Under the pieces are notes generated by a model. That model was not told where the DNA came from, ran no database searches, and saw nothing but the letters and a program-made list of their open reading frames with translations. Below are positions 1 to 64,000 of a stretch of 64,000 bases of DNA, piece after piece (positions within the stretch are counted from its first letter, which is position 1; every line of letters begins with the position of its first letter). Position numbers and translations under genes: made by a program. Origin of the DNA: Succinivibrio dextrinosolvens DSM 3072 (GTDB lineage Bacteria > Pseudomonadota > Gammaproteobacteria > Enterobacterales > Succinivibrionaceae); the NCBI RefSeq assembly GCF_900167015.1, contig NZ_FUXX01000002.1:1-64000 (forward strand), written 5' to 3'.

Positions 1-133
1 CAGAAGCACCATAACCAGCTCTTTTTCTAAAGCCTGCAACTTTGAGTAAACTACAGAGACCAAGAACAGAAAAAAGAGAAGAAAATGTATCAGTAAAATT
101 GCTAGAAGAGGTATTTTTAGGTATCATATTCAT
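1..133 (-). CDS. Transposase, N-terminal fragment (runs off the window)
   Basis: An open frame on the minus strand starts at ATG 133 and continues without a stop to the left edge, giving 44 residues that begin MNMIPKNTSSSNF. The pattern (short Ile-Pro-x-Asn-Thr start, then a hydrophobic LFSVLGLCSLLKVAG segment, then basic FRKRAGYGAS) resembles the N-terminus of IS4-superfamily DDE transposases as I remember them. The catalytic domain would lie outside the window, so it cannot be seen whether the gene is intact. A TATAAT box at 175-180 on the minus strand could drive it. The call rests on recognition of a short N-terminus and is therefore tentative. Confidence 0.5.
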   Translation of the reverse strand, partial: MNMIPKNTSSSNFTDTFSSLFSVLGLCSLLKVAGFRKRAGYGAS

Positions 134-488
134 GGTGTGTTTTTTTATGTTAACTTTTTGTTTTAGCAGATAAAATTATAACATATTAAACACACCTTTT
201 CATCGGTATCTATCAGATATATAAGCTTTTTTTTGCTTATAATTACACCTCTTCCCAAAAATAAATCAATACAAGTTTTTAAAGAGCATCAAACCTAGAG
301 TGAATCTAGTTTTGTTTTAAATTTCCATGTGGGAAACTAGAGTAAATTAATGAATCAGTCTGGTGAAGATATACAAATGTTTAAGTATTAATTTGAGATA
401 ACTTTTATTTTTGACAAGAAAAGGGAAAATTTACATATAAATCAAATTAGAATAGAACTTGGTGGATTGAAAGAGTGAAGATTGGCTT
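134..488. other. AT-rich intergenic region with inverted repeat, probable insertion-element end
   Basis: No gene is seen. A perfect 9-base inverted repeat (ggtgtgttt at 134-142, aaacacacc at 188-196) brackets the promoter-like TATAAT (175-180, minus strand) of the transposase fragment, so it may be an operator or part of the element's end. A second weak pair (ctagttt 306-312, aaactag 334-340) and two copies of aaac(c)tagagt at 291 and 334 lie closer to the cotransporter gene. The exact boundary of the mobile element cannot be fixed because its other end is outside the window. Confidence 0.35.
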
Positions 489-2120
489 ATGTATTTTCTG
501 TTGAATCTGTTTAGTGCGATCGCCCTTCTGGCATTTGGCGTCTACATGACCAAGAAAACAGTGATAAGTTCATGTGGTGCATCAATCGGTAATGTCTTAA
601 GAAACGTGGTTGATTCAAAATTCAAGGCTGTTCTGATTGGTTTAGGAACAACCATGCTTGTTCAGAGCAGTACTGCTACTTCACTACTGGTATCATCATT
701 TCTGAAAAAGAATCTATTGTCACTTGGTATTGCTCTTGCCATTATGCTTGGCGCAGATCTGGGCACCGCAATTATGGCTCGTGTTCTGACCTGTGATTTG
801 TCTATTGTCTCCCCTATACTGCTAACTCTGGGTATATTCCTATATCTTGGCTTTGCTGACAGAGTGAAACTTCATCTGAGTGGCGGTATTATGCTCGGAT
901 TAGGATTAATCCTTCTTGCATTAAGGCTGATTGTTCAGACAACACAGACTGTAACCCATGCTGAACTGACTGCTGTTCTGCTTAAATCTCTGACAGATGA
1001 GATTACCTTTGCTCTTATCTTGGGCATGATTCTGGCTGTAATCTGCTTTTCAAGTCTTGCAGCTGTGCTTCTGACTTCTCTTTTATGTACAACAGGAGCA
1101 ATTGAGGTAAGCGGAGCTCTGGCTGTAGTTATTGGAGCAAATATAGGCTCCTGCATTCTTGAAATCATTGGTGCCTTAAAGCAGGGTATAAGTGCCAAAA
1201 GAGTTATGTACGGTAATACTCTGTTTAAGATTATTATCGGTGTTATTGCTCTTTGTCTTCTGACTCCAATAGAAAATGCCGAGAAGGAAACATCTTTCCC
1301 TTTATCTGAATTTGTAATCTGGTTCCATGTGGTATTCAATGCCGTAATATGTATTTTCATGCTCCCTTGCGTTGGACTAATGTCAAAGCTTCTCTATGCG
1401 CTAATACCTGAACGTAAGGTTGAATACGATCCAAATACACCGGAGCATCTTGATGTTGCCGCATATATTGACCCTAACCTGGCACTGGGAAACGCTGTAA
1501 GAGAAGTTCTGAGCCTGGGCGATTTTCTGCAGCAGATGTTCTCTAATCTTGGAAACAGTATTGCATATAAGCCTCAGGAAGGTGTCAGCAGCAATGATAT
1601 GAAGAACAGAATCAGAGATATTGCTGGAAAGATAAGTGAATATCTTGCCGGAGTCAATTTTGATTCGAAAAAACAGCGCAGACGTATGAACCGCTGTCTG
1701 ATTGCTTCTGCTGATGTTAGTGAATGTGCACATATCATAAACGGTATGATTAAACGTCTTAACAAGGCTAACAGCAACTATTCGGCTTCATTTATTCCAG
1801 AAATCAGAAATGAGCTTGGACGTATTTCCTCTGAATGTTCAAGTGCAGTAAATCTTGCTGTAAACGCGTTCTTCAGAAACGGAAAAGAAGAGAAGCAGAA
1901 TTACATTGAAAAGAAGAACCAGTGTTTAAAACTGATAACCAATTTCCATTCAAACTATATCGGTAATACTCATCTTAATGCGGAACAGGATATGCGTTTC
2001 TTTATGATTCTGCTGGAAATACTTGAGCAGTACAGACATATCTGTGTCATCTTTGATCCGCTGTTCCATAAAGGAGAGTTAAAGTCCCAAGAGATAGAGA
2101 TGAATCTGACTGAGGATTAG
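489..2120 (+). CDS. Na+/phosphate cotransporter family protein with PhoU-like C-terminus
   Basis: A 543-residue inner-membrane protein. The N-terminal 320 residues are strongly hydrophobic and carry the NaPi-II repeat signature QSSTATS at residues 59-65. A second half-repeat holds GANIGS near residue 220. The C-terminal 200 residues are hydrophilic and helical, as in the PhoU-like domain fused to bacterial NptA/YjbB proteins. The family exports or imports inorganic phosphate with sodium; direction is not predictable here. The start is ATG 489, behind only a weak purine-rich stretch. The tct transporter starts 42 bases after its stop, so the two may be co-transcribed. Confidence 0.85.
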   Translation: MYFLLNLFSAIALLAFGVYMTKKTVISSCGASIGNVLRNVVDSKFKAVLIGLGTTMLVQSSTATSLLVSSFLKKNLLSLGIALAIMLGADLGTAIMARVLTCDLSIVSPILLTLGIFLYLGFADRVKLHLSGGIMLGLGLILLALRLIVQTTQTVTHAELTAVLLKSLTDEITFALILGMILAVICFSSLAAVLLTSLLCTTGAIEVSGALAVVIGANIGSCILEIIGALKQGISAKRVMYGNTLFKIIIGVIALCLLTPIENAEKETSFPLSEFVIWFHVVFNAVICIFMLPCVGLMSKLLYALIPERKVEYDPNTPEHLDVAAYIDPNLALGNAVREVLSLGDFLQQMFSNLGNSIAYKPQEGVSSNDMKNRIRDIAGKISEYLAGVNFDSKKQRRRMNRCLIASADVSECAHIINGMIKRLNKANSNYSASFIPEIRNELGRISSECSSAVNLAVNAFFRNGKEEKQNYIEKKNQCLKLITNFHSNYIGNTHLNAEQDMRFFMILLEILEQYRHICVIFDPLFHKGELKSQEIEMNLTED

Positions 2121-2162
2121 ACAAAGAATTATCCAACTTTAAACAAACATAAGGGGTATTTT

Positions 2163-3116
2163 ATGAAAAAACTAACAAAGCTTCTGTGTGCGGCTACTCT
2201 GATAGGAGCTGCTCTGAACGCATCAGCTTGGGAACCAAGCGGTGATGTAAAGGTAATTGTTGCCTATAAAGCAGGTTCTGGTACTGATACAGGTGCTCGT
2301 GTATTAGCTTCAATGGCTGAGAAATATATCGGTAAGACACTGATTATCAACAACATGCCAGGTGCTGACGGTAAGATTGGCTGGACCGCTCTTGTACAGG
2401 CAAAGGGTGATGGTCAGACAATCGGCTTTATTAACCTGCCAACATTTACAACTCTGGCAACTCTTCCTAATGCTCCTTTCAAGACTTCAGATGTTATCCC
2501 TGTATGTAACCATCTGACTGAAACCGGTGTTGTTGCTGTTAAGGCAGACAGCCCTTATAAGACATTAAAGGATTTAGTAGACGCAGCTAAGAAGAATCCT
2601 AACATCAGAGCATCAACCAATGGTGTAAAGGCATCTAACCACACTGCCGCTCAGCTTCTGGCTGCAAGCGCAGACTTCAAGTACAAGGCAATTCCTTATG
2701 GTGGTACTGCTGATCAGTTACTAGCTCTTAGACAGAATGAAGTTGATTTCACCTGTGCCAAGGTTGCTGACGTAGCCCAGCTAATCAAGGGTGACACCCC
2801 AGAATTACGTGTTCTAGGTGTATTCTCTGAGAACAGATTAGAGGCTCTTCCTAATGTTCCTACACTTGGTGAGTGCGGTTACTATAACAAGTGGTACGGC
2901 TCTGCACGTGGAATCGTTGTACCTAAGGGCACTCCAAAGGAAGTAGTTGATTTCTATGTTGACGCATTCAAGAAGACCGCAGAGGACCCTGCTGTGATTG
3001 AAGCTCACAAGAAGGCAGGACTTGAACTTGACTTCATGGATGACAAGGCATTTGGAAATCTGATTTCTGAACAGGAAACCTTCTGTAAAGATGTCGTAAC
3101 CAACCTTTACAAGTAA
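2163..3116 (+). CDS. tctC: Tripartite tricarboxylate transporter substrate-binding protein (TctC/Bug family)
   Basis: A 317-residue periplasmic binding protein with a clear signal peptide (MKKLTKLLCAATLIGAALNA, cleavage after the ASA at about residue 22). The mature protein starts with the Bug-family beta strand VKVIVAYKAGSGTD and has the family's NMPGADGKIG loop near residue 62. Bug proteins bind carboxylates such as citrate, tricarballylate or aromatic acids; the ligand cannot be read from sequence. The SD AGGGG lies just before ATG 2163. It is the first gene of tctC-tctB-tctA and is followed by a hairpin (3133-3155), which would favour excess binding protein over membrane subunits. Confidence 0.92.
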   Translation: MKKLTKLLCAATLIGAALNASAWEPSGDVKVIVAYKAGSGTDTGARVLASMAEKYIGKTLIINNMPGADGKIGWTALVQAKGDGQTIGFINLPTFTTLATLPNAPFKTSDVIPVCNHLTETGVVAVKADSPYKTLKDLVDAAKKNPNIRASTNGVKASNHTAAQLLAASADFKYKAIPYGGTADQLLALRQNEVDFTCAKVADVAQLIKGDTPELRVLGVFSENRLEALPNVPTLGECGYYNKWYGSARGIVVPKGTPKEVVDFYVDAFKKTAEDPAVIEAHKKAGLELDFMDDKAFGNLISEQETFCKDVVTNLYK

Positions 3117-3132
3117 ACAGATACAAACAAAT

Positions 3133-3155
3133 AATGCCGGATTCTATCCGGCATT
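3133..3155 (+). terminator. Intra-operon hairpin between tctC and tctB
   Basis: A perfect 9-base stem (aatgccgga 3133-3141, tccggcatt 3147-3155) with a 5-base loop sits 17 bases after the tctC stop. It has only a short T-rich tail (ttaac), so it is better read as a partial terminator or a 3'-end stabiliser of tctC mRNA than as a strong stop. Confidence 0.6.
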
Positions 3156-3173
3156 TAACTTAGGAAATATATT

Positions 3174-3620
3174 GTGAAAAAATCTGATGTAGGCGTTGTA
3201 GTTTTTGTTTACGCTATCTGCCTGTTTTTTTATATATTCTTGCAGGAGCTACCTCCTGAGGCTCAGACTTATCCACTATGTCTGATAAGTGGACTGTTTA
3301 TTTTAAATACTCTGTTTTTAGTTCTGAATCTTATCAAGCTTAAGAAGACTGGAATGGAAAATGACCTGCATTCTGTATTTGAAGGATTTCTGAAAAGTCA
3401 GTTCTTTACAGTATTAGCTGCATGTGTGATTTATATTTTAGGTGTTTACTACATCGGTTTTTACATCACAAGCATTGCTTACCTGATTCTGATCATGTCA
3501 TTCCTGAAAGTTCCTCTGAAAAATTCAGTACTGACTGTTTTTGTATTGGGTCTGGTGATTTACTTTGTTTTCACCATGTTCCTGAAGGTTCCTCTTCCTG
3601 TGGGGATAGTTTTTGAGTAA
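3174..3620 (+). CDS. tctB: Tripartite tricarboxylate transporter small membrane subunit TctB
   Basis: A 148-residue protein with about four membrane segments (around residues 5-22, 33-54, 73-93 and 94-135), the size and topology of TctB. It starts with GTG 3174 behind taggaaatat. It lies 57 bases after tctC and 6 bases before tctA, the standard gene set of this transporter class. The pair TctB/TctA forms the sodium- or proton-driven membrane part that accepts substrate from TctC. Sequence conservation in TctB is low, so context carries much of the call. Confidence 0.85.
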   Translation: MKKSDVGVVVFVYAICLFFYIFLQELPPEAQTYPLCLISGLFILNTLFLVLNLIKLKKTGMENDLHSVFEGFLKSQFFTVLAACVIYILGVYYIGFYITSIAYLILIMSFLKVPLKNSVLTVFVLGLVIYFVFTMFLKVPLPVGIVFE

Positions 3621-3626
3621 AAGAAT

Positions 3627-5123
3627 ATGGATACATTAGCTCTCATGGGAGAAGGCTTTATCCTAGCTCTTTCTCCTCTAAACATACTGCTGATGGTTCT
3701 GGCAACAGCCATCGGTGTTTCAATAGGATGTCTGCCTGGTCTTTCTGCAGCTATGGGTGTTGCCCTGCTGTTACCTGTAACCTTCGGTATGTCACCATCT
3801 ACAGGTCTGATTGTTCTTGGAAGTATATACTGCGGTGCTATTTTTGGCGGTTCCATTTCGGCAATTCTGATTCATACACCAGGAACCCCAGCTTCAGCTG
3901 CAACCGCAATTGAAGGTTATCAGCTGACAATCAGAGGTAAGGCTGCAAAAGCTTTGACCGTAGCCTGCTTTGCTTCATTCTGCGGTGGACTTCTAAGCTG
4001 TATTTCTCTTTATTTCTTCTCACCTCTGCTGGCTACACTTGCGTTGCAGTTCAAGAGTCCTGAATACTTCTGGCTGTCTCTGTTCGGTCTGACTATCATT
4101 GCCGGTGTTGCTTCAAAATCAATGATCAAAGGTCTGATGTCAGGTGTGATTGGTCTTTTAATTTCTACCATCGGTATGGATCCAATGGAAGGTGTTGAAA
4201 GATTCATGTTCGGTATGAGTACCCTATACAACGGAATTGATACTACCTGTGCTCTTATTGGTCTGTTCTCAATGTCCCAGATTCTGATCCTTGCAGAGAA
4301 GAGAATTAAGGAAAGAGCAGAATCTGCAAAGCTCAATGACAGATTAGGTCTTTCATTTGCAGAGATTAAACGTCTGAGTCCAACCATTGTCCGTTCATGG
4401 CTGATTGGAAATATCATCGGTATTCTTCCTGGTGCCGGAGCTTCAATTGCAAGCTTCATGGGATATAACGAAGCAAGAAACTTCTCAAAGCACAAGGAAG
4501 AGTTTGGAAATGGTTCTATAGACGGTGTTGCTGGTTCTGAGGCTGCCAATAATGCTGTTACCGGCGGTTCTCTGATTCCTACTCTGACTTTAGGTATTCC
4601 TGGTGAGTCTGTGACTGCTGTTTTAATGGGCGGACTGATTATTCACGGACTGCAGCCTGGCCCAGAGCTGTTTACAACATATGCAAACATGACCTATACC
4701 TTCTTTGCTGGATTCGTAATTATTCAGTTCATGATGCTGGCTATTGGTCTTTTAGGCTGTAAAGGCTTTGCACAGATTGCAAAACTGTCAGATGCAATTC
4801 TGATCCCTTCAATCTTTGTGCTGTGCGTAGTTGGTTCTTATGCCATCCACAACAATCTGGTTGAGGTTTGCATCATGTTCCTGTTCGGTATTCTTGGATA
4901 TCTTGCAAGAAAGTTCGACTTAAACCCTGCTGCAATTGTATTAGGTCTGATTCTTGGCCCTATTGGTGAACGCGGTCTTCGCAGATCACTGATGCTTAAT
5001 GATGGTGATCCATCAATTCTGTTCTCAACTCCATTATGCTGGATACTGATTATTTTATGTGTACTTGGTGTAATGTCTCCTATTGTTATGTCAAAGCTGG
5101 AGAAAAAAGTTCAGAATCAGTAA
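3627..5123 (+). CDS. tctA: Tripartite tricarboxylate transporter large permease TctA
   Basis: A 498-residue permease with about twelve membrane segments. It shows both TctA repeat signatures: GCLPGLSAAMG near residue 33 and GILPGAGASIASF near residue 268, each in a re-entrant loop of the family. Length matches TctA (about 500). It follows tctB by 6 bases. Together with TctC and TctB it imports a di- or tricarboxylate, which would suit an organism whose metabolism centres on C4 acids, though the substrate is not known. No clear terminator follows; the next transcription signal is the tRNA promoter. Confidence 0.93.
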   Translation: MDTLALMGEGFILALSPLNILLMVLATAIGVSIGCLPGLSAAMGVALLLPVTFGMSPSTGLIVLGSIYCGAIFGGSISAILIHTPGTPASAATAIEGYQLTIRGKAAKALTVACFASFCGGLLSCISLYFFSPLLATLALQFKSPEYFWLSLFGLTIIAGVASKSMIKGLMSGVIGLLISTIGMDPMEGVERFMFGMSTLYNGIDTTCALIGLFSMSQILILAEKRIKERAESAKLNDRLGLSFAEIKRLSPTIVRSWLIGNIIGILPGAGASIASFMGYNEARNFSKHKEEFGNGSIDGVAGSEAANNAVTGGSLIPTLTLGIPGESVTAVLMGGLIIHGLQPGPELFTTYANMTYTFFAGFVIIQFMMLAIGLLGCKGFAQIAKLSDAILIPSIFVLCVVGSYAIHNNLVEVCIMFLFGILGYLARKFDLNPAAIVLGLILGPIGERGLRRSLMLNDGDPSILFSTPLCWILIILCVLGVMSPIVMSKLEKKVQNQ

Positions 5124-5189
5124 AAAAATGTTTAAATACAGATATTTGTTTAATTGACTAAACATATTAAAATTAATTTAATTTAGGTG

Positions 5190-5218
5190 TTGTCAATATA
5201 TTCAAATATCTGTATAAT
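5190..5218 (+). promoter_or_regulatory. Sigma-70-type promoter of tRNA-Thr
   Basis: The -35 box TTGTCA (5190-5195) and the consensus -10 TATAAT (5213-5218) are 17 bases apart. The following discriminator is C-rich (ctctcccc), as in stable-RNA promoters under stringent control. The predicted start is near 5225, ten bases before the mature tRNA. Confidence 0.75.
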
Positions 5219-5234
5219 CTCTCCCCGTAGTGAT

Positions 5235-5310
5235 GCTGGCATAGCTCAGTTGGTAGAGCACCTGTTTTGTAAACAGGGGGTCGTGGGTTCGAGACCTACT
5301 GCCAGCACCA
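5235..5310 (+). tRNA. tRNA-Thr (anticodon TGT)
   Basis: The 76-base cloverleaf has a 7-base acceptor stem (gctggca 5235-5241 with tgccagc 5300-5306), the D-loop motif agctcagttggtagagc, a TTCGAGA T-loop and an encoded CCA end (5308-5310). The anticodon stem is cctgt/acagg (5261-5265, 5273-5277) and the loop tttgtaa places the anticodon TGT at 5268-5270, reading ACA (Thr). It is a single tRNA transcribed from its own promoter, with no obvious terminator after it. Confidence 0.95.
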
Positions 5311-5437
5311 TTCAAATCCTCTCTTATTTCAATCTCCCTTTTAGATAATCATTTTCATATCTAGGTTAACTGTTTTTGTTATAATCCAAGAAATTCATTT
5401 AACTACAAGTTGATAGTTAACGTTACATTTGGATTAT

Positions 5438-5467
5438 TACTATTAATAAAATATTTTATTAATAGTA
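5438..5467. repeat. Perfect 30-base AT palindrome upstream of mutM
   Basis: Bases 5438-5467 are identical to their own reverse complement (each arm reads tactattaataaaat). The palindrome is 47 bases before the mutM start, in the tRNA-mutM gap. It could be a dimeric regulator's operator, a cruciform-forming site or part of a transcription end; no U-run follows, so it is not a classical terminator. Confidence 0.7.
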
Positions 5468-5514
5468 TTTAATTCTACCTGTTTGGTCGAATATCCCTGA
5501 GTTGGTACTGCCCT

Positions 5515-6333
5515 ATGCCTGAACTGCCAGAAGTTGAAGTTACAAAACGCGGTATTGAAAAGCCTCTTTTAAACGCCATCATTTCCAGTATTTATTTTGA
5601 TGATAAATCTTTAAGAAAACCTTTTTCTCCTGATTTAAAAAAGCTGGAAAAGGCAAGAGTTCTAAAAATAGAAAGAAGAGCCAAATATATTTTAATTACA
5701 ACCACTAATGGCTATCTGTTACTGCATCTTGGTATGACAGGTCATCTCAGAGTCCTTGACCAGAAAACTCCAATGGATACACATGACCATTTTGAAATAA
5801 GTCTTCAGTCTGGTGTATCAATACGCTACAACGATATCAGGCGCTTCGGTCTGGTTCTGTACTTTGACAAAACACAGGATCCTTATCAGTGTGAACCTTT
5901 AAAGTCTTTAGGTCCTGAGCCTTTTTCAGAGGAATTTACATCTGAATATCTGTATTCACGTCTTCACAGACTTAAAAAGAGCATCAAGCAAGCGCTGATG
6001 GACAATTCTATTGTTGTTGGTGTCGGTAATATCTATGCATCTGAAGTACTGTTTCTGACTAAAATCAGTCCTCTTACTCCATCTAACAAGATAACCCAGA
6101 AGCAGTGTGATTCACTGGTTGAACAGATTCCATTACTTTTAAAAGAATCAATTAAGAAAGGCGGTACAACTATCAGAGATTTCTCTGGAGCCGACGGTAA
6201 GCTTGGGTATTTTGTACAGAACCTGTATGTTTATGGTCATGAGGGTGAACCATGCAGAATCTGCGGTACCAAGATTGTAAGTACAGTGCAGGGACAGCGT
6301 TCAACTTTCTACTGCCCGCACTGCCAGAAATAG
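5515..6333 (+). CDS. mutM: Formamidopyrimidine-DNA glycosylase (MutM/Fpg)
   Basis: A 272-residue base-excision repair enzyme that removes 8-oxoguanine and cleaves the abasic site. It begins MPELPEVEV, giving the catalytic Pro2 and Glu3 after Met removal, which also fixes the start at 5515. It has the family's H2TH segment around residues 155-180 and ends in a four-cysteine zinc finger (CRICG...FYCPHCQ). Length matches E. coli MutM (269). It is convergent with coaD, three bases apart. The SD is weak. Confidence 0.97.
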   Translation: MPELPEVEVTKRGIEKPLLNAIISSIYFDDKSLRKPFSPDLKKLEKARVLKIERRAKYILITTTNGYLLLHLGMTGHLRVLDQKTPMDTHDHFEISLQSGVSIRYNDIRRFGLVLYFDKTQDPYQCEPLKSLGPEPFSEEFTSEYLYSRLHRLKKSIKQALMDNSIVVGVGNIYASEVLFLTKISPLTPSNKITQKQCDSLVEQIPLLLKESIKKGGTTIRDFSGADGKLGYFVQNLYVYGHEGEPCRICGTKIVSTVQGQRSTFYCPHCQK

Positions 6334-6344
6334 AATCTATTTCT
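6326..6344. terminator. Short hairpin shared by mutM and coaD 3' ends
   Basis: An 8-base perfect stem (agaaatag 6326-6333, ctatttct 6337-6344) has a 3-base loop. The stop codons of both convergent genes lie in its two arms. The stem is AT-rich and lacks a U-run, so at best it is a weak bidirectional end signal. Confidence 0.35.
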
Positions 6345-6816
6345 TCTGAGAAGAAATCAGAGTGAAGACAGGCTCTGGTACAAGCTTGCTTATATCTCCG
6401 CCATGGATGAAGATTTCTCTTACCAGAGTTGATGAAATGAATGAGAATTCCGATGCTGTCTGAAGGAATACAATTTCAAGCTCTGGTATATAGGCTCTGT
6501 ACATGCCAGTAAGCTGGGCTTCATAATCGTAGTCAGTTGCATTTCTAAGTCCGCGTACCAGAACATTGCACTGCTTTTCTTTCAGATAATCAATAAGTAA
6601 ACCTTTAAATCCTTCAACTTCAACATTCTTCATATCTGATAAGGCCTCCTTGGCAGAACAGATCCTTTCTTCAAGGGTTAGGAAGGTATGCTTTGAAGGA
6701 CTCTTGGCTACGGCAACAATTACCTTATCAAATAAAGAAGATGCGCGTTTTATGATATCAAGATGTCCCTTGGTTAAAGGATCAAAAGTTCCAGGAAATA
6801 CAGCCAAATTACTCAT
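6337..6816 (-). CDS. coaD: Phosphopantetheine adenylyltransferase
   Basis: A 159-residue cytoplasmic enzyme that transfers AMP to 4'-phosphopantetheine, the penultimate step of CoA synthesis. It has the nucleotidyltransferase signature PGTFDPLTKGH (residues 8-18, with Thr10 and His18 as ATP-binding residues) and the ISSTLVRE motif near residue 127. Length equals E. coli CoaD (159). In enterobacteria coaD sits between waaA and mutM; here it is still next to mutM and within 3 kb of waaA, but convergent with mutM. Confidence 0.97.
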   Translation of the reverse strand: MSNLAVFPGTFDPLTKGHLDIIKRASSLFDKVIVAVAKSPSKHTFLTLEERICSAKEALSDMKNVEVEGFKGLLIDYLKEKQCNVLVRGLRNATDYDYEAQLTGMYRAYIPELEIVFLQTASEFSFISSTLVREIFIHGGDISKLVPEPVFTLISSQKK

Positions 6817-6881
6817 AGCTTAATCTCTCATTGTGATTAAATGGCGTTCTGCCCTATTAATATTATGTTAAATTCTATTCT

Positions 6882-7937
6882 CTAGTTCAGCGAATAGTCA
6901 CTGCAGATTCTGTCAAATGACTCAATCACCTTATGGATATCAATGGATTTCATTGCATCCTTGTTTTTAACCCTGTATCTCCAGCCTGCTACTTTATCTC
7001 CAAGTTCAGCTGCAGCCATCTGTTCATATACACTGACTTCATACTTCCTAAAGTTCCATGCTCCAACTCTGTCTGGATTGTGAATTGCAAACAGACCGAT
7101 AACTGGAATATTAAGCGATGACGCTAGATGCATGCTTGCACTGTCTGGTGATATTACAACTGAGGCCAAAGATATTACTGCGGCAAGAATTCTCAGAGAG
7201 GTTTTTCCACATAGGTTGGTACAGTTGTCCTTAAGCTTATCTGCAATACTGTTGCAAAGCTCTGTTTCAAGACTGCCCTTGCCTCCTACTATCACCACAT
7301 GGAACCCTTTTTCTAAGGCATACTGCCCTATCTTAGTGTAGCCATCAGCTGTCCAGTTCTTTTCAGCCTTGGCGGATGCTGGGGCTATGACCAGAATTTT
7401 CTTATCCTGAGGAATAAGAGCTTTAGCGGTAGTGATTTCATCCTCTGTCAGATGATAGTTCCATTTAGGCTGTATACCTTCAAAACCGGAAGATCTTGCA
7501 AATGAGATAAAGCCTGAAAGAACATGAGGAGATTCTGGCTTATCTATTCTGCGGTTGATGAAAATACTCTGTCCCTCTCGGCTTCTTTCTGAGTCATATC
7601 CGAATCTGTTGATGGCTTTAACAGCTGTAGACAGCAGTGAGGCCTTTATTGAAGTCTGCATGTTAAGCAGCGCATCGTACCTTTCGTTCTTCATTTCTTT
7701 TCTTAGAGCCATGACAGACTTTAAGAGCCCCTGTTTCTTGATTTCAACAGGAGCCAGTGGAACGATAGGTTCTCCGTCACTTACGAAAAGAGATGAAAAT
7801 CTTGAGTCGATAATCCATTTAAGTTTAACTTCTGGATAGTCTTCATGAATGGCATTGACGATGCCAAACGCATTAATGCAGTCACCTAAGGCTGTAAGTC
7901 TTAGAATACATACTGAATTGTTATCTGAATGTGTCAC
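6882..7937 (-). CDS. Glycosyltransferase family 9, LPS heptosyltransferase
   Basis: A 351-residue GT9 enzyme. It has the N-terminal ILRLTALGDCINAF motif of heptosyltransferases and the C-terminal donor site with SPDSASMHLASSLNIPVIGLF near residue 265. It transfers L-glycero-D-manno-heptose to the LPS inner core at the inner membrane. It looks closer to WaaC-type (HepI) than the WaaF in this block, but the exact acceptor is inferred. The start is GTG 7937 with a good SD (GAGGAA). It is divergent from the Kdo kinase gene, consistent with a monophosphorylated-Kdo core. Confidence 0.8.
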   Translation of the reverse strand: MTHSDNNSVCILRLTALGDCINAFGIVNAIHEDYPEVKLKWIIDSRFSSLFVSDGEPIVPLAPVEIKKQGLLKSVMALRKEMKNERYDALLNMQTSIKASLLSTAVKAINRFGYDSERSREGQSIFINRRIDKPESPHVLSGFISFARSSGFEGIQPKWNYHLTEDEITTAKALIPQDKKILVIAPASAKAEKNWTADGYTKIGQYALEKGFHVVIVGGKGSLETELCNSIADKLKDNCTNLCGKTSLRILAAVISLASVVISPDSASMHLASSLNIPVIGLFAIHNPDRVGAWNFRKYEVSVYEQMAAAELGDKVAGWRYRVKNKDAMKSIDIHKVIESFDRICSDYSLN

Positions 7938-8074
7938 GCTGTTCCTCGCTTTTGCCTCATTGTATCATCATTTTCTCCAAGGCATATATCGAGAAACCAC
8001 AACGAAAGTTGTATTCTTGCAAAGAAAATAGTATTTTGAGATTCATACTACAGTGATTTCTGGAACAAAAGTCG

Positions 8075-8809
8075 ATGGAAAATATAAGAGTCATAAATTT
8101 TGGAAAGACAAGGTTCTTTATCAATGAAAGTCTACCTTTTGATCAGGACTTCTCTTTTTATGAGAGCTTTTTTGATCGTGACTCAATAGAACGTTCTGAA
8201 GGGGTAACTTCAAGAGGCGGACGCGGTCAGACTCTTTTATTTAAGAAAGACGGCAGAGATCTGGTATTAAGACATTACAAAAGAGGCGGTCTGTTCGGAA
8301 AGCTTGTCTCTGATTGCTTCTTTTTCTTTGAGCCTCATTCTCATCGTGCCTATGATGAATTTACTCTTTTAAACAGTATGCTCGAGATGAGTCTTCCTGT
8401 TCCAAAACCTGTAATTGCAAGAGAGATAAAAAGCGGGTTTGGTATTATTCAGGATATAGTAATTGAAAGACTGAACGGGTATACCGATTTATCCTATGTA
8501 ATAGCCCAGAGACATTTAAGCTCTGAGGAGTTCATTTCGATAGGACAGACCATAAGAAGATTTTTTGACAATAATATTAAGCATACTGACCTGAATATAC
8601 GCAATATTCTTTTAGGTCAGGACGGAAGCGTCTGTGTCATAGATTTTGATAAGTGCTTCCTTGTAGAGCTGACATCTTCCGATAAGGAAGAAATGATAAA
8701 TCGTCTTCTGCGTTCCTTTAGAAAAGAATTAGCAAGAAATTCAGAAAAAAAAGTGAATTTTAATGAGAGCGACTTTGAACTTTTAAAAAGAGAAGCTCTA
8801 AAAAATTAA
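8075..8809 (+). CDS. kdkA: 3-deoxy-D-manno-octulosonic acid (Kdo) kinase
   Basis: A 244-residue kinase-fold protein with the catalytic loop HTDLNIRN (Asp172) and the metal motif IDFDK (residues 189-193), typical of KdkA/WaaP-like LPS kinases. Known KdkA enzymes (Haemophilus, Vibrio) phosphorylate the single Kdo on lipid A at the cytoplasmic face and occur with monofunctional WaaA. Its neighbours here are heptosyltransferase and waaA genes, which supports this role. The SD before ATG 8075 is weak. Confidence 0.85.
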   Translation: MENIRVINFGKTRFFINESLPFDQDFSFYESFFDRDSIERSEGVTSRGGRGQTLLFKKDGRDLVLRHYKRGGLFGKLVSDCFFFFEPHSHRAYDEFTLLNSMLEMSLPVPKPVIAREIKSGFGIIQDIVIERLNGYTDLSYVIAQRHLSSEEFISIGQTIRRFFDNNIKHTDLNIRNILLGQDGSVCVIDFDKCFLVELTSSDKEEMINRLLRSFRKELARNSEKKVNFNESDFELLKREALKN

Positions 8810-8863
8810 ACTTGTACAGTAATATGGTGTTGTATATTCTTTTTTCCGAATATGGGGCACTAT

Positions 8864-9406
8864 ATGGACAAGAAAACCGTCGTTATCGTAGATCATCCAA
8901 ACTACAGTCAGTCGAATGTTAACCGAAGATTTTGTGATGAAATGCGAAAGTATCCGGATGATATTCTTATCCATAATATTCAGAGTGTTTATCCTACAGG
9001 CTTTATTGATGCCTCAAAGGAACACTGTGTTCTTGAGAATAACGGCACTATAGTTCTTCAGTTCCCTTTATACTGGTTTAACTGCCCTCCAAAGATGAAA
9101 GAATGGTTTGATAAGGTATTAACCTCAAACTGGGCCTTTAAAGAGGCTTATCATCTTGAGAACAAGAAGATAGGAATGTGCATTTCCTGCGGAAGTGAAG
9201 AGGCTGCTTATACAGCATCAGGAAGACATCATCGAAAGGTTGAGGATTATCTTTGCAATATCCTGCATGCTTTTGAGATGTGTCGTGTTGATTATATCGG
9301 CAGTTTCATTACTTATGGCATCAATGATACCGAGATTGTAACCGCCGACGTGATTGGTCAGAGAGCCAGAGAATATATCGAGTGGCTTAAATCCATCGCT
9401 TCTTAA
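8864..9406 (+). CDS. Flavodoxin-fold NAD(P)H oxidoreductase (KefF/MdaB-like)
   Basis: A 180-residue protein of the Flavodoxin_2 fold. The N-terminal strand KKTVVIVDHPNYSQSNVN supplies the phosphate-binding loop for FMN/FAD. The central QFPLYWFNCPPKMKEWFDKV block is the family hallmark (FPxYWxxxPxxLKxWxD). Such enzymes are two-electron quinone reductases, some of them ancillary to Kef potassium channels; no channel gene is present here, so a general quinone or xenobiotic reductase is more likely. I chose ATG 8864 over ATG 8852 because tggggca supplies an SD only for the former. It overlaps the 3' end of waaA by four bases. Confidence 0.82.
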   Translation: MDKKTVVIVDHPNYSQSNVNRRFCDEMRKYPDDILIHNIQSVYPTGFIDASKEHCVLENNGTIVLQFPLYWFNCPPKMKEWFDKVLTSNWAFKEAYHLENKKIGMCISCGSEEAAYTASGRHHRKVEDYLCNILHAFEMCRVDYIGSFITYGINDTEIVTADVIGQRAREYIEWLKSIAS

Positions 9407-10686
9407 TTCTTGAACAGCATCAGATCAAGCTGTTCAATAGTTCTGTTCAATGCTCCTTTGCCCTGCTGCTGTACATCCAGGGCCATTACACCTGTATTCT
9501 GAAGAAGAACTTTGTCGCTCAATAGTTTAACTATGTAAGCTGCAAGTTTCTCTTCATCCTCAGCAACAAAACATCCACCTGTGTCTAAAAGCTTTTCGAA
9601 CTGTTCCTCAAAGTTTCTGTAAATCGGTCCTGTTAGAAGAGGCAGGCTGAAATAGGCTGGCTCTAAAGGATTATGTCCGCCGATATCAACAAAGCTTCCT
9701 CCCATGAAGACAAGATCGCAAAGCCCAAAGTAGGTTTCAATCTCTCCCATGGTATCACCGACCATTACGTCTGCTTTGAACAGGGTAATACTCTTAAGCT
9801 CGCTCTTAAGTGAGAAGGAAATATTTTTTTCCTGAAGATAGGAGCAGACACTGTCGGTAACAGTCTGGTGTCTTGGTACAAAAACCATCTTAAGATCAGG
9901 TAGTTTCTTTTTAGCTTCAATGTAAGCATTAACAATGGCTTCTTCCTCGCCATCATGGATACTGATAGCACCGAACACATTGTTACTTAAGATCTGACGC
10001 TTAATCTTCTTGGAATCATCAAACATTTTCTCTCTTGGTTTTAGGTCATATTTGATGTTTCCTGTAACAACTGTATTTGCTGAAGGAACGCCGATTTTTT
10101 CAAATCTGCCCTTGTCTGCATAGGAGATACACATTACCTTGCTTAGCTTTGAACCGATAAGATCTCTTATGATATTTGGGAATTTAAGATATTTCTGACA
10201 GTTCTTTTCCTGCATTCTGGCATTGATAATCATAACCGGACATTTCCTTTTTGCAGCCGTATCCAGCATGTTTGGCCAGAGCTCAGTATCGATAATAATC
10301 AGAGCCTCAGGATTAAAATGCTTAAAGAATCGTGACACTGCCAGAGGACTGTCCAAAGGAGAAAACTTAACCAGTACGTTTTCAAGTGAAGATGCTGCCT
10401 TTGCACCAGTTGTTGTCATGGTTGTAATTACAATTCTGTCGTTTGGATGATTTCTTCTGAACTCGACAATGAATGGCTTGAGTGCGTTAATCTCTCCAAC
10501 AGAAGCACCATGAAACCAGATACAGCTTTTCTCTGTTTCCCTGTAATAACCGAGCAGTTCGAAAATTCTTCTGCCATAAGGGGGATCTCTTCGCTTTTTA
10601 TATGCCAGAAATGCTGCTCCCAGAGGTGCTATCAGCAGAGTAACAAATTTATACAGATAAAGGGCAAATCTAGATGTTAATTTCAT
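9403..10686 (-). CDS. waaA: Kdo (3-deoxy-D-manno-octulosonic acid) transferase
   Basis: A 427-residue GT30 enzyme that adds Kdo to lipid IVA. It has one N-terminal membrane segment (about residues 7-25), then the family motif IWFHGASVGEINALKP (residues 56-71) and the C-terminal donor-site block MGGSFVDIGGHNPLEPA near residue 330. Length matches WaaA/KdtA (425). With kdkA close by, it is probably monofunctional, making a single-Kdo core; this is inference from species that pair the two genes. No SD is evident before ATG 10686. Confidence 0.96.
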   Translation of the reverse strand: MKLTSRFALYLYKFVTLLIAPLGAAFLAYKKRRDPPYGRRIFELLGYYRETEKSCIWFHGASVGEINALKPFIVEFRRNHPNDRIVITTMTTTGAKAASSLENVLVKFSPLDSPLAVSRFFKHFNPEALIIIDTELWPNMLDTAAKRKCPVMIINARMQEKNCQKYLKFPNIIRDLIGSKLSKVMCISYADKGRFEKIGVPSANTVVTGNIKYDLKPREKMFDDSKKIKRQILSNNVFGAISIHDGEEEAIVNAYIEAKKKLPDLKMVFVPRHQTVTDSVCSYLQEKNISFSLKSELKSITLFKADVMVGDTMGEIETYFGLCDLVFMGGSFVDIGGHNPLEPAYFSLPLLTGPIYRNFEEQFEKLLDTGGCFVAEDEEKLAAYIVKLLSDKVLLQNTGVMALDVQQQGKGALNRTIEQLDLMLFKN

Positions 10687-10732
10687 ACAAGCAGTATCTT
10701 AGTGTTTTAATAAAAGCATTATCTATTTGTTT

Positions 10733-11779
10733 TTAAATTGAAACCAGCTGTTCGAGCTTATCTATCACCATCTGAGGGGTAAGCTTCTTCAGGCAGGCGT
10801 AAGTTTCAAACTTACATGTTCTCTTAAAGCAAGGATGGCATGGTTCATCTGACTCCACACAAATAGCCTTGTCAGACAGTGGAGGGGTGTAATTTGTTGA
10901 AGTTGAACCGAAAATACATACCTGTGGAATATCTGCAGCCGCAACAGTGTGCATCAGACCTGAGTCGTTACATACTGCAGCAGTTGAGCTTCCAACGATA
11001 TCAAGTGCCTCTGTAAGGTTGGTTTTTCCTGCTATATCTGTAAAGAATGGCTTAGTCTCTTCTGACAGATTCTCATAGATCTTAGCTACAGTAGGGATGT
11101 CTTTTTTAGAGCCAATACCGATTACTCTGCCACCTTTTCTGATCCACCACATTGATATTTCAGCAAAATATTCAACAGGCCATAGCTTTGATGGTCCGTA
11201 GTTGGCACCGCAGCCTAAAATCAGGTTCTTCTTTGAAAAATCAAGGCCAAGCTCTGCCGCTCTTTTCTCATCAAGGGCACGTGTTTCCAGCTTAGGATAG
11301 TCAAATGCAGGTAAATCTTTTGCTGTCTTTACTGTATTTTTATCAAAGGCTAGTGCAACATAACGCTGAACCATCAGTGGAAAATCATGCTTGTTGCAAC
11401 GCATGTTGTTGATAAGAATATATCTTGATTCTCCCTTAAATCCTCGTCTGTCAGGAATCTTGGCAAAGAAACCTACGAAGGCAGACTTAAGCGAGTTTGG
11501 AAGGATAAAAACTGAATCGTAGTGAGTATCACGGAACTTTTTACCTTCAGCATATCTCTGTTTGAGATTGAATGCTCCATGTTCAAATGGATTTATAAAC
11601 TTGTCTGACAGCTCTGGCATTCTGTCCAGTATAGGCATAGTGTAGGCCGGAGCATAGATATCAATGGTACACTCAGGATCCTGCTGTTTTAGAACTTTAT
11701 ATAGGCTCTGAGACATAATCAGATCTCCAAGCCATGAAGGTGAAATAATTAGATATTTTTTGTGGGTATTTAAAGTCAT
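10733..11779 (-). CDS. waaF: LPS heptosyltransferase II
   Basis: A 348-residue GT9 enzyme that adds the second heptose to the inner core. It begins with IISPSWLGDLIMSQSLYK and contains CNDSGLMHTVAAADIPQVCI and FGSTSTNYTPPLSDKA. The cysteine-rich end (CHPCFKRTCKFETYACL) is characteristic of WaaF. Length equals E. coli WaaF (348). It lies just upstream of waaA on the same strand and divergent from hldD, which makes its donor sugar. Confidence 0.94.
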   Translation of the reverse strand: MTLNTHKKYLIISPSWLGDLIMSQSLYKVLKQQDPECTIDIYAPAYTMPILDRMPELSDKFINPFEHGAFNLKQRYAEGKKFRDTHYDSVFILPNSLKSAFVGFFAKIPDRRGFKGESRYILINNMRCNKHDFPLMVQRYVALAFDKNTVKTAKDLPAFDYPKLETRALDEKRAAELGLDFSKKNLILGCGANYGPSKLWPVEYFAEISMWWIRKGGRVIGIGSKKDIPTVAKIYENLSEETKPFFTDIAGKTNLTEALDIVGSSTAAVCNDSGLMHTVAAADIPQVCIFGSTSTNYTPPLSDKAICVESDEPCHPCFKRTCKFETYACLKKLTPQMVIDKLEQLVSI

Positions 11780-12030
11780 AATTCGCTTTATTTACTGCTT
11801 AACTATATGTTTCTTAAGCAATATATATCCTATAACTGGTGGCCTTTTTCACGCTGGGGCAAGTCCAGGCAAAAATAAAAAAATTGTATAAGGAGAGAAA
11901 GTCTGTTTCCGCTCTTCCCTTTCTATTGTAGCCTATGTTTGTCATTTAAATCAGGATTTTTCAGTGTGTACATGCTATGTTTGTCTTTTATTAATTAAAT
12001 TGAACAATGTGTTTTCTATCTTTGTTGCTT

Positions 12031-12036
12031 TATAAT
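12031..12036 (+). promoter_or_regulatory. Probable -10 box for hldD-glpG
   Basis: TATAAT at 12031-12036 lies 31 bases before the hldD start, in the 288-base divergent gap with waaF. No good -35 is found at 17 bases, so an activator or an upstream element may be needed. The rest of the gap is AT-rich apart from a GC-richer hairpin-prone patch at about 11850-11870. Confidence 0.4.
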
Positions 12037-12067
12037 GTCTGTATCTATTAAGTTTTAAGGAATTATT

Positions 12068-13030
12068 ATGATTATCGTAACTGGTGGATGCGGCTTTATT
12101 GGCTCAAATATCGTAAAACATTTAAATGATCGTGGTATCAAGGATATTCTGGTTGTTGATAACTTAACAAACGGCCATAAGTTCATGAATCTTACCGATC
12201 TTGATATTGCTGACTACATGGATAAAGAAGACTTCATGAAGTTGGTTTTAGATGAGAAGGCATTTGATTCCAAATACGGATGCAAGAACATTCAGGCTAT
12301 CTTCCATGAAGGTGCATGTTCTGCTACCACTGAGTGGAACGGCAAGTACATAATGAAGAATAACTATGAGTACACTGTAAACCTGTTTGAGTTTGCAACT
12401 GCTCATAGAATTCCTTTCTTCTTTGCATCATCTGCATCAACATACGGTGACGGAAATGTCTTTGTTGAGGACAGAAGCAATGAAGGTCCTCTGAATGTAT
12501 ACGGCTATTCTAAGTTCCTGTTTGATGAATATGTAAGAGCAAGACTTCCAAAGATTAACTCACAGGTTGTTGGTCTTCGTTACTTCAACGTATACGGTCC
12601 ACGTGAAAGCCACAAGGGTTCAATGGCATCTGTAGCCTTCCATCTGAACAATCAGATGCTTGCTGGTGAGAATCCAAAGCTGTTTGAAGGTATTGACGGT
12701 TATGAGAATGGCGGTCAGTTACGTGATTTCGTTTATGTTGGTGACGTAGCTGAAGTTAATCTGTGGTTCTTTGAGCACAAAGGTCCATCAGGAATCTATA
12801 ACTGCGGTACCGGCAGAGCTGAGCCTTTCCTGAATATTGCCAAGGCTGTTATCAAGCACCATGGTCACGGTGAAGTTGAATTCATTCCTTTCCCAGAGCA
12901 TCTGAAGGGACACTATCAGAGCTTTACTCAGGCTGATTTAACCAAGTTGCGTAATGCTGGCTGTGATATTGAGTTCAAGACTGTTGCCCAGGGTGTAGCT
13001 GAGTACCTGAAATGGCTGAATTCGAAATAG
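12068..13030 (+). CDS. hldD: ADP-L-glycero-D-manno-heptose 6-epimerase
   Basis: A 320-residue extended SDR enzyme that makes the ADP-heptose used by the two heptosyltransferases in this block. It has the NAD motif GGCGFIGSN (residues 6-14), the SSASTYGDG block near residue 121 and the catalytic YGYSK (Tyr/Lys) near residue 145. Length is close to E. coli HldD (310). The SD is AGGA before ATG 12068. The rhomboid gene begins 19 bases inside its 3' end, so the two are translationally coupled. Confidence 0.96.
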
Positions 13031-13878
13031 TTGACGATTTTACCTATGAAGTCTGCCTTCTTCCAAGGGAGAAGGCTTTAGGCTTTGTAGACCATTTAAA
13101 TTCCATTGGTATCAAAGCTAAACTCAAGGAAAGCTACTCTGGTCATTATGGTGTGTTTGTAACCAACGAACTTGATATGGCCAGGGCTAAGAGAGAGGTT
13201 TTAAGATTCGCTGGCTCTCCTTTTGACAGTTCATTTACCAAAGCCTCATGGGAGAAGGGTAAAACTGTCAGAAATGTAAAGGAGATTAAATCTTCTCTGT
13301 ACCTTCCAATGTCTTTTGACATTACCTCTCTGACTACCATAGTTGAGCTTATCTGTATTGCTCTGTACGCAGTTTCTCTGTTTAACGAGGACTGGGTAAT
13401 TCAGACCTTTGCTCTGTCCAGACAGGAAGTATTCAGTTCTATTACTGATTATTACCGTCTTTTGACTCCAGCCTTCGTTCATTTTGGCTTTATGCACATT
13501 GCCTTTAATCTGGTGATGTTTGAGGCGTTAGGACGTCCGATAGAGAAAACTTTTGGTAAGAGCAAACTTTTCTCTCTGATAATCAGTATTGCCCTGCTTT
13601 CAAATGTCCTTCAGTACTGTTTTATGACTGATAATTATGGATATTTTGGTGGACTGTCAGGAGTTGTTTACGGAATTATAGGATACTGTGGCGTACTGTC
13701 TAAAAGAGAGGATCTCCCTGAATCTTTCATGATCCCAAGAGGACTCTTAACCGTAAGTATCGTCTTTATTCTTTTAGGTTTCCTTTTCAGCGGAATTGCT
13801 AATCTGTGTCACCTTTGCGGTGTTGTGATTGGTATTCTCTGGGGCTTTTACGACCTTAAAAAGAAGAACCTTTTCTAG
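13012..13878 (+). CDS. glpG: Rhomboid intramembrane serine protease GlpG
   Basis: A 288-residue protein with a cytoplasmic N-terminal domain (about residues 1-95) and six membrane helices. The rhomboid residues are all visible: the HxxxxHxxxN motif (His157, His162, Asn166), nucleophile Ser216 in GGLSGVVYG and general-base His267 in the last helix. Spacing agrees with E. coli GlpG (Ser201/His254). It cleaves transmembrane helices at the inner membrane. In enterobacteria it is linked to glp genes; here it overlaps hldD by 19 bases, which suggests co-expression with envelope synthesis. Confidence 0.93.
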
Positions 13879-14017
13879 CTATTTATTCTTATGGTTTTCC
13901 TGTAAAAAGGAAAGCCATCTGTTGTTTCTCTTTCCTTTACAGACAAGGATCTGCCAACTATATTTTGGGTAACTGTAAGTGATAATCAGCTTATACATTT
14001 CGGTGGAGCAGATTATT

Positions 14018-15124
14018 ATGGGAAGGACTGTTCTAAAACACTCCCTATTGGCCTTGATTACTGGCACTGTCTGTTTATCTGTAGAGGCTGCAACTGTCTA
14101 TAACAGTCATGGAGCTTCTCTAGGTATCAATGGCCGTGTTCAGTCTGTATTCTATAGCAACAACTACAATTTGGCTGGTGATCATGACTCATCCTTACAT
14201 AATTCATCCCGCTTTGGTTTAAGAGGAAAAGTCCGAGTTAACAAATGGATATCTGCTTTTGCCTTTGCTCAGTGGGATATGAACAGTAGAGACAATAGTT
14301 CTGGCCCAAAAGCGCGTGAGCAGTATGTCGGGGCAGATTTTAACGGGGTCGGAGTCCTGTCTGCCGGAAAATTCAGAGATGCTTCATATTATGCTGAAAG
14401 CGTAACAGATAATTATGAACAGGCTTCAGGTACTGTACAGGGGCACTTCAATCATTCTCGCAGACCAGGACAGATTATGTATACCTATGACAACTATGGT
14501 TTCCATGGTCAGTTAGGAATACAGACAGCGCAGGAACATGTAGCTGTTCTAAAGAACAAGTTTCATAATCTGGGCGGCAGGTATAAAGACAGCTGGGATA
14601 TAGACTCTGGCTTCAGTACCGCTTTAGGTTATACCTTTGATGATGTCGGGGCCGTTCCTCTGTCAGTGCGTTCAGGGTACAGTTATCTTAAAGGGCAGAC
14701 CGGCAGTGATATTCATAAAAGAGCTTTCACAAACTTTAAACATTTGGCATTAGGCTTATCCTGGGGTAATTTAAACTCAGGCTTTTACACTGCTGCTTTA
14801 TTCGAATACAGCAGGATTAACTTTAAAGCTGGTGACTATCTGAAGATTAAAGGCTTTGAGATATCCTGCGGTTATGCCTTTAATAGCGGTATATCTGTCC
14901 TTACTGGATTTGAAAGTGTAAGGTTTGAAGATGAGAATGCAGAAACCAATACTATTAGGAGAATACCTCTGCTTGTAAAGTACAAGCTTAATCCAAATTT
15001 CAGTATCTGGTCTGAGGCCGGATTCAATGCTGGCTCTGATCACGAGTCTGCTTTTGGCGCAACGAATTACTCAAAGAGGAGCGACAGGAGTGTTTTTTCT
15101 GTTGGTGCCAGATACACTTTCTAG
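14018..15124 (+). CDS. Outer-membrane porin (general Gram-negative porin type)
   Basis: A 368-residue beta-barrel protein. The signal peptide (MGRTVLKHSLLALITGTVCL...EAA, about 25 residues) is followed by amphipathic strands beginning SLGINGRVQSVFYSN. The chain ends in VGARYTF, with the C-terminal Phe needed for BAM insertion. Length is typical of a trimeric 16-strand porin. ATG 14018 is preferred over an in-frame ATG at 13979, because the SD GGTGGAG sits 9 bases before it and the signal peptide starts there. It probably mediates diffusion of small solutes; specificity is unknown. Confidence 0.82.
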   Translation: MGRTVLKHSLLALITGTVCLSVEAATVYNSHGASLGINGRVQSVFYSNNYNLAGDHDSSLHNSSRFGLRGKVRVNKWISAFAFAQWDMNSRDNSSGPKAREQYVGADFNGVGVLSAGKFRDASYYAESVTDNYEQASGTVQGHFNHSRRPGQIMYTYDNYGFHGQLGIQTAQEHVAVLKNKFHNLGGRYKDSWDIDSGFSTALGYTFDDVGAVPLSVRSGYSYLKGQTGSDIHKRAFTNFKHLALGLSWGNLNSGFYTAALFEYSRINFKAGDYLKIKGFEISCGYAFNSGISVLTGFESVRFEDENAETNTIRRIPLLVKYKLNPNFSIWSEAGFNAGSDHESAFGATNYSKRSDRSVFSVGARYTF

Positions 15125-15158
15125 CCTGATAGTAAGGAAATTTATTCAGGATAAATAA

Positions 15159-15187
15159 AACCCCAGTAAGTACAGCTTACTAGGGTT
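15159..15187 (-). terminator. Terminator of gpmI
   Basis: A 12-base stem with one mismatch (15159-15170 with 15176-15187) has a 5-base loop. On the minus strand it is followed by TTTTATTTAT, a reasonable U-rich tail, about 36 bases after the gpmI stop. The porin gene converges from the other side and may use the same hairpin. Confidence 0.7.
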
Positions 15188-15223
15188 AGGGCACAAGCCC
15201 ATAATTCTCAGAATAACCTTGGA

Positions 15224-16762
15224 TTATTCTTCTTCTAGTTTAACGATTGACTTACCGGTCATCTCTGCTGGAATTTCCATTCCCTTCAGATATAGCATGG
15301 TAGGTGCGATGTCAGATAGTCTGCCGTCCTTACGCATGGTTGCCTTTCTGCCGTAGTAAATGAATGGAACTGGCAGATTGGTATGAGCTGTGTAAGGAAT
15401 GTTCTTCTCAAGATCTTTCATTCTCTCACAGTTACCGTGGTCTGCAGTGATTAAGCACTCACCGCCAACCTTCTTTAATGACTCGATAACACGACCGATG
15501 CAGCTGTCAACAGCCTCAACTGCCTTAACAGCAGCCTCGAATACGCCAGTGTGACCAACCATATCACCGTTAGGGTAGTTACAGATGATCATGTCGTACT
15601 TGCCAGACTCGATAGCTGCACATAGCTTGTCGGTTAGTTCCTTTGAGCTCATCTCTGGCTGTAAGTCATAAGTAGCAACCTTAGGGCTCTGGATCAGAAT
15701 TCTGTCTTCGCCTGGGAATACAGTCTCAACACCACCATTGAAGAAGAAGGTTACGTGTGCATACTTCTCAGTCTCAGAAATACGTAGCTGAGTCATACCC
15801 TTCTTAGATAGCCACTCGCCTAAGGTGTTGGTTAAATCTGCTGGTGGGAATGCACATGCAGTCTTGATGTCTGCTGCGTACTGGGTAAGCATTACGAAGC
15901 TTGCCAGTTTAGGAGTAACTTCACGCTTGAAACCGTCGAAGTCAGCGTTAACAAATGAACGGGTAATCTGACGAGCGCGGTCTGCACGGAAGTTCATGAA
16001 AATCAGTGAATCGCCGTCGGTTAGAGGAGCCTTGTCGCCGATTACTGATGCTTTGATGAACTCATCGTTCTCGTCACGATCATAAGCAGCCTGAATTGCA
16101 GCTTCAGCTGAATCGAAAGCACCGAACTCGCTCTTGCCCTGGGTTAGCAGATCATATGCCTGCTGTACACGATCCCAGCGGTTGTCTCTATCCATTGCAT
16201 AGTAACGGCCAACGATTGTTGCAACCTTACCTACACCAACTTCCTTGAATGTATTCTCGATAACCTTTACGTACTCTAAAGCTGAACGTGGAGCAACGTC
16301 ACGTCCGTCAGTGAATGCGTGGAAGTAGATCTTCTTGGCGCCACGCTTTGCTGCTAACTTGATCATAGCAACAATGTGGTCCTGATGAGAGTGAACACCA
16401 CCTGGTGACATCAGACCCATGATGTGAACAGCTTTGTCAGCCTTAACTGCTGCATCAACTGCTTCGCAAAGTGTCTTGTTCTCAAAAAAATCACCATCAG
16501 CAATAGCCTTACCGATTCTGGTTAATTCCTGATAAACGATACGACCTGCACCGATGTTGGTATGACCAACTTCAGAGTTACCCATCTGACCGTCAGGTAG
16601 ACCTACATCGATACCTGAAGCCTGAATGTCAGTATTTGCATAGTTAGCAACCAGGCTGTCTAGAACTGGAGTCTTACCTGCTTCAACTGCGTTAAACTCT
16701 TTAACTGGATTATCTCCCCAACCATCCATGATAATCAGGGCAAGTGGTTTCTTGTTTGCCAT
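15224..16762 (-). CDS. gpmI: 2,3-bisphosphoglycerate-independent phosphoglycerate mutase
   Basis: A 512-residue Mn-dependent glycolytic enzyme that interconverts 3- and 2-phosphoglycerate. It has the alkaline-phosphatase-superfamily metal motif IIMDGWGDN (Asp13) and the phosphoserine site [10 protein letters not shown] (Ser63). The C-terminal metal site is TADHGNCE. Length matches the family (about 510). It is a single-gene unit with its own terminator. Codon choice is biased towards that of highly expressed genes. Confidence 0.97.
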
Positions 16763-17125
16763 ACTTTACTTCTCTTTTTAAAAATAATCATGTTCTGCTG
16801 GAACAGCCAAACACGACAGGTTATAAAACTTATGCTATTTTAGCGTGTTTTAGTGAATTTTTAACGTCTTTTATATAAATATTCTCATTAATTGAAAATT
16901 AAGCGCAAAAATTAAAGAAAAGTCTTAATAATTAGTAAGTTAAATTATGTAATTAATATGATGCATAGATGTTTTTTCGCATAATAAAAAAACAAATGTG
17001 TTTAAAAGAGTAAACGACCTGATTGTCAGCGGTTCTAAATGTGATTAAGGTGTTTTTTGCGTCCGTTTAAATATGGTAAAATCGGGAATTAAATTTTTTT
17101 ATTAACCAAAAAAAGAGGTGTTGTT
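16763..17125. other. Divergent intergenic region gpmI / yibN
   Basis: This 363-base stretch is very AT-rich and must hold the promoters of gpmI (minus) and the yibN-secB-gpsA unit (plus). A TAAAAT at 17077-17082 is a possible -10 for the plus direction, and AGAGGTG (17114-17120) is the SD for GTG 17126. No gene or repeat was recognised. Confidence 0.4.
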
Positions 17126-17590
17126 GTGGGAGATTTTTTCTCATCTGTTGATTTTCAGGAACTTTTAGCTTTCGCCGAGCGTCACACCTTGATGGTTTTT
17201 GTATTTATCGCTGTTTTGGCAGGATTAATCTATACTCAGGTTCGCATCATGCTTGCAAACATCAAGAAGTTAAATTCAAATGTTGCAACTGCGATGATTA
17301 ATCATGAGAACGGTGTTTATGTTGATGTAAGACCTGCAAGTCTGTTTACAAAAGGTCACATCGCAGGCGCAGTTAACATTGTGCTTGTTGACATCAAACA
17401 GGGTAAATTAAACCGTATTGAAAGCTATAAGGACAAGCCTGTAATTCTTGTTGGAAAAGACAAGATGGATTCAGACTGTTTCAATGCAGCTGTTTCATTA
17501 AAGAAGCAGGGATATACCAAGGTTTATTCATTAGAGGGTGGTATTGCTCAGTGGGCAATGGACAACCTTCCATTATCAACTAAAAACTAA
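17126..17590 (+). CDS. yibN: Membrane-anchored rhodanese-like protein (YibN type)
   Basis: A 154-residue protein with one N-terminal membrane segment (about residues 20-38) and a rhodanese-like domain (NGVYVDVRPASLFTKGHIAGA near residue 60; GGIAQWAMDNLPL at the end). The loop where active rhodaneses carry the catalytic Cys reads ILVGKDKMDSD, with no Cys at that position, so sulfurtransferase activity is doubtful. It lies upstream of secB-gpsA, as in E. coli, though the grxC gene found there is absent. The start is GTG 17126 with the SD AGAGGTG. Confidence 0.85.
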   Translation: MGDFFSSVDFQELLAFAERHTLMVFVFIAVLAGLIYTQVRIMLANIKKLNSNVATAMINHENGVYVDVRPASLFTKGHIAGAVNIVLVDIKQGKLNRIESYKDKPVILVGKDKMDSDCFNAAVSLKKQGYTKVYSLEGGIAQWAMDNLPLSTKN

Positions 17591-17614
17591 TAACTAATTC
17601 ATAAGGAAATAAAA

Positions 17615-18112
17615 ATGTCAGATAACGCTACTTCACAGCAGAATCAGCCAGCTTTTGATATTCTGCGTCTATATTCAAAGGACTGCTCTTTAGAGACTCC
17701 TAATATTCCTCAGATCTTCTCAAAAGAGTGGAAGCCAGAGATTAAGATTGATTTTGAAGCTAAGCCTCTTAAACTGAATGACGAAACCTACGAGGTTGAT
17801 TTAAGAGTAACAGCTACCTGCAAGATTGGTGAAGATGTTGCTTTTATCTGTGAAGTTCATCAGGCAGGTTTATTCCTGATCAAGAATGTTGACGAGGCTA
17901 CCTTAGATTATCTTCTAAGCGGTGTTGCTCCAAATATCCTGTTCCCATATGCTCGTGAGCATATTTCTACACTGGTAAACAAGGCAACCTTCCCTCCACT
18001 AACTCTACGTCCAATTAACTTTGAGGCTATGTACCGTTCACGTCAGCAGGAAGCTGCTGCAAAGTCAGACGTAGCTAATGGTGCTGATTCAGAACAGGCT
18101 CCTCAAGCTTAA
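17615..18112 (+). CDS. secB: Protein-export chaperone SecB
   Basis: A 165-residue cytosolic chaperone that holds preproteins unfolded and hands them to SecA. It has the family features FDILRLYSKDCSLETPN near the N-terminus and PNILFPYAREHISTLVN followed by FPPLTLRPINFEA near the C-terminus. The last 20 residues are a low-complexity tail. Length is slightly above E. coli SecB (155). It sits between yibN and gpsA, the conserved gammaproteobacterial order. The SD is AAGGAA. Confidence 0.97.
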   Translation: MSDNATSQQNQPAFDILRLYSKDCSLETPNIPQIFSKEWKPEIKIDFEAKPLKLNDETYEVDLRVTATCKIGEDVAFICEVHQAGLFLIKNVDEATLDYLLSGVAPNILFPYAREHISTLVNKATFPPLTLRPINFEAMYRSRQQEAAAKSDVANGADSEQAPQA

Positions 18113-18114
18113 CT

Positions 18115-19119
18115 ATGGGTAGTTTTAAAAGCGTTTTAGGTGTTATAGGTGCAGGTTCCTATGGAACCGCACTTGCACAGTCTACAGCATCAAAGGGACT
18201 GCCTGTGATGCTGTGGTGCAGAAACCCTGAGACCGCAAAACTTCTTCAGACCTCAAGAGAAAATTCTAAATATCTTCCTGGCATCAGATTTGAAGAAACG
18301 CTGACCGTTACCTCATCATTAGAAGAGGTTATGTCAAACTGCAGAGATATACTTGTGGTTGTTCCATCTCATACATTTGCTGATGTGTTAACCAAGATAA
18401 AACAGTATATTACTCCAAATCACAGAATTGCCTGGGCTACAAAGGGAATGGATCTGAACACTGGTAAGCTTTTAAGCGAGGTTGCTACTGATGTTCTGGG
18501 ATCAGATGTTCCTATGGCTGCTCTTTCAGGTCCAACCTTTGCTGTTGAACTTGCAAAAGGTTTACCAACCGCAATTGCAGTTGCCGGTACCAACAGTGAT
18601 TTTATAAAAGATTTTATTGAGCTTATGCATACCAAGACATTCAGAATCTATGAGAATTCTGATCTTCTGGGAATGCAGCTTGGCGGTGCTATCAAGAACG
18701 TTATTGCTATTGGCGCTGGTCTTTCAGATGGACTTGGTTTTGGTGCCAATGCCAGAACAGCTCTGATATCAAGAGGTCTTGCCGAGATGACAAGACTTGG
18801 TCTTGCCTATGGGGCAACCGAGAAATCTTTTATGGGATTGTCTGGTTTGGGTGATCTTATTCTAACCTGTACTGATAACCAGTCCAGAAACAGAAGATTC
18901 GGCTTCTTCTTAGGTCAGGGGTTAAGCTGTCAGGCTGCACTAGATAAGATTGGTCAGGTTGTCGAAGGCTATACAATGAGTAAGGTTGTTCGCAATCTGT
19001 GTGATAAGACTGGTGTTCAGATGCCAATCTGTCATGAGGTATATGAAATCATATACAATGGCAAATCAGGACTGGATGCAGCCATGTCTTTACTTGGACG
19101 TTCTCTAAAATCAGAATAA
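18115..19119 (+). CDS. gpsA: NAD(P)H-dependent glycerol-3-phosphate dehydrogenase
   Basis: A 334-residue enzyme that reduces dihydroxyacetone phosphate to sn-glycerol 3-phosphate for phospholipid synthesis. It has the Rossmann motif GVIGAGSYGTALA (residues 9-21), the ALSGPTFAVELAKGLPTA block near residue 140 and the catalytic Lys in GGAIKNVIAIGAG near residue 193. It starts two bases after the secB stop, so it is translationally coupled. A terminator hairpin follows directly. Confidence 0.97.
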   Translation: MGSFKSVLGVIGAGSYGTALAQSTASKGLPVMLWCRNPETAKLLQTSRENSKYLPGIRFEETLTVTSSLEEVMSNCRDILVVVPSHTFADVLTKIKQYITPNHRIAWATKGMDLNTGKLLSEVATDVLGSDVPMAALSGPTFAVELAKGLPTAIAVAGTNSDFIKDFIELMHTKTFRIYENSDLLGMQLGGAIKNVIAIGAGLSDGLGFGANARTALISRGLAEMTRLGLAYGATEKSFMGLSGLGDLILTCTDNQSRNRRFGFFLGQGLSCQAALDKIGQVVEGYTMSKVVRNLCDKTGVQMPICHEVYEIIYNGKSGLDAAMSLLGRSLKSE

Positions 19120-19120
19120 T

Positions 19121-19142
19121 TAATGCCTCATCAGAGGCATTA
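19121..19142 (+). terminator. Terminator of the yibN-secB-gpsA unit
   Basis: A perfect 9-base stem (taatgcctc 19121-19129, gaggcatta 19134-19142) with a 4-base loop lies right after the gpsA stop and is followed by tttatg. Confidence 0.7.
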
Positions 19143-19254
19143 TTTATGTCTGCACACCTTATTTTCTTTTCTCTGAAACTATTAAATCCAGATTATTTTT
19201 CCTGGTAAGCAACTGTCTGAATTGTCTTAATAAATAGTGGAATAGTATTGAATA

Positions 19255-19306
19255 AAGCTATCGTCAGATAGCTTCATTAAGAGAATGAGTTAAGATGCCT
19301 TAACTC
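19255..19306 (-). terminator. Tandem hairpins ending the small-protein pair
   Basis: There are two perfect 8-base hairpins: gagttaag/cttaactc (19287-19294, 19299-19306), overlapping the stop of the 65-residue gene, and aagctatc/gatagctt (19255-19262, 19267-19274). On the minus strand the second is followed by TATTCAATACTATT, a weak U-rich tail. Confidence 0.45.
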
Positions 19307-19487
19307 GAATGTAGTTATAATGTTCACCGCCTAAATCACAGAAATGACGGTTGTAGTTAAACGCGATTTTCTGTGCAGTCTCCTCACAGAATTCCTTTGC
19401 ACCTGCAGGTGAGCTCATCCAGTCATCACCATTTCCAAGGTACATTATTTCACCCTTCAGAATTTTTACGACGTTATATTTTGTCAT
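19290..19487 (-). CDS. Small hypothetical protein, 65 residues
   Basis: I do not recognise this protein. It is hydrophilic, contains two Cys and three His, and begins MTKYNVVKILKGEIMYLG. It is supported as a real gene by a strong SD (AGGGAAG just before ATG 19487), by its position 8 bases after the stop of a small membrane-protein gene on the same strand, and by hairpins at its end. Segment SPAGAKEFCEETAQKIAFNY looks like one amphipathic helix. Function is unknown; it may act with the membrane peptide encoded before it. Confidence 0.6.
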   Translation of the reverse strand: MTKYNVVKILKGEIMYLGNGDDWMSSPAGAKEFCEETAQKIAFNYNRHFCDLGGEHYNYIRVKAS

Positions 19488-19495
19488 TAACTTCC

Positions 19496-19660
19496 CTAGT
19501 TTTTAACTGCCCATATATAGAAGGCAATTCCTATCACTGCAAAAATCATTTTAAAAATATTGTTGCGTGAGTTCTCGTTTGTTAGACCAAACAGGAACAG
19601 TGCGTTGGACGCAGATCCTAATACAAAATAAACCAAAGGTAAAGATATGATTGAGCTCAC
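19496..19660 (-). CDS. Small membrane protein, 54 residues
   Basis: This GTG-started frame (19660 to the TAG at 19496) encodes 54 residues. It has two hydrophobic segments, about residues 4-26 (IISLPLVYFVLGSASNALFL) and 36-51 (FKMIFAVIGIAFYIW). They are joined by a polar turn TNENSRNN, so it is a predicted helical hairpin in the inner membrane. A consensus AGGAGA lies 8 bases before GTG. It forms a two-gene unit with the 65-residue gene. No family is recognised; small hairpin proteins like this include stress peptides and regulators of transporters, so the role stays open. Confidence 0.65.
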   Translation of the reverse strand: MSSIISLPLVYFVLGSASNALFLFGLTNENSRNNIFKMIFAVIGIAFYIWAVKN

Positions 19661-19773
19661 AAAAAAATCTCCTATCTTTAATCTTAAATAACTCTCTTAT
19701 AAATGGCTTTTAAAAGTCGTTCAAAGAATACGTGATCGAGATTAGATTTAACTTAGCATTTAATATAAACAAA

Positions 19774-19794
19774 AAAGCGGCATCTAGCCGCTTT
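19774..19794 (-). terminator. Terminator of nfuA
   Basis: An 8-base stem (aaagcggc 19774-19781, gccgcttt 19787-19794) with a 5-base loop is followed on the minus strand by a U-run (TTTTTTGTTTAT when the stem's last Ts are included), about 50 bases after the nfuA stop. Confidence 0.85.
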
Positions 19795-19844
19795 GATAAA
19801 AAAGTTAAAAACTTCAAATCGTTATTTGAAGATAGAACCTGTAT

Positions 19845-20438
19845 TTAACCGAAAGTCTCGTCGGTAACCTCGTGTTCGGTTACGTCAACAACATCCTTAA
19901 TCTGACCTGGGAAAGCCTGATTCAGCTGGGTCTGAATGCCTTCCTTCAGGGTAATGCCTACCATTGAGCATCCTAGACAGCCACCGGTAAACTTTACCTT
20001 AACAATACCGTCTTCGGTAACATCAACAAGAGATACTGCGCCTCCGTGAGATGCCAGTGATGGACTTACGGTAACATCGATAAATCTCTTCAGTCTATCA
20101 AACAGAGTTGCATCAGGAGGTAGATCCTGCTTGTTTAGGTTAGGAGCATGGAAGGTCAGAAGATCTTCACCATCTTCCTCGTTTTTGGTTAAATCGATAA
20201 CAGAACCGTCCAGGTATTCTGAAACAGAACTGTCAATAACAATTTCAAAACCTTTCATCTGGAAGTGTTCATCATTAGAGGTGATGTACTCTTTTGGGCA
20301 GTACAGAATACCGCACTGAACACCAGGGGTTCCTACATTAGTTGCAGTAAGACGAATTGCAAGGCCTTCCATTTTCTGCTTGCTGATAATGTTCAGAAAG
20401 TATTCCTGTGCTTTCTCACTAACGCTGATTTTGCTCAT
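19845..20438 (-). CDS. nfuA: Fe-S biogenesis carrier protein NfuA
   Basis: A 197-residue protein with an N-terminal degenerate A-type domain (about residues 1-95) and a C-terminal Nfu domain. The latter holds the cluster-binding CxxC (Cys154 and Cys157, in FTGGCLGCSMV). NfuA delivers [4Fe-4S] clusters to client enzymes, important under stress. Length is close to E. coli NfuA (191). The gene is preceded by an unusually long, structured leader on the same strand (about 20440-20630), described separately. Confidence 0.95.
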   Translation of the reverse strand: MSKISVSEKAQEYFLNIISKQKMEGLAIRLTATNVGTPGVQCGILYCPKEYITSNDEHFQMKGFEIVIDSSVSEYLDGSVIDLTKNEEDGEDLLTFHAPNLNKQDLPPDATLFDRLKRFIDVTVSPSLASHGGAVSLVDVTEDGIVKVKFTGGCLGCSMVGITLKEGIQTQLNQAFPGQIKDVVDVTEHEVTDETFG

Positions 20439-20829
20439 AAAAACCTATAAATAAAAAAAATAAGCTAAAAAAATGGCCAAAAGTGATCAATTGGCGCAAT
20501 GCTGTATTTTGTATTAATACAAAGTCTTTTACCTTCTTTATTAACCTTTATAAAGAAGCGCAACCACCTTGTGGCGTGGTAGGTTCAGCCAATGCCTTAA
20601 GGGCATTTATGCCACATAGAATCAGCGAACCTGTGCATTATATCATTTAACATAGATAGAGGTTATGACAATGTTTTTCAGTATTGAAAAATAAAATTTT
20701 TTTCAAAAATGATAATTAATGATCGAATAATTAATAAAAAATATGCACAAGTTTTCTTTTTACTGCTAAAATCGTATTTGTAACCTATCAAAAACCTGAG
20801 TTATTCTCAGATAACACTTGGAGAAAAAA
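20439..20829. promoter_or_regulatory. Structured divergent region nfuA / pckA; candidate leader RNA of nfuA
   Basis: A TGnTATAAT extended -10 on the minus strand (TATAAT at 20637-20642) would start RNA near 20630. From that point the RNA can fold: gaacct (20627-20632) pairs with aggttc (20581-20586), enclosing hairpin aatgcc/ggcatt (20591-20596, 20602-20607). Then come ccac/gtgg (20564-20567, 20571-20574) and a 9-base stem at 20533-20541/20550-20558. The gtggc at 20571-20575 can instead pair with gccac at 20611-20615, so alternative folds exist. This would be a leader of about 190 bases for nfuA. No known riboswitch class was recognised. The pckA side is plain AT-rich sequence with a possible -10 TAAAAT near 20767. 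Confidence 0.45.
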
Positions 20830-22437
20830 ATGAGCTTATTCGACGAGCTTAATTTAGCTAAATACGGTATCAGTTCTGCTACCGAAATCGTACACAACCC
20901 TTCATACGAAACCCTATATGCTGAAGAAACCAAAGCTGGTTTAACTGGTTTTGATAAGGGTCAGGATACAGAGTTAAACGCTGTTAACGTTATGACTGGC
21001 GTTTACACTGGTCGTTCACCAAAAGACAAGTTCATCGTTAAGGATGCTTCATCAGAGGCTAACTTCTGGTGGACCACTGATGAGTTCAAGAACGACAACA
21101 AGCCACTATCAACTGAGTCATGGAATGCTTTAAAGGCTCTAGCTGGTAAAGAGCTATCAAACAAGAAACTATACGTTGTTGACGGTTTCTGCGGTGCTAA
21201 TGCTAACACCCGTATGGCAATCCGTTTCGTTGTTGAGGTTGCATGGCAGGCTCACTTCGTAACCAACATGTTCATCCGTCCAACCGCAGAAGAGTTAAAG
21301 AACTTCAAGCCAGACTTCGTTGTTCTAAACGCTTCAAAGGCTAAGGTTGAGAACTACAAGGAGCTAGGTCTAAATTCAGAGACTGCTGTTGTATTCAACC
21401 TAACAGAGCGTATGCAGTTAATTCTTAACACCTGGTACGGTGGTGAGATGAAGAAGGGTATGTTCTCAATGATGAACTACTACCTACCTCTAAAGGGTAT
21501 TGCTGCAATGCACTGCTCAGCAAACACTGACATGAACCACGAAAATACCGCTATTTTCTTCGGTCTATCAGGCACTGGTAAGACCACTCTATCAACCGAT
21601 CCAAAGCGTCTACTAATCGGTGACGACGAGCACGGTTGGGATGATGATGGCGTATTCAACTTCGAAGGTGGTTGCTATGCTAAGGTTATCAACTTATCTA
21701 AGGAAAACGAGCCAGACATCTGGAACGCAATCAAGCGTAACGCTCTATTAGAGAACGTAACTGTTGATGCTAACGGTAAGATTGACTTCGCTGACAAGTC
21801 AGTAACCGAGAACACTCGTGTTTCTTACCCAATCAACCACATCACCAACATCGTTAAGCCAATTTCAAAGGGCCCTGCTGCTAAGCGCGTAATCTTCTTA
21901 TCAGCTGACGCATTCGGTGTATTACCTCCAGTATCAATCCTAGACGAAGGCCAGACCCAGTACTACTTCCTATCAGGCTTCACTGCTAAGTTAGCAGGTA
22001 CCGAGCGTGGTATTACTGAGCCAACCCCAACCTTCTCATCATGCTTCGGTGCTGCATTCCTATCATTACCTCCAACCAAGTACGCAGAAGTTCTTGTTGA
22101 GCGTATGAAGAAGTCAGGCGCTAAGGCTTACTTAGTAAATACTGGCTGGAACGGTACCGGCAAGCGTATCTCAATTAAGGATACCCGTGGTATTATCGAT
22201 GCAATCCTAGACGGTTCAATCGATAAGGCTGAGACCAAGACCATCCCAATGTTCTCATTCAAGGTTCCAACAGCTTTACCAGGTGTTGATCCTAAGATCT
22301 TAGATCCACGTGATACCTATGCAAATGCTGCTGATTGGGATGTTAAGGCTAAGGACTTAGCTGAGCGTTTCATCAAGAACTTCGGCAAGTTTGCTAAGTT
22401 AAACCCAGAGTTAGTAAAGGCTGGTCCACAGCTATAA
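20830..22437 (+). CDS. pckA: Phosphoenolpyruvate carboxykinase (ATP)
   Basis: A 535-residue cytosolic enzyme interconverting oxaloacetate + ATP and PEP + CO2 + ADP. In succinate-forming rumen bacteria it runs in the carboxylating direction and conserves ATP. It has the ATP-PEPCK kinase motif [12 protein letters not shown] (near residue 240), the RxSYP block and the Arg-containing [16 protein letters not shown] signatures. The start is ATG 20830 with the SD GGAG; an in-frame TTG four codons earlier overlaps that SD and is unlikely. Leucine codons are nearly all CTA or TTA, marking very high expression. Confidence 0.98.
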
Positions 22438-22465
22438 TTTAACTTTTGGTTTTAAACTGAAAGAC

Positions 22466-22495
22466 GACCCGGTAAATGCGCCGGGTCTTTTTTTT
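22466..22495 (+). terminator. Terminator of pckA
   Basis: A GC-rich 7-base stem (gacccgg 22466-22472, ccgggtc 22481-22487) with an 8-base loop is followed by eight Ts (22488-22495). The SD of greB (GAGG, 22496-22499) begins at the very next base. Confidence 0.92.
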
Positions 22496-22505
22496 GAGGT
22501 TCAAT

Positions 22506-23117
22506 ATGGGCAAGCCATTTATTACTAGAGAAGGTTTTGAACAGCTTCACAAGGAATTAGATTATCTTTGGGAAGTAAAGCGTCCTGAAATTACTCAGAA
22601 GGTTAGCTGGGCTGCAAGCTTAGGTGATCGTTCTGAAAATGCTGACTATCATTACAACAAGAGACTTTTAGGTCAGATTGACAGAAGAATCCGCTATCTG
22701 CGTCACTGTCTGAATGATCTGCAGGTTATTGAGTACAATAAGCAGCAGGAAGGCAGAGTTTTCTTTGGTGCCTATGTGGAAATTGAATCTGAAGAGGGCG
22801 ATACCCTTATGCAGATACATATTGTAGGCTCAGACGAAATCTTTGGTCGCTCCAACTGTATCTCTGTTGATGCTCCTATGGCTAAGGCTCTTCTTGGCAA
22901 AAGCGTAGATGATGAGGCAGTAGTTCAGACTCCTCTTGGTAAGAAGACCTGGTTTGTAAATAAGATTTCCTATACCAAGCCAGACTGGTTTGAAGATATG
23001 CCGATCGTTGAGAATTCTCTGGCATCAGATGACAATGAAGATGTTCAGATTGAAGAAATCTCTGAAGAAGATCAGAAGAAAATCGAGCAGGAATATCTTA
23101 AGACTCTGGTTCACTAA
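22506..23117 (+). CDS. greB: Transcription elongation factor GreB
   Basis: A 203-residue factor that enters the RNA polymerase secondary channel and triggers cleavage of backtracked RNA. The N-terminal coiled coil shows the Gre signature with acidic tip (LGDRSENADYHYNKR, residues 39-53) and the C-terminal FKBP-like domain follows. The protein is about 40 residues longer than E. coli GreB because of an acidic tail (SDDNEDVQIEEISEEDQ). The start is ATG 22506, whose SD abuts the pckA terminator; the upstream in-frame ATG at 22476 lies inside that hairpin. Confidence 0.93.
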   Translation: MGKPFITREGFEQLHKELDYLWEVKRPEITQKVSWAASLGDRSENADYHYNKRLLGQIDRRIRYLRHCLNDLQVIEYNKQQEGRVFFGAYVEIESEEGDTLMQIHIVGSDEIFGRSNCISVDAPMAKALLGKSVDDEAVVQTPLGKKTWFVNKISYTKPDWFEDMPIVENSLASDDNEDVQIEEISEEDQKKIEQEYLKTLVH

Positions 23118-23132
23118 GAATCTCAAAAAAAA

Positions 23133-23155
23133 GTGGTTCGACCAATTCGAACCAC
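23133..23155 (-). terminator. Terminator of the 180-residue hypothetical gene, possibly shared with greB
   Basis: A perfect 8-base stem (gtggttcg 23133-23140, cgaaccac 23148-23155) with a 7-base loop is followed on the minus strand by eight Ts. It lies between two convergent genes and could also slow greB transcripts. Confidence 0.85.
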
Positions 23156-23178
23156 AACTCTTATGAAATCTTCTAGTA

Positions 23179-23721
23179 TTAACCTTCTATATCCAGCTGC
23201 TGACCTTTTGAATTATCTGGAATGATACTGTTATAGGTATCAGCAATCACCTTGGATGAGAATCCTTCGCCCTTTTCTCTCTTTGTATCTGCTTCCTTGG
23301 AGTAGGACGCACCGGTACTTCCGAATGAACCGCCTAATGCAGCCTTAATACCTGATGCTTCAGATACATTCTGATTTAGAGTATTTCCTGATAAGGTTGA
23401 TGTTGATGATGCAGCTTTTTCTGTTGTCGCAGTATTACCGCTCTGTGCTTCCTTCTGAACTTTACCTTTACTCTGTTTTTTGCTGATACCTTTCTTTTCC
23501 TGACCGGTTTTGATTATGGTTTCAGCCTGAACATACAGATTTGCATTGGCAGGAGCAAGCTGGGCATTTCCCTGAGTATTAGCCTGGGTATTCAAACTTT
23601 TTGCGATGTGATTAATCTGAGGAATGGATTCACGGGCAATACTATCTCTGCGGGCTTCCTGAGCCGCATGTGGAATATTTGCTATTCCAAGATTTGAGAT
23701 GGTACTGGTTGCTACGTCCAT
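23179..23721 (-). CDS. Hypothetical low-complexity protein, 180 residues
   Basis: I do not recognise a family. The N-terminal 35 residues (MDVATSTISNLGIANIPHAA, then ARRDSIARESIPQI) look ordered. The rest is rich in Ala, Ser, Thr, Gln and Lys, with no hydrophobic core, and is probably disordered. It has no signal peptide, membrane segment or cysteine. It is likely a genuine gene: the SD GGAAG precedes ATG 23721 and a strong terminator follows. Its neighbours greB and bioH-like give no functional hint. Confidence 0.6.
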   Translation of the reverse strand: MDVATSTISNLGIANIPHAAQEARRDSIARESIPQINHIAKSLNTQANTQGNAQLAPANANLYVQAETIIKTGQEKKGISKKQSKGKVQKEAQSGNTATTEKAASSTSTLSGNTLNQNVSEASGIKAALGGSFGSTGASYSKEADTKREKGEGFSSKVIADTYNSIIPDNSKGQQLDIEG

Positions 23722-23817
23722 TTTTCTTCCAAAAATTAATTAAATTACCCGCTTACATATGTTATCGGATTTTTTTAACCAGAAATTTAGAAGAAAAAAA
23801 ATAAGATATTCAGTTAA

Positions 23818-24612
23818 TTAGTTTTTTTCTATGAAATTGCGAATTGTTCTGCCTAACAGATCCGGTTCTGTAAGAAACGGTGTATGGGCAGAATTCTCAA
23901 GGACACAGCATCTGTGATAAGGAGGAATATTAAGTTTTTTGGACAGTTCTGGTTTGACAAGTCTATCTTTTCCTCCAAAGATGTGAAGGCAAGGTATTTT
24001 CAGTGTCAGCATTGCTTCCCTGTAATCTGTATGAGCCATGTTCATAAGACCGCTCTTGAGCACTTCCGTGTCTATATCTCCCATCTGCTCATAGCAGTCC
24101 ATAAGGAACTGACTCTGTTCTTTGCTCAGAAGATGACTCTGAGTCTGAAGCTTAAAGAACAGTTTGATATTTCTGACATTCTTTCCTTCATCAAACAGAT
24201 TAAGACACTTGAGAACATATTTGTAGTCAAATCCCGGCCAGTATGGATCAGCGGGGAATCTTGGCGTTCCGCATACAGTTATTAGCTTCTTAATCTTTCC
24301 GGAGTCATCAGTGGCACATGCTCTGGCTGCTGCAAGAGTACTAAGTGACCATGAAATCATGATGGTATTATCCGGAACAGTATTTAAAAGAAGATTTGCT
24401 CCGTGTCTGAGATCTGTTGCGAATTTAGCCAGAGACTTTGATTTGCCATAGCCAGGCATATCTATAAGAATTAGATAGTAATCTTTGAATAATTCTTTGA
24501 AAGGTAAGAGAAAATTTGAATCAGTAGCCCATCCGGGAGTGACAGCAATAGGCTGTGCGTCTGGATTTCCATAGCAGGTGCAACCAAGTTTGAGATTATC
24601 TGTAGCTCTCAT
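23818..24612 (-). CDS. bioH: Alpha/beta hydrolase, probable pimeloyl-ACP methyl ester esterase (BioH-like)
   Basis: A 264-residue alpha/beta hydrolase with nucleophile Ser89 in SWSLS, Asp in FGGKDRLV and His in ENSAHTPF. The oxyanion segment (TPGWATDSNF), DMPGYGKS and the region TVCGTPRFPADPYWPG follow E. coli BioH closely (GWG, DLPGYG, SSPCFSARDGWPG, as I recall it). BioH releases methanol from pimeloyl-ACP methyl ester in biotin synthesis. ATG 24612 is chosen for its SD (GGGAG, 8 bases away) over TTG or GTG codons upstream. No other bio genes are nearby, so a related esterase remains possible. Confidence 0.72.
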   Translation of the reverse strand: MRATDNLKLGCTCYGNPDAQPIAVTPGWATDSNFLLPFKELFKDYYLILIDMPGYGKSKSLAKFATDLRHGANLLLNTVPDNTIMISWSLSTLAAARACATDDSGKIKKLITVCGTPRFPADPYWPGFDYKYVLKCLNLFDEGKNVRNIKLFFKLQTQSHLLSKEQSQFLMDCYEQMGDIDTEVLKSGLMNMAHTDYREAMLTLKIPCLHIFGGKDRLVKPELSKKLNIPPYHRCCVLENSAHTPFLTEPDLLGRTIRNFIEKN

Positions 24613-24637
24613 ATCTGCCACTCCCACATACAAAAAG

Positions 24638-24661
24638 GGCGTCAGACTGAATGTCGACGCC
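24638..24661 (-). terminator. Terminator of ribB
   Basis: The 6-base GC stem ggcgtc/gacgcc (24638-24643, 24656-24661), with a further agac/gtc pairing inside, is followed on the minus strand by CCTTTTTG. It is only 8 bases after the ribB stop and reaches to within 26 bases of the next gene's start. Confidence 0.75.
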
Positions 24662-24669
24662 TCTTTATA

Positions 24670-25320
24670 TTAAATGTTCTTTGCTTTACGGTAGGCAATC
24701 AGATCTTCAATTGATAGACAGGTCAGATCATGCTCTAAAGCAAACTGGGTTACTCTAGGAAGCTTAGCCATCAGTCCATCAGGAGCGCATAGCTCACAAA
24801 GGATACCCGCTGGAGCTAAGCCTGCAAGTCTTGCTAAATCTACTGAAGCTTCAGTGTGACCATCACGCTCAAGTACACCGCCCTTCTTTGCAACTAGAGG
24901 GAACATGTGACCTGGGCTTGCAAGATCCTCTGGCTTTCCTTCTGGATTGATAACTGCCTTGATTGCTTTTACACGGTCAGGAGCACTAACACCTGTAGTA
25001 ACACCATGAGCAGCATCAACTGAAATGGTGAAAGCTGTACCGTATACAGAGGTGTTGTTCTTTACCATCATTGGCAGATTCATTCTCTTTGCCTGCTCTT
25101 CCTCGATGCAGACACATACGATACCTGAACATTCACGAATCATGAATGCCATCTGAGCATCGGTTACGGTTTCTGCTGCGTAGATAAGATCGCCTTCGTT
25201 TTCTCTGTCCTCGTTATCTACAACCAAAACACCGCGGCCACGCTTTAGAGCGCTGATTGCTGCCTCAACACGATCAATTGGTGTTTCACCGAAGTTTTCC
25301 AAAAGGTTTTTAAAGCTCAT
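24670..25320 (-). CDS. ribB: 3,4-dihydroxy-2-butanone 4-phosphate synthase
   Basis: A 216-residue enzyme that converts ribulose 5-phosphate to the four-carbon precursor of riboflavin. It has the metal/acid motif [12 protein letters not shown] near residue 32, the SGIVCVCI block and the C-terminal [15 protein letters not shown]. Length equals E. coli RibB (217), without the fused RibA domain. The start is ATG 25320 with GAGG 9 bases upstream; an in-frame ATG at 25332 lacks an SD. I looked for an FMN riboswitch in the 5' leader, as found before E. coli ribB, and saw none. Confidence 0.95.
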
Positions 25321-25483
25321 TCTAAACCTCATTTTTTATGAGTGGTAACGACAGTAATCAGAAATATACTGTCCTGTTAAAACCGGATAACGTAAAAAAA
25401 ACAGTAACTAATGCACTAAGCATGAAACATATAGCTTTACTGTGATTATGATATTTTTATAATTATTTAAGTTTGAGTATTAT

Positions 25484-25527
25484 ACTTGATATTCAAGTTA
25501 ATTTTCGATTATTGAGAAGGATAATCG
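25484..25527. repeat. Two small palindromes between ribB and rbsK
   Basis: The 15-base palindrome acttga-tat-tcaagt (25484-25498) is followed by the hairpin cgattat/ataatcg (25506-25512, 25521-25527). They lie upstream of the CRP-like site. The first has the size of a repressor operator; the second could also be a short end signal for RNA entering from either side. Confidence 0.4.
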
Positions 25528-25556
25528 GATTTTTGAAAAAAATAGCAGACTTTTCT

Positions 25557-25618
25557 TGTGTTATCGCTCACAACAGATGACCGGATTCAATCAATTTGTT
25601 CAGAGATGAGAGTATGAT
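25557..25618 (+). promoter_or_regulatory. CRP-dependent promoter region of rbsK operon
   Basis: TGTGT-tatcgc-TCACA (25557-25572) matches the CRP consensus TGTGA-N6-TCACA at 9 of 10 bases. A -10-like TATGAT lies at 25613-25618 with no good -35. This places the CRP site about 60 bases before the likely start (near 25625), the class I activation geometry. A hairpin taacgg/ccgtta (25618-25623, 25640-25645) begins at the start region. Catabolite control of a sugar operon is what one would expect here. Confidence 0.6.
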
Positions 25619-25695
25619 AACGGATAGAATGAGCATCAGCCGTTAGAATAATAAGCAACGGATAAACCTCCAGAAAAATAATTAAGGTGACGGAA

Positions 25696-26631
25696 ATGGC
25701 TAAAATTTTAAATTACGGCTCATTAAATATCGATTATGTTTATGATGTGCCTCACTTTGTTAAAGCAGGTGAAACCCTATCATCAACAAGCAGAAACATC
25801 TTTGCCGGTGGAAAGGGATTAAATCAGTCAGTTGCTTTATCACGTGCTGGTGGCGATGTTTATCATGCCGGTGCAGTAGGTAAGGATGATTCTAAGATCC
25901 TTACTCAGGTTTTATCCGAAGATAAAATCGATTTCTCAAACATTGCTCTGAGAGACTGCCCTTCAGGACATACCATTATTCAGGTTGATTCAAAAGGACA
26001 GAACTGTATCATTCTTTATGGCGGTGCTAATCAGACAATCACGGAAGCCGATATTGATGCAACTCTGGCAAAATTTGACGCTGGAGATTTCATGGTTCTT
26101 CAGAACGAAACCAGCAATATCAGATACATGATTGAGAAGGCCTCTGCAAAGGGACTGAAGGTCTGCTTCAACGTATCTCCTTTTACAGATGAACTGTTAA
26201 AGCTGCCTTTAGAGAAGTGTGCCTATCTGATTGTAAATGAAATTGAAGGCGCTGCTATGGCAGGAGTTTCTGAGGACTCCGACCCATATGAGCTTTTAGA
26301 TAAGCTGTGTTCCAAGTTCCCTAAGACCTCATTTGTTCTGACTTTAGGATCAAGAGGTTCTATTCTAAAGGAAGTAGGTGCAGAGCCTATTTCATGCAGA
26401 GCATTCAAGGTAAACGCTGTGGATACAACTGCAGCAGGTGATACCTTCCTAGGCTACCTAATCTGCAATATTGCAACAGATATGAATCGTGCTCTGGCAC
26501 TCAAGGCCGCTACTGCCGCATCTGCTCTTGCTGTTCAGGTTAAGGGTGCAACTCCTTCTATTCCAAGAGCAAAGGATGTAATGGAGTTTATTAAGAAATC
26601 AAATCAGGAAGTCCTGACAGACAGACTATAA
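25696..26631 (+). CDS. rbsK: Ribokinase (PfkB family)
   Basis: A 311-residue sugar kinase. It has the PfkB N-terminal motif FAGGKGLNQSVALSRAGG (residues 37-53) and the C-terminal signature DTTAAGDTFLGYL with catalytic Asp249. Most features match RbsK, which makes ribose 5-phosphate, but the kinase could accept another furanose. It is followed by rbsD 9 bases later. ATG 25696 is chosen because AGGTGACGG supplies the SD; an in-frame GTG (25687) overlaps that SD. Confidence 0.85.
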   Translation: MAKILNYGSLNIDYVYDVPHFVKAGETLSSTSRNIFAGGKGLNQSVALSRAGGDVYHAGAVGKDDSKILTQVLSEDKIDFSNIALRDCPSGHTIIQVDSKGQNCIILYGGANQTITEADIDATLAKFDAGDFMVLQNETSNIRYMIEKASAKGLKVCFNVSPFTDELLKLPLEKCAYLIVNEIEGAAMAGVSEDSDPYELLDKLCSKFPKTSFVLTLGSRGSILKEVGAEPISCRAFKVNAVDTTAAGDTFLGYLICNIATDMNRALALKAATAASALAVQVKGATPSIPRAKDVMEFIKKSNQEVLTDRL

Positions 26632-26640
26632 GGATATAAA

Positions 26641-27042
26641 GTGAAAAAGATTGGCTGTTTAAATTCTGAATTATCTTACGTTATTTCAAAGCTTGGTCAT
26701 TTTGACACTCTGACTGTTGGAGACTGCGGTTTACCAGTTCCCCCTGGAGTTCAGAGAATTGATCTTGCTGTAACCTACGGTGTACCTGGCTTTTTTGATG
26801 TATTCAATGTAATTGATGCAGAAGCCAAGTTCCAGAAGGTTACCATTGCTTCAGAGTCTAAGACTCAGAATCCTGAATTTTATGAAAAAATCACTTCATG
26901 GGCACAGAAGAACGGTGTCGAGGTTGTCATGGTTCCTCATGAGGAGTTCAAGGCAGGCACCAAGAAGAGTGTTGCAGTGGTAAGAACAGGTGAGTGCAAG
27001 CCATACAGCAATGTTATTCTGGAATCTAACGTTTCTTTCTAG
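26641..27042 (+). CDS. rbsD: D-ribose pyranase (RbsD/FucU family)
   Basis: A 133-residue mutarotase that converts beta-D-ribopyranose to the furanose form used by ribokinase. Catalytic His20 (KLGHFDT), VGDCGLPVPPGVQRIDLA (residues 27-44) and the C-terminal VRTGECKPYSNVIL are diagnostic. It starts with GTG 26641 behind AAGGAT. Pairing with rbsK supports a ribose-type substrate for this half of the locus. E. coli RbsD has 139 residues. Confidence 0.93.
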   Translation: MKKIGCLNSELSYVISKLGHFDTLTVGDCGLPVPPGVQRIDLAVTYGVPGFFDVFNVIDAEAKFQKVTIASESKTQNPEFYEKITSWAQKNGVEVVMVPHEEFKAGTKKSVAVVRTGECKPYSNVILESNVSF

Positions 27043-27050
27043 TCTGACCT

Positions 27051-28295
27051 ATGGCTTCCGTTAACAATAAGGGAGAGGCAAATATTCTGCCTCTTTCTTA
27101 TGGACTGAGTCTTTTAAAACAGCTTCTCCCTGTTCCAACTCATATCTTCAAAAGTGACAGTCATTACTATGAAAAGTTCGATAAGGGAGAGCATGATTCA
27201 TGGAATGTCTTTAAGACGGATTATGAATTTCGTGTCCGGGTTGTTCAGAAGGTAAAGCAGTCAAGACTTACTATTATTGCTGACGAAAAACCTGTCGTAT
27301 ACGGTGGTGTCGCCTGTGCCGATGATCTGATTCTGATTATCGGACCTATCTCCATTACTGAGATTGACCAGAATTTCTGTAAGCTTTATGCATTAAAGCA
27401 CAATGCGGAAAATGTTGTTCCCTTCATGTGTTCAGTTCAGAAACTGGCATCCATTCTTCTGCTTATACACAGTTCTATTACAGGTGAATACATTTATCTT
27501 AGTGATTTTCTGAAAGAAACTGTTTTAAGTGATGACATAATTGAGAATACAAACAAGCAGTTTGCACGAATTTTTTCAGAACAGAGTCAGAGTCTGAATG
27601 TCAGAACCCATAACCCAGGATTGTTTGAAGAATCTATTAAAAACGCAATCTGCACTGGCGATGTTGCAGGTTTAAAACGAGCTCTGAACTCAATTTATTC
27701 AAGTATGAGAGGAACTCTTTCAAGAAATTCTCTTAGATCCGCCAAGAATCTTGCTATTGTGGATATAACCATAGCTACCAGAGCTGCAATTGATGTGGGG
27801 CTGTCGGTTGAGGAGATGTATACCATCTCAGATGGCTTTATCATGGAGGTTGAGGACTGTAAATACGAGTCTGATGCCGCAGCACTTGCTCATGCCTGTG
27901 CATTAAGATGCACTCAGAAGGTTGCAAAATTTCTATCAGACCAAAAGACCAAAAGTACATCTCTTTATGTAGATAGAGCCTGTCAGTATATCGATCATCA
28001 TGTTAACGATAAGTTTGATCTTCAGGAAATGTGCAGTAAGCTCAAGATAAGTTCAAGTTATCTGTCCAAGCTTTTTAAGCAGGAAAAGAACATGAGCATC
28101 GGTGATTACCTCAGAAAGCGCAAAATAGAAATTGCCAAGATGCTGTTACGTACAACGGACAGGAATATCAGTGAAATTGCCATGATTCTATCCTTTAACT
28201 CTCAAAGTCATTTTGGACGTGTTTTCCTAAAGGAAACCGGAATGACTCCCGCAGCCTACAAGAACTCAAAGGCTATCAGGGATTCGTTACTGTAG
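27051..28295 (+). CDS. AraC-family transcriptional regulator
   Basis: A 414-residue regulator. The last 100 residues form the double helix-turn-helix DNA-binding domain (DLQEMCSKLKISSSYLSKLF, then ISEIAMILSFNSQSHFGRVF and the GMTPAAYKNS end). The N-terminal 300 residues are not a recognised cupin and may hold a sensor domain. No SD is visible before ATG 27051, 8 bases after rbsD, so translation is probably coupled. It is the only regulator in the sugar locus and is a candidate activator of both halves. Possible operators are the palindromes at 25484 and 28993. Confidence 0.88.
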   Translation: MASVNNKGEANILPLSYGLSLLKQLLPVPTHIFKSDSHYYEKFDKGEHDSWNVFKTDYEFRVRVVQKVKQSRLTIIADEKPVVYGGVACADDLILIIGPISITEIDQNFCKLYALKHNAENVVPFMCSVQKLASILLLIHSSITGEYIYLSDFLKETVLSDDIIENTNKQFARIFSEQSQSLNVRTHNPGLFEESIKNAICTGDVAGLKRALNSIYSSMRGTLSRNSLRSAKNLAIVDITIATRAAIDVGLSVEEMYTISDGFIMEVEDCKYESDAAALAHACALRCTQKVAKFLSDQKTKSTSLYVDRACQYIDHHVNDKFDLQEMCSKLKISSSYLSKLFKQEKNMSIGDYLRKRKIEIAKMLLRTTDRNISEIAMILSFNSQSHFGRVFLKETGMTPAAYKNSKAIRDSLL

Positions 28296-28304
28296 GAGTC
28301 TGTT

Positions 28305-28985
28305 ATGACTGGATTTAAATACGATAGAAACTTTCTAAGAGAACACTATGACTCGATACTGCAGAAAAACTATAAGACTCTGCTTGCTGGTGGTAACGGC
28401 AGAATAGATTTCACTGACTTTGTTGAAAATAACGTCAGATCTCTTGTTGTTCTAATAAGACTTACAAAAGATGTAGGACAGAGAATTTCTGCCTGCATTG
28501 AAAGTCTTAAGAGAATTGAGCCAGATATGTACTTTTATCCTCAGCAGGATTTTCATGTAACTGTTCTTGATGTCTTAAAGGGAGAGGCAGGCAGACAGAT
28601 TCCAGAGAATATATCGCAGTATATTGACGCTGTAAGAGAATGTGCAAAGAGCATTACCCCTTTTGAGATTGAGTTTGATGGTCTTACTGCAAGTGATAAT
28701 GCAGTTATGGTTCGCGGTTTTTATGAGCCGCAGCTTCAGATACTAAGGGAAAAACTGCGACATGAACTACGAGCTCGTAACCTTATTCTGGATGAAAGAT
28801 ACGAAACATTCTCCTCCCATGTAACAATTGCTCGCCTGTGCGATAAATATTCTGAGCCTGCAAAAATTCTTTCTTTTGTAAATACTCCAGTATCCTTCGG
28901 AAAAATGCGTGTCAAATCGCTTGAAATCAGCTTTCACAGCTGGTGCGACTCAAAGAAAAAAGTCCTTTGTGAACTTCCTCTGTAA
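28305..28985 (+). CDS. 2H phosphoesterase superfamily protein (LigT/CPDase-like)
   Basis: A 226-residue protein with the two H-x-T motifs of the 2H superfamily: His84 in DFHVTVLDV and His172 in SSHVTIARL, 88 residues apart. Family members open 2',3'- or 1'',2''-cyclic phosphates, such as ADP-ribose cyclic phosphate, or ligate RNA ends. It lies 9 bases after the AraC gene, with a strong AGGAG, and is the last gene of the ribose-type unit. That context suggests a pentose cyclic phosphate or nucleoside-derived substrate, but this is inference only. Confidence 0.8.
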   Translation: MTGFKYDRNFLREHYDSILQKNYKTLLAGGNGRIDFTDFVENNVRSLVVLIRLTKDVGQRISACIESLKRIEPDMYFYPQQDFHVTVLDVLKGEAGRQIPENISQYIDAVRECAKSITPFEIEFDGLTASDNAVMVRGFYEPQLQILREKLRHELRARNLILDERYETFSSHVTIARLCDKYSEPAKILSFVNTPVSFGKMRVKSLEISFHSWCDSKKKVLCELPL

Positions 28986-28992
28986 ACACTTC

Positions 28993-29206
28993 TGATTGAA
29001 TTTAATCAATATTTTTCTCAATAATGAATAAATGTCACAATTTTGGATTGAAATCGAGCATTTTTTGATCCCTTGCTCAATTTTAGGGAGAATGAAAATA
29101 GAATTATGACAAAAAAGAGATTTTTGTGATAAGTGATGCTTAAGCGTTTAAATATAATTTAGGGGTAATAAGAAACTTCTGTTGCTATCCCTAACAAAAG
29201 CAACAG
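28993..29206 (+). promoter_or_regulatory. Promoter/operator region of the ABC sugar operon
   Basis: The 255-base gap before the binding-protein gene holds four signals. One is a 16-base imperfect palindrome, tgattgaatttaatca (28993-29008). One is an inverted pair, gagca/tgctc (29056-29060, 29074-29078). A consensus -10 TATAAT lies at 29153-29158 without a good -35. A leader hairpin, ctgttgct/agcaacag (29179-29186, 29199-29206), follows. The weak -35 points to activator dependence, plausibly by the upstream AraC protein. No convincing CRP site was found. Confidence 0.5.
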
Positions 29207-29240
29207 CTAATCAAAGAACATACATAGTAGGAGTCATTAA

Positions 29241-30206
29241 ATGAAAATAACAAAATTCTGTGCATCAGTTGCAATGGTGTTAGCTGCATCATCAATGGCA
29301 GCATCAGTTCAGGCTGCAGAGGCAAAGCGCCTAACTGGTGGTGGTTCAAACATCATGTATATCATCACCCCATCTCACTCAAATCCTTTCTTCAAGACTG
29401 AGGCTGAGGTTGCTTCTAAGACTGCAAAAGAATTAGGTTACACCGTAAAGATGGTTTCACACGATGATAGCCCTGTAAAACAGTCAGAGCTATTTGAGAC
29501 TGCAATTTCTGATAAGGCTGCAGCTATTATCTGTGATAATGCAGGTGCTGATGCTACTGTAGCAGCTGTAAAGCGTGCTTACGACAACAATATTCCAACC
29601 TTCCTGTTTGACCGTGAAATCAACGAGCAGGGCATTGCTATCACTCAGATCGTTGCTAACAACTATCAGGGTGCAAAGGGTGCTGCTGAAGTATTCGTAG
29701 AGGCAATGGAAGAAGAAGGTGAGTATGCAGAGCTATTCGGTATTGACTCAGATACCAATGCAAAGACACGTTCAACTGCATTCCACGAGGTTATTGACCA
29801 GTATCCAGATATGAAGATGGTAGCAGTTCAGACTGCAAACTGGGATCAGAACCTAGCTTACTCAAAGATGGAGACCATTCTTCAGTCATATCCAAATCTA
29901 AAGGGTGTTATTTCTGGCAACGACAACATGGCTGTTGGTGCAGCTGCTGCTATCAAGGCTGCAGGCAAGACCCTGAAGATCATCGGTGTTGACGGTTCTA
30001 ACGATGCTCGTGACGAGATCTTAGCTGGCAACATGACTGCTACTGCAATGCAGCCTGCTGCTTTAATTGCTGAGATGGCTGTTAAGCAGGCAGACCAGTA
30101 CCTGAAGACTGGTACAACTGGCCAGCCAGAGAAGCAGTTAATCGACTGCATCATCATAACCAAAGACAATGCTAAGAAGTTAAACGACTTTACATTAGCT
30201 AAGTAA
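29241..30206 (+). CDS. Sugar ABC transporter substrate-binding protein (RbsB-like)
   Basis: A 321-residue periplasmic protein with a signal peptide (cleavage near residue 26, SVQAAEA) and the type I periplasmic-binding fold: ITPSHSNPFF (ligand loop), DRE in FLFDREINEQ, and a C-terminal GVDGSNDARDEIL. These features match pentose/ribose-type binding proteins of the RbsB family. The strong SD is TAGGAG. It is the first gene of the nine-gene transport and catabolism run. A hairpin right after it (30218-30239) would keep its mRNA most abundant. The ligand is probably a pentose. Confidence 0.9.
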   Translation: MKITKFCASVAMVLAASSMAASVQAAEAKRLTGGGSNIMYIITPSHSNPFFKTEAEVASKTAKELGYTVKMVSHDDSPVKQSELFETAISDKAAAIICDNAGADATVAAVKRAYDNNIPTFLFDREINEQGIAITQIVANNYQGAKGAAEVFVEAMEEEGEYAELFGIDSDTNAKTRSTAFHEVIDQYPDMKMVAVQTANWDQNLAYSKMETILQSYPNLKGVISGNDNMAVGAAAAIKAAGKTLKIIGVDGSNDARDEILAGNMTATAMQPAALIAEMAVKQADQYLKTGTTGQPEKQLIDCIIITKDNAKKLNDFTLAK

Positions 30207-30217
30207 ACCTCAATGTT

Positions 30218-30239
30218 TGCGCCACACTTCTGTGGCGCA
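30218..30239 (+). terminator. Attenuating hairpin after the binding-protein gene
   Basis: A perfect 9-base GC-rich stem (tgcgccaca 30218-30226, tgtggcgca 30231-30239) with a CTTC tetraloop is followed by only three Ts. It looks like a partial terminator or mRNA stabiliser, as is common after binding-protein genes. Confidence 0.75.
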
Positions 30240-30318
30240 TTTAAATAAGAATAACTAGTTAAGAGCAGGGTGCTTTTTGCACTCATAGGGGTTTTTTCGC
30301 CTCAAACAGGAGAACATC

Positions 30319-30960
30319 ATGTCAAAAGCTCGCGTAATAATTGCAGGTCTGGCAGTCGCTTTTCTAGCATATGCAGGCCTTTCTGCTACTGTTGTTAAGG
30401 AAGGTCAGGAAGCAACATTAACCGGTGAGGTAGCATTCGACCCAACAACCGTGGCAAAGAATTTCTGGGCAGAAAAATCAAAGGATTATTTTGAGAAGAA
30501 TGCTGTTGATTTAACAACTCTGATCAAGGAAGCAGACGGTGACTTTAATTCTGTTGCCTCTAAATACGGATATTACTCAATGGGTGATAAAGGTGAACTG
30601 TCCTTTATCGTCAAAGGTTCAGGAAAGGTAACCGAAGTTAAGAACAAACTTCGTTCAGGTTATTTCTCTTTTGATTTAAACGGCAATCCTTCAGAGGACG
30701 TTAAGACAAGAATTCAGATTGGTCCTGTTTTCAAAGGCTCAGCTGTAAGAGATTCAATCAGCCTTATCAGCTACGATGATTACACCAATCAGATCGAGTG
30801 GGCTCAGGTTTCAGTAGCATTCCACGAACTTATCACCAGAGATGTTCTTTCAAAAATCAATATGGATGAACTTAACGGAAAAGAATTTGATTTCCTAGGA
30901 TGCTTTACAGTAAAACCAGGTCCTCTTCAGATTACTCCTGTTGAGCTGACTGTAAAGTAG
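30319..30960 (+). CDS. DUF2291 family protein
   Basis: A 213-residue protein with an N-terminal membrane anchor or signal (about residues 6-24) and no lipobox Cys. The pattern of the mature part (VAFDPTTVAKNFWAEK near residue 40; FKGSAVRDSISLISYDDYTNQIEWAQVS near residue 138) matches the DUF2291 family as I know it. That family is repeatedly encoded between the binding protein and ATPase of ribose-type ABC transporters. Its biochemical role is unknown; a periplasmic accessory to uptake is the usual guess. The SD is AGGAGA. Confidence 0.75.
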   Translation: MSKARVIIAGLAVAFLAYAGLSATVVKEGQEATLTGEVAFDPTTVAKNFWAEKSKDYFEKNAVDLTTLIKEADGDFNSVASKYGYYSMGDKGELSFIVKGSGKVTEVKNKLRSGYFSFDLNGNPSEDVKTRIQIGPVFKGSAVRDSISLISYDDYTNQIEWAQVSVAFHELITRDVLSKINMDELNGKEFDFLGCFTVKPGPLQITPVELTVK

Positions 30961-30971
30961 GAGCGCGGTAA

Positions 30972-32507
30972 ATGAGCAACGAAAACGAAGAGATCTATTT
31001 ACACGCTGAGAAGATAGACAAAATCTATCCTGGTACCAAAGCACTGGATCAGGTTTCTTTTGATATCAAGCGTGGCAAGGTAAACGTTCTGATTGGTGAG
31101 AACGGTGCCGGTAAATCAACTCTGATGCGTATCATCGCAGGTATTGAGAAACAGTCATCAGGTAAGCTGTACCTTCAGGGTAAAGAGGTTGAGTTCAATT
31201 CAACTGTTGATGCTCGTGAGCATGGTATTGCCATTATTCACCAGGAATTATGTCTGTTCCCTAACATGACTGTGTTCCAGAACCTTTTCATGTCATCAGA
31301 GCGTACCAAGAACGGAATTCTAGATGATGCAGAACACAGAAAGCTTGCAAAGCAGGTTCTGGCAAGACTGAATTACCCTATCGACCCTGACACCATGGTT
31401 GGTGATTTAAGAGTAGGTCAGCAGCAGATGATTGAAATTGCAAGAAATCTTCTGATCCCTAATCTTAAGATTCTGATCATGGATGAGCCTACCTCATCTC
31501 TATCAGAGCAGGAAGTTGATGTTCTGTTCAACATCATGCGTGAGCTGACCGCAACAGGTATCTCAATTGTTTATATTTCTCACCGATTAGAAGAGCTGAT
31601 GAGAATCGGTGACTATGTAACCATCTTCCGTGACGGCAAGCTGGTTGCTGATGCTGCTGTAAAGGACATTGATGTACCTTGGATTGTTAAGCAGATGGTC
31701 GGTGAAGGCAAGAGCTATCCAAAGCGTGATGTAGCTGTTGACTGGTCCAAGACCAGCAAGGTTTTACAGGTCAAGGATCTTACCCTGCCAAAGAATGGTG
31801 GCGGTTATCTTCTAAACAAGGTTTCATTTGATCTGCACGAAGGTGAGGTATTAGGTATCTACGGACTATTAGGTGCAGGTAGAACCGAAATCTTCGAATG
31901 CATTATGGGTATGCGTCCAACACATACCGGTGAAGTTTATCTGAATGGAGAAAAGATCGAGATTGGTTCTGTTCCAGAGCAGATTAAGAAAGGATTTGCC
32001 TGGCTTCCAGAAGATCGTCAGCGTGACGGTCTGGTTCAGACCATGAGCATTGACAAGAATATCGCTCTGTCAAATATCTCCGAGTACACCAATGCACTGG
32101 GACTGATTGATAAGAGAAGAGAAAGTGCTGCAACTGAGGACATGATTAAGGATGTTCACATTAAGGTTGCAGATAAGGAACTTCCAATTCTTTCCTTATC
32201 AGGCGGTAACCAGCAGAAGGTGGTATTCGCCAAGGGTGCTCTGACCAAACCAAAGATCATGCTGCTGGATGAACCTTCCCGTGGTATTGATATCGGTGCG
32301 AAGACCGAAATCTTCAACCTGATTTATCAGTATGCAAAGAAGGGGGTTTCACTTCTGGTTGTATCTTCAGAGCTTGAGGAAATCATCGCTATCGCCGACC
32401 GCATTATTGTTCTGTCAAACGGCATTAAGACTGCAGAACTTACAGGCAGCGATATTACTCAGGACAATCTTGTAAAAGCTTCATATATGGGCCACAAAGC
32501 TCATTAA
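30972..32507 (+). CDS. Sugar ABC transporter ATP-binding protein (RbsA/MglA-like, two domains)
   Basis: A 511-residue tandem ATPase. The first domain has a full Walker A, GENGAGKST (residues 42-50), and MDEPTSSL. The second has the degenerate GLLGAGRTE in place of Walker A and the signature LSGGNQQKV. This asymmetry is standard for RbsA/MglA/XylG. It energises import through the adjacent permease. It starts 11 bases after the DUF2291 gene with the SD TAGGAG. Substrate class is pentose or hexose. Confidence 0.95.
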   Translation: MSNENEEIYLHAEKIDKIYPGTKALDQVSFDIKRGKVNVLIGENGAGKSTLMRIIAGIEKQSSGKLYLQGKEVEFNSTVDAREHGIAIIHQELCLFPNMTVFQNLFMSSERTKNGILDDAEHRKLAKQVLARLNYPIDPDTMVGDLRVGQQQMIEIARNLLIPNLKILIMDEPTSSLSEQEVDVLFNIMRELTATGISIVYISHRLEELMRIGDYVTIFRDGKLVADAAVKDIDVPWIVKQMVGEGKSYPKRDVAVDWSKTSKVLQVKDLTLPKNGGGYLLNKVSFDLHEGEVLGIYGLLGAGRTEIFECIMGMRPTHTGEVYLNGEKIEIGSVPEQIKKGFAWLPEDRQRDGLVQTMSIDKNIALSNISEYTNALGLIDKRRESAATEDMIKDVHIKVADKELPILSLSGGNQQKVVFAKGALTKPKIMLLDEPSRGIDIGAKTEIFNLIYQYAKKGVSLLVVSSELEEIIAIADRIIVLSNGIKTAELTGSDITQDNLVKASYMGHKAH

Positions 32508-32527
32508 AGGAATTCGGAGAATAAAAA

Positions 32528-33550
32528 ATGAATAAAAATGATGTAATTATGACCATACTCAAGGGCCGTACCCTGATTGTGCTGACCCTGTTAGTCATAT
32601 TCTTTTCCTGTGCAAGTGAATCCTTCTTTACTTCACAGTCACTGCTTCTGATTGCAAAGCACGTTGCTCTGTACGGTATCTTAGGTATTGGTATGACCTA
32701 TGTGCTGGTAACCGGCGGTATCGACCTTTCAGTAGGTTCTGTAGTTGGTTTATCCGGTATGATTGCAGGTTTACTGATTAATCATGGTTTCACCATGTTT
32801 GGTTACACCTTCTACTTCTCAATTCCAGTAATCGTACTGATTGCTATCTTTATCGGTGTGATAGTAGGTCTTATCAACGGTATCATCATCACCAAGTTTG
32901 CTGTTGCTCCATTTATTGCAACCCTAGGTATGATGTATGTTGCTCGTGGTGCCGCAAACCTAACCTCTAACGGTGCAACCTTCCCTAACCTTGTAGGTAA
33001 AGAAGCTTTAGGCAATACAGGTTTTGAAATCTTCGGCCGTGATATTGCAGGTTTCCCTGTAGCTGTAATGATTCTAATTATCATTGCAATCATTGCTGCA
33101 GTTATTCTTCGTAAGACTCCTTTCGGCTGGCATATCCTTGCAATCGGTGGTAACGAGCGCGCTGCAAAGCTTTCAGGTGTTCATGTAGATAACGACAAGA
33201 TCCTGGTTTACATGTTCTCTGGTGCATGTGCTGCAATTGTAGGTATTATCGCTACCTCTCAGCTGGTTGCTTCCCACCCAATGACCGGTAACACATGGGA
33301 AATGAACGCTATTGCTGCTGCTGTTTTAGGCGGTACATCTCTAATGGGCGGTGTTGGAACCATCGTTGGTACAGTAATCGGTGCCTTCATTATCGGCGTT
33401 ATCTCAGACGGTATGGTTATGTGCGGTGTTTCAGAGTTCTGGCAGATGATCATCAAGGGCCTTGTAATTGTTCTTGCAGTTATCATCGATCAGTACCAGC
33501 GTTCTCTACAGGCTCGCATGGCTCTACAGGCAAGAAACGAGAACAAGTAA
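32528..33550 (+). CDS. Sugar ABC transporter permease (RbsC-like)
   Basis: A 340-residue inner-membrane protein with eight to ten helices. The family markers are GMTYVLVTGGIDLSVGS (near residue 60), FIATLGMMYVARG and NEMNAI-type AAAVLGGTSLMGGVG followed by VIGAFIIGVI. It forms a homodimeric channel with the tandem ATPase. It follows the ATPase by 20 bases, with the SD GGAG. The EIIA gene starts 17 bases after it. Confidence 0.95.
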   Translation: MNKNDVIMTILKGRTLIVLTLLVIFFSCASESFFTSQSLLLIAKHVALYGILGIGMTYVLVTGGIDLSVGSVVGLSGMIAGLLINHGFTMFGYTFYFSIPVIVLIAIFIGVIVGLINGIIITKFAVAPFIATLGMMYVARGAANLTSNGATFPNLVGKEALGNTGFEIFGRDIAGFPVAVMILIIIAIIAAVILRKTPFGWHILAIGGNERAAKLSGVHVDNDKILVYMFSGACAAIVGIIATSQLVASHPMTGNTWEMNAIAAAVLGGTSLMGGVGTIVGTVIGAFIIGVISDGMVMCGVSEFWQMIIKGLVIVLAVIIDQYQRSLQARMALQARNENK

Positions 33551-33567
33551 ACACAAGGTGGCGAGAT

Positions 33568-34053
33568 ATGTTTTTTAATGAAAAAGGCGAGGAAATCCTC
33601 GCCGCCTTAAGCGGAAATGTAATTTCAATCACTGATGTTGAAAGTCCTATTTTCGCAGGAAAGGTAGTAGGCGACGGTGTTGCGATTGTTCCATATGACG
33701 GACTTGCTGTGGCACCTATTTCAGGAGTCGTATCTTTTGTCGGAGAACAGAAGCATACCTACGGTATTACAGGCTTTGACGGAACAGAGGTTCTGATTCA
33801 TCTTGGCATCGGTACAGTTGAGCTTAAGGGTGAAGGTTTTACTCCTTATGTCCAGAAGGGAGATAGAGTAAATGCTGGTGATCCAATCTGCAATGTGAAC
33901 TGGAATCTGGTAAAGGAGAGAAATCTTGATATTACCTCACCTGTTGTTATTACTTCAGGTTCAATGGAAAAGATAAAAAGACTGACTGTACTTCAGGGAC
34001 TTGCACAGGCAGGTAAGACAGCCTGCATGCGATATGTACCTGTAAAAAAATAA
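33568..34053 (+). CDS. Stand-alone PTS glucose-type EIIA domain protein
   Basis: A 161-residue protein homologous to EIIA-Glc (Crr). The two active-site histidines are His63 (QKHTYGI) and His78 (EVLIHLGI), 15 residues apart like His75/His90 of E. coli Crr. The block HLGIGTVELKGEGF is nearly family consensus. EIIA-Glc takes phosphate from HPr and regulates transporters and adenylate cyclase. Here it is embedded in an ABC sugar operon with no PTS permease. ATG 33568 follows AAGGTGG. A regulatory role at this ABC transporter or kinase is inference; a diverged Crr paralog in normal PTS use is the alternative. Confidence 0.88.
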   Translation: MFFNEKGEEILAALSGNVISITDVESPIFAGKVVGDGVAIVPYDGLAVAPISGVVSFVGEQKHTYGITGFDGTEVLIHLGIGTVELKGEGFTPYVQKGDRVNAGDPICNVNWNLVKERNLDITSPVVITSGSMEKIKRLTVLQGLAQAGKTACMRYVPVKK

Positions 34054-34081
34054 ATTTTTCAAACAAATAAAAGGATCAATC

Positions 34082-35485
34082 ATGACAGCTAAGATTAAGC
34101 TTGGTTTTGTACCAACAAGAAGAAGTGTGTTCAGTGCTCCAGATGCTCTTAAATACAGAGATCTGACAGCAGCTCGTATGAAGGAACTTGGTATCGATTT
34201 TGTAGACATCAAGGATATCAATCCTGAAGGTCTGCTGTTTGCTGATGAGGATGTAGCAAAGATTGCAGCCAAATTCAGAAAGGAAGGCGTTGACGGAATC
34301 ATTCTGGCACACTGCAACTTCGGTACAGAATATGTCTGTGCAAGACTAGCTAAGGAGCTTAATCTTCCTGTGCTGCTATGGGGACCTTTGGATGAGCGCC
34401 CTCTTCCTGACGGTCGCAGACTGCGTGATACACAGTGCGGTCTGTTCGCAACTGGTAAGGTACTGCGCAGATTCCAGGTAAAGTTTACCTATCTGACCAA
34501 CTGTCGTCTGTCAGATCCTGTCTTTGAGCGCGGCCTGCGTGACTTTATGGCTGTATGTAACGTTGTAAAGACATTCAGACATATCCGTATCCTTCAGATG
34601 GGACCTCGTCCTTTCGATTTCTGGACTACCATGTGCAATGAAGGTGAGTTACTGGAGAAGTTCAACATTCAGCTGTCTCCTATACCTCTGCCAGAGCTTT
34701 TAGCTGAAGTCCGCAGAATTCGTGACGGTAACGGAGCCAAGGAAGAGCTTGAGATCCTTCATGACAAGACAGTTATCAAGATTTCCGAACCAAAGGTTGA
34801 GACTGTGGCTGCACTTGCAAGAGCAATGCGCAATCTGATTGAAAAGTATGGCTGTCAGGCTGGTGCCATCCAGTGCTGGACTGCACTTCAGGGCGAGCTT
34901 GGAATCATGCCTTGTGCAGCAAACTCAATCCTTAACGATTTAGGCATTCCAGTTGTCTGTGAGACTGATATTCATGGCGCAATTACAGCCCTGATGGCAG
35001 AAGCTGCCGTTATGAATGAATCTCGAAGCTTCTTTGCTGACTGGACAGTACGCCACCCAGATAATCCAAACGGTGAACTGCTGCAGCACTGTGGTCCTTG
35101 GCCAATTTCAATTGCCAAGGAAAAGCCTGAATTAACCTGTCCAATCGCTTTTGATGATGAAGGTTCTCTATCTGCAGAGGCTAAAGCAGGTAAAGAGCTG
35201 ACACTTACAAGATTCGATGGCGACAACGGAGAGTATTCTCTGCTGCTTGGTAATGCCAAGAGTGTAGAAGGCCCTAAGATTCTGGGAACCTATATGTGGG
35301 TTGAGGTTGAGAATATCAAACGCCTTGAGGAAAAGGTTGTAACCGGACCATATATTCACCACTGTGTAGGTGTCTACAAGAATGTTGTTCCTATTCTCTA
35401 TGAGGCATGTAAGTACATCGGTATCAAGGCAGATCTGTACGATCCGATTGAAGAACAGGTGAAGGCATATCTACGTGGAGAATAA
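34082..35485 (+). CDS. L-fucose/L-arabinose isomerase family protein
   Basis: A 467-residue protein whose features (ILAHCNFGTE near residue 75, LLWGPLDERPLPDGRR near 99, ETDIHGA near 303, PYIHHCVGV near the end) place it in the FucI/AraA C-terminal superfamily. Such enzymes convert aldoses to ketoses at a divalent metal. In this operon its product would feed the FGGY kinase and then the split transketolase. If the substrate is D-apiose, it would be the apiose-to-apulose isomerase; an ordinary aldopentose is equally compatible. The SD is AAGGA. Confidence 0.75.
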   Translation: MTAKIKLGFVPTRRSVFSAPDALKYRDLTAARMKELGIDFVDIKDINPEGLLFADEDVAKIAAKFRKEGVDGIILAHCNFGTEYVCARLAKELNLPVLLWGPLDERPLPDGRRLRDTQCGLFATGKVLRRFQVKFTYLTNCRLSDPVFERGLRDFMAVCNVVKTFRHIRILQMGPRPFDFWTTMCNEGELLEKFNIQLSPIPLPELLAEVRRIRDGNGAKEELEILHDKTVIKISEPKVETVAALARAMRNLIEKYGCQAGAIQCWTALQGELGIMPCAANSILNDLGIPVVCETDIHGAITALMAEAAVMNESRSFFADWTVRHPDNPNGELLQHCGPWPISIAKEKPELTCPIAFDDEGSLSAEAKAGKELTLTRFDGDNGEYSLLLGNAKSVEGPKILGTYMWVEVENIKRLEEKVVTGPYIHHCVGVYKNVVPILYEACKYIGIKADLYDPIEEQVKAYLRGE

Positions 35486-35489
35486 TGAA

Positions 35490-36314
35490 ATGAAAGAATT
35501 AAGAAAACTGGCATATAGACTTCGCCAGGATGTCGTTGACATGATCGTCAACGGTAAAGGCGGACATATCGGTGGTGATATGTCTGTCATGGATGTTCTG
35601 GTTACTCTTTATTTCAAAGAGATGAACATTACAAAAGAAAACTTTAATACAAAGAATCATGACCATTTCATTATGAGTAAAGGTCATTCTGTAGAGTCAT
35701 TATATGCAGTTCTAGCTGAGAAGGGATTCTTCTCAAGAGAGACTTTATTAAAGGAATTCAGTCAGTTCGGTTCAAAGTTTATCGGTCATCCAAACAATAA
35801 ACTGCCAGGCATTGAAATGAATTCAGGTGCCTTAGGTCACGGTCTTCCTGTAGCAGTAGGCATGGCAATCGCAGAGAGAATGAATAAGAGCAGTAACCGT
35901 GTTTATGTTGTCATGGGCGATGGCGAGCTTGCTGAAGGTTCAGTATGGGAAGGCGCAATGGCCGGTGCCAATTACAGACTTGATAATCTGTGCGCTGTTC
36001 TTGATAGAAACCGTCTGCAGATTTCAGGTTCAACTGAAGATGTTATGGCACTGGATGATCTTCATCGCAAGTGGGACAGCTTTGGCTGGCATGTAATTGA
36101 TGTCTCAGATGGCAATGATATTGAAAAGCTTTCCGCTGCTTTTGAAGAAGCCCGTATTGTTAAAGGCAAACCAACAGTTCTGATCGCCAATACAGTCAAG
36201 GGTAAAGGTTCTCCTGTAATGGAAAACAAGGCTTCATGGCATCACCATGTTCCAAATGAAGAAGAATACAGACAGATCATGAGTGATTTGAAAGCTAGAG
36301 CAGAGGAGGACTAA
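35490..36314 (+). CDS. Transketolase, N-terminal (TPP-binding) subunit
   Basis: A 274-residue protein equal to the first domain of transketolase. It has the thiamine diphosphate motif GDGELAEGSVWEGA...N (about residues 146-180), GHSVESLYA near residue 65 and a HHHVPNEEEY end. It needs the following gene for the pyrimidine-binding half. ATG 35490 is chosen with GGAG about 9 bases upstream; an in-frame GTG at 35475 overlaps the isomerase end. Split transketolases are common in dedicated sugar operons, including the apulose-4-phosphate transketolase pair. Confidence 0.92.
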   Translation: MKELRKLAYRLRQDVVDMIVNGKGGHIGGDMSVMDVLVTLYFKEMNITKENFNTKNHDHFIMSKGHSVESLYAVLAEKGFFSRETLLKEFSQFGSKFIGHPNNKLPGIEMNSGALGHGLPVAVGMAIAERMNKSSNRVYVVMGDGELAEGSVWEGAMAGANYRLDNLCAVLDRNRLQISGSTEDVMALDDLHRKWDSFGWHVIDVSDGNDIEKLSAAFEEARIVKGKPTVLIANTVKGKGSPVMENKASWHHHVPNEEEYRQIMSDLKARAEED

Positions 36315-36316
36315 CT

Positions 36317-37252
36317 ATGGCTAATATTGCAAATAAACAGATGATCTGTGATGTCTTAATGGAAGCAGCCCAGAAGGATAAGGATATTGTTGTACTTTGC
36401 TCTGATTCAAGAGGTAGTGCCTCAGCAACTCCATTTGCCAATGCCTTTCCTGAGCAGTTTGTTGAAGTAGGTATTGCCGAGCAGGATCTTGTAGGTATTG
36501 CAGCCGGTATGGCCAGGGTTGGCAAAAGAACCTTCCCTATGTCTCCTGCCTGTTTTATCACTGCCCGTTCATATGAACAGTGCAAGGTTGATGTTGCCTA
36601 CTCTCATACCAATGTAAAGCTTGTTGGCATTTCCGGCGGTGTAAGTTATGGCGCTTTAGGTATGTCTCATCACTCAGCACAGGATATTGCATGCATGTCA
36701 TCAATTCCTGGCATGAGAGTATATCTGCCATCAGACTGCAATCAGACAAGAAAGCTGATGGAAGTTCTGGTTAAGGATAATGAGCCTGCCTACATTCGTG
36801 TAGGAAGAAATGCAGTTGAGCCTGTATACAGCGAAGATAATGTTCCTTTTGAGATGGATAAGGCTACCTGGGTATGCAAGGGTGAAGATGTTGCAATTGT
36901 TGCCTGCGGTGAGATGGTTCTGTATGCAAAACAGGCTGCAGAAATCCTGAAGAAGAAAGGCATCAGCGCAACTGTTCTTGATATGTACTGCGTAAAACCT
37001 TTTGATAAGGCTGCTGTAATTGAAGCTGCAAAGAATGCTAAAGCAGTAATTTCAGTTGAAGAGCATTCTCCTTTTGGCGGTTTAGGTTCAATGGTAGCTC
37101 AGACAGTTTCAGAGAACTGCCCTAAGAAATGTGTAACTATGTCTTTACCTGATGAACCTGTTATTACAGGTAATTCAAAGGAAGTCTTTGCCTACTACAA
37201 ACTAACCGGTGAAGGTATTGCAGCTAAGGCAGAGGAACTGCTAAATGACTAA
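36317..37252 (+). CDS. Transketolase, C-terminal (pyrimidine-binding) subunit
   Basis: A 311-residue protein equal to transketolase domains 2 and 3. It shows FVEVGIAEQDLVGIAAGMA with the Glu that activates thiamine diphosphate, SYGALGMSHHSAQDIA, and a C-terminal domain ending in VEEHSPFGGLGSMVAQ. It pairs with the upstream subunit, two bases away, to move a two-carbon ketol unit from a ketose phosphate. The SD is GAGGA. The kinase gene overlaps its end by 8 bases. Confidence 0.92.
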   Translation: MANIANKQMICDVLMEAAQKDKDIVVLCSDSRGSASATPFANAFPEQFVEVGIAEQDLVGIAAGMARVGKRTFPMSPACFITARSYEQCKVDVAYSHTNVKLVGISGGVSYGALGMSHHSAQDIACMSSIPGMRVYLPSDCNQTRKLMEVLVKDNEPAYIRVGRNAVEPVYSEDNVPFEMDKATWVCKGEDVAIVACGEMVLYAKQAAEILKKKGISATVLDMYCVKPFDKAAVIEAAKNAKAVISVEEHSPFGGLGSMVAQTVSENCPKKCVTMSLPDEPVITGNSKEVFAYYKLTGEGIAAKAEELLND

Positions 37253-38738
37253 AGATGTCTATGTACTGGGCATCGATCAGAGTACGCAGGGTACCAAAGC
37301 CCTGCTCTTTGATGCTCAGGGAAAACTTGTTGATAAGGCAACTCTTCCTCACAGACAGATTATCAATGAACTAGGCTATGTTGAGCACGATCTTAATGAG
37401 ATTGCAGCTAATGTAATCGGTGTCGTAAAGGCTCTTATTGATAGGGATCCTAAACGTTCCGAGAAAATTGCAACTGTTGGTCTGTCTGTACAGCGTGAAA
37501 CCGTTGGAGCCTGGAGAAAATCCACTTTAGAGCCTCTCTATAATGCGATTGTCTGGCAGTGTGCTCGCGGTGCTGAGTTTGTATCACGTCCTGAAGTTAA
37601 GTCTAAGGCTGACAGAATCCGCCAGATTACAGGTCTTGAGTTGTCAGAGTATTTCTCAGCGGCAAAAATAACCTGGCTTGTAGACAATGTGCCTGCTCTT
37701 AAGGAGTGTGCTGACAGGAAGGATTTATGTATTGGCAACATGGATTCTTTCCTGATTTCCTTTTTAACTCATGGAAAAAACTTTGCTACAGAGCCTTCAA
37801 ACGCATCAAGAACTCAGCTGATGGATCTTAAGAAAATATGCTGGTCTGAGGAGTTATGTTCTCTGTTTAAAGTTCCTTTAGAAGCACTTCCAGAGATTAA
37901 GGATTCAGATTCTGAGTTCGGTTTAACTGACTTTAATGGTCTTTTAAAACATCAGATCCCAATTCATGCCGCAATCGGTGATTCTCAGGGCGCACTGTTC
38001 GGACATGGATGCAGCAAACCTGGACAGGTTAAGACAACCTATGGTACCGGCTCATCAATTATGATGAACAGCGGTTCTGAGGTTTCTTCATGCGAAAAAG
38101 GAATTGTAAATTCTGTTGGCTGGAGACGGCGAGGCAGTACAACTTATGTGCTTGAGGGTAATATCAATTACTCAGCGGGTATCATAAGCTATCTTAAGGA
38201 TGATATGCAGCTTATCAGTGACCCTAAAGAAACAGAAGAACTTGCAAGAGCTGCCAATCCAAATGACAGATGCTATTTTGTTCCAGCGCTATCAGGGTTA
38301 GGTGCTCCATATTTTAACGGTAATGTAAGAGGTTCTATTCTTGGAATCAGCAGACTTACCGGTAAAAATGAAATCGTAAGAGCTGCTCTTGATTCTATTG
38401 CCTATCAGGTAAACGATATTATTACCCTGATAAGAAGATCTTCTGATGTTGAGGTAACTCAGCTTTGCGTGGACGGCGGTGCTACATCAAATAAATATCT
38501 GATGCAGTTTCAGGCTGATCTTTTAAGACTTCCTTTAAAGGTTCCTGCTGTTGCAGAACTTTCAGGAATGGGAGCAGCCTTCATGGCTGCAATTGCTCAA
38601 GGAATCTACTCTGAAAATATACTAAGTGAGGATAGATTTGAGAATTCCTATATTCCAAAAGCTGATAAGAATGAAATAGATGCAAAGGTTGAAGGATGGC
38701 ATAAAGCCATAAATTCAACTATAGGATATGGGATTTAA
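37245..38738 (+). CDS. FGGY-family carbohydrate kinase (xylulokinase-like; possible apulose kinase)
   Basis: A 497-residue kinase of the ribokinase-unrelated FGGY family: GIDQSTQGTKALLFD at the start (phosphate-1 loop), GDSQGALFGHGC near residue 245, TTYGTGSSIMMN and the C-terminal CVDGGATSNKYLMQFQADLL. It phosphorylates a ketose made by the isomerase. The start resembles xylulokinase and glycerol kinase equally, so substrate rests on context. It overlaps the transketolase gene by 8 bases with the SD GAGGAA and is the last gene before a strong terminator. Confidence 0.85.
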   Translation: MTKDVYVLGIDQSTQGTKALLFDAQGKLVDKATLPHRQIINELGYVEHDLNEIAANVIGVVKALIDRDPKRSEKIATVGLSVQRETVGAWRKSTLEPLYNAIVWQCARGAEFVSRPEVKSKADRIRQITGLELSEYFSAAKITWLVDNVPALKECADRKDLCIGNMDSFLISFLTHGKNFATEPSNASRTQLMDLKKICWSEELCSLFKVPLEALPEIKDSDSEFGLTDFNGLLKHQIPIHAAIGDSQGALFGHGCSKPGQVKTTYGTGSSIMMNSGSEVSSCEKGIVNSVGWRRRGSTTYVLEGNINYSAGIISYLKDDMQLISDPKETEELARAANPNDRCYFVPALSGLGAPYFNGNVRGSILGISRLTGKNEIVRAALDSIAYQVNDIITLIRRSSDVEVTQLCVDGGATSNKYLMQFQADLLRLPLKVPAVAELSGMGAAFMAAIAQGIYSENILSEDRFENSYIPKADKNEIDAKVEGWHKAINSTIGYGI

Positions 38739-38781
38739 TGGTTTTATTCGTTGTTTATTGTGCTATGTAGCATGATGTTCA

Positions 38782-38809
38782 GGGGATCTTTCATGATCCC
38801 CATTTTTTT
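38782..38809 (+). terminator. Terminator of the ABC sugar operon
   Basis: A perfect 7-base stem (ggggatc 38782-38788, gatcccc 38795-38801) with a 6-base loop is followed by a run of seven Ts. Confidence 0.92.
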
Positions 38810-38824
38810 ATCTGCAGGTTAGGA

Positions 38825-39712
38825 CTACTGAGACAGCTTACGGTACATAGATGTAAGCTCTTCCTGAGTAAAGCTGTAGGTCTTTCCGCAGTGCTGACAG
38901 GTCATTGAGGTACCCTTAGGATCCTCTGCCATATTCTTAAGTTCGGATGGATCAAGCTGCATCAGGGCATTCTCACAGCGGCTCTTTGAGCAGATGCATT
39001 TGAACTGAACCTCTTTCTCTCCGAATACCTTGGTTTCCTCGTGGGCAAACAGTCTGCCCAATGATTCATCTAAAGGCAGTGTGAACAGTTCGTTTGCGCT
39101 TAAGGTTGCAGCAAGAACACTTAAATGCTCAAGAGAATCAAGATTACCTTCAATTTCAGGAATAATCTGCAGCATGATACCGCCAGACTGTCTTTCATCA
39201 AGGTCAGTGCTGATGAAGAATCTGGTTGGAAGCTGCTGGGAGTTCTTGAAGTAGTCCTCCAGGGTTGCGCCGATTGATTCATTGTTCAGAGCAACAATTC
39301 CCTGCCACTTAACACCGTTCTTAGGAAATACGGACAGGGCAAGAATACCGTCTGCACCGCACAGCTCATGAATAGATGCATTGTTTTCCACTGCACTGTT
39401 GTCCTTTAGGGCGCATGAGCCGTAGAAGCTTAAATCCTGTCGGATATTGATAAGCGCATACTTTAGAGGAGCGTCCTTTCCTCCTCTGATCTGCACCATG
39501 ATTTCAGAACCGTCTTTAAGAGTTGAAGCTACCAGAACTGATGAAACAGCAAGCTCCATCATGATCTTTTTCAGACAGTCAGGATAGTTATCATGGATTA
39601 GATCCTCAAAAGGAGTTTTTAAACGGGTGATTTCACCTCTAACACCATGATTATCAAAAAGAAATCTTTCAATACTGTTATGATTAAATGTCTGCATGTA
39701 TTTAGTTTCCAT
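38825..39712 (-). CDS. hslO: Redox-regulated chaperone Hsp33
   Basis: A 295-residue holdase activated by oxidation. The C-terminal zinc site is intact: CxC in FKCICSK and CxxC in TCQHCGKT. The N-terminal core has FLFDNHGVRGEITRL. Hsp33 protects proteins during oxidative and heat stress. It overlaps the Hsp15 gene by 11 bases at ATG 39712; the alternative start at ATG 39697 avoids the overlap and has GGAA upstream, so the true N-terminus may be five residues shorter. Confidence 0.95.
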   Translation of the reverse strand: METKYMQTFNHNSIERFLFDNHGVRGEITRLKTPFEDLIHDNYPDCLKKIMMELAVSSVLVASTLKDGSEIMVQIRGGKDAPLKYALINIRQDLSFYGSCALKDNSAVENNASIHELCGADGILALSVFPKNGVKWQGIVALNNESIGATLEDYFKNSQQLPTRFFISTDLDERQSGGIMLQIIPEIEGNLDSLEHLSVLAATLSANELFTLPLDESLGRLFAHEETKVFGEKEVQFKCICSKSRCENALMQLDPSELKNMAEDPKGTSMTCQHCGKTYSFTQEELTSMYRKLSQ

Positions 39713-40100
39713 ATTTCATACTGATGAGAGCTCTTCTGTCTTTTTTGTTAGGCTTCTCATCTGGATGAGGGGCAAGCAGTGAATTGAGTTTAATCTGTTC
39801 AATCTGCTTTTCTCTCTCTGCGATACTTTTTTCTGTTTCCTTATATAGTGTCTGAGCAACCACTGCAGGACCTCTCTGATCTGAAATCTTTACGATTTCA
39901 ACCTCCCTGCGGATATTTCCCTGAAGTACCTTGACCAGAGCTCCGATTTCCACGGTTCTTGATGGCTTGGCTTTAACTCCGTTGTAGTCAACCTTGCCAC
40001 CCTCAATCATACTTCTGGCAAGTGAGCGTGTTTTGTAGAATCTTGCAGCCCAGAGCCACTTATCCAGTCTGACTTCTGTATCTTCGTTATTCTGTGCCAT
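39702..40100 (-). CDS. hslR: Ribosome-associated heat shock protein Hsp15
   Basis: A 132-residue S4-domain RNA-binding protein (VRLDKWLWAARFYKTRSLA, residues 10-28) that recycles free 50S subunits carrying stalled nascent chains. The C-terminal basic tail (KPNKKDRRALISMKYGN) matches the family. Length equals E. coli HslR (133). ATG 40100 is preferred over a TTG four codons earlier. It is paired with hslO as in E. coli and lies divergent from nudE. Confidence 0.93.
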   Translation of the reverse strand: MAQNNEDTEVRLDKWLWAARFYKTRSLARSMIEGGKVDYNGVKAKPSRTVEIGALVKVLQGNIRREVEIVKISDQRGPAVVAQTLYKETEKSIAEREKQIEQIKLNSLLAPHPDEKPNKKDRRALISMKYGN

Positions 40101-40224
40101 AAATAATGCCAATATGTCTTCGTCCTATCTTAAGGCAAAGGCCAAATTTAAGCGTGAAAAATTAAGAAAAAAGCGTTTTTCAGTGCTAAAGTATACCAAC
40201 GATTTAAGAAAAATGGTGTTAATT

Positions 40225-40791
40225 ATGGATCTTTCTGCATTAGATAAACCTGTTCCAAAAATTCTTGATAAACGCAGAAACAAGGTTTCGCGATTCTTTA
40301 CAGTTGATGAGCTTGATCTTGAATTCTCCAACAGTACCAGAAGAACCTATGAAAGATTAAGCGGTGGTAACGGGGCAATTTTAGCAGTTCCTTTTGACGG
40401 TAAGGATTTTTACCTTACATCCGAATATGCCTGCGGTTTTGAACGTTATGAACTTGGTTTTGTAAAAGGAAAAATAGATGCCGGAGAGGATGCTGTAACA
40501 GCCTGCAACCGTGAACTTGAAGAGGAAATCGGCTTTGGCGCAAGAAATATTACTCTTCTGCGACGGGAAATGACAGTTGCTCCAGGTATGCTTCAGCTTA
40601 GAATGTTCACATATCTTTGTACTGATCTCTATCCAAGAGTTCTTGATGGAGATGAGCCTGAACCTATTTCTATAATAAAAGTATCTCCTTCAGAGGCAAA
40701 GGAGCTTATTTTCGATGTGGATTCTCCATTAACTGAATCAAGAGCAATTGCCTGCCTTACTCTTGCCATGAGAAAACTCAATTATCTATAA
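40225..40791 (+). CDS. nudE: ADP-compound hydrolase NudE (Nudix family)
   Basis: A 188-residue Nudix hydrolase with a complete Nudix box (GKIDAGEDAVTACNRELEEE plus IGF) and the upstream ELGFVKG. Members cleave ADP-ribose, NADH and diadenosine polyphosphates. The frame is open from ATG 40114, but that start would add a 37-residue Lys/Arg-rich extension absent from E. coli NudE (186 residues) and has no SD. ATG 40225 (or 40213) fits the family length. The gene is divergent from hslR; nudE is near hslR/hslO in E. coli too. Confidence 0.85.
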   Translation: MDLSALDKPVPKILDKRRNKVSRFFTVDELDLEFSNSTRRTYERLSGGNGAILAVPFDGKDFYLTSEYACGFERYELGFVKGKIDAGEDAVTACNRELEEEIGFGARNITLLRREMTVAPGMLQLRMFTYLCTDLYPRVLDGDEPEPISIIKVSPSEAKELIFDVDSPLTESRAIACLTLAMRKLNYL

Positions 40792-40946
40792 CGATAAATA
40801 ATGAAACAGGAAGCCATTTCTATGCCGTTTCCTAACTCATTTGCTTTGCATCATAGAAAACCTGTGCTAATAAGCTATGCACAAATATGATGCAAATTTA
40901 ATAATACATTTATCTCCCTTCTAATTTTGCTTATTCTAGTAACTAG

Positions 40947-40970
40947 ACAATCATTTCGTGATTGTATTTT
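40947..40970 (+). terminator. Weak hairpin with T-run upstream of argF
   Basis: An AT-rich 7-base stem (acaatca 40947-40953, tgattgt 40959-40965), loop tttcg, is followed by attttttat. It lies between the nudE stop and argF, within 50 bases of the argF start. It either ends nudE transcripts or attenuates a transcript entering argF; the argF promoter could not be fixed. Confidence 0.45.
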
Positions 40971-41014
40971 TTATCCATGCAGGATTATTCCTGCCTCATT
41001 TTGGGAGTTTGGTG

Positions 41015-41923
41015 ATGCGTCATCTTTTAACTGGCTTTGAATTTAGCCAAGAAGATTATTGGGACATTATTAATACCGCTATAGATATGAAAAAGGATCC
41101 AAAGAAATACGACCGGGTTTTAGCTGGTCGGAGCGGCGCAATAATGTTCGAAAAGCCATCACTAAGAACAAGAACAACATTTGAGCTTGCTTTCTACAGA
41201 CTTGGCGGTCACGGTGTTTATCTTGACCTTCAGAACGGCGAGCTTGGAAAGAGAGAAACCATTGCAGATTATTCTCGTAATCTGTGTCGCTGGGTAGACT
41301 GCCTTGTTGGCAGAGTATTCTCCCAGAATACTCTTACTGAACTTGCAAAGTATGGTTCAGTACCTGTAATCAATGCTCTTTCTGATTTATATCATCCTGC
41401 TCAGGCAATGGCAGACTACATGACTGTCTATGAGCATTTAGGTAAGGTAAAGGGTGTTAATGTTGCTTATGTGGGTGATGGTAACAATGTAACCAATTCA
41501 CTTTTGGTTGCAGGTTCAATACTAGGTGCAAATGTTACCTGTTTCTGCCCTGAAAACTGCAGCCCTGATGCAGCAGTGTTTATAAAGGCTCAGGAAATTG
41601 CAGCTAAGAACGGATGCAAGCTTGCTGTAGAGAATGATATCAGCAAGCTACGTAACTTCGATGTTGTTTATACCGATACATGGGTATCAATGGGTGATAA
41701 CACTCCTCTTGATACTGTAAAGAAGAAGTACATGCCTTATCAGGTTAATTCTTCTTTAGTTGAGCAGTCTGGTGCTCAGATTGTTATGCACTGTCTGCCA
41801 GCTCACCGTGGATATGAGATTACTGATGAAGTTATGGACGGTGATAAATCTGTAGTATTTGATGAAGCAGAAAACCGTCTGCACATCCATATGTCTGTAC
41901 TTTCTAAACTGATTAACGCTTAA
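41015..41923 (+). CDS. argF: Ornithine carbamoyltransferase
   Basis: A 302-residue enzyme that makes citrulline from ornithine and carbamoyl phosphate. The carbamoyl-phosphate loop is KPSLRTRTTFE (Ser49-Thr54) and the ornithine loop is HCLPAHRG near residue 262; YHPAQAMAD is also present. It is shorter than E. coli ArgF/ArgI (334) and closer in length to the anabolic form of many other bacteria. ATG 41015 follows GGGAG; a 19-residue upstream extension in frame looks non-coding. It is followed by argG after 17 bases. Confidence 0.96.
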   Translation: MRHLLTGFEFSQEDYWDIINTAIDMKKDPKKYDRVLAGRSGAIMFEKPSLRTRTTFELAFYRLGGHGVYLDLQNGELGKRETIADYSRNLCRWVDCLVGRVFSQNTLTELAKYGSVPVINALSDLYHPAQAMADYMTVYEHLGKVKGVNVAYVGDGNNVTNSLLVAGSILGANVTCFCPENCSPDAAVFIKAQEIAAKNGCKLAVENDISKLRNFDVVYTDTWVSMGDNTPLDTVKKKYMPYQVNSSLVEQSGAQIVMHCLPAHRGYEITDEVMDGDKSVVFDEAENRLHIHMSVLSKLINA

Positions 41924-41940
41924 TTTGAGGATTTATAAAA

Positions 41941-43170
41941 ATGTTAAAACATGAAAACAAACAGTACAAAAAAGTTATTCTTGCTTATTCTGGCGGTCTT
42001 GATACTTCAACCATCGTACCTTGGTTAAAGGAGAACTATGGTTGTGAAGTTGTTTGCTTTGTTGCTGATGTCGGTCAGGAGCGTGAGGACCTTGAGGGTA
42101 TCGAGCAGAAAGCTAAGCAGTCAGGTGCATCAAAGTGCATTATTAAGGATTTAAGAGAAGAGTTCGTTAAAGACTATGTCTTTGAAATGATGAAGACTGG
42201 TGCTTTATATGAGGGTGAGTATCTTTTAGGTACAGCTATTGCCCGTCCTATCATTGCCAAGGCAATGGTTGAATGCGCTTTAGCAGAAGGTGCTGATGCA
42301 GTTGCCCACGGTGCTACCGGTAAAGGTAACGATCAGGTTCGTTTCGAGGCTGCAGTTGCAGCTTTAGCTCCTCAGCTAGACGTTATTGCTCCATGGAGAA
42401 TCTGGGATCTTCAGTCTCGTGAAGAGTTACTTGCTTACTTAAATGAGCGTAACATTCCATGTAAGACAACTTTAAAGAAGATTTACAGCCGTGATGCAAA
42501 CTGCCTGCACATCTCAACTGAGGGTGGTGAGCTGGAGAATACCTGGAATGCTCCTACCGAGAATGTATGGGTATGGACAACCTCTCCAGAGAAGGCTCCT
42601 GATACTCCAGAGACCTTTGAATTAACCATCGAAAAGGGTGTTGTAACCCAGATTAATGGTAAGACCATGTCTCCATTTGAGATTATCTCTGAGTTAAATG
42701 AGAGAGGCGCAAGAAATGGTGTTGGTCGTATCGATTTAACCGAGAACAGACTTGTTGGCATGAAGTCTCGTGGCTGCTATGAAACCCCAGGCGGAACCAT
42801 TATTTATAAGGCATTAAGAGCTATCGAGCAGTTAGTTCTTGATAAGTCAACCAGAGTATTCCGTGAGCATTTAGCAGTTGAGTTTGCTCAGCTTGTTTAT
42901 GATGGCAGATGGTTCACCCGTCTAAGAGACATTCTTCAGGCTGCTGCTGATGAGTGCGCTAAGGAAGTAAACGGTAAGGTTGTTCTGAAGCTTTACAAGG
43001 GTAACATTGATATTATCCAGAAGGATTCTCCAAACAGCCTGTTTAACTTTGACTTCGTAACCTTCGGTGCAGATCAGGTTTACAGCCAGGCTGACGGTGA
43101 CGGCTTCATCCGTCTATATACCTTACCAAGCAGAATCCGTGCTATTAACGCAGCTGCTAAGAAGAAATAA
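41941..43170 (+). CDS. argG: Argininosuccinate synthase
   Basis: A 409-residue enzyme that joins citrulline and aspartate using ATP. It has the N-type ATP motif [16 protein letters not shown] (residues 14-29) and the [13 protein letters not shown] block near residue 121. It belongs to the short (about 400-residue) type rather than the longer E. coli type (447). It is in tandem with argF and argH. A hairpin lies in the argG-argH gap. Confidence 0.97.
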
Positions 43171-43191
43171 TTTATCTGAATAAATAGAATG

Positions 43192-43217
43192 CGGTTCAGG
43201 GAGTGATCTCTGAGCCG
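43192..43217 (+). terminator. Attenuating hairpin between argG and argH
   Basis: An 11-base stem with two G-U pairs (43192-43202, 43207-43217) and a GTGA loop is followed by tattttgtat. It may reduce read-through into argH, or argH may have its own promoter. Confidence 0.6.
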
Positions 43218-43263
43218 TATTTTGTATAGTTTTAACGTATTCAATAATAAGGTCGAGGTATAT

Positions 43264-44643
43264 ATGGCTTTATGGGGCGGAAGATTTACCCAGGGTCCTG
43301 ATCAGAGATTCAAGGATTACAACGATTCTCTGAAATTTGACTACAGACTGGCTCTTGAGGATATCGAGGGCTCAATTGCATGGGCTGATGCAATTTACAG
43401 TGCAGGTGTTCTTACAGAGCAGGAAAATAAGGATCTGAAGAAGGCTCTTGAAGAGCTTTATGAAGAGGTTAGCGAGAACCTTGATGAGATTGCCAAGTGT
43501 GATGATGAGGATATCCATTCATACGTTGAGCGTCGTCTGATTGAGAAGGTTGGTAATCTAGGCAAGAAACTGCACACTGGCAGAAGCCGTAATGATCAGG
43601 TTGCCGTAGATTTAAAGCTATGGTGCATGAAGGCTTGTGATCATGTGCTTTCTTCAATTGATAAGCTTCAGAAACAGCTTTTAAAGGTTGCCGATGAGAA
43701 TCAGGGAAGTATATTCCCAGGATATACCCATCTGCAGCGTGCTCAGCCGGTTACTTTCACTCACTGGATTTTAGCCTATATTCAGATGTTTGAAAGAGAC
43801 TATCTGAGACTTATAAATGCCAAGGAGCTTTTATCAACCTGTCCTCTAGGATCAGCAGCTTTAGCTGGTACTGCATATAACATTGATAGAGATGCCCTGG
43901 CTCAGGCTTTAGGCTTTAAGTGCGCTACCAGAAACAGTCTTGATGGTGTTTCAGACAGAGACCATGTAATGGAGCTTTTATCATGTGCAAGCATTTCCAT
44001 GGTTCATCTATCAAGACTTGCAGAAGATCTGATTATCTACAATTCTGGTGAGGCCAAGTTTGTTGAGTTATCTGACAAGGTAACCTCAGGCTCATCATTA
44101 ATGCCACAGAAAAAGAATCCAGATGCACTTGAGCTTATCCGCGGCAAGTGCGGCAGAGTTGTAGGTGCACTGACCGGTATGCTGGTTACCACCAAGGCTC
44201 TTCCTTTAGCTTATGACAAGGATCTTCAGGAGGATAAGGAGCGTCTGTTCGATGCTATTGATACCTGGATTGACAGTCTTGATATGGCTGCCCTCGTATT
44301 TGAGGGTATTAAGCTTAATAAGCAGAATGCCATCGATGCTGCTAAGGGCGGCTATTCAAACGCAACTGAGCTTGCTGATTATCTTGTATCAAAGAATGTT
44401 CCTTTCCGTGAGGCGCATTCAATTGTTGGCAGAATCGTTCTTTATGCTATTTCTAAGGATAAGGCTTTAGAGGACTTGAGTGTTGCTGAGTTTAAGGAAT
44501 ACTCAGAGGTAATCTCAGATGATGTATATCCATGTCTACAGCTTGAGAACATTCTTGCTAAGAGAGATATCATCGGTGGTGTTGCTCCTGCTCAGAGTGC
44601 TCAGGAAATCAAGAGAATGAAGGAATATCTGGAGAACAGATAA
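43264..44643 (+). CDS. argH: Argininosuccinate lyase
   Basis: A 459-residue enzyme of the fumarase/aspartase superfamily that releases arginine and fumarate. It has the superfamily signature [12 protein letters not shown] near residue 279 and [14 protein letters not shown] near residue 105. Length matches E. coli ArgH (457). ATG 43264 has GAGG upstream; the open frame reaches back to 43222 but the extra residues are not conserved in type. It completes argF-argG-argH, the last three steps of arginine synthesis. Confidence 0.97.
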
Positions 44644-44673
44644 CCTTATTTCGTAGGATTTCGTAGGATAAGA

Positions 44674-44707
44674 AAAAGCCTGAAAGTTTTTTTACTTCCA
44701 GGCTTTT
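44674..44707. terminator. Bidirectional terminator between argH and dut
   Basis: A 9-base stem (aaaagcctg 44674-44682, caggctttt 44699-44707), with an inner aagt/actt pair, lies between convergent genes. A T-run follows on the plus side (tttt-g-ttttt) and A-runs on the other side give Us for the minus strand. A direct repeat tttcgtagga x2 precedes it at 44649-44668. Confidence 0.8.
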
Positions 44708-44722
44708 GTTTTTCTTGTGATT

Positions 44723-45181
44723 CTAGTTTTTACCGGTTGAGCCAAAGCCTTCTTCGCCACGTTCGGATGTTTCTTCAAACTCCTCTGTAACTTCGAAGCT
44801 GGCGTGCAGTACAGGCACAAAAAGCATCTGAGCAACTCTGTCGCCTACACAAATCTTAAATGGCTTGTCAGAGTGATTCCACAGCGGCATCATCAGTGGT
44901 CCCTGATAGTCTGCATCAATTACCCCGGTAAGATTTGAAAGCACGATTCCGTGTTTGTAGCCAAGACCTGAACGTGGAACAATAAGCGCAGTAACGTTCT
45001 TGTCAGCAATATGCATGGCAATTCCGCTGCTGACAAGTCTTACCTCTCCTGGATTCAGGATGAAATCCTCCTTTTCCATAGCTCTTAAATCCATGCCGGC
45101 AGACATTGGAGTTTCGTAACCTGGAAGAGGAAAATCCTTTCCTAACCTTTTATCTAGAATCTTAACTTTTATATTTAGCAT
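44723..45181 (-). CDS. dut: Deoxyuridine 5'-triphosphate nucleotidohydrolase (dUTPase)
   Basis: A 152-residue trimeric enzyme that hydrolyses dUTP to dUMP, keeping uracil out of DNA. The five dUTPase motifs are present, including PMSAGMDLRA, PRSGLGYKHGI, LTGVIDADYQGPL and the C-terminal RGEEGFGSTGKN that closes over the site. Length equals E. coli Dut (152). Its ATG overlaps the coaBC stop as TAATG, so translation is coupled. Confidence 0.97.
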   Translation of the reverse strand: MLNIKVKILDKRLGKDFPLPGYETPMSAGMDLRAMEKEDFILNPGEVRLVSSGIAMHIADKNVTALIVPRSGLGYKHGIVLSNLTGVIDADYQGPLMMPLWNHSDKPFKICVGDRVAQMLFVPVLHASFEVTEEFEETSERGEEGFGSTGKN

Positions 45182-46500
45182 TAACCGTTTTTCTTTTTAG
45201 CTGATTTAAAGATTAATTCCATCAGATACTGTGCGATAACAGGTTTAGGCTGTTTCTCAAAGTGAGCAACCTGTCCGTCCTTATCAAATACAGTAACTTC
45301 ATTGTCATCGCTGTTAAATCCAATAGCCTTATTGGAAACATCATTGAGAACAATCAGATCAAGATGCTTCTTTTCAAGTTTTGCACGGGCAAAATCATGA
45401 AGATTATTGGTTTCGGCTGCAAATCCTACAGTAAATGGTCTGTTGGATTCAAGTTTACCGACAGTTGCAATAATATCAGGATTCTTAACCAGTTTGATAG
45501 TCAGAGTATCCGCATCCTCTGATTTCTTGATTTTAACAGGAGAGATAGTCTCGGCTCTGAAATCAGCCACAGCAGCACAGCCGATGAATATATCTGCTGA
45601 TTTAATGTAATCCTCAACAGCACTTAACATCTGTGCAGCACTCTTAACATCAATCTTACGTACTCCCTTTGGAGCCTCAAGATTAACAGGACCAGAAATC
45701 AGGGTTACTTCTGCACCTAGAGCTGCTGCAACCTGAGCCAGTGAATATCCCATCTTTCCTGATGAGTTGTTGGAGATGAAACGTACCGGATCAAGATCTT
45801 CAACGGTAGGTCCGGCAGTAATTACAACCTTGTAGCCTGCGCCAAATGCTTTTGGCAGAAGTCTGGTCTGTGTAAGCTCTAATGGTTTAACAGGGGAAGG
45901 CAGTCTGCCCTGATGATTCTCAAGCTGTCCCTGAACGGTCTTGTTCTCGAGTCTGTTGGAAAGAATTGCACAGATATCCTCAAACAGATCCTCTGGCTCT
46001 TTCATTCTTCCTGTTCCACTGACACCGCAGGCAAGTTCTCCCTCAGCAGGAGAGATTACATAAATTCCACGTCTAATCAGGGTCTGAATGTTTTCCTGTG
46101 TAGCAGGATTGTTGTACATATTGGTGTTCATCGCAGGAGCAACTGCGACAGGACAAGCCGCTGCAAGGGTGACGGCGGTAAGCATATTGTCTGCCATACC
46201 TGCTGCAATCTTGGCAATGGTATTTGCCGTTGCAGGTGCGATAATCACCATATCAGCATTGGTTGCCAGAGCAATGTGAGAGATATCTTCTGTTCTGTCG
46301 AAAATTTCAATTGAGACAGGGTGACCGGATAGAGCCTCAAAGGTCTCCTTACCAACAAGCTTGGCTGCAGATGGAGTCATCACAACGAATACCTGAGCGC
46401 CGCTTTTTACCAGAAGACGACAAAGGATACATGCTTTATATGCTGCGATTCCACCGGTAACACCTAAAATAATCTTACGATCTTTTAACTGAGTTCCCAT
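45181..46500 (-). CDS. coaBC: Bifunctional phosphopantothenoylcysteine decarboxylase/synthetase
   Basis: A 439-residue flavoprotein that performs two consecutive CoA-synthesis steps. The N-terminal CoaC half has GVTGGIAAYKA, the catalytic His in DISHIALATNADM, PAMNTNMY and the Cys in GELACGVSGTGRM. The C-terminal CoaB half has ITAGPTVEDLDPVRFISNNS and the KKNPD-like LVKNPD loop. ATG 46500 is used because AAGGAG lies 9 bases before it; an in-frame ATG at 46509 has the SD touching it. It is upstream of dut, as in most gammaproteobacteria. Confidence 0.96.
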   Translation of the reverse strand: MGTQLKDRKIILGVTGGIAAYKACILCRLLVKSGAQVFVVMTPSAAKLVGKETFEALSGHPVSIEIFDRTEDISHIALATNADMVIIAPATANTIAKIAAGMADNMLTAVTLAAACPVAVAPAMNTNMYNNPATQENIQTLIRRGIYVISPAEGELACGVSGTGRMKEPEDLFEDICAILSNRLENKTVQGQLENHQGRLPSPVKPLELTQTRLLPKAFGAGYKVVITAGPTVEDLDPVRFISNNSSGKMGYSLAQVAAALGAEVTLISGPVNLEAPKGVRKIDVKSAAQMLSAVEDYIKSADIFIGCAAVADFRAETISPVKIKKSEDADTLTIKLVKNPDIIATVGKLESNRPFTVGFAAETNNLHDFARAKLEKKHLDLIVLNDVSNKAIGFNSDDNEVTVFDKDGQVAHFEKQPKPVIAQYLMELIFKSAKKKNG

Positions 46501-46589
46501 TTTAAGCATCTCCTTATATATTAATTTTTCTACTAACCTACAGATTATAAAACAGATTAATTGAATATTATTGCTATTAATTTTCAAGA

Positions 46590-46737
46590 TTGATCTGAAT
46601 CGTATTAATGTTATATAATACGCAATTACCACGAAACCTTAGAGGATTAATCTCCTCGATTAAAGTGCGTATTCAGAATTAAAGTTGTCTTAAAAATTAA
46701 AATATTTTTGAGATATAGTCTTCTTTTGTGTTAGAAT
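46590..46737 (+). promoter_or_regulatory. Two candidate promoters of rpmB-rpmG
   Basis: Upstream promoter: TTGATC (46590-46595), 18 bases, TATAAT (46614-46619), overlapping an inverted pair cgtatta/taatacg (46601-46607, 46616-46622). Downstream promoter: TTGAGA (46708-46713), 18 bases, TAGAAT (46732-46737), preceded by TG one base away (extended -10). The gap also has to hold the coaBC promoter on the other strand. Confidence 0.6.
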
Positions 46738-46827
46738 ACGTGAACTTTTGTTTTGACCTATTAATCTAATTCAGCTTTTTAGCTGATTGTTTGATTGATT
46801 TTTTTATTTTTTGGAGTGTGAACTAAC

Positions 46828-47064
46828 ATGTCCAGAGTTTGCCAAGTTACGGGCAAGCGCCCAGCAGTGGGTAACCACCGTTCCCACGCAAAGAATGCGG
46901 CTAAGCGTCGTTTTCTACCTAACTTAAAGTATCACCGTTTCTGGGTTGAGAGTGAAGGCCGCTTCGTAAGACTGCGTGTCACCACTAAGGCTATGCGTAT
47001 TATTGACAAGTGCGGTATCGAGACTGTTCTTGCTGATATGCGTGCAAACGGCGTTAGAGTTTAA
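46828..47064 (+). CDS. rpmB: 50S ribosomal protein L28
   Basis: A 78-residue ribosomal protein ([20 protein letters not shown] start; [15 protein letters not shown] near the end), equal in length to E. coli L28. It has only two scattered cysteines and no CxxC pairs, so it is the zinc-independent form. The SD region is ttggagtg. It is followed 11 bases later by rpmG, the conserved pair. Confidence 0.98.
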
Positions 47065-47075
47065 AGGAGTCAAAA

Positions 47076-47246
47076 ATGGCTAAGAAAGGCGGTCGTGAGA
47101 AGATCCGTTTAAATTCAACTGCAGGTACTGGTCACTTTTATACTACTGACAAGAACCGTCGTACCACCCCAGGTAAGATGGAAATGATGAAGTATGATCC
47201 AGTTGTTCGTCAGCATGTTTTATACAAGGAAGGCAAGATTAAATAA
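47076..47246 (+). CDS. rpmG: 50S ribosomal protein L33
   Basis: A 56-residue basic protein beginning [20 protein letters not shown] and ending in VLYKEGKIK, the typical L33 layout. There are no cysteines, so it is the zinc-free form. A strong SD (AAAGGAG) lies 7 bases before ATG 47076. It forms a two-gene unit with rpmB and ends just before a UUCG-loop terminator. Confidence 0.98.
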
Positions 47247-47283
47247 TCTTGTTTCTGATGGACTTTTGCAAAAGTTTATTTTA

Positions 47284-47309
47284 AAAACTCAGCTTCGGCT
47301 GAGTTTTTT
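47284..47309 (+). terminator. Terminator of rpmB-rpmG
   Basis: A 10-base stem (aaaactcagc 47284-47293, gctgagtttt 47298-47307) with a TTCG tetraloop and a run of six Ts. It is a textbook intrinsic terminator. Confidence 0.95.
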
Positions 47310-47453
47310 ATTATCTGCAATTCACACTTTTTTAGAGCACCTCTCATTAATCACATTTTTTATCTAACCTCTTAATTTTTCACATACTAATATTAATCAT
47401 CTGTATATTTCTGAAAAAAAATAACATTATTGTCTTCTATTAATAATTAAAAG

Positions 47454-47562
47454 TGTTAAAATTTTTCCGAATTAATTGTGAGGCAGGTCATCTAACGTTC
47501 TTCTAAGTTTAGTATGTCAAATTACCTGCCAAAGAATTACTTTTTAAAAAAGGAAATATATT
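47454..47562 (+). promoter_or_regulatory. Promoter and 5' leader of ompA
   Basis: An extended -10 (TG at 47454-47455, one base, TAAAAT at 47457-47462) predicts an RNA start near 47469. That gives a leader of about 95 bases. The leader can close a stem between ggcaggt (47482-47488) and acctgcc (47524-47530). In E. coli a 5'-terminal stem-loop in the ompA leader gives the mRNA its long half-life; the same role here is inferred. The stretch 47310-47450 before it is AT-rich with no gene seen. Confidence 0.6.
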
Positions 47563-48558
47563 ATGAAGACTAAGTTATTAGCTTTAGCAGTTGCTTGTGC
47601 AACCGCTTCTTTCGCTGCTAACGCTGCTGTTAGCGATACCTGGAGCGCTGGTGCTGCTGCTGGTTATGTTTACGGTTTCGATCACCACGATGACATTCCT
47701 TTTGAGAAGGAAGGCTACGGCTTAAAGCTAAACGGCGAATATAACTTCACCAACTGGTTCGGTTTAGGTGCTGGCTACGACTACACTGCTAAGCAGCACA
47801 TCGGTGAAGGCGACAACAGATCAAGCCTACACAGCAACATCGCTGAGGCTTATGGCAGATTCGCTTATGCATTAGATAACAACGGTTCAGATATTTTCTT
47901 CAAGGTTGGTCCTACTGTTACCTGGGCATCAGCATATGGTGAGACTCACCACAAGTATGGTGCAGTTGCTGGTATCGGCGGTCAGTATGCATTCAACGAC
48001 AACCTAGCAGTTCGTGCTGGTTATGATTACTTCTACAAGAACATGAAGCGTGATGGCACCCGTATCGACAACGGTATGTTTTACGTTGGCGTTCAGTACA
48101 CCTTCGGTGCAAAGAAGCCTGCTCCAGCTCCTGTAGCAGCTCCAGCTCAGAAGACCGTTCGTGTAACTGAGAACCACACCCTAGACGCTGGTATCCTATT
48201 CCCATTCGATGGTTCAAACCTATCAGCAGAAGGCAAGCAGGCTGTTGCTGAGGTTGTAAATTCTTCAAGCAACCTACAGAACACTGAGTTCGAAGTTTAC
48301 GGTTACACCGACCGTATCGGTTCAGACGCATACAACAACAAGCTATCTCAGAAGCGTGCTGACGCAGTTGCAGCTGAGTTACAGAACAACGGCGTTACCA
48401 ACCTGAAGGCTTCACAGGGTCGTGGTAAGGCAAATCCTGTAACTGGTGACAAGTGCAACTCAGTACAGGGTCGTAAGGCTCTGATCGACTGCTTAGCAGC
48501 TGATCGTCGTGTTGAAGTTGTTGTAACTGGCGACACCACCAAGATCCAGAAGCAGTAA
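47563..48558 (+). CDS. ompA: Outer membrane protein A (OmpA) with peptidoglycan-binding domain
   Basis: A 331-residue protein. It has a signal peptide (about 21 residues, ending in AANAA) and an eight-strand barrel (about residues 25-185) ending VGVQYTF. A Pro/Ala linker (PAPAPVAAPA) follows, then an OmpA-like domain with the peptidoglycan-binding VYGYTDRIGSDAYNNKLSQK. It links the outer membrane to the cell wall. Leucine is encoded almost only by CTA and TTA, as in pckA, pointing to a very abundant protein. Confidence 0.95.
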   Translation: MKTKLLALAVACATASFAANAAVSDTWSAGAAAGYVYGFDHHDDIPFEKEGYGLKLNGEYNFTNWFGLGAGYDYTAKQHIGEGDNRSSLHSNIAEAYGRFAYALDNNGSDIFFKVGPTVTWASAYGETHHKYGAVAGIGGQYAFNDNLAVRAGYDYFYKNMKRDGTRIDNGMFYVGVQYTFGAKKPAPAPVAAPAQKTVRVTENHTLDAGILFPFDGSNLSAEGKQAVAEVVNSSSNLQNTEFEVYGYTDRIGSDAYNNKLSQKRADAVAAELQNNGVTNLKASQGRGKANPVTGDKCNSVQGRKALIDCLAADRRVEVVVTGDTTKIQKQ

Positions 48559-48583
48559 TTCTAATTACTCTTCAGGATGAAAG

Positions 48584-48609
48584 AACCTCCCATGCGGGAG
48601 GTTTTTTTT
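48584..48609 (+). terminator. Terminator of ompA
   Basis: A perfect 8-base stem (aacctccc 48584-48591, gggaggtt 48596-48603) with a 4-base loop and eight Ts (48602-48609). It reaches to within 14 bases of the stop of the convergent binding-protein gene. Confidence 0.95.
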
Positions 48610-48622
48610 ATTTTCGAGTCTG

Positions 48623-49621
48623 TTATTTATTGATAACCTTTGTATAAGGTATGTACACCGTTCCGTTTTCCCATACCTTAAGATTAAGCTTCTTTCCTAA
48701 TTCATGGTTATCTTGTTCTTCTGCTACAGCAAGCTCAAGAATAGCTCTGGCCTGTTCCTTTGTATCATTTACTAACGTTCCTTCAAGCTTACCCTCTTTA
48801 ATTGCCTGAATTGCAGGTTCAACTCCGTCGATACCGAACACAGGTATATAGTTCTTTTTCTTATTACCGGTATTGAAGCCTTCATTGTTTAGTACAGAGA
48901 GTGCTCCTAATGCCATAGCATCATTGTTACTGATGATAAGTTCAACTTTATCTATGCCATTATTTATGACATAGTTCTCCAGTTCTCCTCTTGCTTTTAA
49001 ACTGTCAAAGTTTCCGCATAACTTTGTTATATCAATATTGTTATACTCTGAGAACAGTTTTACTGTAACAGCTGAGGTTCGAAGATATGTAGCCTGATGA
49101 TCCTCAGGTCCGTTCAGTATAATCGTTGAGATTCTGCCATCCTTATTTCTGTCTATCTGTGGATTAGCCTTTATATAACTGATAATCATCTCAGCCTGCA
49201 TCTGTCCTGCAAGCATGGAATCTCCTTCAACATACCAGGCTTTTGAATAACCATCCAGAAGCTTTATATCAGGCTGACGGTTAAAGAAAATAACTCTTAG
49301 GTTATTCTTTTTGCAGTTTTCAATAACTGACTCTGTTATTTCCGGACGAACCAGATTAACAATCTTGGCTTTATTGTTAGACAGAGTATTTGCAATCTGA
49401 AGTTCCTGAGTTCCTGAATCATTGTTGGCATCAAAGGATTCCAGAGAAATATTCATTTTCCTGGCTAATGAATCTATATCGTTTTTGAATGAAGCAATGT
49501 ACTGGTCAGTAAGGGCATAGTAAAAAACATCCAGACTTTTCTGTTCATCAGCATTAACCGTTACTGGAGAACCTGCAAGCAGAAAGGCAAGCATACCTAA
49601 ATGAGATAATCTAAACTTCAT
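48623..49621 (-). CDS. Orphan galactose/glucose-type periplasmic binding protein (MglB-like)
   Basis: A 332-residue periplasmic protein with a signal peptide (about 24 residues, ending in VNADEQ) and the type I binding-protein fold. The segment DRNKDGRIS matches the calcium-binding EF-hand-like loop of MglB, and PVFGIDGVEPAIQAI is the MglB hinge block. MglB binds glucose or galactose for uptake and for chemotaxis through Trg. No ABC ATPase or permease gene is adjacent, so it must work with components encoded elsewhere or as a sensor ligand-binder. Confidence 0.85.
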   Translation of the reverse strand: MKFRLSHLGMLAFLLAGSPVTVNADEQKSLDVFYYALTDQYIASFKNDIDSLARKMNISLESFDANNDSGTQELQIANTLSNNKAKIVNLVRPEITESVIENCKKNNLRVIFFNRQPDIKLLDGYSKAWYVEGDSMLAGQMQAEMIISYIKANPQIDRNKDGRISTIILNGPEDHQATYLRTSAVTVKLFSEYNNIDITKLCGNFDSLKARGELENYVINNGIDKVELIISNNDAMALGALSVLNNEGFNTGNKKKNYIPVFGIDGVEPAIQAIKEGKLEGTLVNDTKEQARAILELAVAEEQDNHELGKKLNLKVWENGTVYIPYTKVINK

Positions 49622-49739
49622 AGAACTGTCCTATGTTTAATTCAGAGAAACAACAAAAGAGAGTGTGTACCTTAAAAGTATAGTTTGTTAAGGCAGATTA
49701 GGTTGAAGGATCGGTCTAGGAGTTGGTAATTAATTGAAA

Positions 49740-49760
49740 AGGCCTGAAAAAATCAGGCCT
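49740..49760 (-). terminator. Terminator of the CobW-type GTPase operon
   Basis: A perfect 8-base stem (aggcctga 49740-49747, tcaggcct 49753-49760) is followed on the minus strand by TTTTCAATTAATT. It lies about 35 bases after the GTPase stop. Confidence 0.75.
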
Positions 49761-49794
49761 AATAAATAAGTTTTGCTATTAATGAGCATGCAGA

Positions 49795-50943
49795 TTAATA
49801 ATCATCTGCTCTTTCGATACCATCGATCATCTGCTGATAGTATGAAATTGCAGCTGAATCCGGATTCTCCATAATCTGCTTAAACATATGCTTAATCTGT
49901 TCCATAACGCTTGCTCTGCAGATAAATACCAGCTGAGAGTGTCTCTGTCCATTAGGCCAGCTGTGGAGCTCAGATAGAGGGTATAGATTACCCTGAACAC
50001 CATGAATAACAATTGGTTTTTCCTGATCCTTAAGATCAATGATTCCCTTGATTCTAAGAATAGAGTCACCGTACTGTTCCTGTACTGTGCTGATTCCTGA
50101 AAGCAGAGCCAGAGCTTCGATTGGCTGATCAAACTCCATGCAGAATGAATCAATATCTGAGTGGGCGATAATCTTAGGCTTGGATACACCAATGGTTGAA
50201 TTAACGGTAGCTGGTCTGATTGATGAGGCCAGGTTTGGTGACTTGAAGTTTAGCCATGAGGTTACTTTCTTATCAAAGGCCTGATCAGCATTCTTGTAAG
50301 GTCCGATGTCAAACAGGATCTTAGGTGAGATATTACCCTTAACAGCAGGGAACACCTTTGCAGCAGGATTAATCTTGGCGGTAATTTCGTAAATTGCATC
50401 AAGCTCATCTGATTCAATCAGATCAGTCTTACTTACGATAACAATATCTGCAAGAGCAATCTGCTTTACAGCCTCATACTGCTTCTTTAGCTGATCACGG
50501 ACAAACATGCCGTCAAGTACAGTAATGGTACCGTCATGATAGTAGTGATCTAACAGGAAATCGTCTCCGTTTAAGGTGCCGATAACGCCGGATGGATCAG
50601 CAAGTCCGGTAGTTTCGATGATTACTCGCTTGAAGTTAGGAATCTCACCACGCTGAGCTTTGATGAAGTTAGTTGCTAGAGAGTCAACCAGAGCGCCCTG
50701 AAGAGAGCAGCAGATACAGCCTGACTGCAGAAGAACAACTGAAGAATCAACTGATTCTACAAGTTCATGATCAAGACCAACATCTCCGAATTCATTAATC
50801 AGGACCAAGGTGTCCTTAAATTCTTCTGAATTTACCCAGTGATTTAATAAAGTTGTCTTACCACTTCCTAAAAAACCTGTAATGATATTAACGGGAATTT
50901 TATTCTCGTCATTGATTGCAGGATTCTCTGCATTTTCTGACAT
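49795..50943 (-). CDS. CobW/YjiA-family GTPase, putative metal chaperone
   Basis: A 382-residue G3E GTPase with Walker A GFLGSGKTT (residues 23-31), the CxCC metal motif (Cys76, Cys78, Cys79 in SGCICCSLQ), the ETTGLADPSG switch and an SKTDL base motif. A C-terminal CobW domain follows. Family members insert or distribute zinc, cobalt or nickel. No Zur site or partner metalloenzyme is visible nearby, so the metal is unknown. It follows the hydrolase gene by 10 bases and probably shares its transcript. Confidence 0.9.
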   Translation of the reverse strand: MSENAENPAINDENKIPVNIITGFLGSGKTTLLNHWVNSEEFKDTLVLINEFGDVGLDHELVESVDSSVVLLQSGCICCSLQGALVDSLATNFIKAQRGEIPNFKRVIIETTGLADPSGVIGTLNGDDFLLDHYYHDGTITVLDGMFVRDQLKKQYEAVKQIALADIVIVSKTDLIESDELDAIYEITAKINPAAKVFPAVKGNISPKILFDIGPYKNADQAFDKKVTSWLNFKSPNLASSIRPATVNSTIGVSKPKIIAHSDIDSFCMEFDQPIEALALLSGISTVQEQYGDSILRIKGIIDLKDQEKPIVIHGVQGNLYPLSELHSWPNGQRHSQLVFICRASVMEQIKHMFKQIMENPDSAAISYYQQMIDGIERADDY

Positions 50944-50953
50944 TTAATAGTTC

Positions 50954-51919
50954 CTAATTTTTGAATAAAAAATCTAATGCTTTGGTTAGAGATTTTATCC
51001 TAAATTCGTCACTTTCGTTAATAATATCGTGATAAGCATTCTCAATTACTTCAAATTTAGGTGGAACAGGGTCATTTGCATGTTTTTCAAAGAATCTCTG
51101 GGTTTCCTTTGTTGAAACAACCTTGTCATCACCAGCACTCTGACAGAAAACCGGAATGGTAAATTCAAATTTGTCCTTGAAAAGCTCCAGCTGCTTCTTC
51201 ATGGCTTCCTTTACAAAATGGAAGGTTGGTCCTCCGATAGTGTAAACCGGATGCTTTTCAAAATAGTTGTGGTAGTAATTGAATCTCTCGGGATCATGTG
51301 AATGATGATTACCTTCAAACTCAAGCTTCTTGTACTCTGAACCATGAGGTGTGTACATGGTTCTGGTAAATGGAAGTAAATCCATCAGTGAGATAAAGAA
51401 ATACAGACTTGGCTTTTTAAGGTTGAAATAAGGCCATAGGTATGGAGCTATCAGAGATACTCTTTTTGGCTTGTTCTCCTGGTTCTTCAGAATATCAAGG
51501 GAAATCAGACCACCAAGAGAGAATGCCAGAAGATTATAGTCTCTGATATTTAGCTTATCCAGAACAAAGGTAACATCCTTTGCATAATCTTCAAAGTGTT
51601 CGATATGATACTTCTGTCGGTCAGGAAGAACTCGTGTGGAGCTTCCCTGTCCTCTTGCGAAGATAACTACAGCAGCGACCTTAAGCTTTGATAATGAATA
51701 GAAAAGTTCACAGAACTTGTGTGCAATTTCGCCTCGTCCGGGAATAATCACAAGACTTTCAACTGGATTGTCTACAAGAAGTCTGGATGCAGTTAATTCG
51801 TACCCTTCAGGATTTGTAAAGGAAAGATTCTCGACATTTGACAGATAAAACTTTTCCAGCATTTCTCTGTCTTTTTTCAGAGTTTCTGTATTGATGAAGG
51901 CGTCTTTGATTCTTTTCAT
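50954..51919 (-). CDS. Alpha/beta hydrolase, lysophospholipase-like
   Basis: A 321-residue alpha/beta hydrolase. The nucleophile is Ser134 in LLAFSLGGLIS. The acid is Asp in CQSAGDDKVVS and the base His in NAYHDIINES. VIIPGRGEIAHKF and VIFARGQGSS correspond to the family's oxyanion and DxxGxG regions. It resembles PldB-type lysophospholipases or monoacylglycerol lipases, with no signal peptide. Its substrate is not known. It is first in a two-gene unit with the CobW-type GTPase. Confidence 0.8.
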   Translation of the reverse strand: MKRIKDAFINTETLKKDREMLEKFYLSNVENLSFTNPEGYELTASRLLVDNPVESLVIIPGRGEIAHKFCELFYSLSKLKVAAVVIFARGQGSSTRVLPDRQKYHIEHFEDYAKDVTFVLDKLNIRDYNLLAFSLGGLISLDILKNQENKPKRVSLIAPYLWPYFNLKKPSLYFFISLMDLLPFTRTMYTPHGSEYKKLEFEGNHHSHDPERFNYYHNYFEKHPVYTIGGPTFHFVKEAMKKQLELFKDKFEFTIPVFCQSAGDDKVVSTKETQRFFEKHANDPVPPKFEVIENAYHDIINESDEFRIKSLTKALDFLFKN

Positions 51920-51997
51920 GGTAGGACTCGGATTTCGCTAAATAATTTCCCGCTTATTAATAGAATATAGCGAAATTCCAAGTGATATCAAATGATT

Positions 51998-54166
51998 CTA
52001 TCGTCTGCGATAGATAGTGATCACATTTGGTACTGCTTTTACTCTTCTGAGTACAGCTGCCAGGTGGAGTCTGTCTCTAACAGTAATAATAAGATTTATC
52101 AGGAAGGTCTTTTCATCCTTGAGATCTGAATTGATACTCTCGATTCTTGAGCCGGCAATATCAATAGCATTGGAAATCTCTGAGAGAATACCCTGTCTGT
52201 TCTCAAGTTCAATGAAGAGACTGGTCTTAAAGTCCATATTGGCGGTAACCGGAAGATTCCAGCTTACATTCAGTGACTTGCCTGGACCTCTTTCGTTCTC
52301 TCTTAAATTCTTACAGTTGATATTGTGGATAACAATACCTCTACCCTGAGCAATATGGGCGATAATCTTGTCGCCTGGAATAGGCATACAGCACTGAGCA
52401 TAGGTAAATGGCATACCGCCTGTTCCCTTGACCGGAAGCTCGTGGTGCTTGTGTGAGTCTGGATCAAGGAACTTAACCACAGCAACGGTAAGAATATTAC
52501 CCATGGCAATATCGGTAAACAGTGTTTCGATATTAGGCTCGTTGAAGTTCTCGACAATACTCTTGATCTGTTCCTCGGATAGAGACTCGATTCTTGTAGG
52601 TCTTAGAGCGTTCTGTAGCAGACGGCGACCGATGAGCTGACATTCCTGAGAACGCAGTCCCTTCAGATACTGTCTGATGGATGAACGAGCTCTTGAGGTT
52701 ACAACTGTAGATAACCAGATAGCATTAGGGCAGGCTGATGATGAGGTAATAATCTCAACTGACTGACCTGACTGCAGGCTTCTTGATAGAGGGAAGACGT
52801 GGTGATTTACTCTTGCACCGATACAGTGGTGACCGATATCGGTGTGCAGCGCATAGGCAAAGTCTACAGGGGTAGCGCCCTTAGGCAGATTGTAGATAGT
52901 ACCGTCCGGAGTAAAAACGAAGATTGAATCCGGGAATAAATCGGTTTTTACATCTTCCACAAATTCCAGTGAGGAACCTGCACTCTGCTGCAGATCAATC
53001 AGATTCTTAATCCAGTCCTGTGCATTCTTCTGAGATGCTGTTGATACAGCCTTTGAACCACTCTCTTTGTAAGCCCAGTGTGCGGCAACACCTCTTGCAG
53101 CCATCTGATCCATAAACTCTGTACGGATCTGAACCTCAATAGGAACACCGTGAGGTCCGATTAGAGAGGTGTGAAGAGACTGGTAGCCGTTGAGCTTAGG
53201 AATTGCAATATAATCCTTAAAGCCGTTTGGACGTGGTTTAAACAGATTATGCATCTGTCCTAGAACACGATAACAGGTATCAACATCCTTCAGAATGATT
53301 CTAAAGCCGTATACATCCATAATTTCGCTGAACTGAAGTTCTTTCTGAACCATTTTGCGGTATATGGAGTACAGTCTCTTTTCTCTGCCTAAAACTCTTG
53401 CCTCGATATTTGATTCTTTAAGGCGGTTTTTAATGGCAGTAAGCATACTGGTAACAACCTCTTTACGGTTGTTTCTTGCTCTGGTAACAGCAGCCTTTAA
53501 TACTCTGTATCTTGTAGGATAGATAGATGCCATGCAGAGCTCTTCGAGTTCCTGGCGGATCTCGGATATACCCAGTCTGTTTGCAATAGGAACAAAGACA
53601 TCCAGAGTTTCCTTTGCAATTCTGATGCGCTTGTCTGGTCTTAGCGCACCAAGAGTTCTCATATTATGGGTTCTGTCTGCAAGCTTTAGAAGAATAACTC
53701 TGATATCTTTGGTCATAGCCAGAATCATTTTTCTAAAGTTTTCCATCTGAGCTTCTTTGTAGTCCTGAAAGCGTAGTTTATCCAGTTTGGTTACGCCCTG
53801 TACTAAAGCTCTGACATTTGCTCCGAATTCATCCTCAATCATCTGCTCTGTAACCATGGTATCTTCAACCACGTCATGCAGAAGGGCAGCCTCAATGGAT
53901 TCTACATCAAGATGCAGCTGGGCTATAACTGTCGCTACAGCGATAGGATGAATAATATAAGGTTCACCTGATGCTCGTTTCTGATCCTTATGGGCAAAAT
54001 CAGCCACGAAGAAACATCGGTCAATCTGATCTATGAGGTTTTGTGGAAGGTATGAGCAGAGCTGTGCTCTTAGATGCTCATAATAAGGAAAGTTAGGAGA
54101 AGATAAAGCTTGGTCTAATGGAGTTGTACCTTCACATTTAGGAATAAAGCACTTATCTTCCCCCAT
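51998..54166 (-). CDS. spoT: Bifunctional (p)ppGpp synthetase/hydrolase SpoT
   Basis: A 722-residue regulator of the stringent response. Domains in order: HD hydrolase (KRASGEPYIIHPIAVATVIA and LLHDVVEDT, about residues 45-150), synthetase (YGFRIILKDVDTCYRVL, NGYQSLHTS, about 240-370), TGS (IFVFTPDGTIYNLPKGATPVDFAY, about 400-460), a conserved Cys-rich stretch (FTYAQCCMPIPGD), and C-terminal ACT. The intact HD motif marks it as SpoT rather than RelA. It follows rpoZ by 12 bases, the conserved gammaproteobacterial order. Confidence 0.97.
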   Translation of the reverse strand: MGEDKCFIPKCEGTTPLDQALSSPNFPYYEHLRAQLCSYLPQNLIDQIDRCFFVADFAHKDQKRASGEPYIIHPIAVATVIAQLHLDVESIEAALLHDVVEDTMVTEQMIEDEFGANVRALVQGVTKLDKLRFQDYKEAQMENFRKMILAMTKDIRVILLKLADRTHNMRTLGALRPDKRIRIAKETLDVFVPIANRLGISEIRQELEELCMASIYPTRYRVLKAAVTRARNNRKEVVTSMLTAIKNRLKESNIEARVLGREKRLYSIYRKMVQKELQFSEIMDVYGFRIILKDVDTCYRVLGQMHNLFKPRPNGFKDYIAIPKLNGYQSLHTSLIGPHGVPIEVQIRTEFMDQMAARGVAAHWAYKESGSKAVSTASQKNAQDWIKNLIDLQQSAGSSLEFVEDVKTDLFPDSIFVFTPDGTIYNLPKGATPVDFAYALHTDIGHHCIGARVNHHVFPLSRSLQSGQSVEIITSSSACPNAIWLSTVVTSRARSSIRQYLKGLRSQECQLIGRRLLQNALRPTRIESLSEEQIKSIVENFNEPNIETLFTDIAMGNILTVAVVKFLDPDSHKHHELPVKGTGGMPFTYAQCCMPIPGDKIIAHIAQGRGIVIHNINCKNLRENERGPGKSLNVSWNLPVTANMDFKTSLFIELENRQGILSEISNAIDIAGSRIESINSDLKDEKTFLINLIITVRDRLHLAAVLRRVKAVPNVITIYRRR

Positions 54167-54178
54167 AGAGAGCTCCTA

Positions 54179-54463
54179 TTAGCTAAACATCTCTACGCCA
54201 TCAATAGGAGCAAATTCGTTATCAGCAGGGTGAACAGAAGAATCACGTAAGTGGTCTTTTCTATCCTGCTTGTCTAAGAATTCTTTAGTAATTAAGCCTT
54301 CTTCGATTTCACGAAGAGCAATTACGGTTGGCTTATCCTTATCTTCCTCTACAAGTGGATTGCTTCCTGAAGCAATCTGACGTGCACGGCGGGCTGCAAG
54401 AAGAATTAAATCAAAACGATTACCAACTTTCTTTACAGCATCTTCAACGGTAACTCTTGCCAT
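54179..54463 (-). CDS. rpoZ: RNA polymerase omega subunit
   Basis: A 94-residue subunit that helps assemble RNA polymerase and forms part of a ppGpp site. It has [19 protein letters not shown] at the start, AARRARQIA near residue 23 and [13 protein letters not shown] near residue 47. Length is close to E. coli omega (91). It is co-transcribed with spoT. Unlike in E. coli, gmk is separated from it by 401 bases with a promoter candidate in between. Confidence 0.97.
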
Positions 54464-54802
54464 AATCTGTACCTTTAAAACGATTAAAGTCTGTCTTTAC
54501 TTTTCATTTTTATATGAAGATAAACCGAGGTCCTTATCTTTACAAAGCCTTTTACTTACTTCATATGAAAATTCTATACCGATAAATAGTCTAATACAAT
54601 ATATTAGACATCCTTATGCGGTGTATTGACCTTTATTATCACAATTGCACTATGCGGGTGATAATTTTGTTTCTGGTAAAGACAAAAAAATTAAACTGAA
54701 GAAAAAACAGTATAACTATATCTTTTTTAAGTCAAAAAATACTCAATCCCAATGTGACATTGAGCTCTTTTCTTTAGTATTTTTGGAGCTTAGAAGACAA
54801 GA

Positions 54803-54838
54803 CCTGCTTTTACCAGCGACAAAGCAGGCTCAATTATA
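54803..54838 (-). promoter_or_regulatory. Promoter and leader hairpin of rpoZ-spoT
   Basis: On the minus strand a TATAAT (54833-54838) follows TTGAAT at 15 bases. The predicted RNA starts near 54826, right at an 8-base hairpin (cctgcttt 54803-54810, aaagcagg 54821-54828). The leader to rpoZ would then be about 360 bases long, AT-rich and without a recognised gene; tctaatatattgtattaga near 54588-54607 is a further imperfect palindrome in it. Confidence 0.5.
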
Positions 54839-54864
54839 CACTAAAAAATCCCAATTCAAGCAAA

Positions 54865-55488
54865 TTAGTTTTTGTTCAAATCAAAAAGTTTTGATATTTC
54901 TTCCTTCTTTTTATCGAGTTTGGCTCTGTTAGCCAGAATTATTGACCTCATATTCAGAACACTTTCCTCAAAATCATCATTGATGATGACATAGTCGTAT
55001 TCATCGTAATGAGAAATCTCGCCTATAGCCTTGTTCATTCTCTTCTCGATAACTTCAGGCGCATCGGTTGCTCGGCTTACAAGTCTGCGATGCAGTTCTT
55101 CAAGTGAAGGCGGAATAATAAAGATTCCCTTGGCATCTGGAGTCTGTTCTCTAATCTGTCTTGCTCCCTGCCAGTCGATGTCCAAAAGCACATCCTTGCC
55201 TTCATTAAGCCACTGTTCAACAATTTCCTTTGAGGTTCCGTAATAGTGATCAAACACATGAGCATACTCATAGAAGGCGCCTCGAGCAATCAGAGCCTCA
55301 AACTCTTCATTTGAAACGAAGTGATAGCTTACATGATCAACCTCGCCAGGTCTTGGCTGACGTGTGGTATGAGATACAGAAAGTCTTAATGAATCATCAA
55401 GATTGAATCTCTTTAAAATGGAGTCAATTAATGATGATTTGCCTGCTCCTGATGGAGCTGACACGATGTAGAGAGTTCCTTTTTTCAT
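54865..55488 (-). CDS. gmk: Guanylate kinase
   Basis: A 207-residue enzyme that phosphorylates GMP to GDP. The P-loop is APSGAGKSS (residues 11-19). The GMP-binding region SHTTRQPRPGEVDHVSYHFV lies at about residues 39-58. Length equals E. coli Gmk (207). It is upstream of rpoZ-spoT on the same strand, as expected, and 11 bases after engB, with which it is probably co-transcribed. Confidence 0.97.
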   Translation of the reverse strand: MKKGTLYIVSAPSGAGKSSLIDSILKRFNLDDSLRLSVSHTTRQPRPGEVDHVSYHFVSNEEFEALIARGAFYEYAHVFDHYYGTSKEIVEQWLNEGKDVLLDIDWQGARQIREQTPDAKGIFIIPPSLEELHRRLVSRATDAPEVIEKRMNKAIGEISHYDEYDYVIINDDFEESVLNMRSIILANRAKLDKKKEEISKLFDLNKN

Positions 55489-55499
55489 AATGTCTTTAT

Positions 55500-56135
55500 T
55501 TATTCGTTGTCTGTGTGTGCAAGATCGAACCAGTTCTTTAATACTTCTCTGGTTTCGTCAATGCCAATCTTTTTAAGTGCAGAGAAAGCGATAATCTTGA
55601 AGTTGCCACCAAACTCTGAAAGAGCGGTTCTGACTTCACCTACCATTTCCTTGCGTTTATTGACACCAAACTTATCTGCCTTGGTCAGCAGTATAAGGGC
55701 TGGCAGATTAGATGCAATAGACCAGTCGATGATCATGCGGTCATGATCTCGAAGTGGTGTTCTAATATCCATGGTAACCACAATGCCGCAAAGACTCTTT
55801 CTCTGCTGAAGATAGTCTGTCATGGATTTCTGCCACTGTCTTTTCATGTTTTCCGGAACCTGAGCATAACCGTATCCAGGAAGATCTACAAGATACTTCT
55901 TGTCTGTAACCGTAAAAAGATTAATCAGTCGGGTACGACCTGGGGTTCTACTGGTTTTGGCTAGATTTTTCTGATCGCAAATAGCGTTAATTGATGAAGA
56001 TTTGCCTGAATTAGATCTACCAATAATAGCAATTTCAGCGCCCAGATCCTCCGGCAGTTTCGAAATATCTGGTGCGCTGGTTACAAATTTGGTTTTTCTA
56101 AAATCTAAGACAGCTTTTTTGATAGTATCTGTCAT
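55500..56135 (-). CDS. engB: Ribosome biogenesis GTP-binding protein EngB (YsxC/YihA)
   Basis: A 211-residue GTPase required for 50S assembly. G1 is GRSNSGKSS (residues 38-46), G3 is DLPGYG, G4 is LTKADK and G5 is FSALKK. Length equals E. coli YihA (210). It is the first of engB-gmk. Close linkage of engB and gmk is not the E. coli arrangement. Confidence 0.96.
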   Translation of the reverse strand: MTDTIKKAVLDFRKTKFVTSAPDISKLPEDLGAEIAIIGRSNSGKSSSINAICDQKNLAKTSRTPGRTRLINLFTVTDKKYLVDLPGYGYAQVPENMKRQWQKSMTDYLQQRKSLCGIVVTMDIRTPLRDHDRMIIDWSIASNLPALILLTKADKFGVNKRKEMVGEVRTALSEFGGNFKIIAFSALKKIGIDETREVLKNWFDLAHTDNE

Positions 56136-56156
56136 GAAATAATTATCTAAATATCG

Positions 56157-56765
56157 TTAAACTTTATACTGCTCCAAAATGTCATCAGGAGACTCTACAC
56201 TCTTGGTCTCAAAATCACGAATAGCAGTAAATGTAGTATCATCCATAGCAAGTTCAACATAGAATACATTTCCTGCTTCAGTATTGAATGTTACCTTGCC
56301 GTAAATAGGATTATCCAGATCAACAGAAATATTAATCTGAACTTCACGTGGTAATACTAACATTTTTGGTTGTGATTGGTCGATCCTAATGTGCAAACTT
56401 TCGCTAACACAACGAGTAAAATCACCAATAATCTGGTTCATTAACTCACCAAGTGAATTACTTACCTCGTCCTGTGTGTAGTTCTTAGCCATTTCAGACT
56501 CAGGCAGACCCATGTTGCTCAGATAGGCTTTGTATAGCTCCATTGCGGTTTCTTTAGGGAAATTGATAACCACCATACCTGAGAAGGAACCGGTAAACAT
56601 AACGAAGGTACCGATATCTGGAGTCAGAACAGTTTTAGAGATTTTCTGAATCAGCGGAACAAAGTCGGTTTTTTTACCAGTTGCTGAAGTTAAAACAGAA
56701 GAAACACTCTGGCATAGAGATAACATAATATCATTGCTGCCAATAATCTTTGGTTTTTTAGCCAT
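56157..56765 (-). CDS. DUF3334 / CheX-like protein
   Basis: A 202-residue cytoplasmic protein recalling DUF3334 proteins of Vibrio and Shewanella. These belong to the CheC/CheX phosphatase-fold group: FVMFTGSFSGMVVINFPKE (about residues 52-70) and the helix with EVSNSLGELMNQIIGDF (about 101-117), where CheX-type proteins carry catalytic Glu and Asn. It may act in chemotaxis signalling, but no che genes are in the window. ATG 56765 has GGAGG upstream; the open frame runs further to 56813 without an SD. It ends 21 bases before engB. Confidence 0.78.
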   Translation of the reverse strand: MAKKPKIIGSNDIMLSLCQSVSSVLTSATGKKTDFVPLIQKISKTVLTPDIGTFVMFTGSFSGMVVINFPKETAMELYKAYLSNMGLPESEMAKNYTQDEVSNSLGELMNQIIGDFTRCVSESLHIRIDQSQPKMLVLPREVQINISVDLDNPIYGKVTFNTEAGNVFYVELAMDDTTFTAIRDFETKSVESPDDILEQYKV

Positions 56766-57307
56766 ACACCCTCCATAACAAGTGTCTGCTTTTAAGTTTA
56801 GGTGACGTTTCAAATAAAGATAGTATAGGGATCACTAATTTTCTATTAAAAAGGATTAATCTAATCTTTAAATAAGCAATTATCTTTAAAATCAAAGTGA
56901 TATTTTAAGAAAAAAATTAATTTATAATGAGAAATAGTTCAAACTTTCTGTTCTTTTAATACTTCTGCTCTCGCTTGATATGAAAGGCATGACGTAAAAA
57001 ACGCGTTTGTCATTAATGGAAACATACAAGGAGATGTTGTGTTTTTTTTCCAAACAAAAAAATTGGCTCTGTGATCTTTCACATGCTCAAAATTCTGCCG
57101 GTGAGAAAAGGATCATCTTCCATAAGCATTAATTTTGATAAAAGCCAATTTGGAATCTAGCCTTATAAATAGGTTAGAAATATTTTTTAAAACAAGAAGT
57201 TTTCAAAAAGAACTCATTTAGCCTGATTATAAAGTGGAAAAAAACACTCTATAAACTCAAAATATTTCTCATATAAAATATCCTGACCATTAAACCTTAA
57301 GAGAAAT
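56766..57307. other. Gene-free region upstream of the MATE gene, with a nested inverted repeat
   Basis: No coding frame is convincing. The main structure lies at 57060-57151. An outer stem aaattggct/agccaattt (57060-57068, 57143-57151) encloses tcaaaatt/aattttga (about 57088-57095, 57131-57138) and gtga-tctt-tcac (57071-57082). On the minus strand the structure is followed by TTTTTTTGTTT, so it could be the 3' end of a small RNA read leftwards. The rest is AT-rich, with possible -10 boxes (TATAAA at about 57251 and 57274) for the MATE gene. Confidence 0.4.
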
Positions 57308-57390
57308 CCCGTGATTCCTCAGGGGAACTGTCTCTTCGTCACAGTTAAAATCGGGCTGCAATAAGTTCTTTTTGAGAGCTCAGGTGAGCT
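57308..57390 (+). promoter_or_regulatory. Structured 5' leader of the MATE gene, candidate riboswitch
   Basis: The leader can fold as a three-way junction. P1 is cccg/cggg (57308-57311, 57352-57355), P2 is ttcc/ggaa (57315-57318, 57324-57327), and P3 is actgt/acagt (57327-57331, 57341-57345; one base is shared with P2). Just before the gene, agctc/gagct (57377-57381, 57386-57390) forms a hairpin whose loop and stem contain the SD AGGTGA. That is the arrangement expected for translational control. I could not match it to a named riboswitch class; guanidine classes precede some MATE genes, but their loop motifs are not seen. Confidence 0.4.
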
Positions 57391-57394
57391 TTCT

Positions 57395-58732
57395 ATGCGA
57401 ATACATTTGTCTGATAACTTTGATTTTCATAAACTTATTGTCTTTACTTTCCCCGCTGTCGCCATGATGGTATTTACATCCATCTATACAATGGTGGACG
57501 GTTTCTTTGTCTCGAATTTTGTGGGCAAGGTCCCTTTTGCAGCGGTAAATCTTATTTATCCTCTGTTTCCTATTGCTGCTGCTATAGGACTTATGATTGG
57601 TTCAGGTGGCAATGCACTTGTTGGCATCTGTCTTGGAAAAGGTGACAGAGAAAAGGCCAACTCCTATTTTTCTATGTTCATCTATTCCATGCTAGGACTT
57701 GGTTCTGTCTTTGGAATTGTCTGCTTTTTCTTCTCTGAGACTCTCTCAAGAATGCTTGGTGCTCAGGGAGAACTGCTGTATTACGCAACAATGTATGCAG
57801 ATTATCTGTTTCTGTCTACACCGTTCTTTATTCTGTCCTTCTCTCTTCAGGGATTCTTTGTGACAGCAGAAAAGCCAAAGCTTGGCTTCTGCATCACTCT
57901 TTTAGGCGGTGTACTGAACATGGTGCTTGATCCTCTGTTCATCATTGTTTTTCATATGGGGCTTAAAGGTGCGGCTATAGCAACTGTTCTAAGTCAGGTG
58001 ATAAGTGTTATGGTTGCTCTTATCTATTTTTCAAGAGAGAACGATTCACTTCTGTCATTATCAAGAAATCCTGAGTTTGATCTTAAGGTTCTGACTCAGT
58101 CCTGCTTCAACGGTATGTCAGAGATGGTTACCAATATCGCGGTAAGTGTGGTTACCATTGTTTATAACTTCCAGCTTCTGAGAACATACGGAGACAATGG
58201 TGTGGCCGCCTTTGGCGTAATCATGTATCTGAGCTTCCTGTTTACTGCTGCATTCTATGGCTTTGCTACCGGCAGTGCACCGATATTCAGCTATAACTTT
58301 GGTGCCAGAAGAAAACAGATGCTGAAGATGATTCTGGTTAGAGCATTAAAGCTTGTGCTAATCGGCGGTGCCGTTATTGTTCTGGTGTCTGAGGTATTCT
58401 CTGATTTCCTAGCTTCGATTTTTGTTGGTTATGACGAGGAGCTGTGCTATCTGACATCTCATGCCTTAAAGCTTTATGCTGTATCTTTCCTGTTCAGCGG
58501 AATTGCAATTTTCGGATCGGCTTTCTTTACAGCGCTTAACAACGGTGTGGTCTCAGCAGTTATTTCAATTTTCAGAACCTTTATCTTTGAGATAGGTGCA
58601 ATTCTGATACTGCCTTTACTGATTGGAGCCAACGGTATCTGGCTGGCTATTGTGGTAGCTGAGATAAGCTCTCTTGTTCTGACATGGTTCTGCATGAAAA
58701 AGTGCAGTATAAAATACGGCTTCAACTCGTAA
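57395..58732 (+). CDS. MATE family multidrug/toxin efflux transporter
   Basis: A 445-residue protein with twelve predicted membrane helices in two related halves (MVFTSIYTMVDGFFVSNFVG near the start; FNGMSEMVTNIAVSVVTIVYN after the midpoint). This is the MepA/DinF-like branch of MATE antiporters. It uses a sodium or proton gradient to export cationic compounds. It stands alone, behind a long structured leader, so control at RNA level is possible. It is convergent with the mccA operon. Confidence 0.92.
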   Translation: MRIHLSDNFDFHKLIVFTFPAVAMMVFTSIYTMVDGFFVSNFVGKVPFAAVNLIYPLFPIAAAIGLMIGSGGNALVGICLGKGDREKANSYFSMFIYSMLGLGSVFGIVCFFFSETLSRMLGAQGELLYYATMYADYLFLSTPFFILSFSLQGFFVTAEKPKLGFCITLLGGVLNMVLDPLFIIVFHMGLKGAAIATVLSQVISVMVALIYFSRENDSLLSLSRNPEFDLKVLTQSCFNGMSEMVTNIAVSVVTIVYNFQLLRTYGDNGVAAFGVIMYLSFLFTAAFYGFATGSAPIFSYNFGARRKQMLKMILVRALKLVLIGGAVIVLVSEVFSDFLASIFVGYDEELCYLTSHALKLYAVSFLFSGIAIFGSAFFTALNNGVVSAVISIFRTFIFEIGAILILPLLIGANGIWLAIVVAEISSLVLTWFCMKKCSIKYGFNS

Positions 58733-58753
58733 GCGAGAAGAACCTGTAAAAAA

Positions 58754-58805
58754 GGTAGAACGACTTTTGTCTCCGGGCCTGAATTATCAGAGAAGCCGCT
58801 CTACC
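58754..58805 (-). terminator. Branched terminator of the methyltransferase-mccB-mccA operon
   Basis: A 9-base stem with an A-C mismatch (58754-58762 with 58797-58805) encloses a second hairpin ctga/tcag (58779-58782, 58787-58790). On the minus strand it is followed by TTTTTTACAGG. It lies about 30 bases after the mccA stop and may serve the convergent MATE gene too. Confidence 0.7.
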
Positions 58806-58835
58806 AACCATGAACAAATATGTGAAGAACAAAAA

Positions 58836-59747
58836 CTAGTTATATAAGCCCTTTGAGAAATATCTGTCACCGCGATCCGGGAAGATGGTGACGATGTTTC
58901 CCTTTACCCCCTTCTGGATTAGCTTAAGTGAGGCACTTAGAGCGGCTCCTGATGATGAACCTGCAAAGATTCCCTCTTTTCTTGCCAGAAGTTTTGATGC
59001 TTCAAATGCATCGTCATCTGAAATCTTGATCACCTCGTCAACCAGCTTGATATCCATGGTATCAGCAATGAAGTCGTTTCCGATACCTTCGATATTGTAG
59101 TCATGATGTTCGCCGCCACCCATGGTAGAGCCGTATGGATCAGCAAGGATTCCCTTGATATCAGGATTCTGTTCTTTTAGATACTTAAGCACACCGCTAT
59201 AGGTTCCGCCAGAGCCTGCTCCTGCTACGACATAATCGATCTGTCCGTCCAGTGCCTTGTATATTTCAGGACCGGTAGTCTCATAATGGGCCAGAGGATT
59301 TGACATGTTTCCAAACTGATTAAGAGTTACTGAATCAGGTATCTTTGCTCTCAGCTCCTCTGCACGTCTTGATGCACCAAGCATTCCTTCCTCGCGAGGA
59401 GAGCTGATAATCTCTGCACCAAGCGCTTTCATCAGGATCTGCTTTTCTTCAGAGAATTTCTCAGGTACTACAAAGATAATCTTATAACCTTTGTTCAGTG
59501 CTGCCATGGCTATGCCCAGACCGGTATTTCCTGCGGTAGCCTCAATAATGGTGCCTCCTTTTTTTAGAAGCTTCTTTCTTTCAAGATCTGCAATCATGTA
59601 AGTACCGGTACGATCTTTGACTGAGCCGCCAGGATTGTAGAGTTCAAGCTTGGCAAACAGATTCACAGAATCACTGTTTACAACCTGGTTAAGTTTTACC
59701 AGTGGAGTGTTGCCGATTAGATCTTTTATTGAATTGTAATAAAACAT
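58836..59747 (-). CDS. mccA: PLP-dependent cysteine synthase-family protein, probable O-acetylserine-dependent cystathionine beta-synthase
   Basis: A 303-residue fold-type II PLP enzyme. The PLP lysine is Lys44 in PGGSVKDRTG. The ATAGNTG substrate loop and the GAGSGGTYSG phosphate loop are also present. In Bacillus subtilis, MccA makes cystathionine from O-acetylserine and homocysteine, and MccB cleaves it to cysteine. Pairing with a cystathionine gamma-lyase here supports the MccA reading over plain CysK. It follows mccB by 9 bases. Confidence 0.82.
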   Translation of the reverse strand: MFYYNSIKDLIGNTPLVKLNQVVNSDSVNLFAKLELYNPGGSVKDRTGTYMIADLERKKLLKKGGTIIEATAGNTGLGIAMAALNKGYKIIFVVPEKFSEEKQILMKALGAEIISSPREEGMLGASRRAEELRAKIPDSVTLNQFGNMSNPLAHYETTGPEIYKALDGQIDYVVAGAGSGGTYSGVLKYLKEQNPDIKGILADPYGSTMGGGEHHDYNIEGIGNDFIADTMDIKLVDEVIKISDDDAFEASKLLARKEGIFAGSSSGAALSASLKLIQKGVKGNIVTIFPDRGDRYFSKGLYN

Positions 59748-59756
59748 TTTTTACTC

Positions 59757-60914
59757 CTAAATTCTGCTGTTTTCGATTGCCTGTTTGATGTCTGAGATAA
59801 GATCTGAAGCATTCTCGATGCCTACTGACAGTCTTATCAGATTATCTGTAATTCCAAGTTTCACTCTTAGATCTCTAGGAATTGAAGCATGTGTCATTGA
59901 GGCAGGATGGCATACCAGTGATTCAACACCGCCAAGGCTTTCAGCAAGAGTAATAAGTTTTAGGCTTCCAAAGAATTTTCTGATGTCATGATTCTCTGTC
60001 AGCTCAAATGAGATCATGGCTCCACCGTTTTTTGCCTGTTTTTTGTGGATATCATGACCTTTAAAACTTGTAAGTCCTGGATAGTAAACAGTCTTCACAT
60101 CACTGTTTAACTGCAGGTATTCAGCAATATCATGGGCATTCTGCGCATGTCTGTCCATACGGACTGCCAGAGTCTTGATACCTCTTATCATCAGGAAGGA
60201 GTCAAATGGACCTGCAACTCCACCGGTAGCATTCTGGATGAAAGCAATCTGTTTTGAATGCTCAGGTTTACTTGTTACGACTAGACCTGCTACTACATCA
60301 GAGTGACCTCCTAAATATTTTGTTGCACTGTGAACAACGATATCGAAACCGAACTCAAGAGGTCTCTGCAGGTAAGGAGTCATGAATGTGTTATCTGCAA
60401 TTGCCACAAGATTATGTTTATGAGCTATTCTGGCTATAGCCTCGAGATCAGTAACTGTTAACAGCGGATTGGCTGGAGTTTCAATAATCACTGCCTTTAC
60501 ATCAGGAGTAATAGCCTTTTCAAAAGCACTTTCCCTGGTTGTATCTGTTATCTCATAGGTAATACCGAAATTTGAGAAGATTTTGTCTAAAACTCGGTAT
60601 GTTCCACCGTACACATTTGATGAAATCAGGATTTTATCTCCGGTTTTAAAAAGTGAGATTACAGCTGTAAGTGCAGCCATTCCTGAGCCGAAAGCAAAGC
60701 CGGCATCTCCTCCTTCAAGCTCTGCAATCAGACTCTCCAGAGCTGCTCTGGTTGGATTTCCTGTTCTTGAGTATTCCCACTTAACTTCTCCACCGATATT
60801 CTTCTGAGCATAGGTTGATGTCTGATAAATAGGTACGTTTACTGCGCCTGTATGTTCATCAGTGCTGATACCGCCGTGGATAAATGATGTCTCAATATGT
60901 GAATAGTGTTTCAT
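59757..60914 (-). CDS. mccB: Cystathionine gamma-lyase (Cys/Met metabolism PLP enzyme)
   Basis: A 385-residue fold-type I PLP enzyme. It has YSRTGNPTRAALE near residue 48, FGSGMAA and the PLP lysine Lys199 in VVHSATKYLGGHSDVVAG. ESLGGVESLVCHPASMTHA near residue 330 is typical of gamma-lyases and gamma-synthases. With mccA it forms the reverse transsulfuration route from homocysteine to cysteine. Some members also degrade homocysteine or produce hydrogen sulfide. It starts 11 bases after the methyltransferase gene. Confidence 0.88.
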   Translation of the reverse strand: MKHYSHIETSFIHGGISTDEHTGAVNVPIYQTSTYAQKNIGGEVKWEYSRTGNPTRAALESLIAELEGGDAGFAFGSGMAALTAVISLFKTGDKILISSNVYGGTYRVLDKIFSNFGITYEITDTTRESAFEKAITPDVKAVIIETPANPLLTVTDLEAIARIAHKHNLVAIADNTFMTPYLQRPLEFGFDIVVHSATKYLGGHSDVVAGLVVTSKPEHSKQIAFIQNATGGVAGPFDSFLMIRGIKTLAVRMDRHAQNAHDIAEYLQLNSDVKTVYYPGLTSFKGHDIHKKQAKNGGAMISFELTENHDIRKFFGSLKLITLAESLGGVESLVCHPASMTHASIPRDLRVKLGITDNLIRLSVGIENASDLISDIKQAIENSRI

Positions 60915-60925
60915 GGTAAGTTTCC

Positions 60926-61783
60926 TTATAGTTTTTCTGCTTTTATAAAATGTACGTTGTCATAGGCCTTAATTTTTTTTATCTGACCGGAGAGGAATTT
61001 TTCCTTTATTTCATAAGGTGTTAGATGATTTACAGCAAATCCCAGCTGTTCAAGAGTGTTTACAACACTTGAGGACTTGTAGCCATCGCTCATTGGTTCA
61101 CCAACATAACTTGTCAGATTCTTAAGTTCTTCAAAACGTCTGTCGGTATCTGATAATGACTTTTCTTCATAAAAATCAAAGAGAACAGTAAGTTTTGATG
61201 AAAGCTCAAGAATATCCTTGAGTGTAGAGATGAAGGTTGAGAAATTGAGGTAGTAAGATAACCCCATGATGGTAACAAAGGTTGGCCTGCTGCTGTCAAA
61301 ACCTGCCTGCTTAAGCTTTTCCTTAAGAGAATCTGTTCTGAAATCAACTGGAACAAAGATAGCTCTGTTTTCAAGATGCAGATTTTTTATTCTCTGCTTT
61401 TTGATGCTCTGGAAGAATGGATGATCAACTTCGAAGTAGCTTGTCTTATCAGAAGTATCTCTCCAGGCAAAGGTATCAAGACCGGCTCCCAGAATCAGAT
61501 ACTGAGCTGAAGGATTTTTCTTTTTGAAATCAAGAAATTCATGTTCAGCAAAGATACTTCTTGAAACAGGAATCGGAAGAATCAGATCAAGGACGTTCTT
61601 TTTGAATACTCCATGCTCCTGTCTGCGTTTTTTCAGGATCAGATTCAGAAGTAGCTTCTTGTCATCCTCGATGATTTTCTCTGCAAGGTAATCATTAAAA
61701 ACTGGTTGATTTTCGCTTTTTGAGTAATAGGCTCTAGCCCACGCGCAAATTCTGGCTGTAACGCTGCCCTGATATGTTGTCAT
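60926..61783 (-). CDS. Class I SAM-dependent methyltransferase (leucine carboxyl methyltransferase-like)
   Basis: A 285-residue protein whose SAM site is YLILGAGLDTFAWR (about residues 95-108), followed by EVDHP and PVDFRTD. These are marks of the LCMT/PPM1-like family. The substrate is unknown. It is first in an operon with mccB and mccA. In Bacillus the equivalent operon also begins with a methyltransferase (yrrT), thought to generate SAH for sulfur recycling, so a role in SAM turnover is a reasonable inference. The SD is GTGGGA. Confidence 0.8.
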   Translation of the reverse strand: MTTYQGSVTARICAWARAYYSKSENQPVFNDYLAEKIIEDDKKLLLNLILKKRRQEHGVFKKNVLDLILPIPVSRSIFAEHEFLDFKKKNPSAQYLILGAGLDTFAWRDTSDKTSYFEVDHPFFQSIKKQRIKNLHLENRAIFVPVDFRTDSLKEKLKQAGFDSSRPTFVTIMGLSYYLNFSTFISTLKDILELSSKLTVLFDFYEEKSLSDTDRRFEELKNLTSYVGEPMSDGYKSSSVVNTLEQLGFAVNHLTPYEIKEKFLSGQIKKIKAYDNVHFIKAEKL

Positions 61784-62122
61784 TTTTTAATCCCACTTTC
61801 TGTGTCGATTTTATTTTGGTAATCAAAGCTTTCTGCTTTGATGTAAATTGACTTAAGATAAGTCTAAGCCTGTGTATTAGCTGCTTTTTTTAACAACAAC
61901 AGTTACAACAGTATAAAGATAGGTTCTTTGGAGAGAAAACAAAGGTATAGGTACGCAGACTGATGTCTGTGCTCTCTATGTTGCTATGTAAACGTAAATT
62001 TGTCATAGTAAAATTTTCCCTTTGTCTAATTTATTTATACAACAACAGAAAAATGAAATAAAGTAGTTTTTATAAAAAATAACAATTTTTTTTGAAAACT
62101 CCCTTTTTTGGGGCTTAAAAGA
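61784..62122 (-). other. Leader region of the methyltransferase-mccBA operon
   Basis: No gene is seen in this 339-base stretch. A perfect 8-base hairpin, atcaaagc/gctttgat (61822-61829, 61835-61842), lies about 40 bases before the start codon. A larger inverted set, gagag/ctctc (61931-61935, 61972-61976), encloses gcagac/gtctgt (61955-61960, 61965-61970). I checked by eye for SAM riboswitch (S-box) and MetJ-box patterns and saw none that hold. Promoters for the leftward operon are expected around 61980-62060. Confidence 0.35.
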
Positions 62123-62147
62123 GCACTGGGGATGTTCCCTCCAGTGC
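62123..62147 (-). terminator. Terminator of the paaK-type ligase operon
   Basis: A perfect 7-base stem (gcactgg 62123-62129, ccagtgc 62141-62147) is followed on the minus strand by TCTTTTAAG. It lies 15 bases after the ligase stop. Confidence 0.8.
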
Positions 62148-62161
62148 CCTGAAATCAGGCT

Positions 62162-63499
62162 TTAAGAAGCCAGCTTGTGCTCACGTTCATCAATAACACG
62201 CTTTGATTTGTGCTCAGAACGTGTATTCAGATCGCCATCCCTGTGCACAACTACATTTGCTGGTTTTACACCGATTCTGGCTTTCAGAGTATTTGCTACA
62301 GTGTTGATTACTTCTGCATCACTCTGATCGTTTTCAGCCTTCTTCTCAACCTCAACTGCATACTTGCAGGTGAAATCCTGATCATAGATTCTGATGCGGT
62401 ATTCACCGGTCAGACCTGGGATACTTCTGATACCAGCTTCAACGTCTGATGGGAAGACGTTAACAGCACTTACAATGAACATGTCATCCTTACGGCCAAG
62501 AACATGAATTCTGCCATGGGTTCTGCCACACTTGCACTTTGAGGTATCAATCCAGCCGATATCACCGGTTCTAAAACGGATCAGCGGACGGGCATGCTTA
62601 CGCAGTGTTGTGAATACGAACTCTCCCTTTGAACCAGGTGGCAGCACTTTACCAGTCTGAGGATCAACTGTCTCAACCAGAATATGATTCTCGGCAATAT
62701 GCAGACCATCCTTGTATTCACACATTGCAGCGCAGGCACCAAAGATGTCTGACAGACCGTAGAAGTCGTAAACCTCAGCTCCCCACAGTTCCTCGATAGC
62801 CTTGCGGGTTTCGTTGATTGAACCGCCTAGCTCGCCAGCGACGATTATCTTCTTGATGTTTAAATCCTTCTTAGGATCAATTCCGTTCTTTAAGGCCTTT
62901 TCACCTAACTGCCATGCATATGATGGAGAAGTCCAGATTACTGTTGGCTTATAGTTCTGCAGTACCCACAGAAGTCTTTCTGATGGCAGGGTACCACCCC
63001 AGATGCACAGTGCACCGGTTTTCTGAGCTCCGATAACATCAGGTCCACCAACGTACAGTGAGAAATTCAGTGCATGTACATAACGGTCATTTGGTCTTAC
63101 ACCAACCTGCCAGAACCAGCGGGCCTCAGTCTCCTGGAACTCATCAAAGTCCTTCTGAGTGAATGGAGAGATGGTAGGAACACCGGTTGAACCTGATGAT
63201 GTTGAAATGAATACAACATCATTCTCCGGTACAGCACACAGCTCACCCAGGAAAGACCCCTTACCCTGAGTATCACGCTGGGTCTTTTTGTCCATGAATG
63301 GGAATTTCTCGATATCCTTTAAGGTTACGATATCCTCTGGCTTAACTCCAGCCTGATCAAAAGCTCTCTTGTAGTATGGAGAGTTGTCATAGGCATATTT
63401 AACGATCTTCTTAAGATCCTTTAACTGCTGTTTTTCGAGGTCCTCACGTGAAATGGTTTCAAGTTCCTCGTTCCAATATTTAGTGTCGTTGATAGGCAT
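62162..63499 (-). CDS. paaK: Phenylacetate-CoA ligase (PaaK family)
   Basis: A 445-residue AMP-forming ligase. The ATP loop STSSGSTGVPT lies near residue 102, YDFYGLSDIFG (A5) near residue 236, and RFRTGDIG (A8) near residue 320. A C-terminal domain ends with HKSKRVIDER. Length matches PaaK (437). It activates phenylacetate or a similar aryl or branched acid with CoA. It directly follows the 2-oxoacid:ferredoxin oxidoreductase gene (26 bases). This suggests joint use in oxidation of aromatic amino acids, or in reductive carboxylation of phenylacetate to phenylpyruvate, a reaction known in rumen bacteria. Confidence 0.9.
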   Translation of the reverse strand: MPINDTKYWNEELETISREDLEKQQLKDLKKIVKYAYDNSPYYKRAFDQAGVKPEDIVTLKDIEKFPFMDKKTQRDTQGKGSFLGELCAVPENDVVFISTSSGSTGVPTISPFTQKDFDEFQETEARWFWQVGVRPNDRYVHALNFSLYVGGPDVIGAQKTGALCIWGGTLPSERLLWVLQNYKPTVIWTSPSYAWQLGEKALKNGIDPKKDLNIKKIIVAGELGGSINETRKAIEELWGAEVYDFYGLSDIFGACAAMCEYKDGLHIAENHILVETVDPQTGKVLPPGSKGEFVFTTLRKHARPLIRFRTGDIGWIDTSKCKCGRTHGRIHVLGRKDDMFIVSAVNVFPSDVEAGIRSIPGLTGEYRIRIYDQDFTCKYAVEVEKKAENDQSDAEVINTVANTLKARIGVKPANVVVHRDGDLNTRSEHKSKRVIDEREHKLAS

Positions 63500-63525
63500 T
63501 TTATATATCCTCTTGTTTATTTAAT

Positions 63526-64000
63526 TTATTTTGAAAAGTACTGTTTATCCAGAAGCTGCCATTTGGCATCTCTCTGAAGCGCAATCTCTTTAATTTCAGT
63601 GTCAGTCAGATGCTTGAATCTATCCTGACGTCTGATGTAGTGAGCAACATCAGTAAACTCACGTGGTCTTCTATTCAGTCTGTAGATTCCGTGCTCATAC
63701 TCAGCCAGGTACCACAGTCCGCAGTCCACAACCTCTTTTGCAACCTCTACACATTCGTCGGTCTTAATTCCCCAGCCGGTTGGACATGGAGCCAGTACAT
63801 GTATGTAGGAAGTGCCTTTGATAGAGGCAGCTTTCTCCACCTTGTTCATGAAATCCTGAAGGTATCCGATGCTTGCTGTGGCGCAGTAGCGGATCCCGTG
63901 TGCTGCCACAATTTCAAACATATTCTTCTTAACCTTCTGATTTCCCTTAATATTCCTTCCTGCCGGTGTGGTTGTTGTTCTGGCACCGAAAGGTGTCAGT
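63526..64000 (-). CDS. 2-oxoacid:ferredoxin oxidoreductase beta subunit, C-terminal part (runs off the window)
   Basis: The frame enters from the right edge and ends at 63526, giving about 157 residues. It reads through TPFGARTTTPAG, KKNMFEIVAAHGIRYCATAS and HVLAPCPTGWGIKTDECVEV to GLWYLAEYEHG, all typical of the TPP-binding beta subunit of pyruvate/isovalerate/arylpyruvate ferredoxin oxidoreductases (PorB/VorA group). An internal ATG at 63921 should not be taken as the start. The other subunits are presumably just outside. Pairing with paaK points to an aryl or branched 2-oxoacid rather than pyruvate. Confidence 0.88.
   Translation of the reverse strand, partial: LTPFGARTTTTPAGRNIKGNQKVKKNMFEIVAAHGIRYCATASIGYLQDFMNKVEKAASIKGTSYIHVLAPCPTGWGIKTDECVEVAKEVVDCGLWYLAEYEHGIYRLNRRPREFTDVAHYIRRQDRFKHLTDTEIKEIALQRDAKWQLLDKQYFSK

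Follow-up and report, generated by a model that had tools for sequence, protein, structure and literature searches.

The window analysed here is a 64,000-nucleotide stretch of contig NZ_FUXX01000002.1 from the draft genome of the rumen bacterium Succinivibrio dextrinosolvens DSM 3072 (2.67 Mb, 97% complete). An operon on its forward strand (29241–38738) encodes a CUT2-type ABC importer, an isomerase, a split transketolase and a kinase, and the gene of a stand-alone EIIA protein of the glucose type lies in the slot between the permease and isomerase genes. The following features were assigned:

25687..28295, + strand: PfkB kinase, RbsD/FucU mutarotase and AraC-type regulator, upstream of the operon (profiles)
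29241..30206, + strand: CUT2 sugar-binding protein (profile; best PDB matches 5ibq/4ry0)
30319..30960, + strand: DUF2291 lipoprotein (profile)
30972..32507, + strand: XylG/AraG/RbsA-type tandem ABC ATPase, putative target of EIIA (profiles)
32528..33550, + strand: CUT2 permease (profiles)
33555..33561, + strand: Shine-Dalgarno sequence AAGGTGG of the EIIA gene (read from the sequence)
33568..34053, + strand: stand-alone EIIA-Glc-fold protein, 161 aa, with His63 and His78 (ORF, profile, alignment, predicted structure)
34082..35485, + strand: L-fucose-isomerase-type sugar isomerase, probable D-apiose isomerase (profiles, sequence comparison)
35475..36314, + strand: transketolase N-terminal subunit, AptA-like (profile, comparison)
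36317..37252, + strand: transketolase C-terminal subunit, AptB-like (profile, comparison)
37245..38738, + strand: GlpK-like FGGY kinase, probable apulose kinase (profiles, comparison)
38782..38801, + strand: terminator-like stem with T-rich tail, 3' of the kinase gene (pattern match only)

With a tandem-NBD ATPase, a single permease and a binding protein, the operon has the make-up of a CUT2 importer; the ATPase contains two ABC_tran stretches, and its best NCBIfam models are XylG/AraG/RbsA, all below their equivalog cut-offs. The stem at 38782–38801 likely marks the operon end, in a pattern scan that found 13 sites versus 7.0 in shuffles. Two or all three of the upstream genes also have homologues near the operon in loci L041, L042, L043, L045, L046, L050 and L052, and the trio may be functionally linked to it.

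Comparison with known proteins points to the plant sugar D-apiose as the probable substrate. The complete D-apiose gene set (isomerase, FGGY kinase, split transketolase and binding protein–DUF2291–ATPase–permease) is present in the operon, and the best PDB match of the binding protein is 5ibq (1.5e-101), a structure that we take to hold D-apiose; the primary D-apiose paper is said to be that of Carter et al. The D-apiose cluster of E. coli SE15 shares the binding protein, DUF2291 protein, ATPase, permease, FGGY kinase and two transketolase genes with the window (43, 25, 50, 52, 35, 44 and 36% identity, respectively), but has neither an EIIA nor an isomerase. Since these identities reach just 25–52%, the substrate is given as probable only. 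According to the accessible part of one report, E. coli strains with the apiose cluster grow on D-apiose, and E. coli lacks the isomerase (PMC13001218). Isomerase matches in 15 plasmid records are closest in Bacillota (Monoglobus, 74.7%; two Listeria records, 69%). An ABC importer also lies near the Monoglobus isomerase, in a locus where no EIIA gene is annotated, and an uncharacterised cluster on a Klebsiella plasmid holds the transketolase pair, an isomerase (28%) and a kinase together.

The EIIA gene is separated by 17 bases from the permease stop codon (33548–33550) and by 28 bases from the isomerase start (34082), and its Shine-Dalgarno sequence lies 6 bases 5' of the ATG. A longer mechanical ORF runs from 33295, where an in-frame ATG falls within the permease gene farther upstream; in alignments, the Succinivibrionaceae homologues begin at residue 1 of the 161-aa protein. 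The protein matches PF00358 with 138.4 bits (E 1.3e-40, curated cut-off 27.2) and TIGR00830 with 120.4 bits (cut-off 97.5), whereas its score against the Crr equivalog PRK09439 (125.9 bits) is below the curated cut-off of 212 and places it outside that equivalog. His63 stands in KHTYGI and His78 in LIHLGI. The best PDB matches of the AlphaFold2 model (pLDDT 89.8) are EIIA-Glc structures at TM 0.86, among them 1f3g of E. coli, to which the protein is 40% identical; nothing in it corresponds to the very start of E. coli Crr (alignment gap at residue 3). The ORF, the PF00358 match and the alignment thus bear out the earlier note, which had described a 161-residue EIIA domain with both histidines and its own Shine-Dalgarno sequence in the permease–isomerase slot. 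Its remark that no PTS permease lies nearby also holds for the 20 window ORFs scanned by profile search between 22476 and 41923. Compared with S. dextrinosolvens ACV-10, the gene has a dN of 0.046 and a dS of 0.815 and is, by this measure, under purifying selection. In the same table of dN and dS values, most rows of locus L043 are saturated, as is dS in the crr and EI rows, and the transketolase N subunit versus L043 was left out for an impossible dN of 2.97. Among nine operon proteins, EIIA, DUF2291 and the kinase are the three fastest-evolving. A G+C-rich hairpin of seven pairs, found on the minus strand just inside the coding start (33586–33603), could affect EIIA translation or mRNA processing.

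The linkage of EIIA to this operon was assessed in a set of genomes not chosen by EIIA, consisting of the DSM 3072 genome and 23 family members (24 Succinivibrionaceae genomes). An isomerase orthologue (at least 80% identity) is present in 10/24, while most of the others have only a distant isomerase with 24–29% identity. In 8 of the 10 isomerase-bearing genomes the EIIA gene sits in the permease–isomerase slot, so that the linkage to ABC operons in relatives, on which the earlier note had made its idea depend, is conserved. The operons of G007 and G013 lack EIIA in the slot, with a permease–isomerase gap of about 65–75 bases, and a His-intact EIIA-Glc is absent altogether from G007; the pathway therefore does not need EIIA. 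A G+C-rich inverted repeat is visible by eye in the gap of these EIIA-less operons (L114, L115). In the isomerase tree, which is mostly unresolved, two changes in EIIA presence, as gain or as loss, are needed to account for G007 and G013. Loci related to the window EIIA number 20 (14 from Succinivibrionaceae, 5 from Brevibacillus and 1 from Caloramator, the latter six distant), and EIIA occupies the slot in 13/14 of the Succinivibrionaceae loci, a fraction biased by the EIIA query; five loci found in this way belong to genomes already in the 24-genome set. The exception is Succinatimonas hippei: its EIIA gene follows genes for an MglB-like binding protein (score below cut-off) and for an L-ribulose-5-phosphate 3-epimerase, and CUT2 ABC genes as well as an FGGY kinase gene lie nearby. 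The neighbours of EIIA are close in most slot-bearing loci; co-transcription is not certain in L044, L047, L048 and L051 because of wide gaps (104–227 bases to the permease, 237–700 to the isomerase), which hold no ORF longer than 92 codons. Both histidines are kept in 16/16 operon EIIAs. Searched against plasmids, query P0001 returned 743 records, and the 40 of 743 listed were annotated as crr or PTS IIA/IIABC/IIBC or were unannotated.

The DSM 3072 genome contains three EIIA-Glc genes above the cut-off, including that of the window. The earlier note had asked whether the genome has a separate crr and had let its idea fall if there were none. Two other EIIA-Glc genes do exist, one at the ancestral cysZ–ptsI place and one beside a LysR gene, but both lack both histidines, and the window EIIA is the only His-intact EIIA-Glc found. 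The EI gene at the cysZ locus has lost four of 8 checked residues. The dead-looking EI–Crr pair at this ancestral cysZ–ptsI–crr place (L005 7439–9719, contig C21:57438–59718) recurs in the genus. In the EI-like protein N454S, D455S, C502A and the loss of R465 (E. coli numbering) are found in 17/17 aligned copies and H189 is kept in 17/17, the alignment leaving out three partial or split copies (L065, L091, L100). Both histidines are absent from 18/18 cysZ-site Crr copies found (18 of 19 Succinivibrio genomes); no EI-like gene was detected next to the Crr of G011. Compared with G004, the pair shows a dN of 0.03–0.04 with saturated dS, and given this low dN it looks maintained, perhaps as a scaffold or decoy. 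The third, fast-evolving His-less gene (L006 3513–6107, contig C77) lies between the LysR regulator and a membrane transporter and is present in 12/19 Succinivibrio genomes.

An intact EI gene is located on contig C15, with all 8 checked active-site residues kept, and one HPr gene with GVHARPA on contig C51; with both present, a phosphorelay to EIIA is possible. The intact EI gene (L108 2213–5354) lies directly 5' of a four-carbon acid sugar kinase-like gene, the best model of which, D-threonate kinase, scores below cut-off. A glucose-family EIIB (PF00367) finds no match in the draft genome or in 17/18 other Succinivibrio genomes, and PF02378 finds no EIIC in the draft genome; the EIIC survey by PF02378 misses the fructose type, with the mannose, lactose, sorbitol and ascorbate types outside its reach. 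A fructose-type IIABC and a PtsN-type gene were reached via PF00359. This find rules out a genome without any PTS permease and therefore limits the no-permease claim to the glucose family. As no glucose-family EIIB was found, the phosphate of EIIA has no known transport outlet. Among the relatives, G006 has three clustered proteins of 718–728 aa with low PF02378 matches above cut-off (58–78 bits; L116 5237–12896), and G013 has one similar PF02378 match.

Next to canonical crr genes, the operon EIIAs stand apart. In a tree of 54 rows selected from those found (midpoint root for drawing only), the 16 operon EIIAs group with that of S. hippei at 99/95, and at 100/99 when the lone EIIAs of G006, G013 and G018 are added; this operon clade is apart from canonical crr, and 10 cysZ-site copies form their own clade (100/99). 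The window EIIA is not the ancestral crr. Fourteen positions are fixed in the operon EIIAs (15 or 16/16) and differ from canonical Crr (9 or 10/10), 11 of them at E. coli positions 39–45, 68–78 and 88, around the two histidines. In E. coli, the EIIA face around the histidines binds partners, and the operon EIIAs show signs of a changed partner face. Thr73 of E. coli, beside the active histidine, is Gln in 15/16 operon EIIAs, so phosphotransfer may be altered.

Several readings of the window EIIA have to be weighed. It could be the cell's general EIIA-Glc that moved into the operon and serves global targets, as would fit the finding that the slot EIIA is the only His-intact EIIA-Glc found in 7/7 Succinivibrio genomes having it. 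However, 8/19 Succinivibrio genomes (two of them only 59% and 69% complete) have no His-intact EIIA-Glc, although the intact EI has an orthologue in 18/19 (split over two contigs in G003, with one in-frame stop in G011) and HPr was found in 18/19. The slot EIIA thus looks like an operon accessory gene rather than a housekeeping gene. Moreover, all nine family genomes outside the Succinivibrio set that have a slot EIIA (G021, G041–G048) carry another His-intact EIIA-Glc domain, in frames of 170–267 codons in 8/9 and in a fused permease in G046. This coexistence makes the slot EIIA look dedicated, in line with the earlier note, which had proposed a dedicated local EIIA for the ABC sugar operon. 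Together with the phylogenetic distance from crr, these points leave the general role improbable. Even less credit goes to the idea that EIIA donates phosphate to a PTS permease without an EIIA of its own: both histidines are kept and the protein scores as high against the beta-glucoside permease EIIA domain (126.3 bits) as against Crr (125.9 bits), but the missing PF00367 matches speak against it, as does the fact that the sole PTS permease found in the genome, in a survey with PF00367, PF02378 and PF00359, is of the fructose type with its own EIIA. Nor do we attach more than a slight chance to the view that EIIA is left over from a PTS permease which formerly belonged to the operon. A Listeria record does show such an arrangement, with isomerase (69%), split transketolase and kinase followed by a PTS IIBCA permease (a second record is unannotated there); yet in the tree the EIIA domain from Listeria falls outside the group of operon EIIAs, and EIIA is under purifying selection with fixed histidines.

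A rather unlikely reading follows the example of E. coli, in which EIIA-Glc regulates glycerol kinase, and makes the GlpK-like FGGY kinase of this operon the target of EIIA, either alone or together with the ABC ATPase. Glycerol kinase models give the operon kinase its top score (505 bits, under the equivalog cut-off of 590), and EIIA and the kinase are both fast-evolving. FGGY kinase genes also accompany related EIIAs: they are divergent from the EIIA gene in G006, G013 and G018, G015 has EIIA between a GPH symporter and an FGGY kinase, and in G043 the rhamnose operon with EIIA as its last gene has a rhamnulokinase gene divergent to it (kinase type near these EIIAs was profile-scored for G006 and G015 only). 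In E. coli, GlpK segment 472–481 docks EIIA-Glc. The segment aligned with its PGIETTERNY is, however, variable in 9 Succinivibrionaceae kinases, where the position of Glu478 is E in 3/9 (one from the EIIA-less G013 operon), I in 1, W in 2 and T in 3, and a GlpK-type docking site in the operon kinase was therefore rejected. In addition, the Monoglobus kinase belongs to the same operon type with no EIIA gene beside it. Bacillota GlpK is phosphorylated by HPr on a histidine near the IPISGIAGDQ region; the alignment of these Succinivibrionaceae kinases shows no conserved histidine just before E. coli IPISGIAGDQ, and a histidine is conserved within the aligned motif, at the position of its Ser. Of the two targets suggested in the earlier note, gating of the kinase is hence weaker than that of the ATPase, since the GlpK docking segment is not conserved. 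The ATPase half is favoured by E. coli, where EIIA-Glc, according to the accessible part of one study, shows FRET with the RbsA and MglA ATPases that is stimulated by PTS sugars (PMC4996493). A distance-matrix comparison over 10 operons gave a partial r of 0.45 for EIIA with the ATPase and 0.47 with the kinase and does not single out the ATPase.

The reading we prefer, at about even odds, is that EIIA is a dedicated, operon-borne regulator through which the PTS phosphorelay gates one non-PTS importer, as a local brake on the ABC ATPase. It draws on the fold, the histidines, the linkage, the coexistence in relatives, the purifying selection, the intact EI and HPr genes and the lack of an EIIB-Glc match. 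Phosphate would pass from PEP via EI (C15) and HPr (C51) to His78 of EIIA, which is aligned with E. coli His90, the phosphorylation site there. With no glucose-family EIIB as outlet, the ratio of phosphorylated to dephosphorylated EIIA may report both the PEP/pyruvate ratio and the influx of PTS sugars, for which the genome encodes a fructose-type permease. In its dephosphorylated form, EIIA would bind the RbsA-type ATPase of its own operon and slow uptake of the substrate, probably D-apiose, the outcome being inducer exclusion by a private EIIA copy.

Compared with E. coli Crr, the window EIIA has the same fold and both histidines, and contact of Crr with such ATPases is reported. It differs in being a local operon gene away from ptsHI, without the N-terminal extension, with changed and fixed residues around the histidines in the operon EIIAs and no glucose-family EIIB match in the genome. 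LacS-type GPH symporters carry a fused EIIA and are thus alike in having a dedicated EIIA for a single non-PTS transporter, whereas the window EIIA is separate and goes with an ABC importer; relatives have unfused GPH and EIIA pairs. The DSM 3072 genome also encodes a GPH/MelB-like symporter with a C-terminal fructose-type EIIA (L119, contig C44 near 102614), a fusion of LacS-like design with a different EIIA class, both parts scoring below model cut-offs. PTS-Ntr and incomplete PTS likewise use an EIIA without a permease partner as regulator: the accessible parts of two reports describe a PTS-Ntr or incomplete regulatory PTS in Brucella (PMC2937029) and inactivated ABC transport in PTS-Ntr mutants of Rhizobium leguminosarum (PMC3665714). 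Those EIIAs are, however, of the EIIA-Ntr and Man types and not operon-borne with one importer, while the window EIIA is of the EIIA-Glc type. Among the matches listed, which cover few subscription papers, none is about a stand-alone EIIA that belongs to an ABC operon, nor about Succinivibrio PTS proteins. If the proposed mechanism holds, an operon-borne EIIA acting on one CUT2 importer would be a new form of inducer exclusion.

Stand-alone EIIAs are found in other sugar operons of the family as well. In G043 (L154 211–9647), a rhamnose CUT2 ABC operon has at its 3' end a stand-alone EIIA that is 28% identical to the window EIIA, with rhamnose isomerase and rhamnulokinase above NCBIfam cut-offs and the rhamnulokinase gene divergent. 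In L092, L155 and L156, stand-alone EIIAs lie directly behind GPH symporters (above cut-off). The sister EIIAs of G006, G013 and G018 each have an FGGY kinase gene in divergent orientation beside them, and in the stretches read no sugar transporter of the ABC or GPH class was recognised; the MFS transporters near those of G006 and G013 score as efflux-type. A tentative and rather doubtful extension is that the PTS of Succinivibrionaceae works as a set of local switches, with apiose CUT2, rhamnose CUT2 and GPH uptake operons each having a private EIIA, and that in Succinivibrio the ancestral EI–Crr remains only as a conserved, catalytically dead pair. The private EIIAs, each with its own partner face, would then let the operons read the same EI/HPr phosphate signal at their own sensitivity.

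Textbooks present EIIA-Glc as the global regulator of sugar choice, and RbsA-type ATPases are not known to have the regulatory domain through which EIIA acts on MalK. If true, a private EIIA per importer would offer a clean system for studying EIIA action on RbsA-type ATPases, which the FRET work in E. coli left open, and would show how global sugar control can become local.
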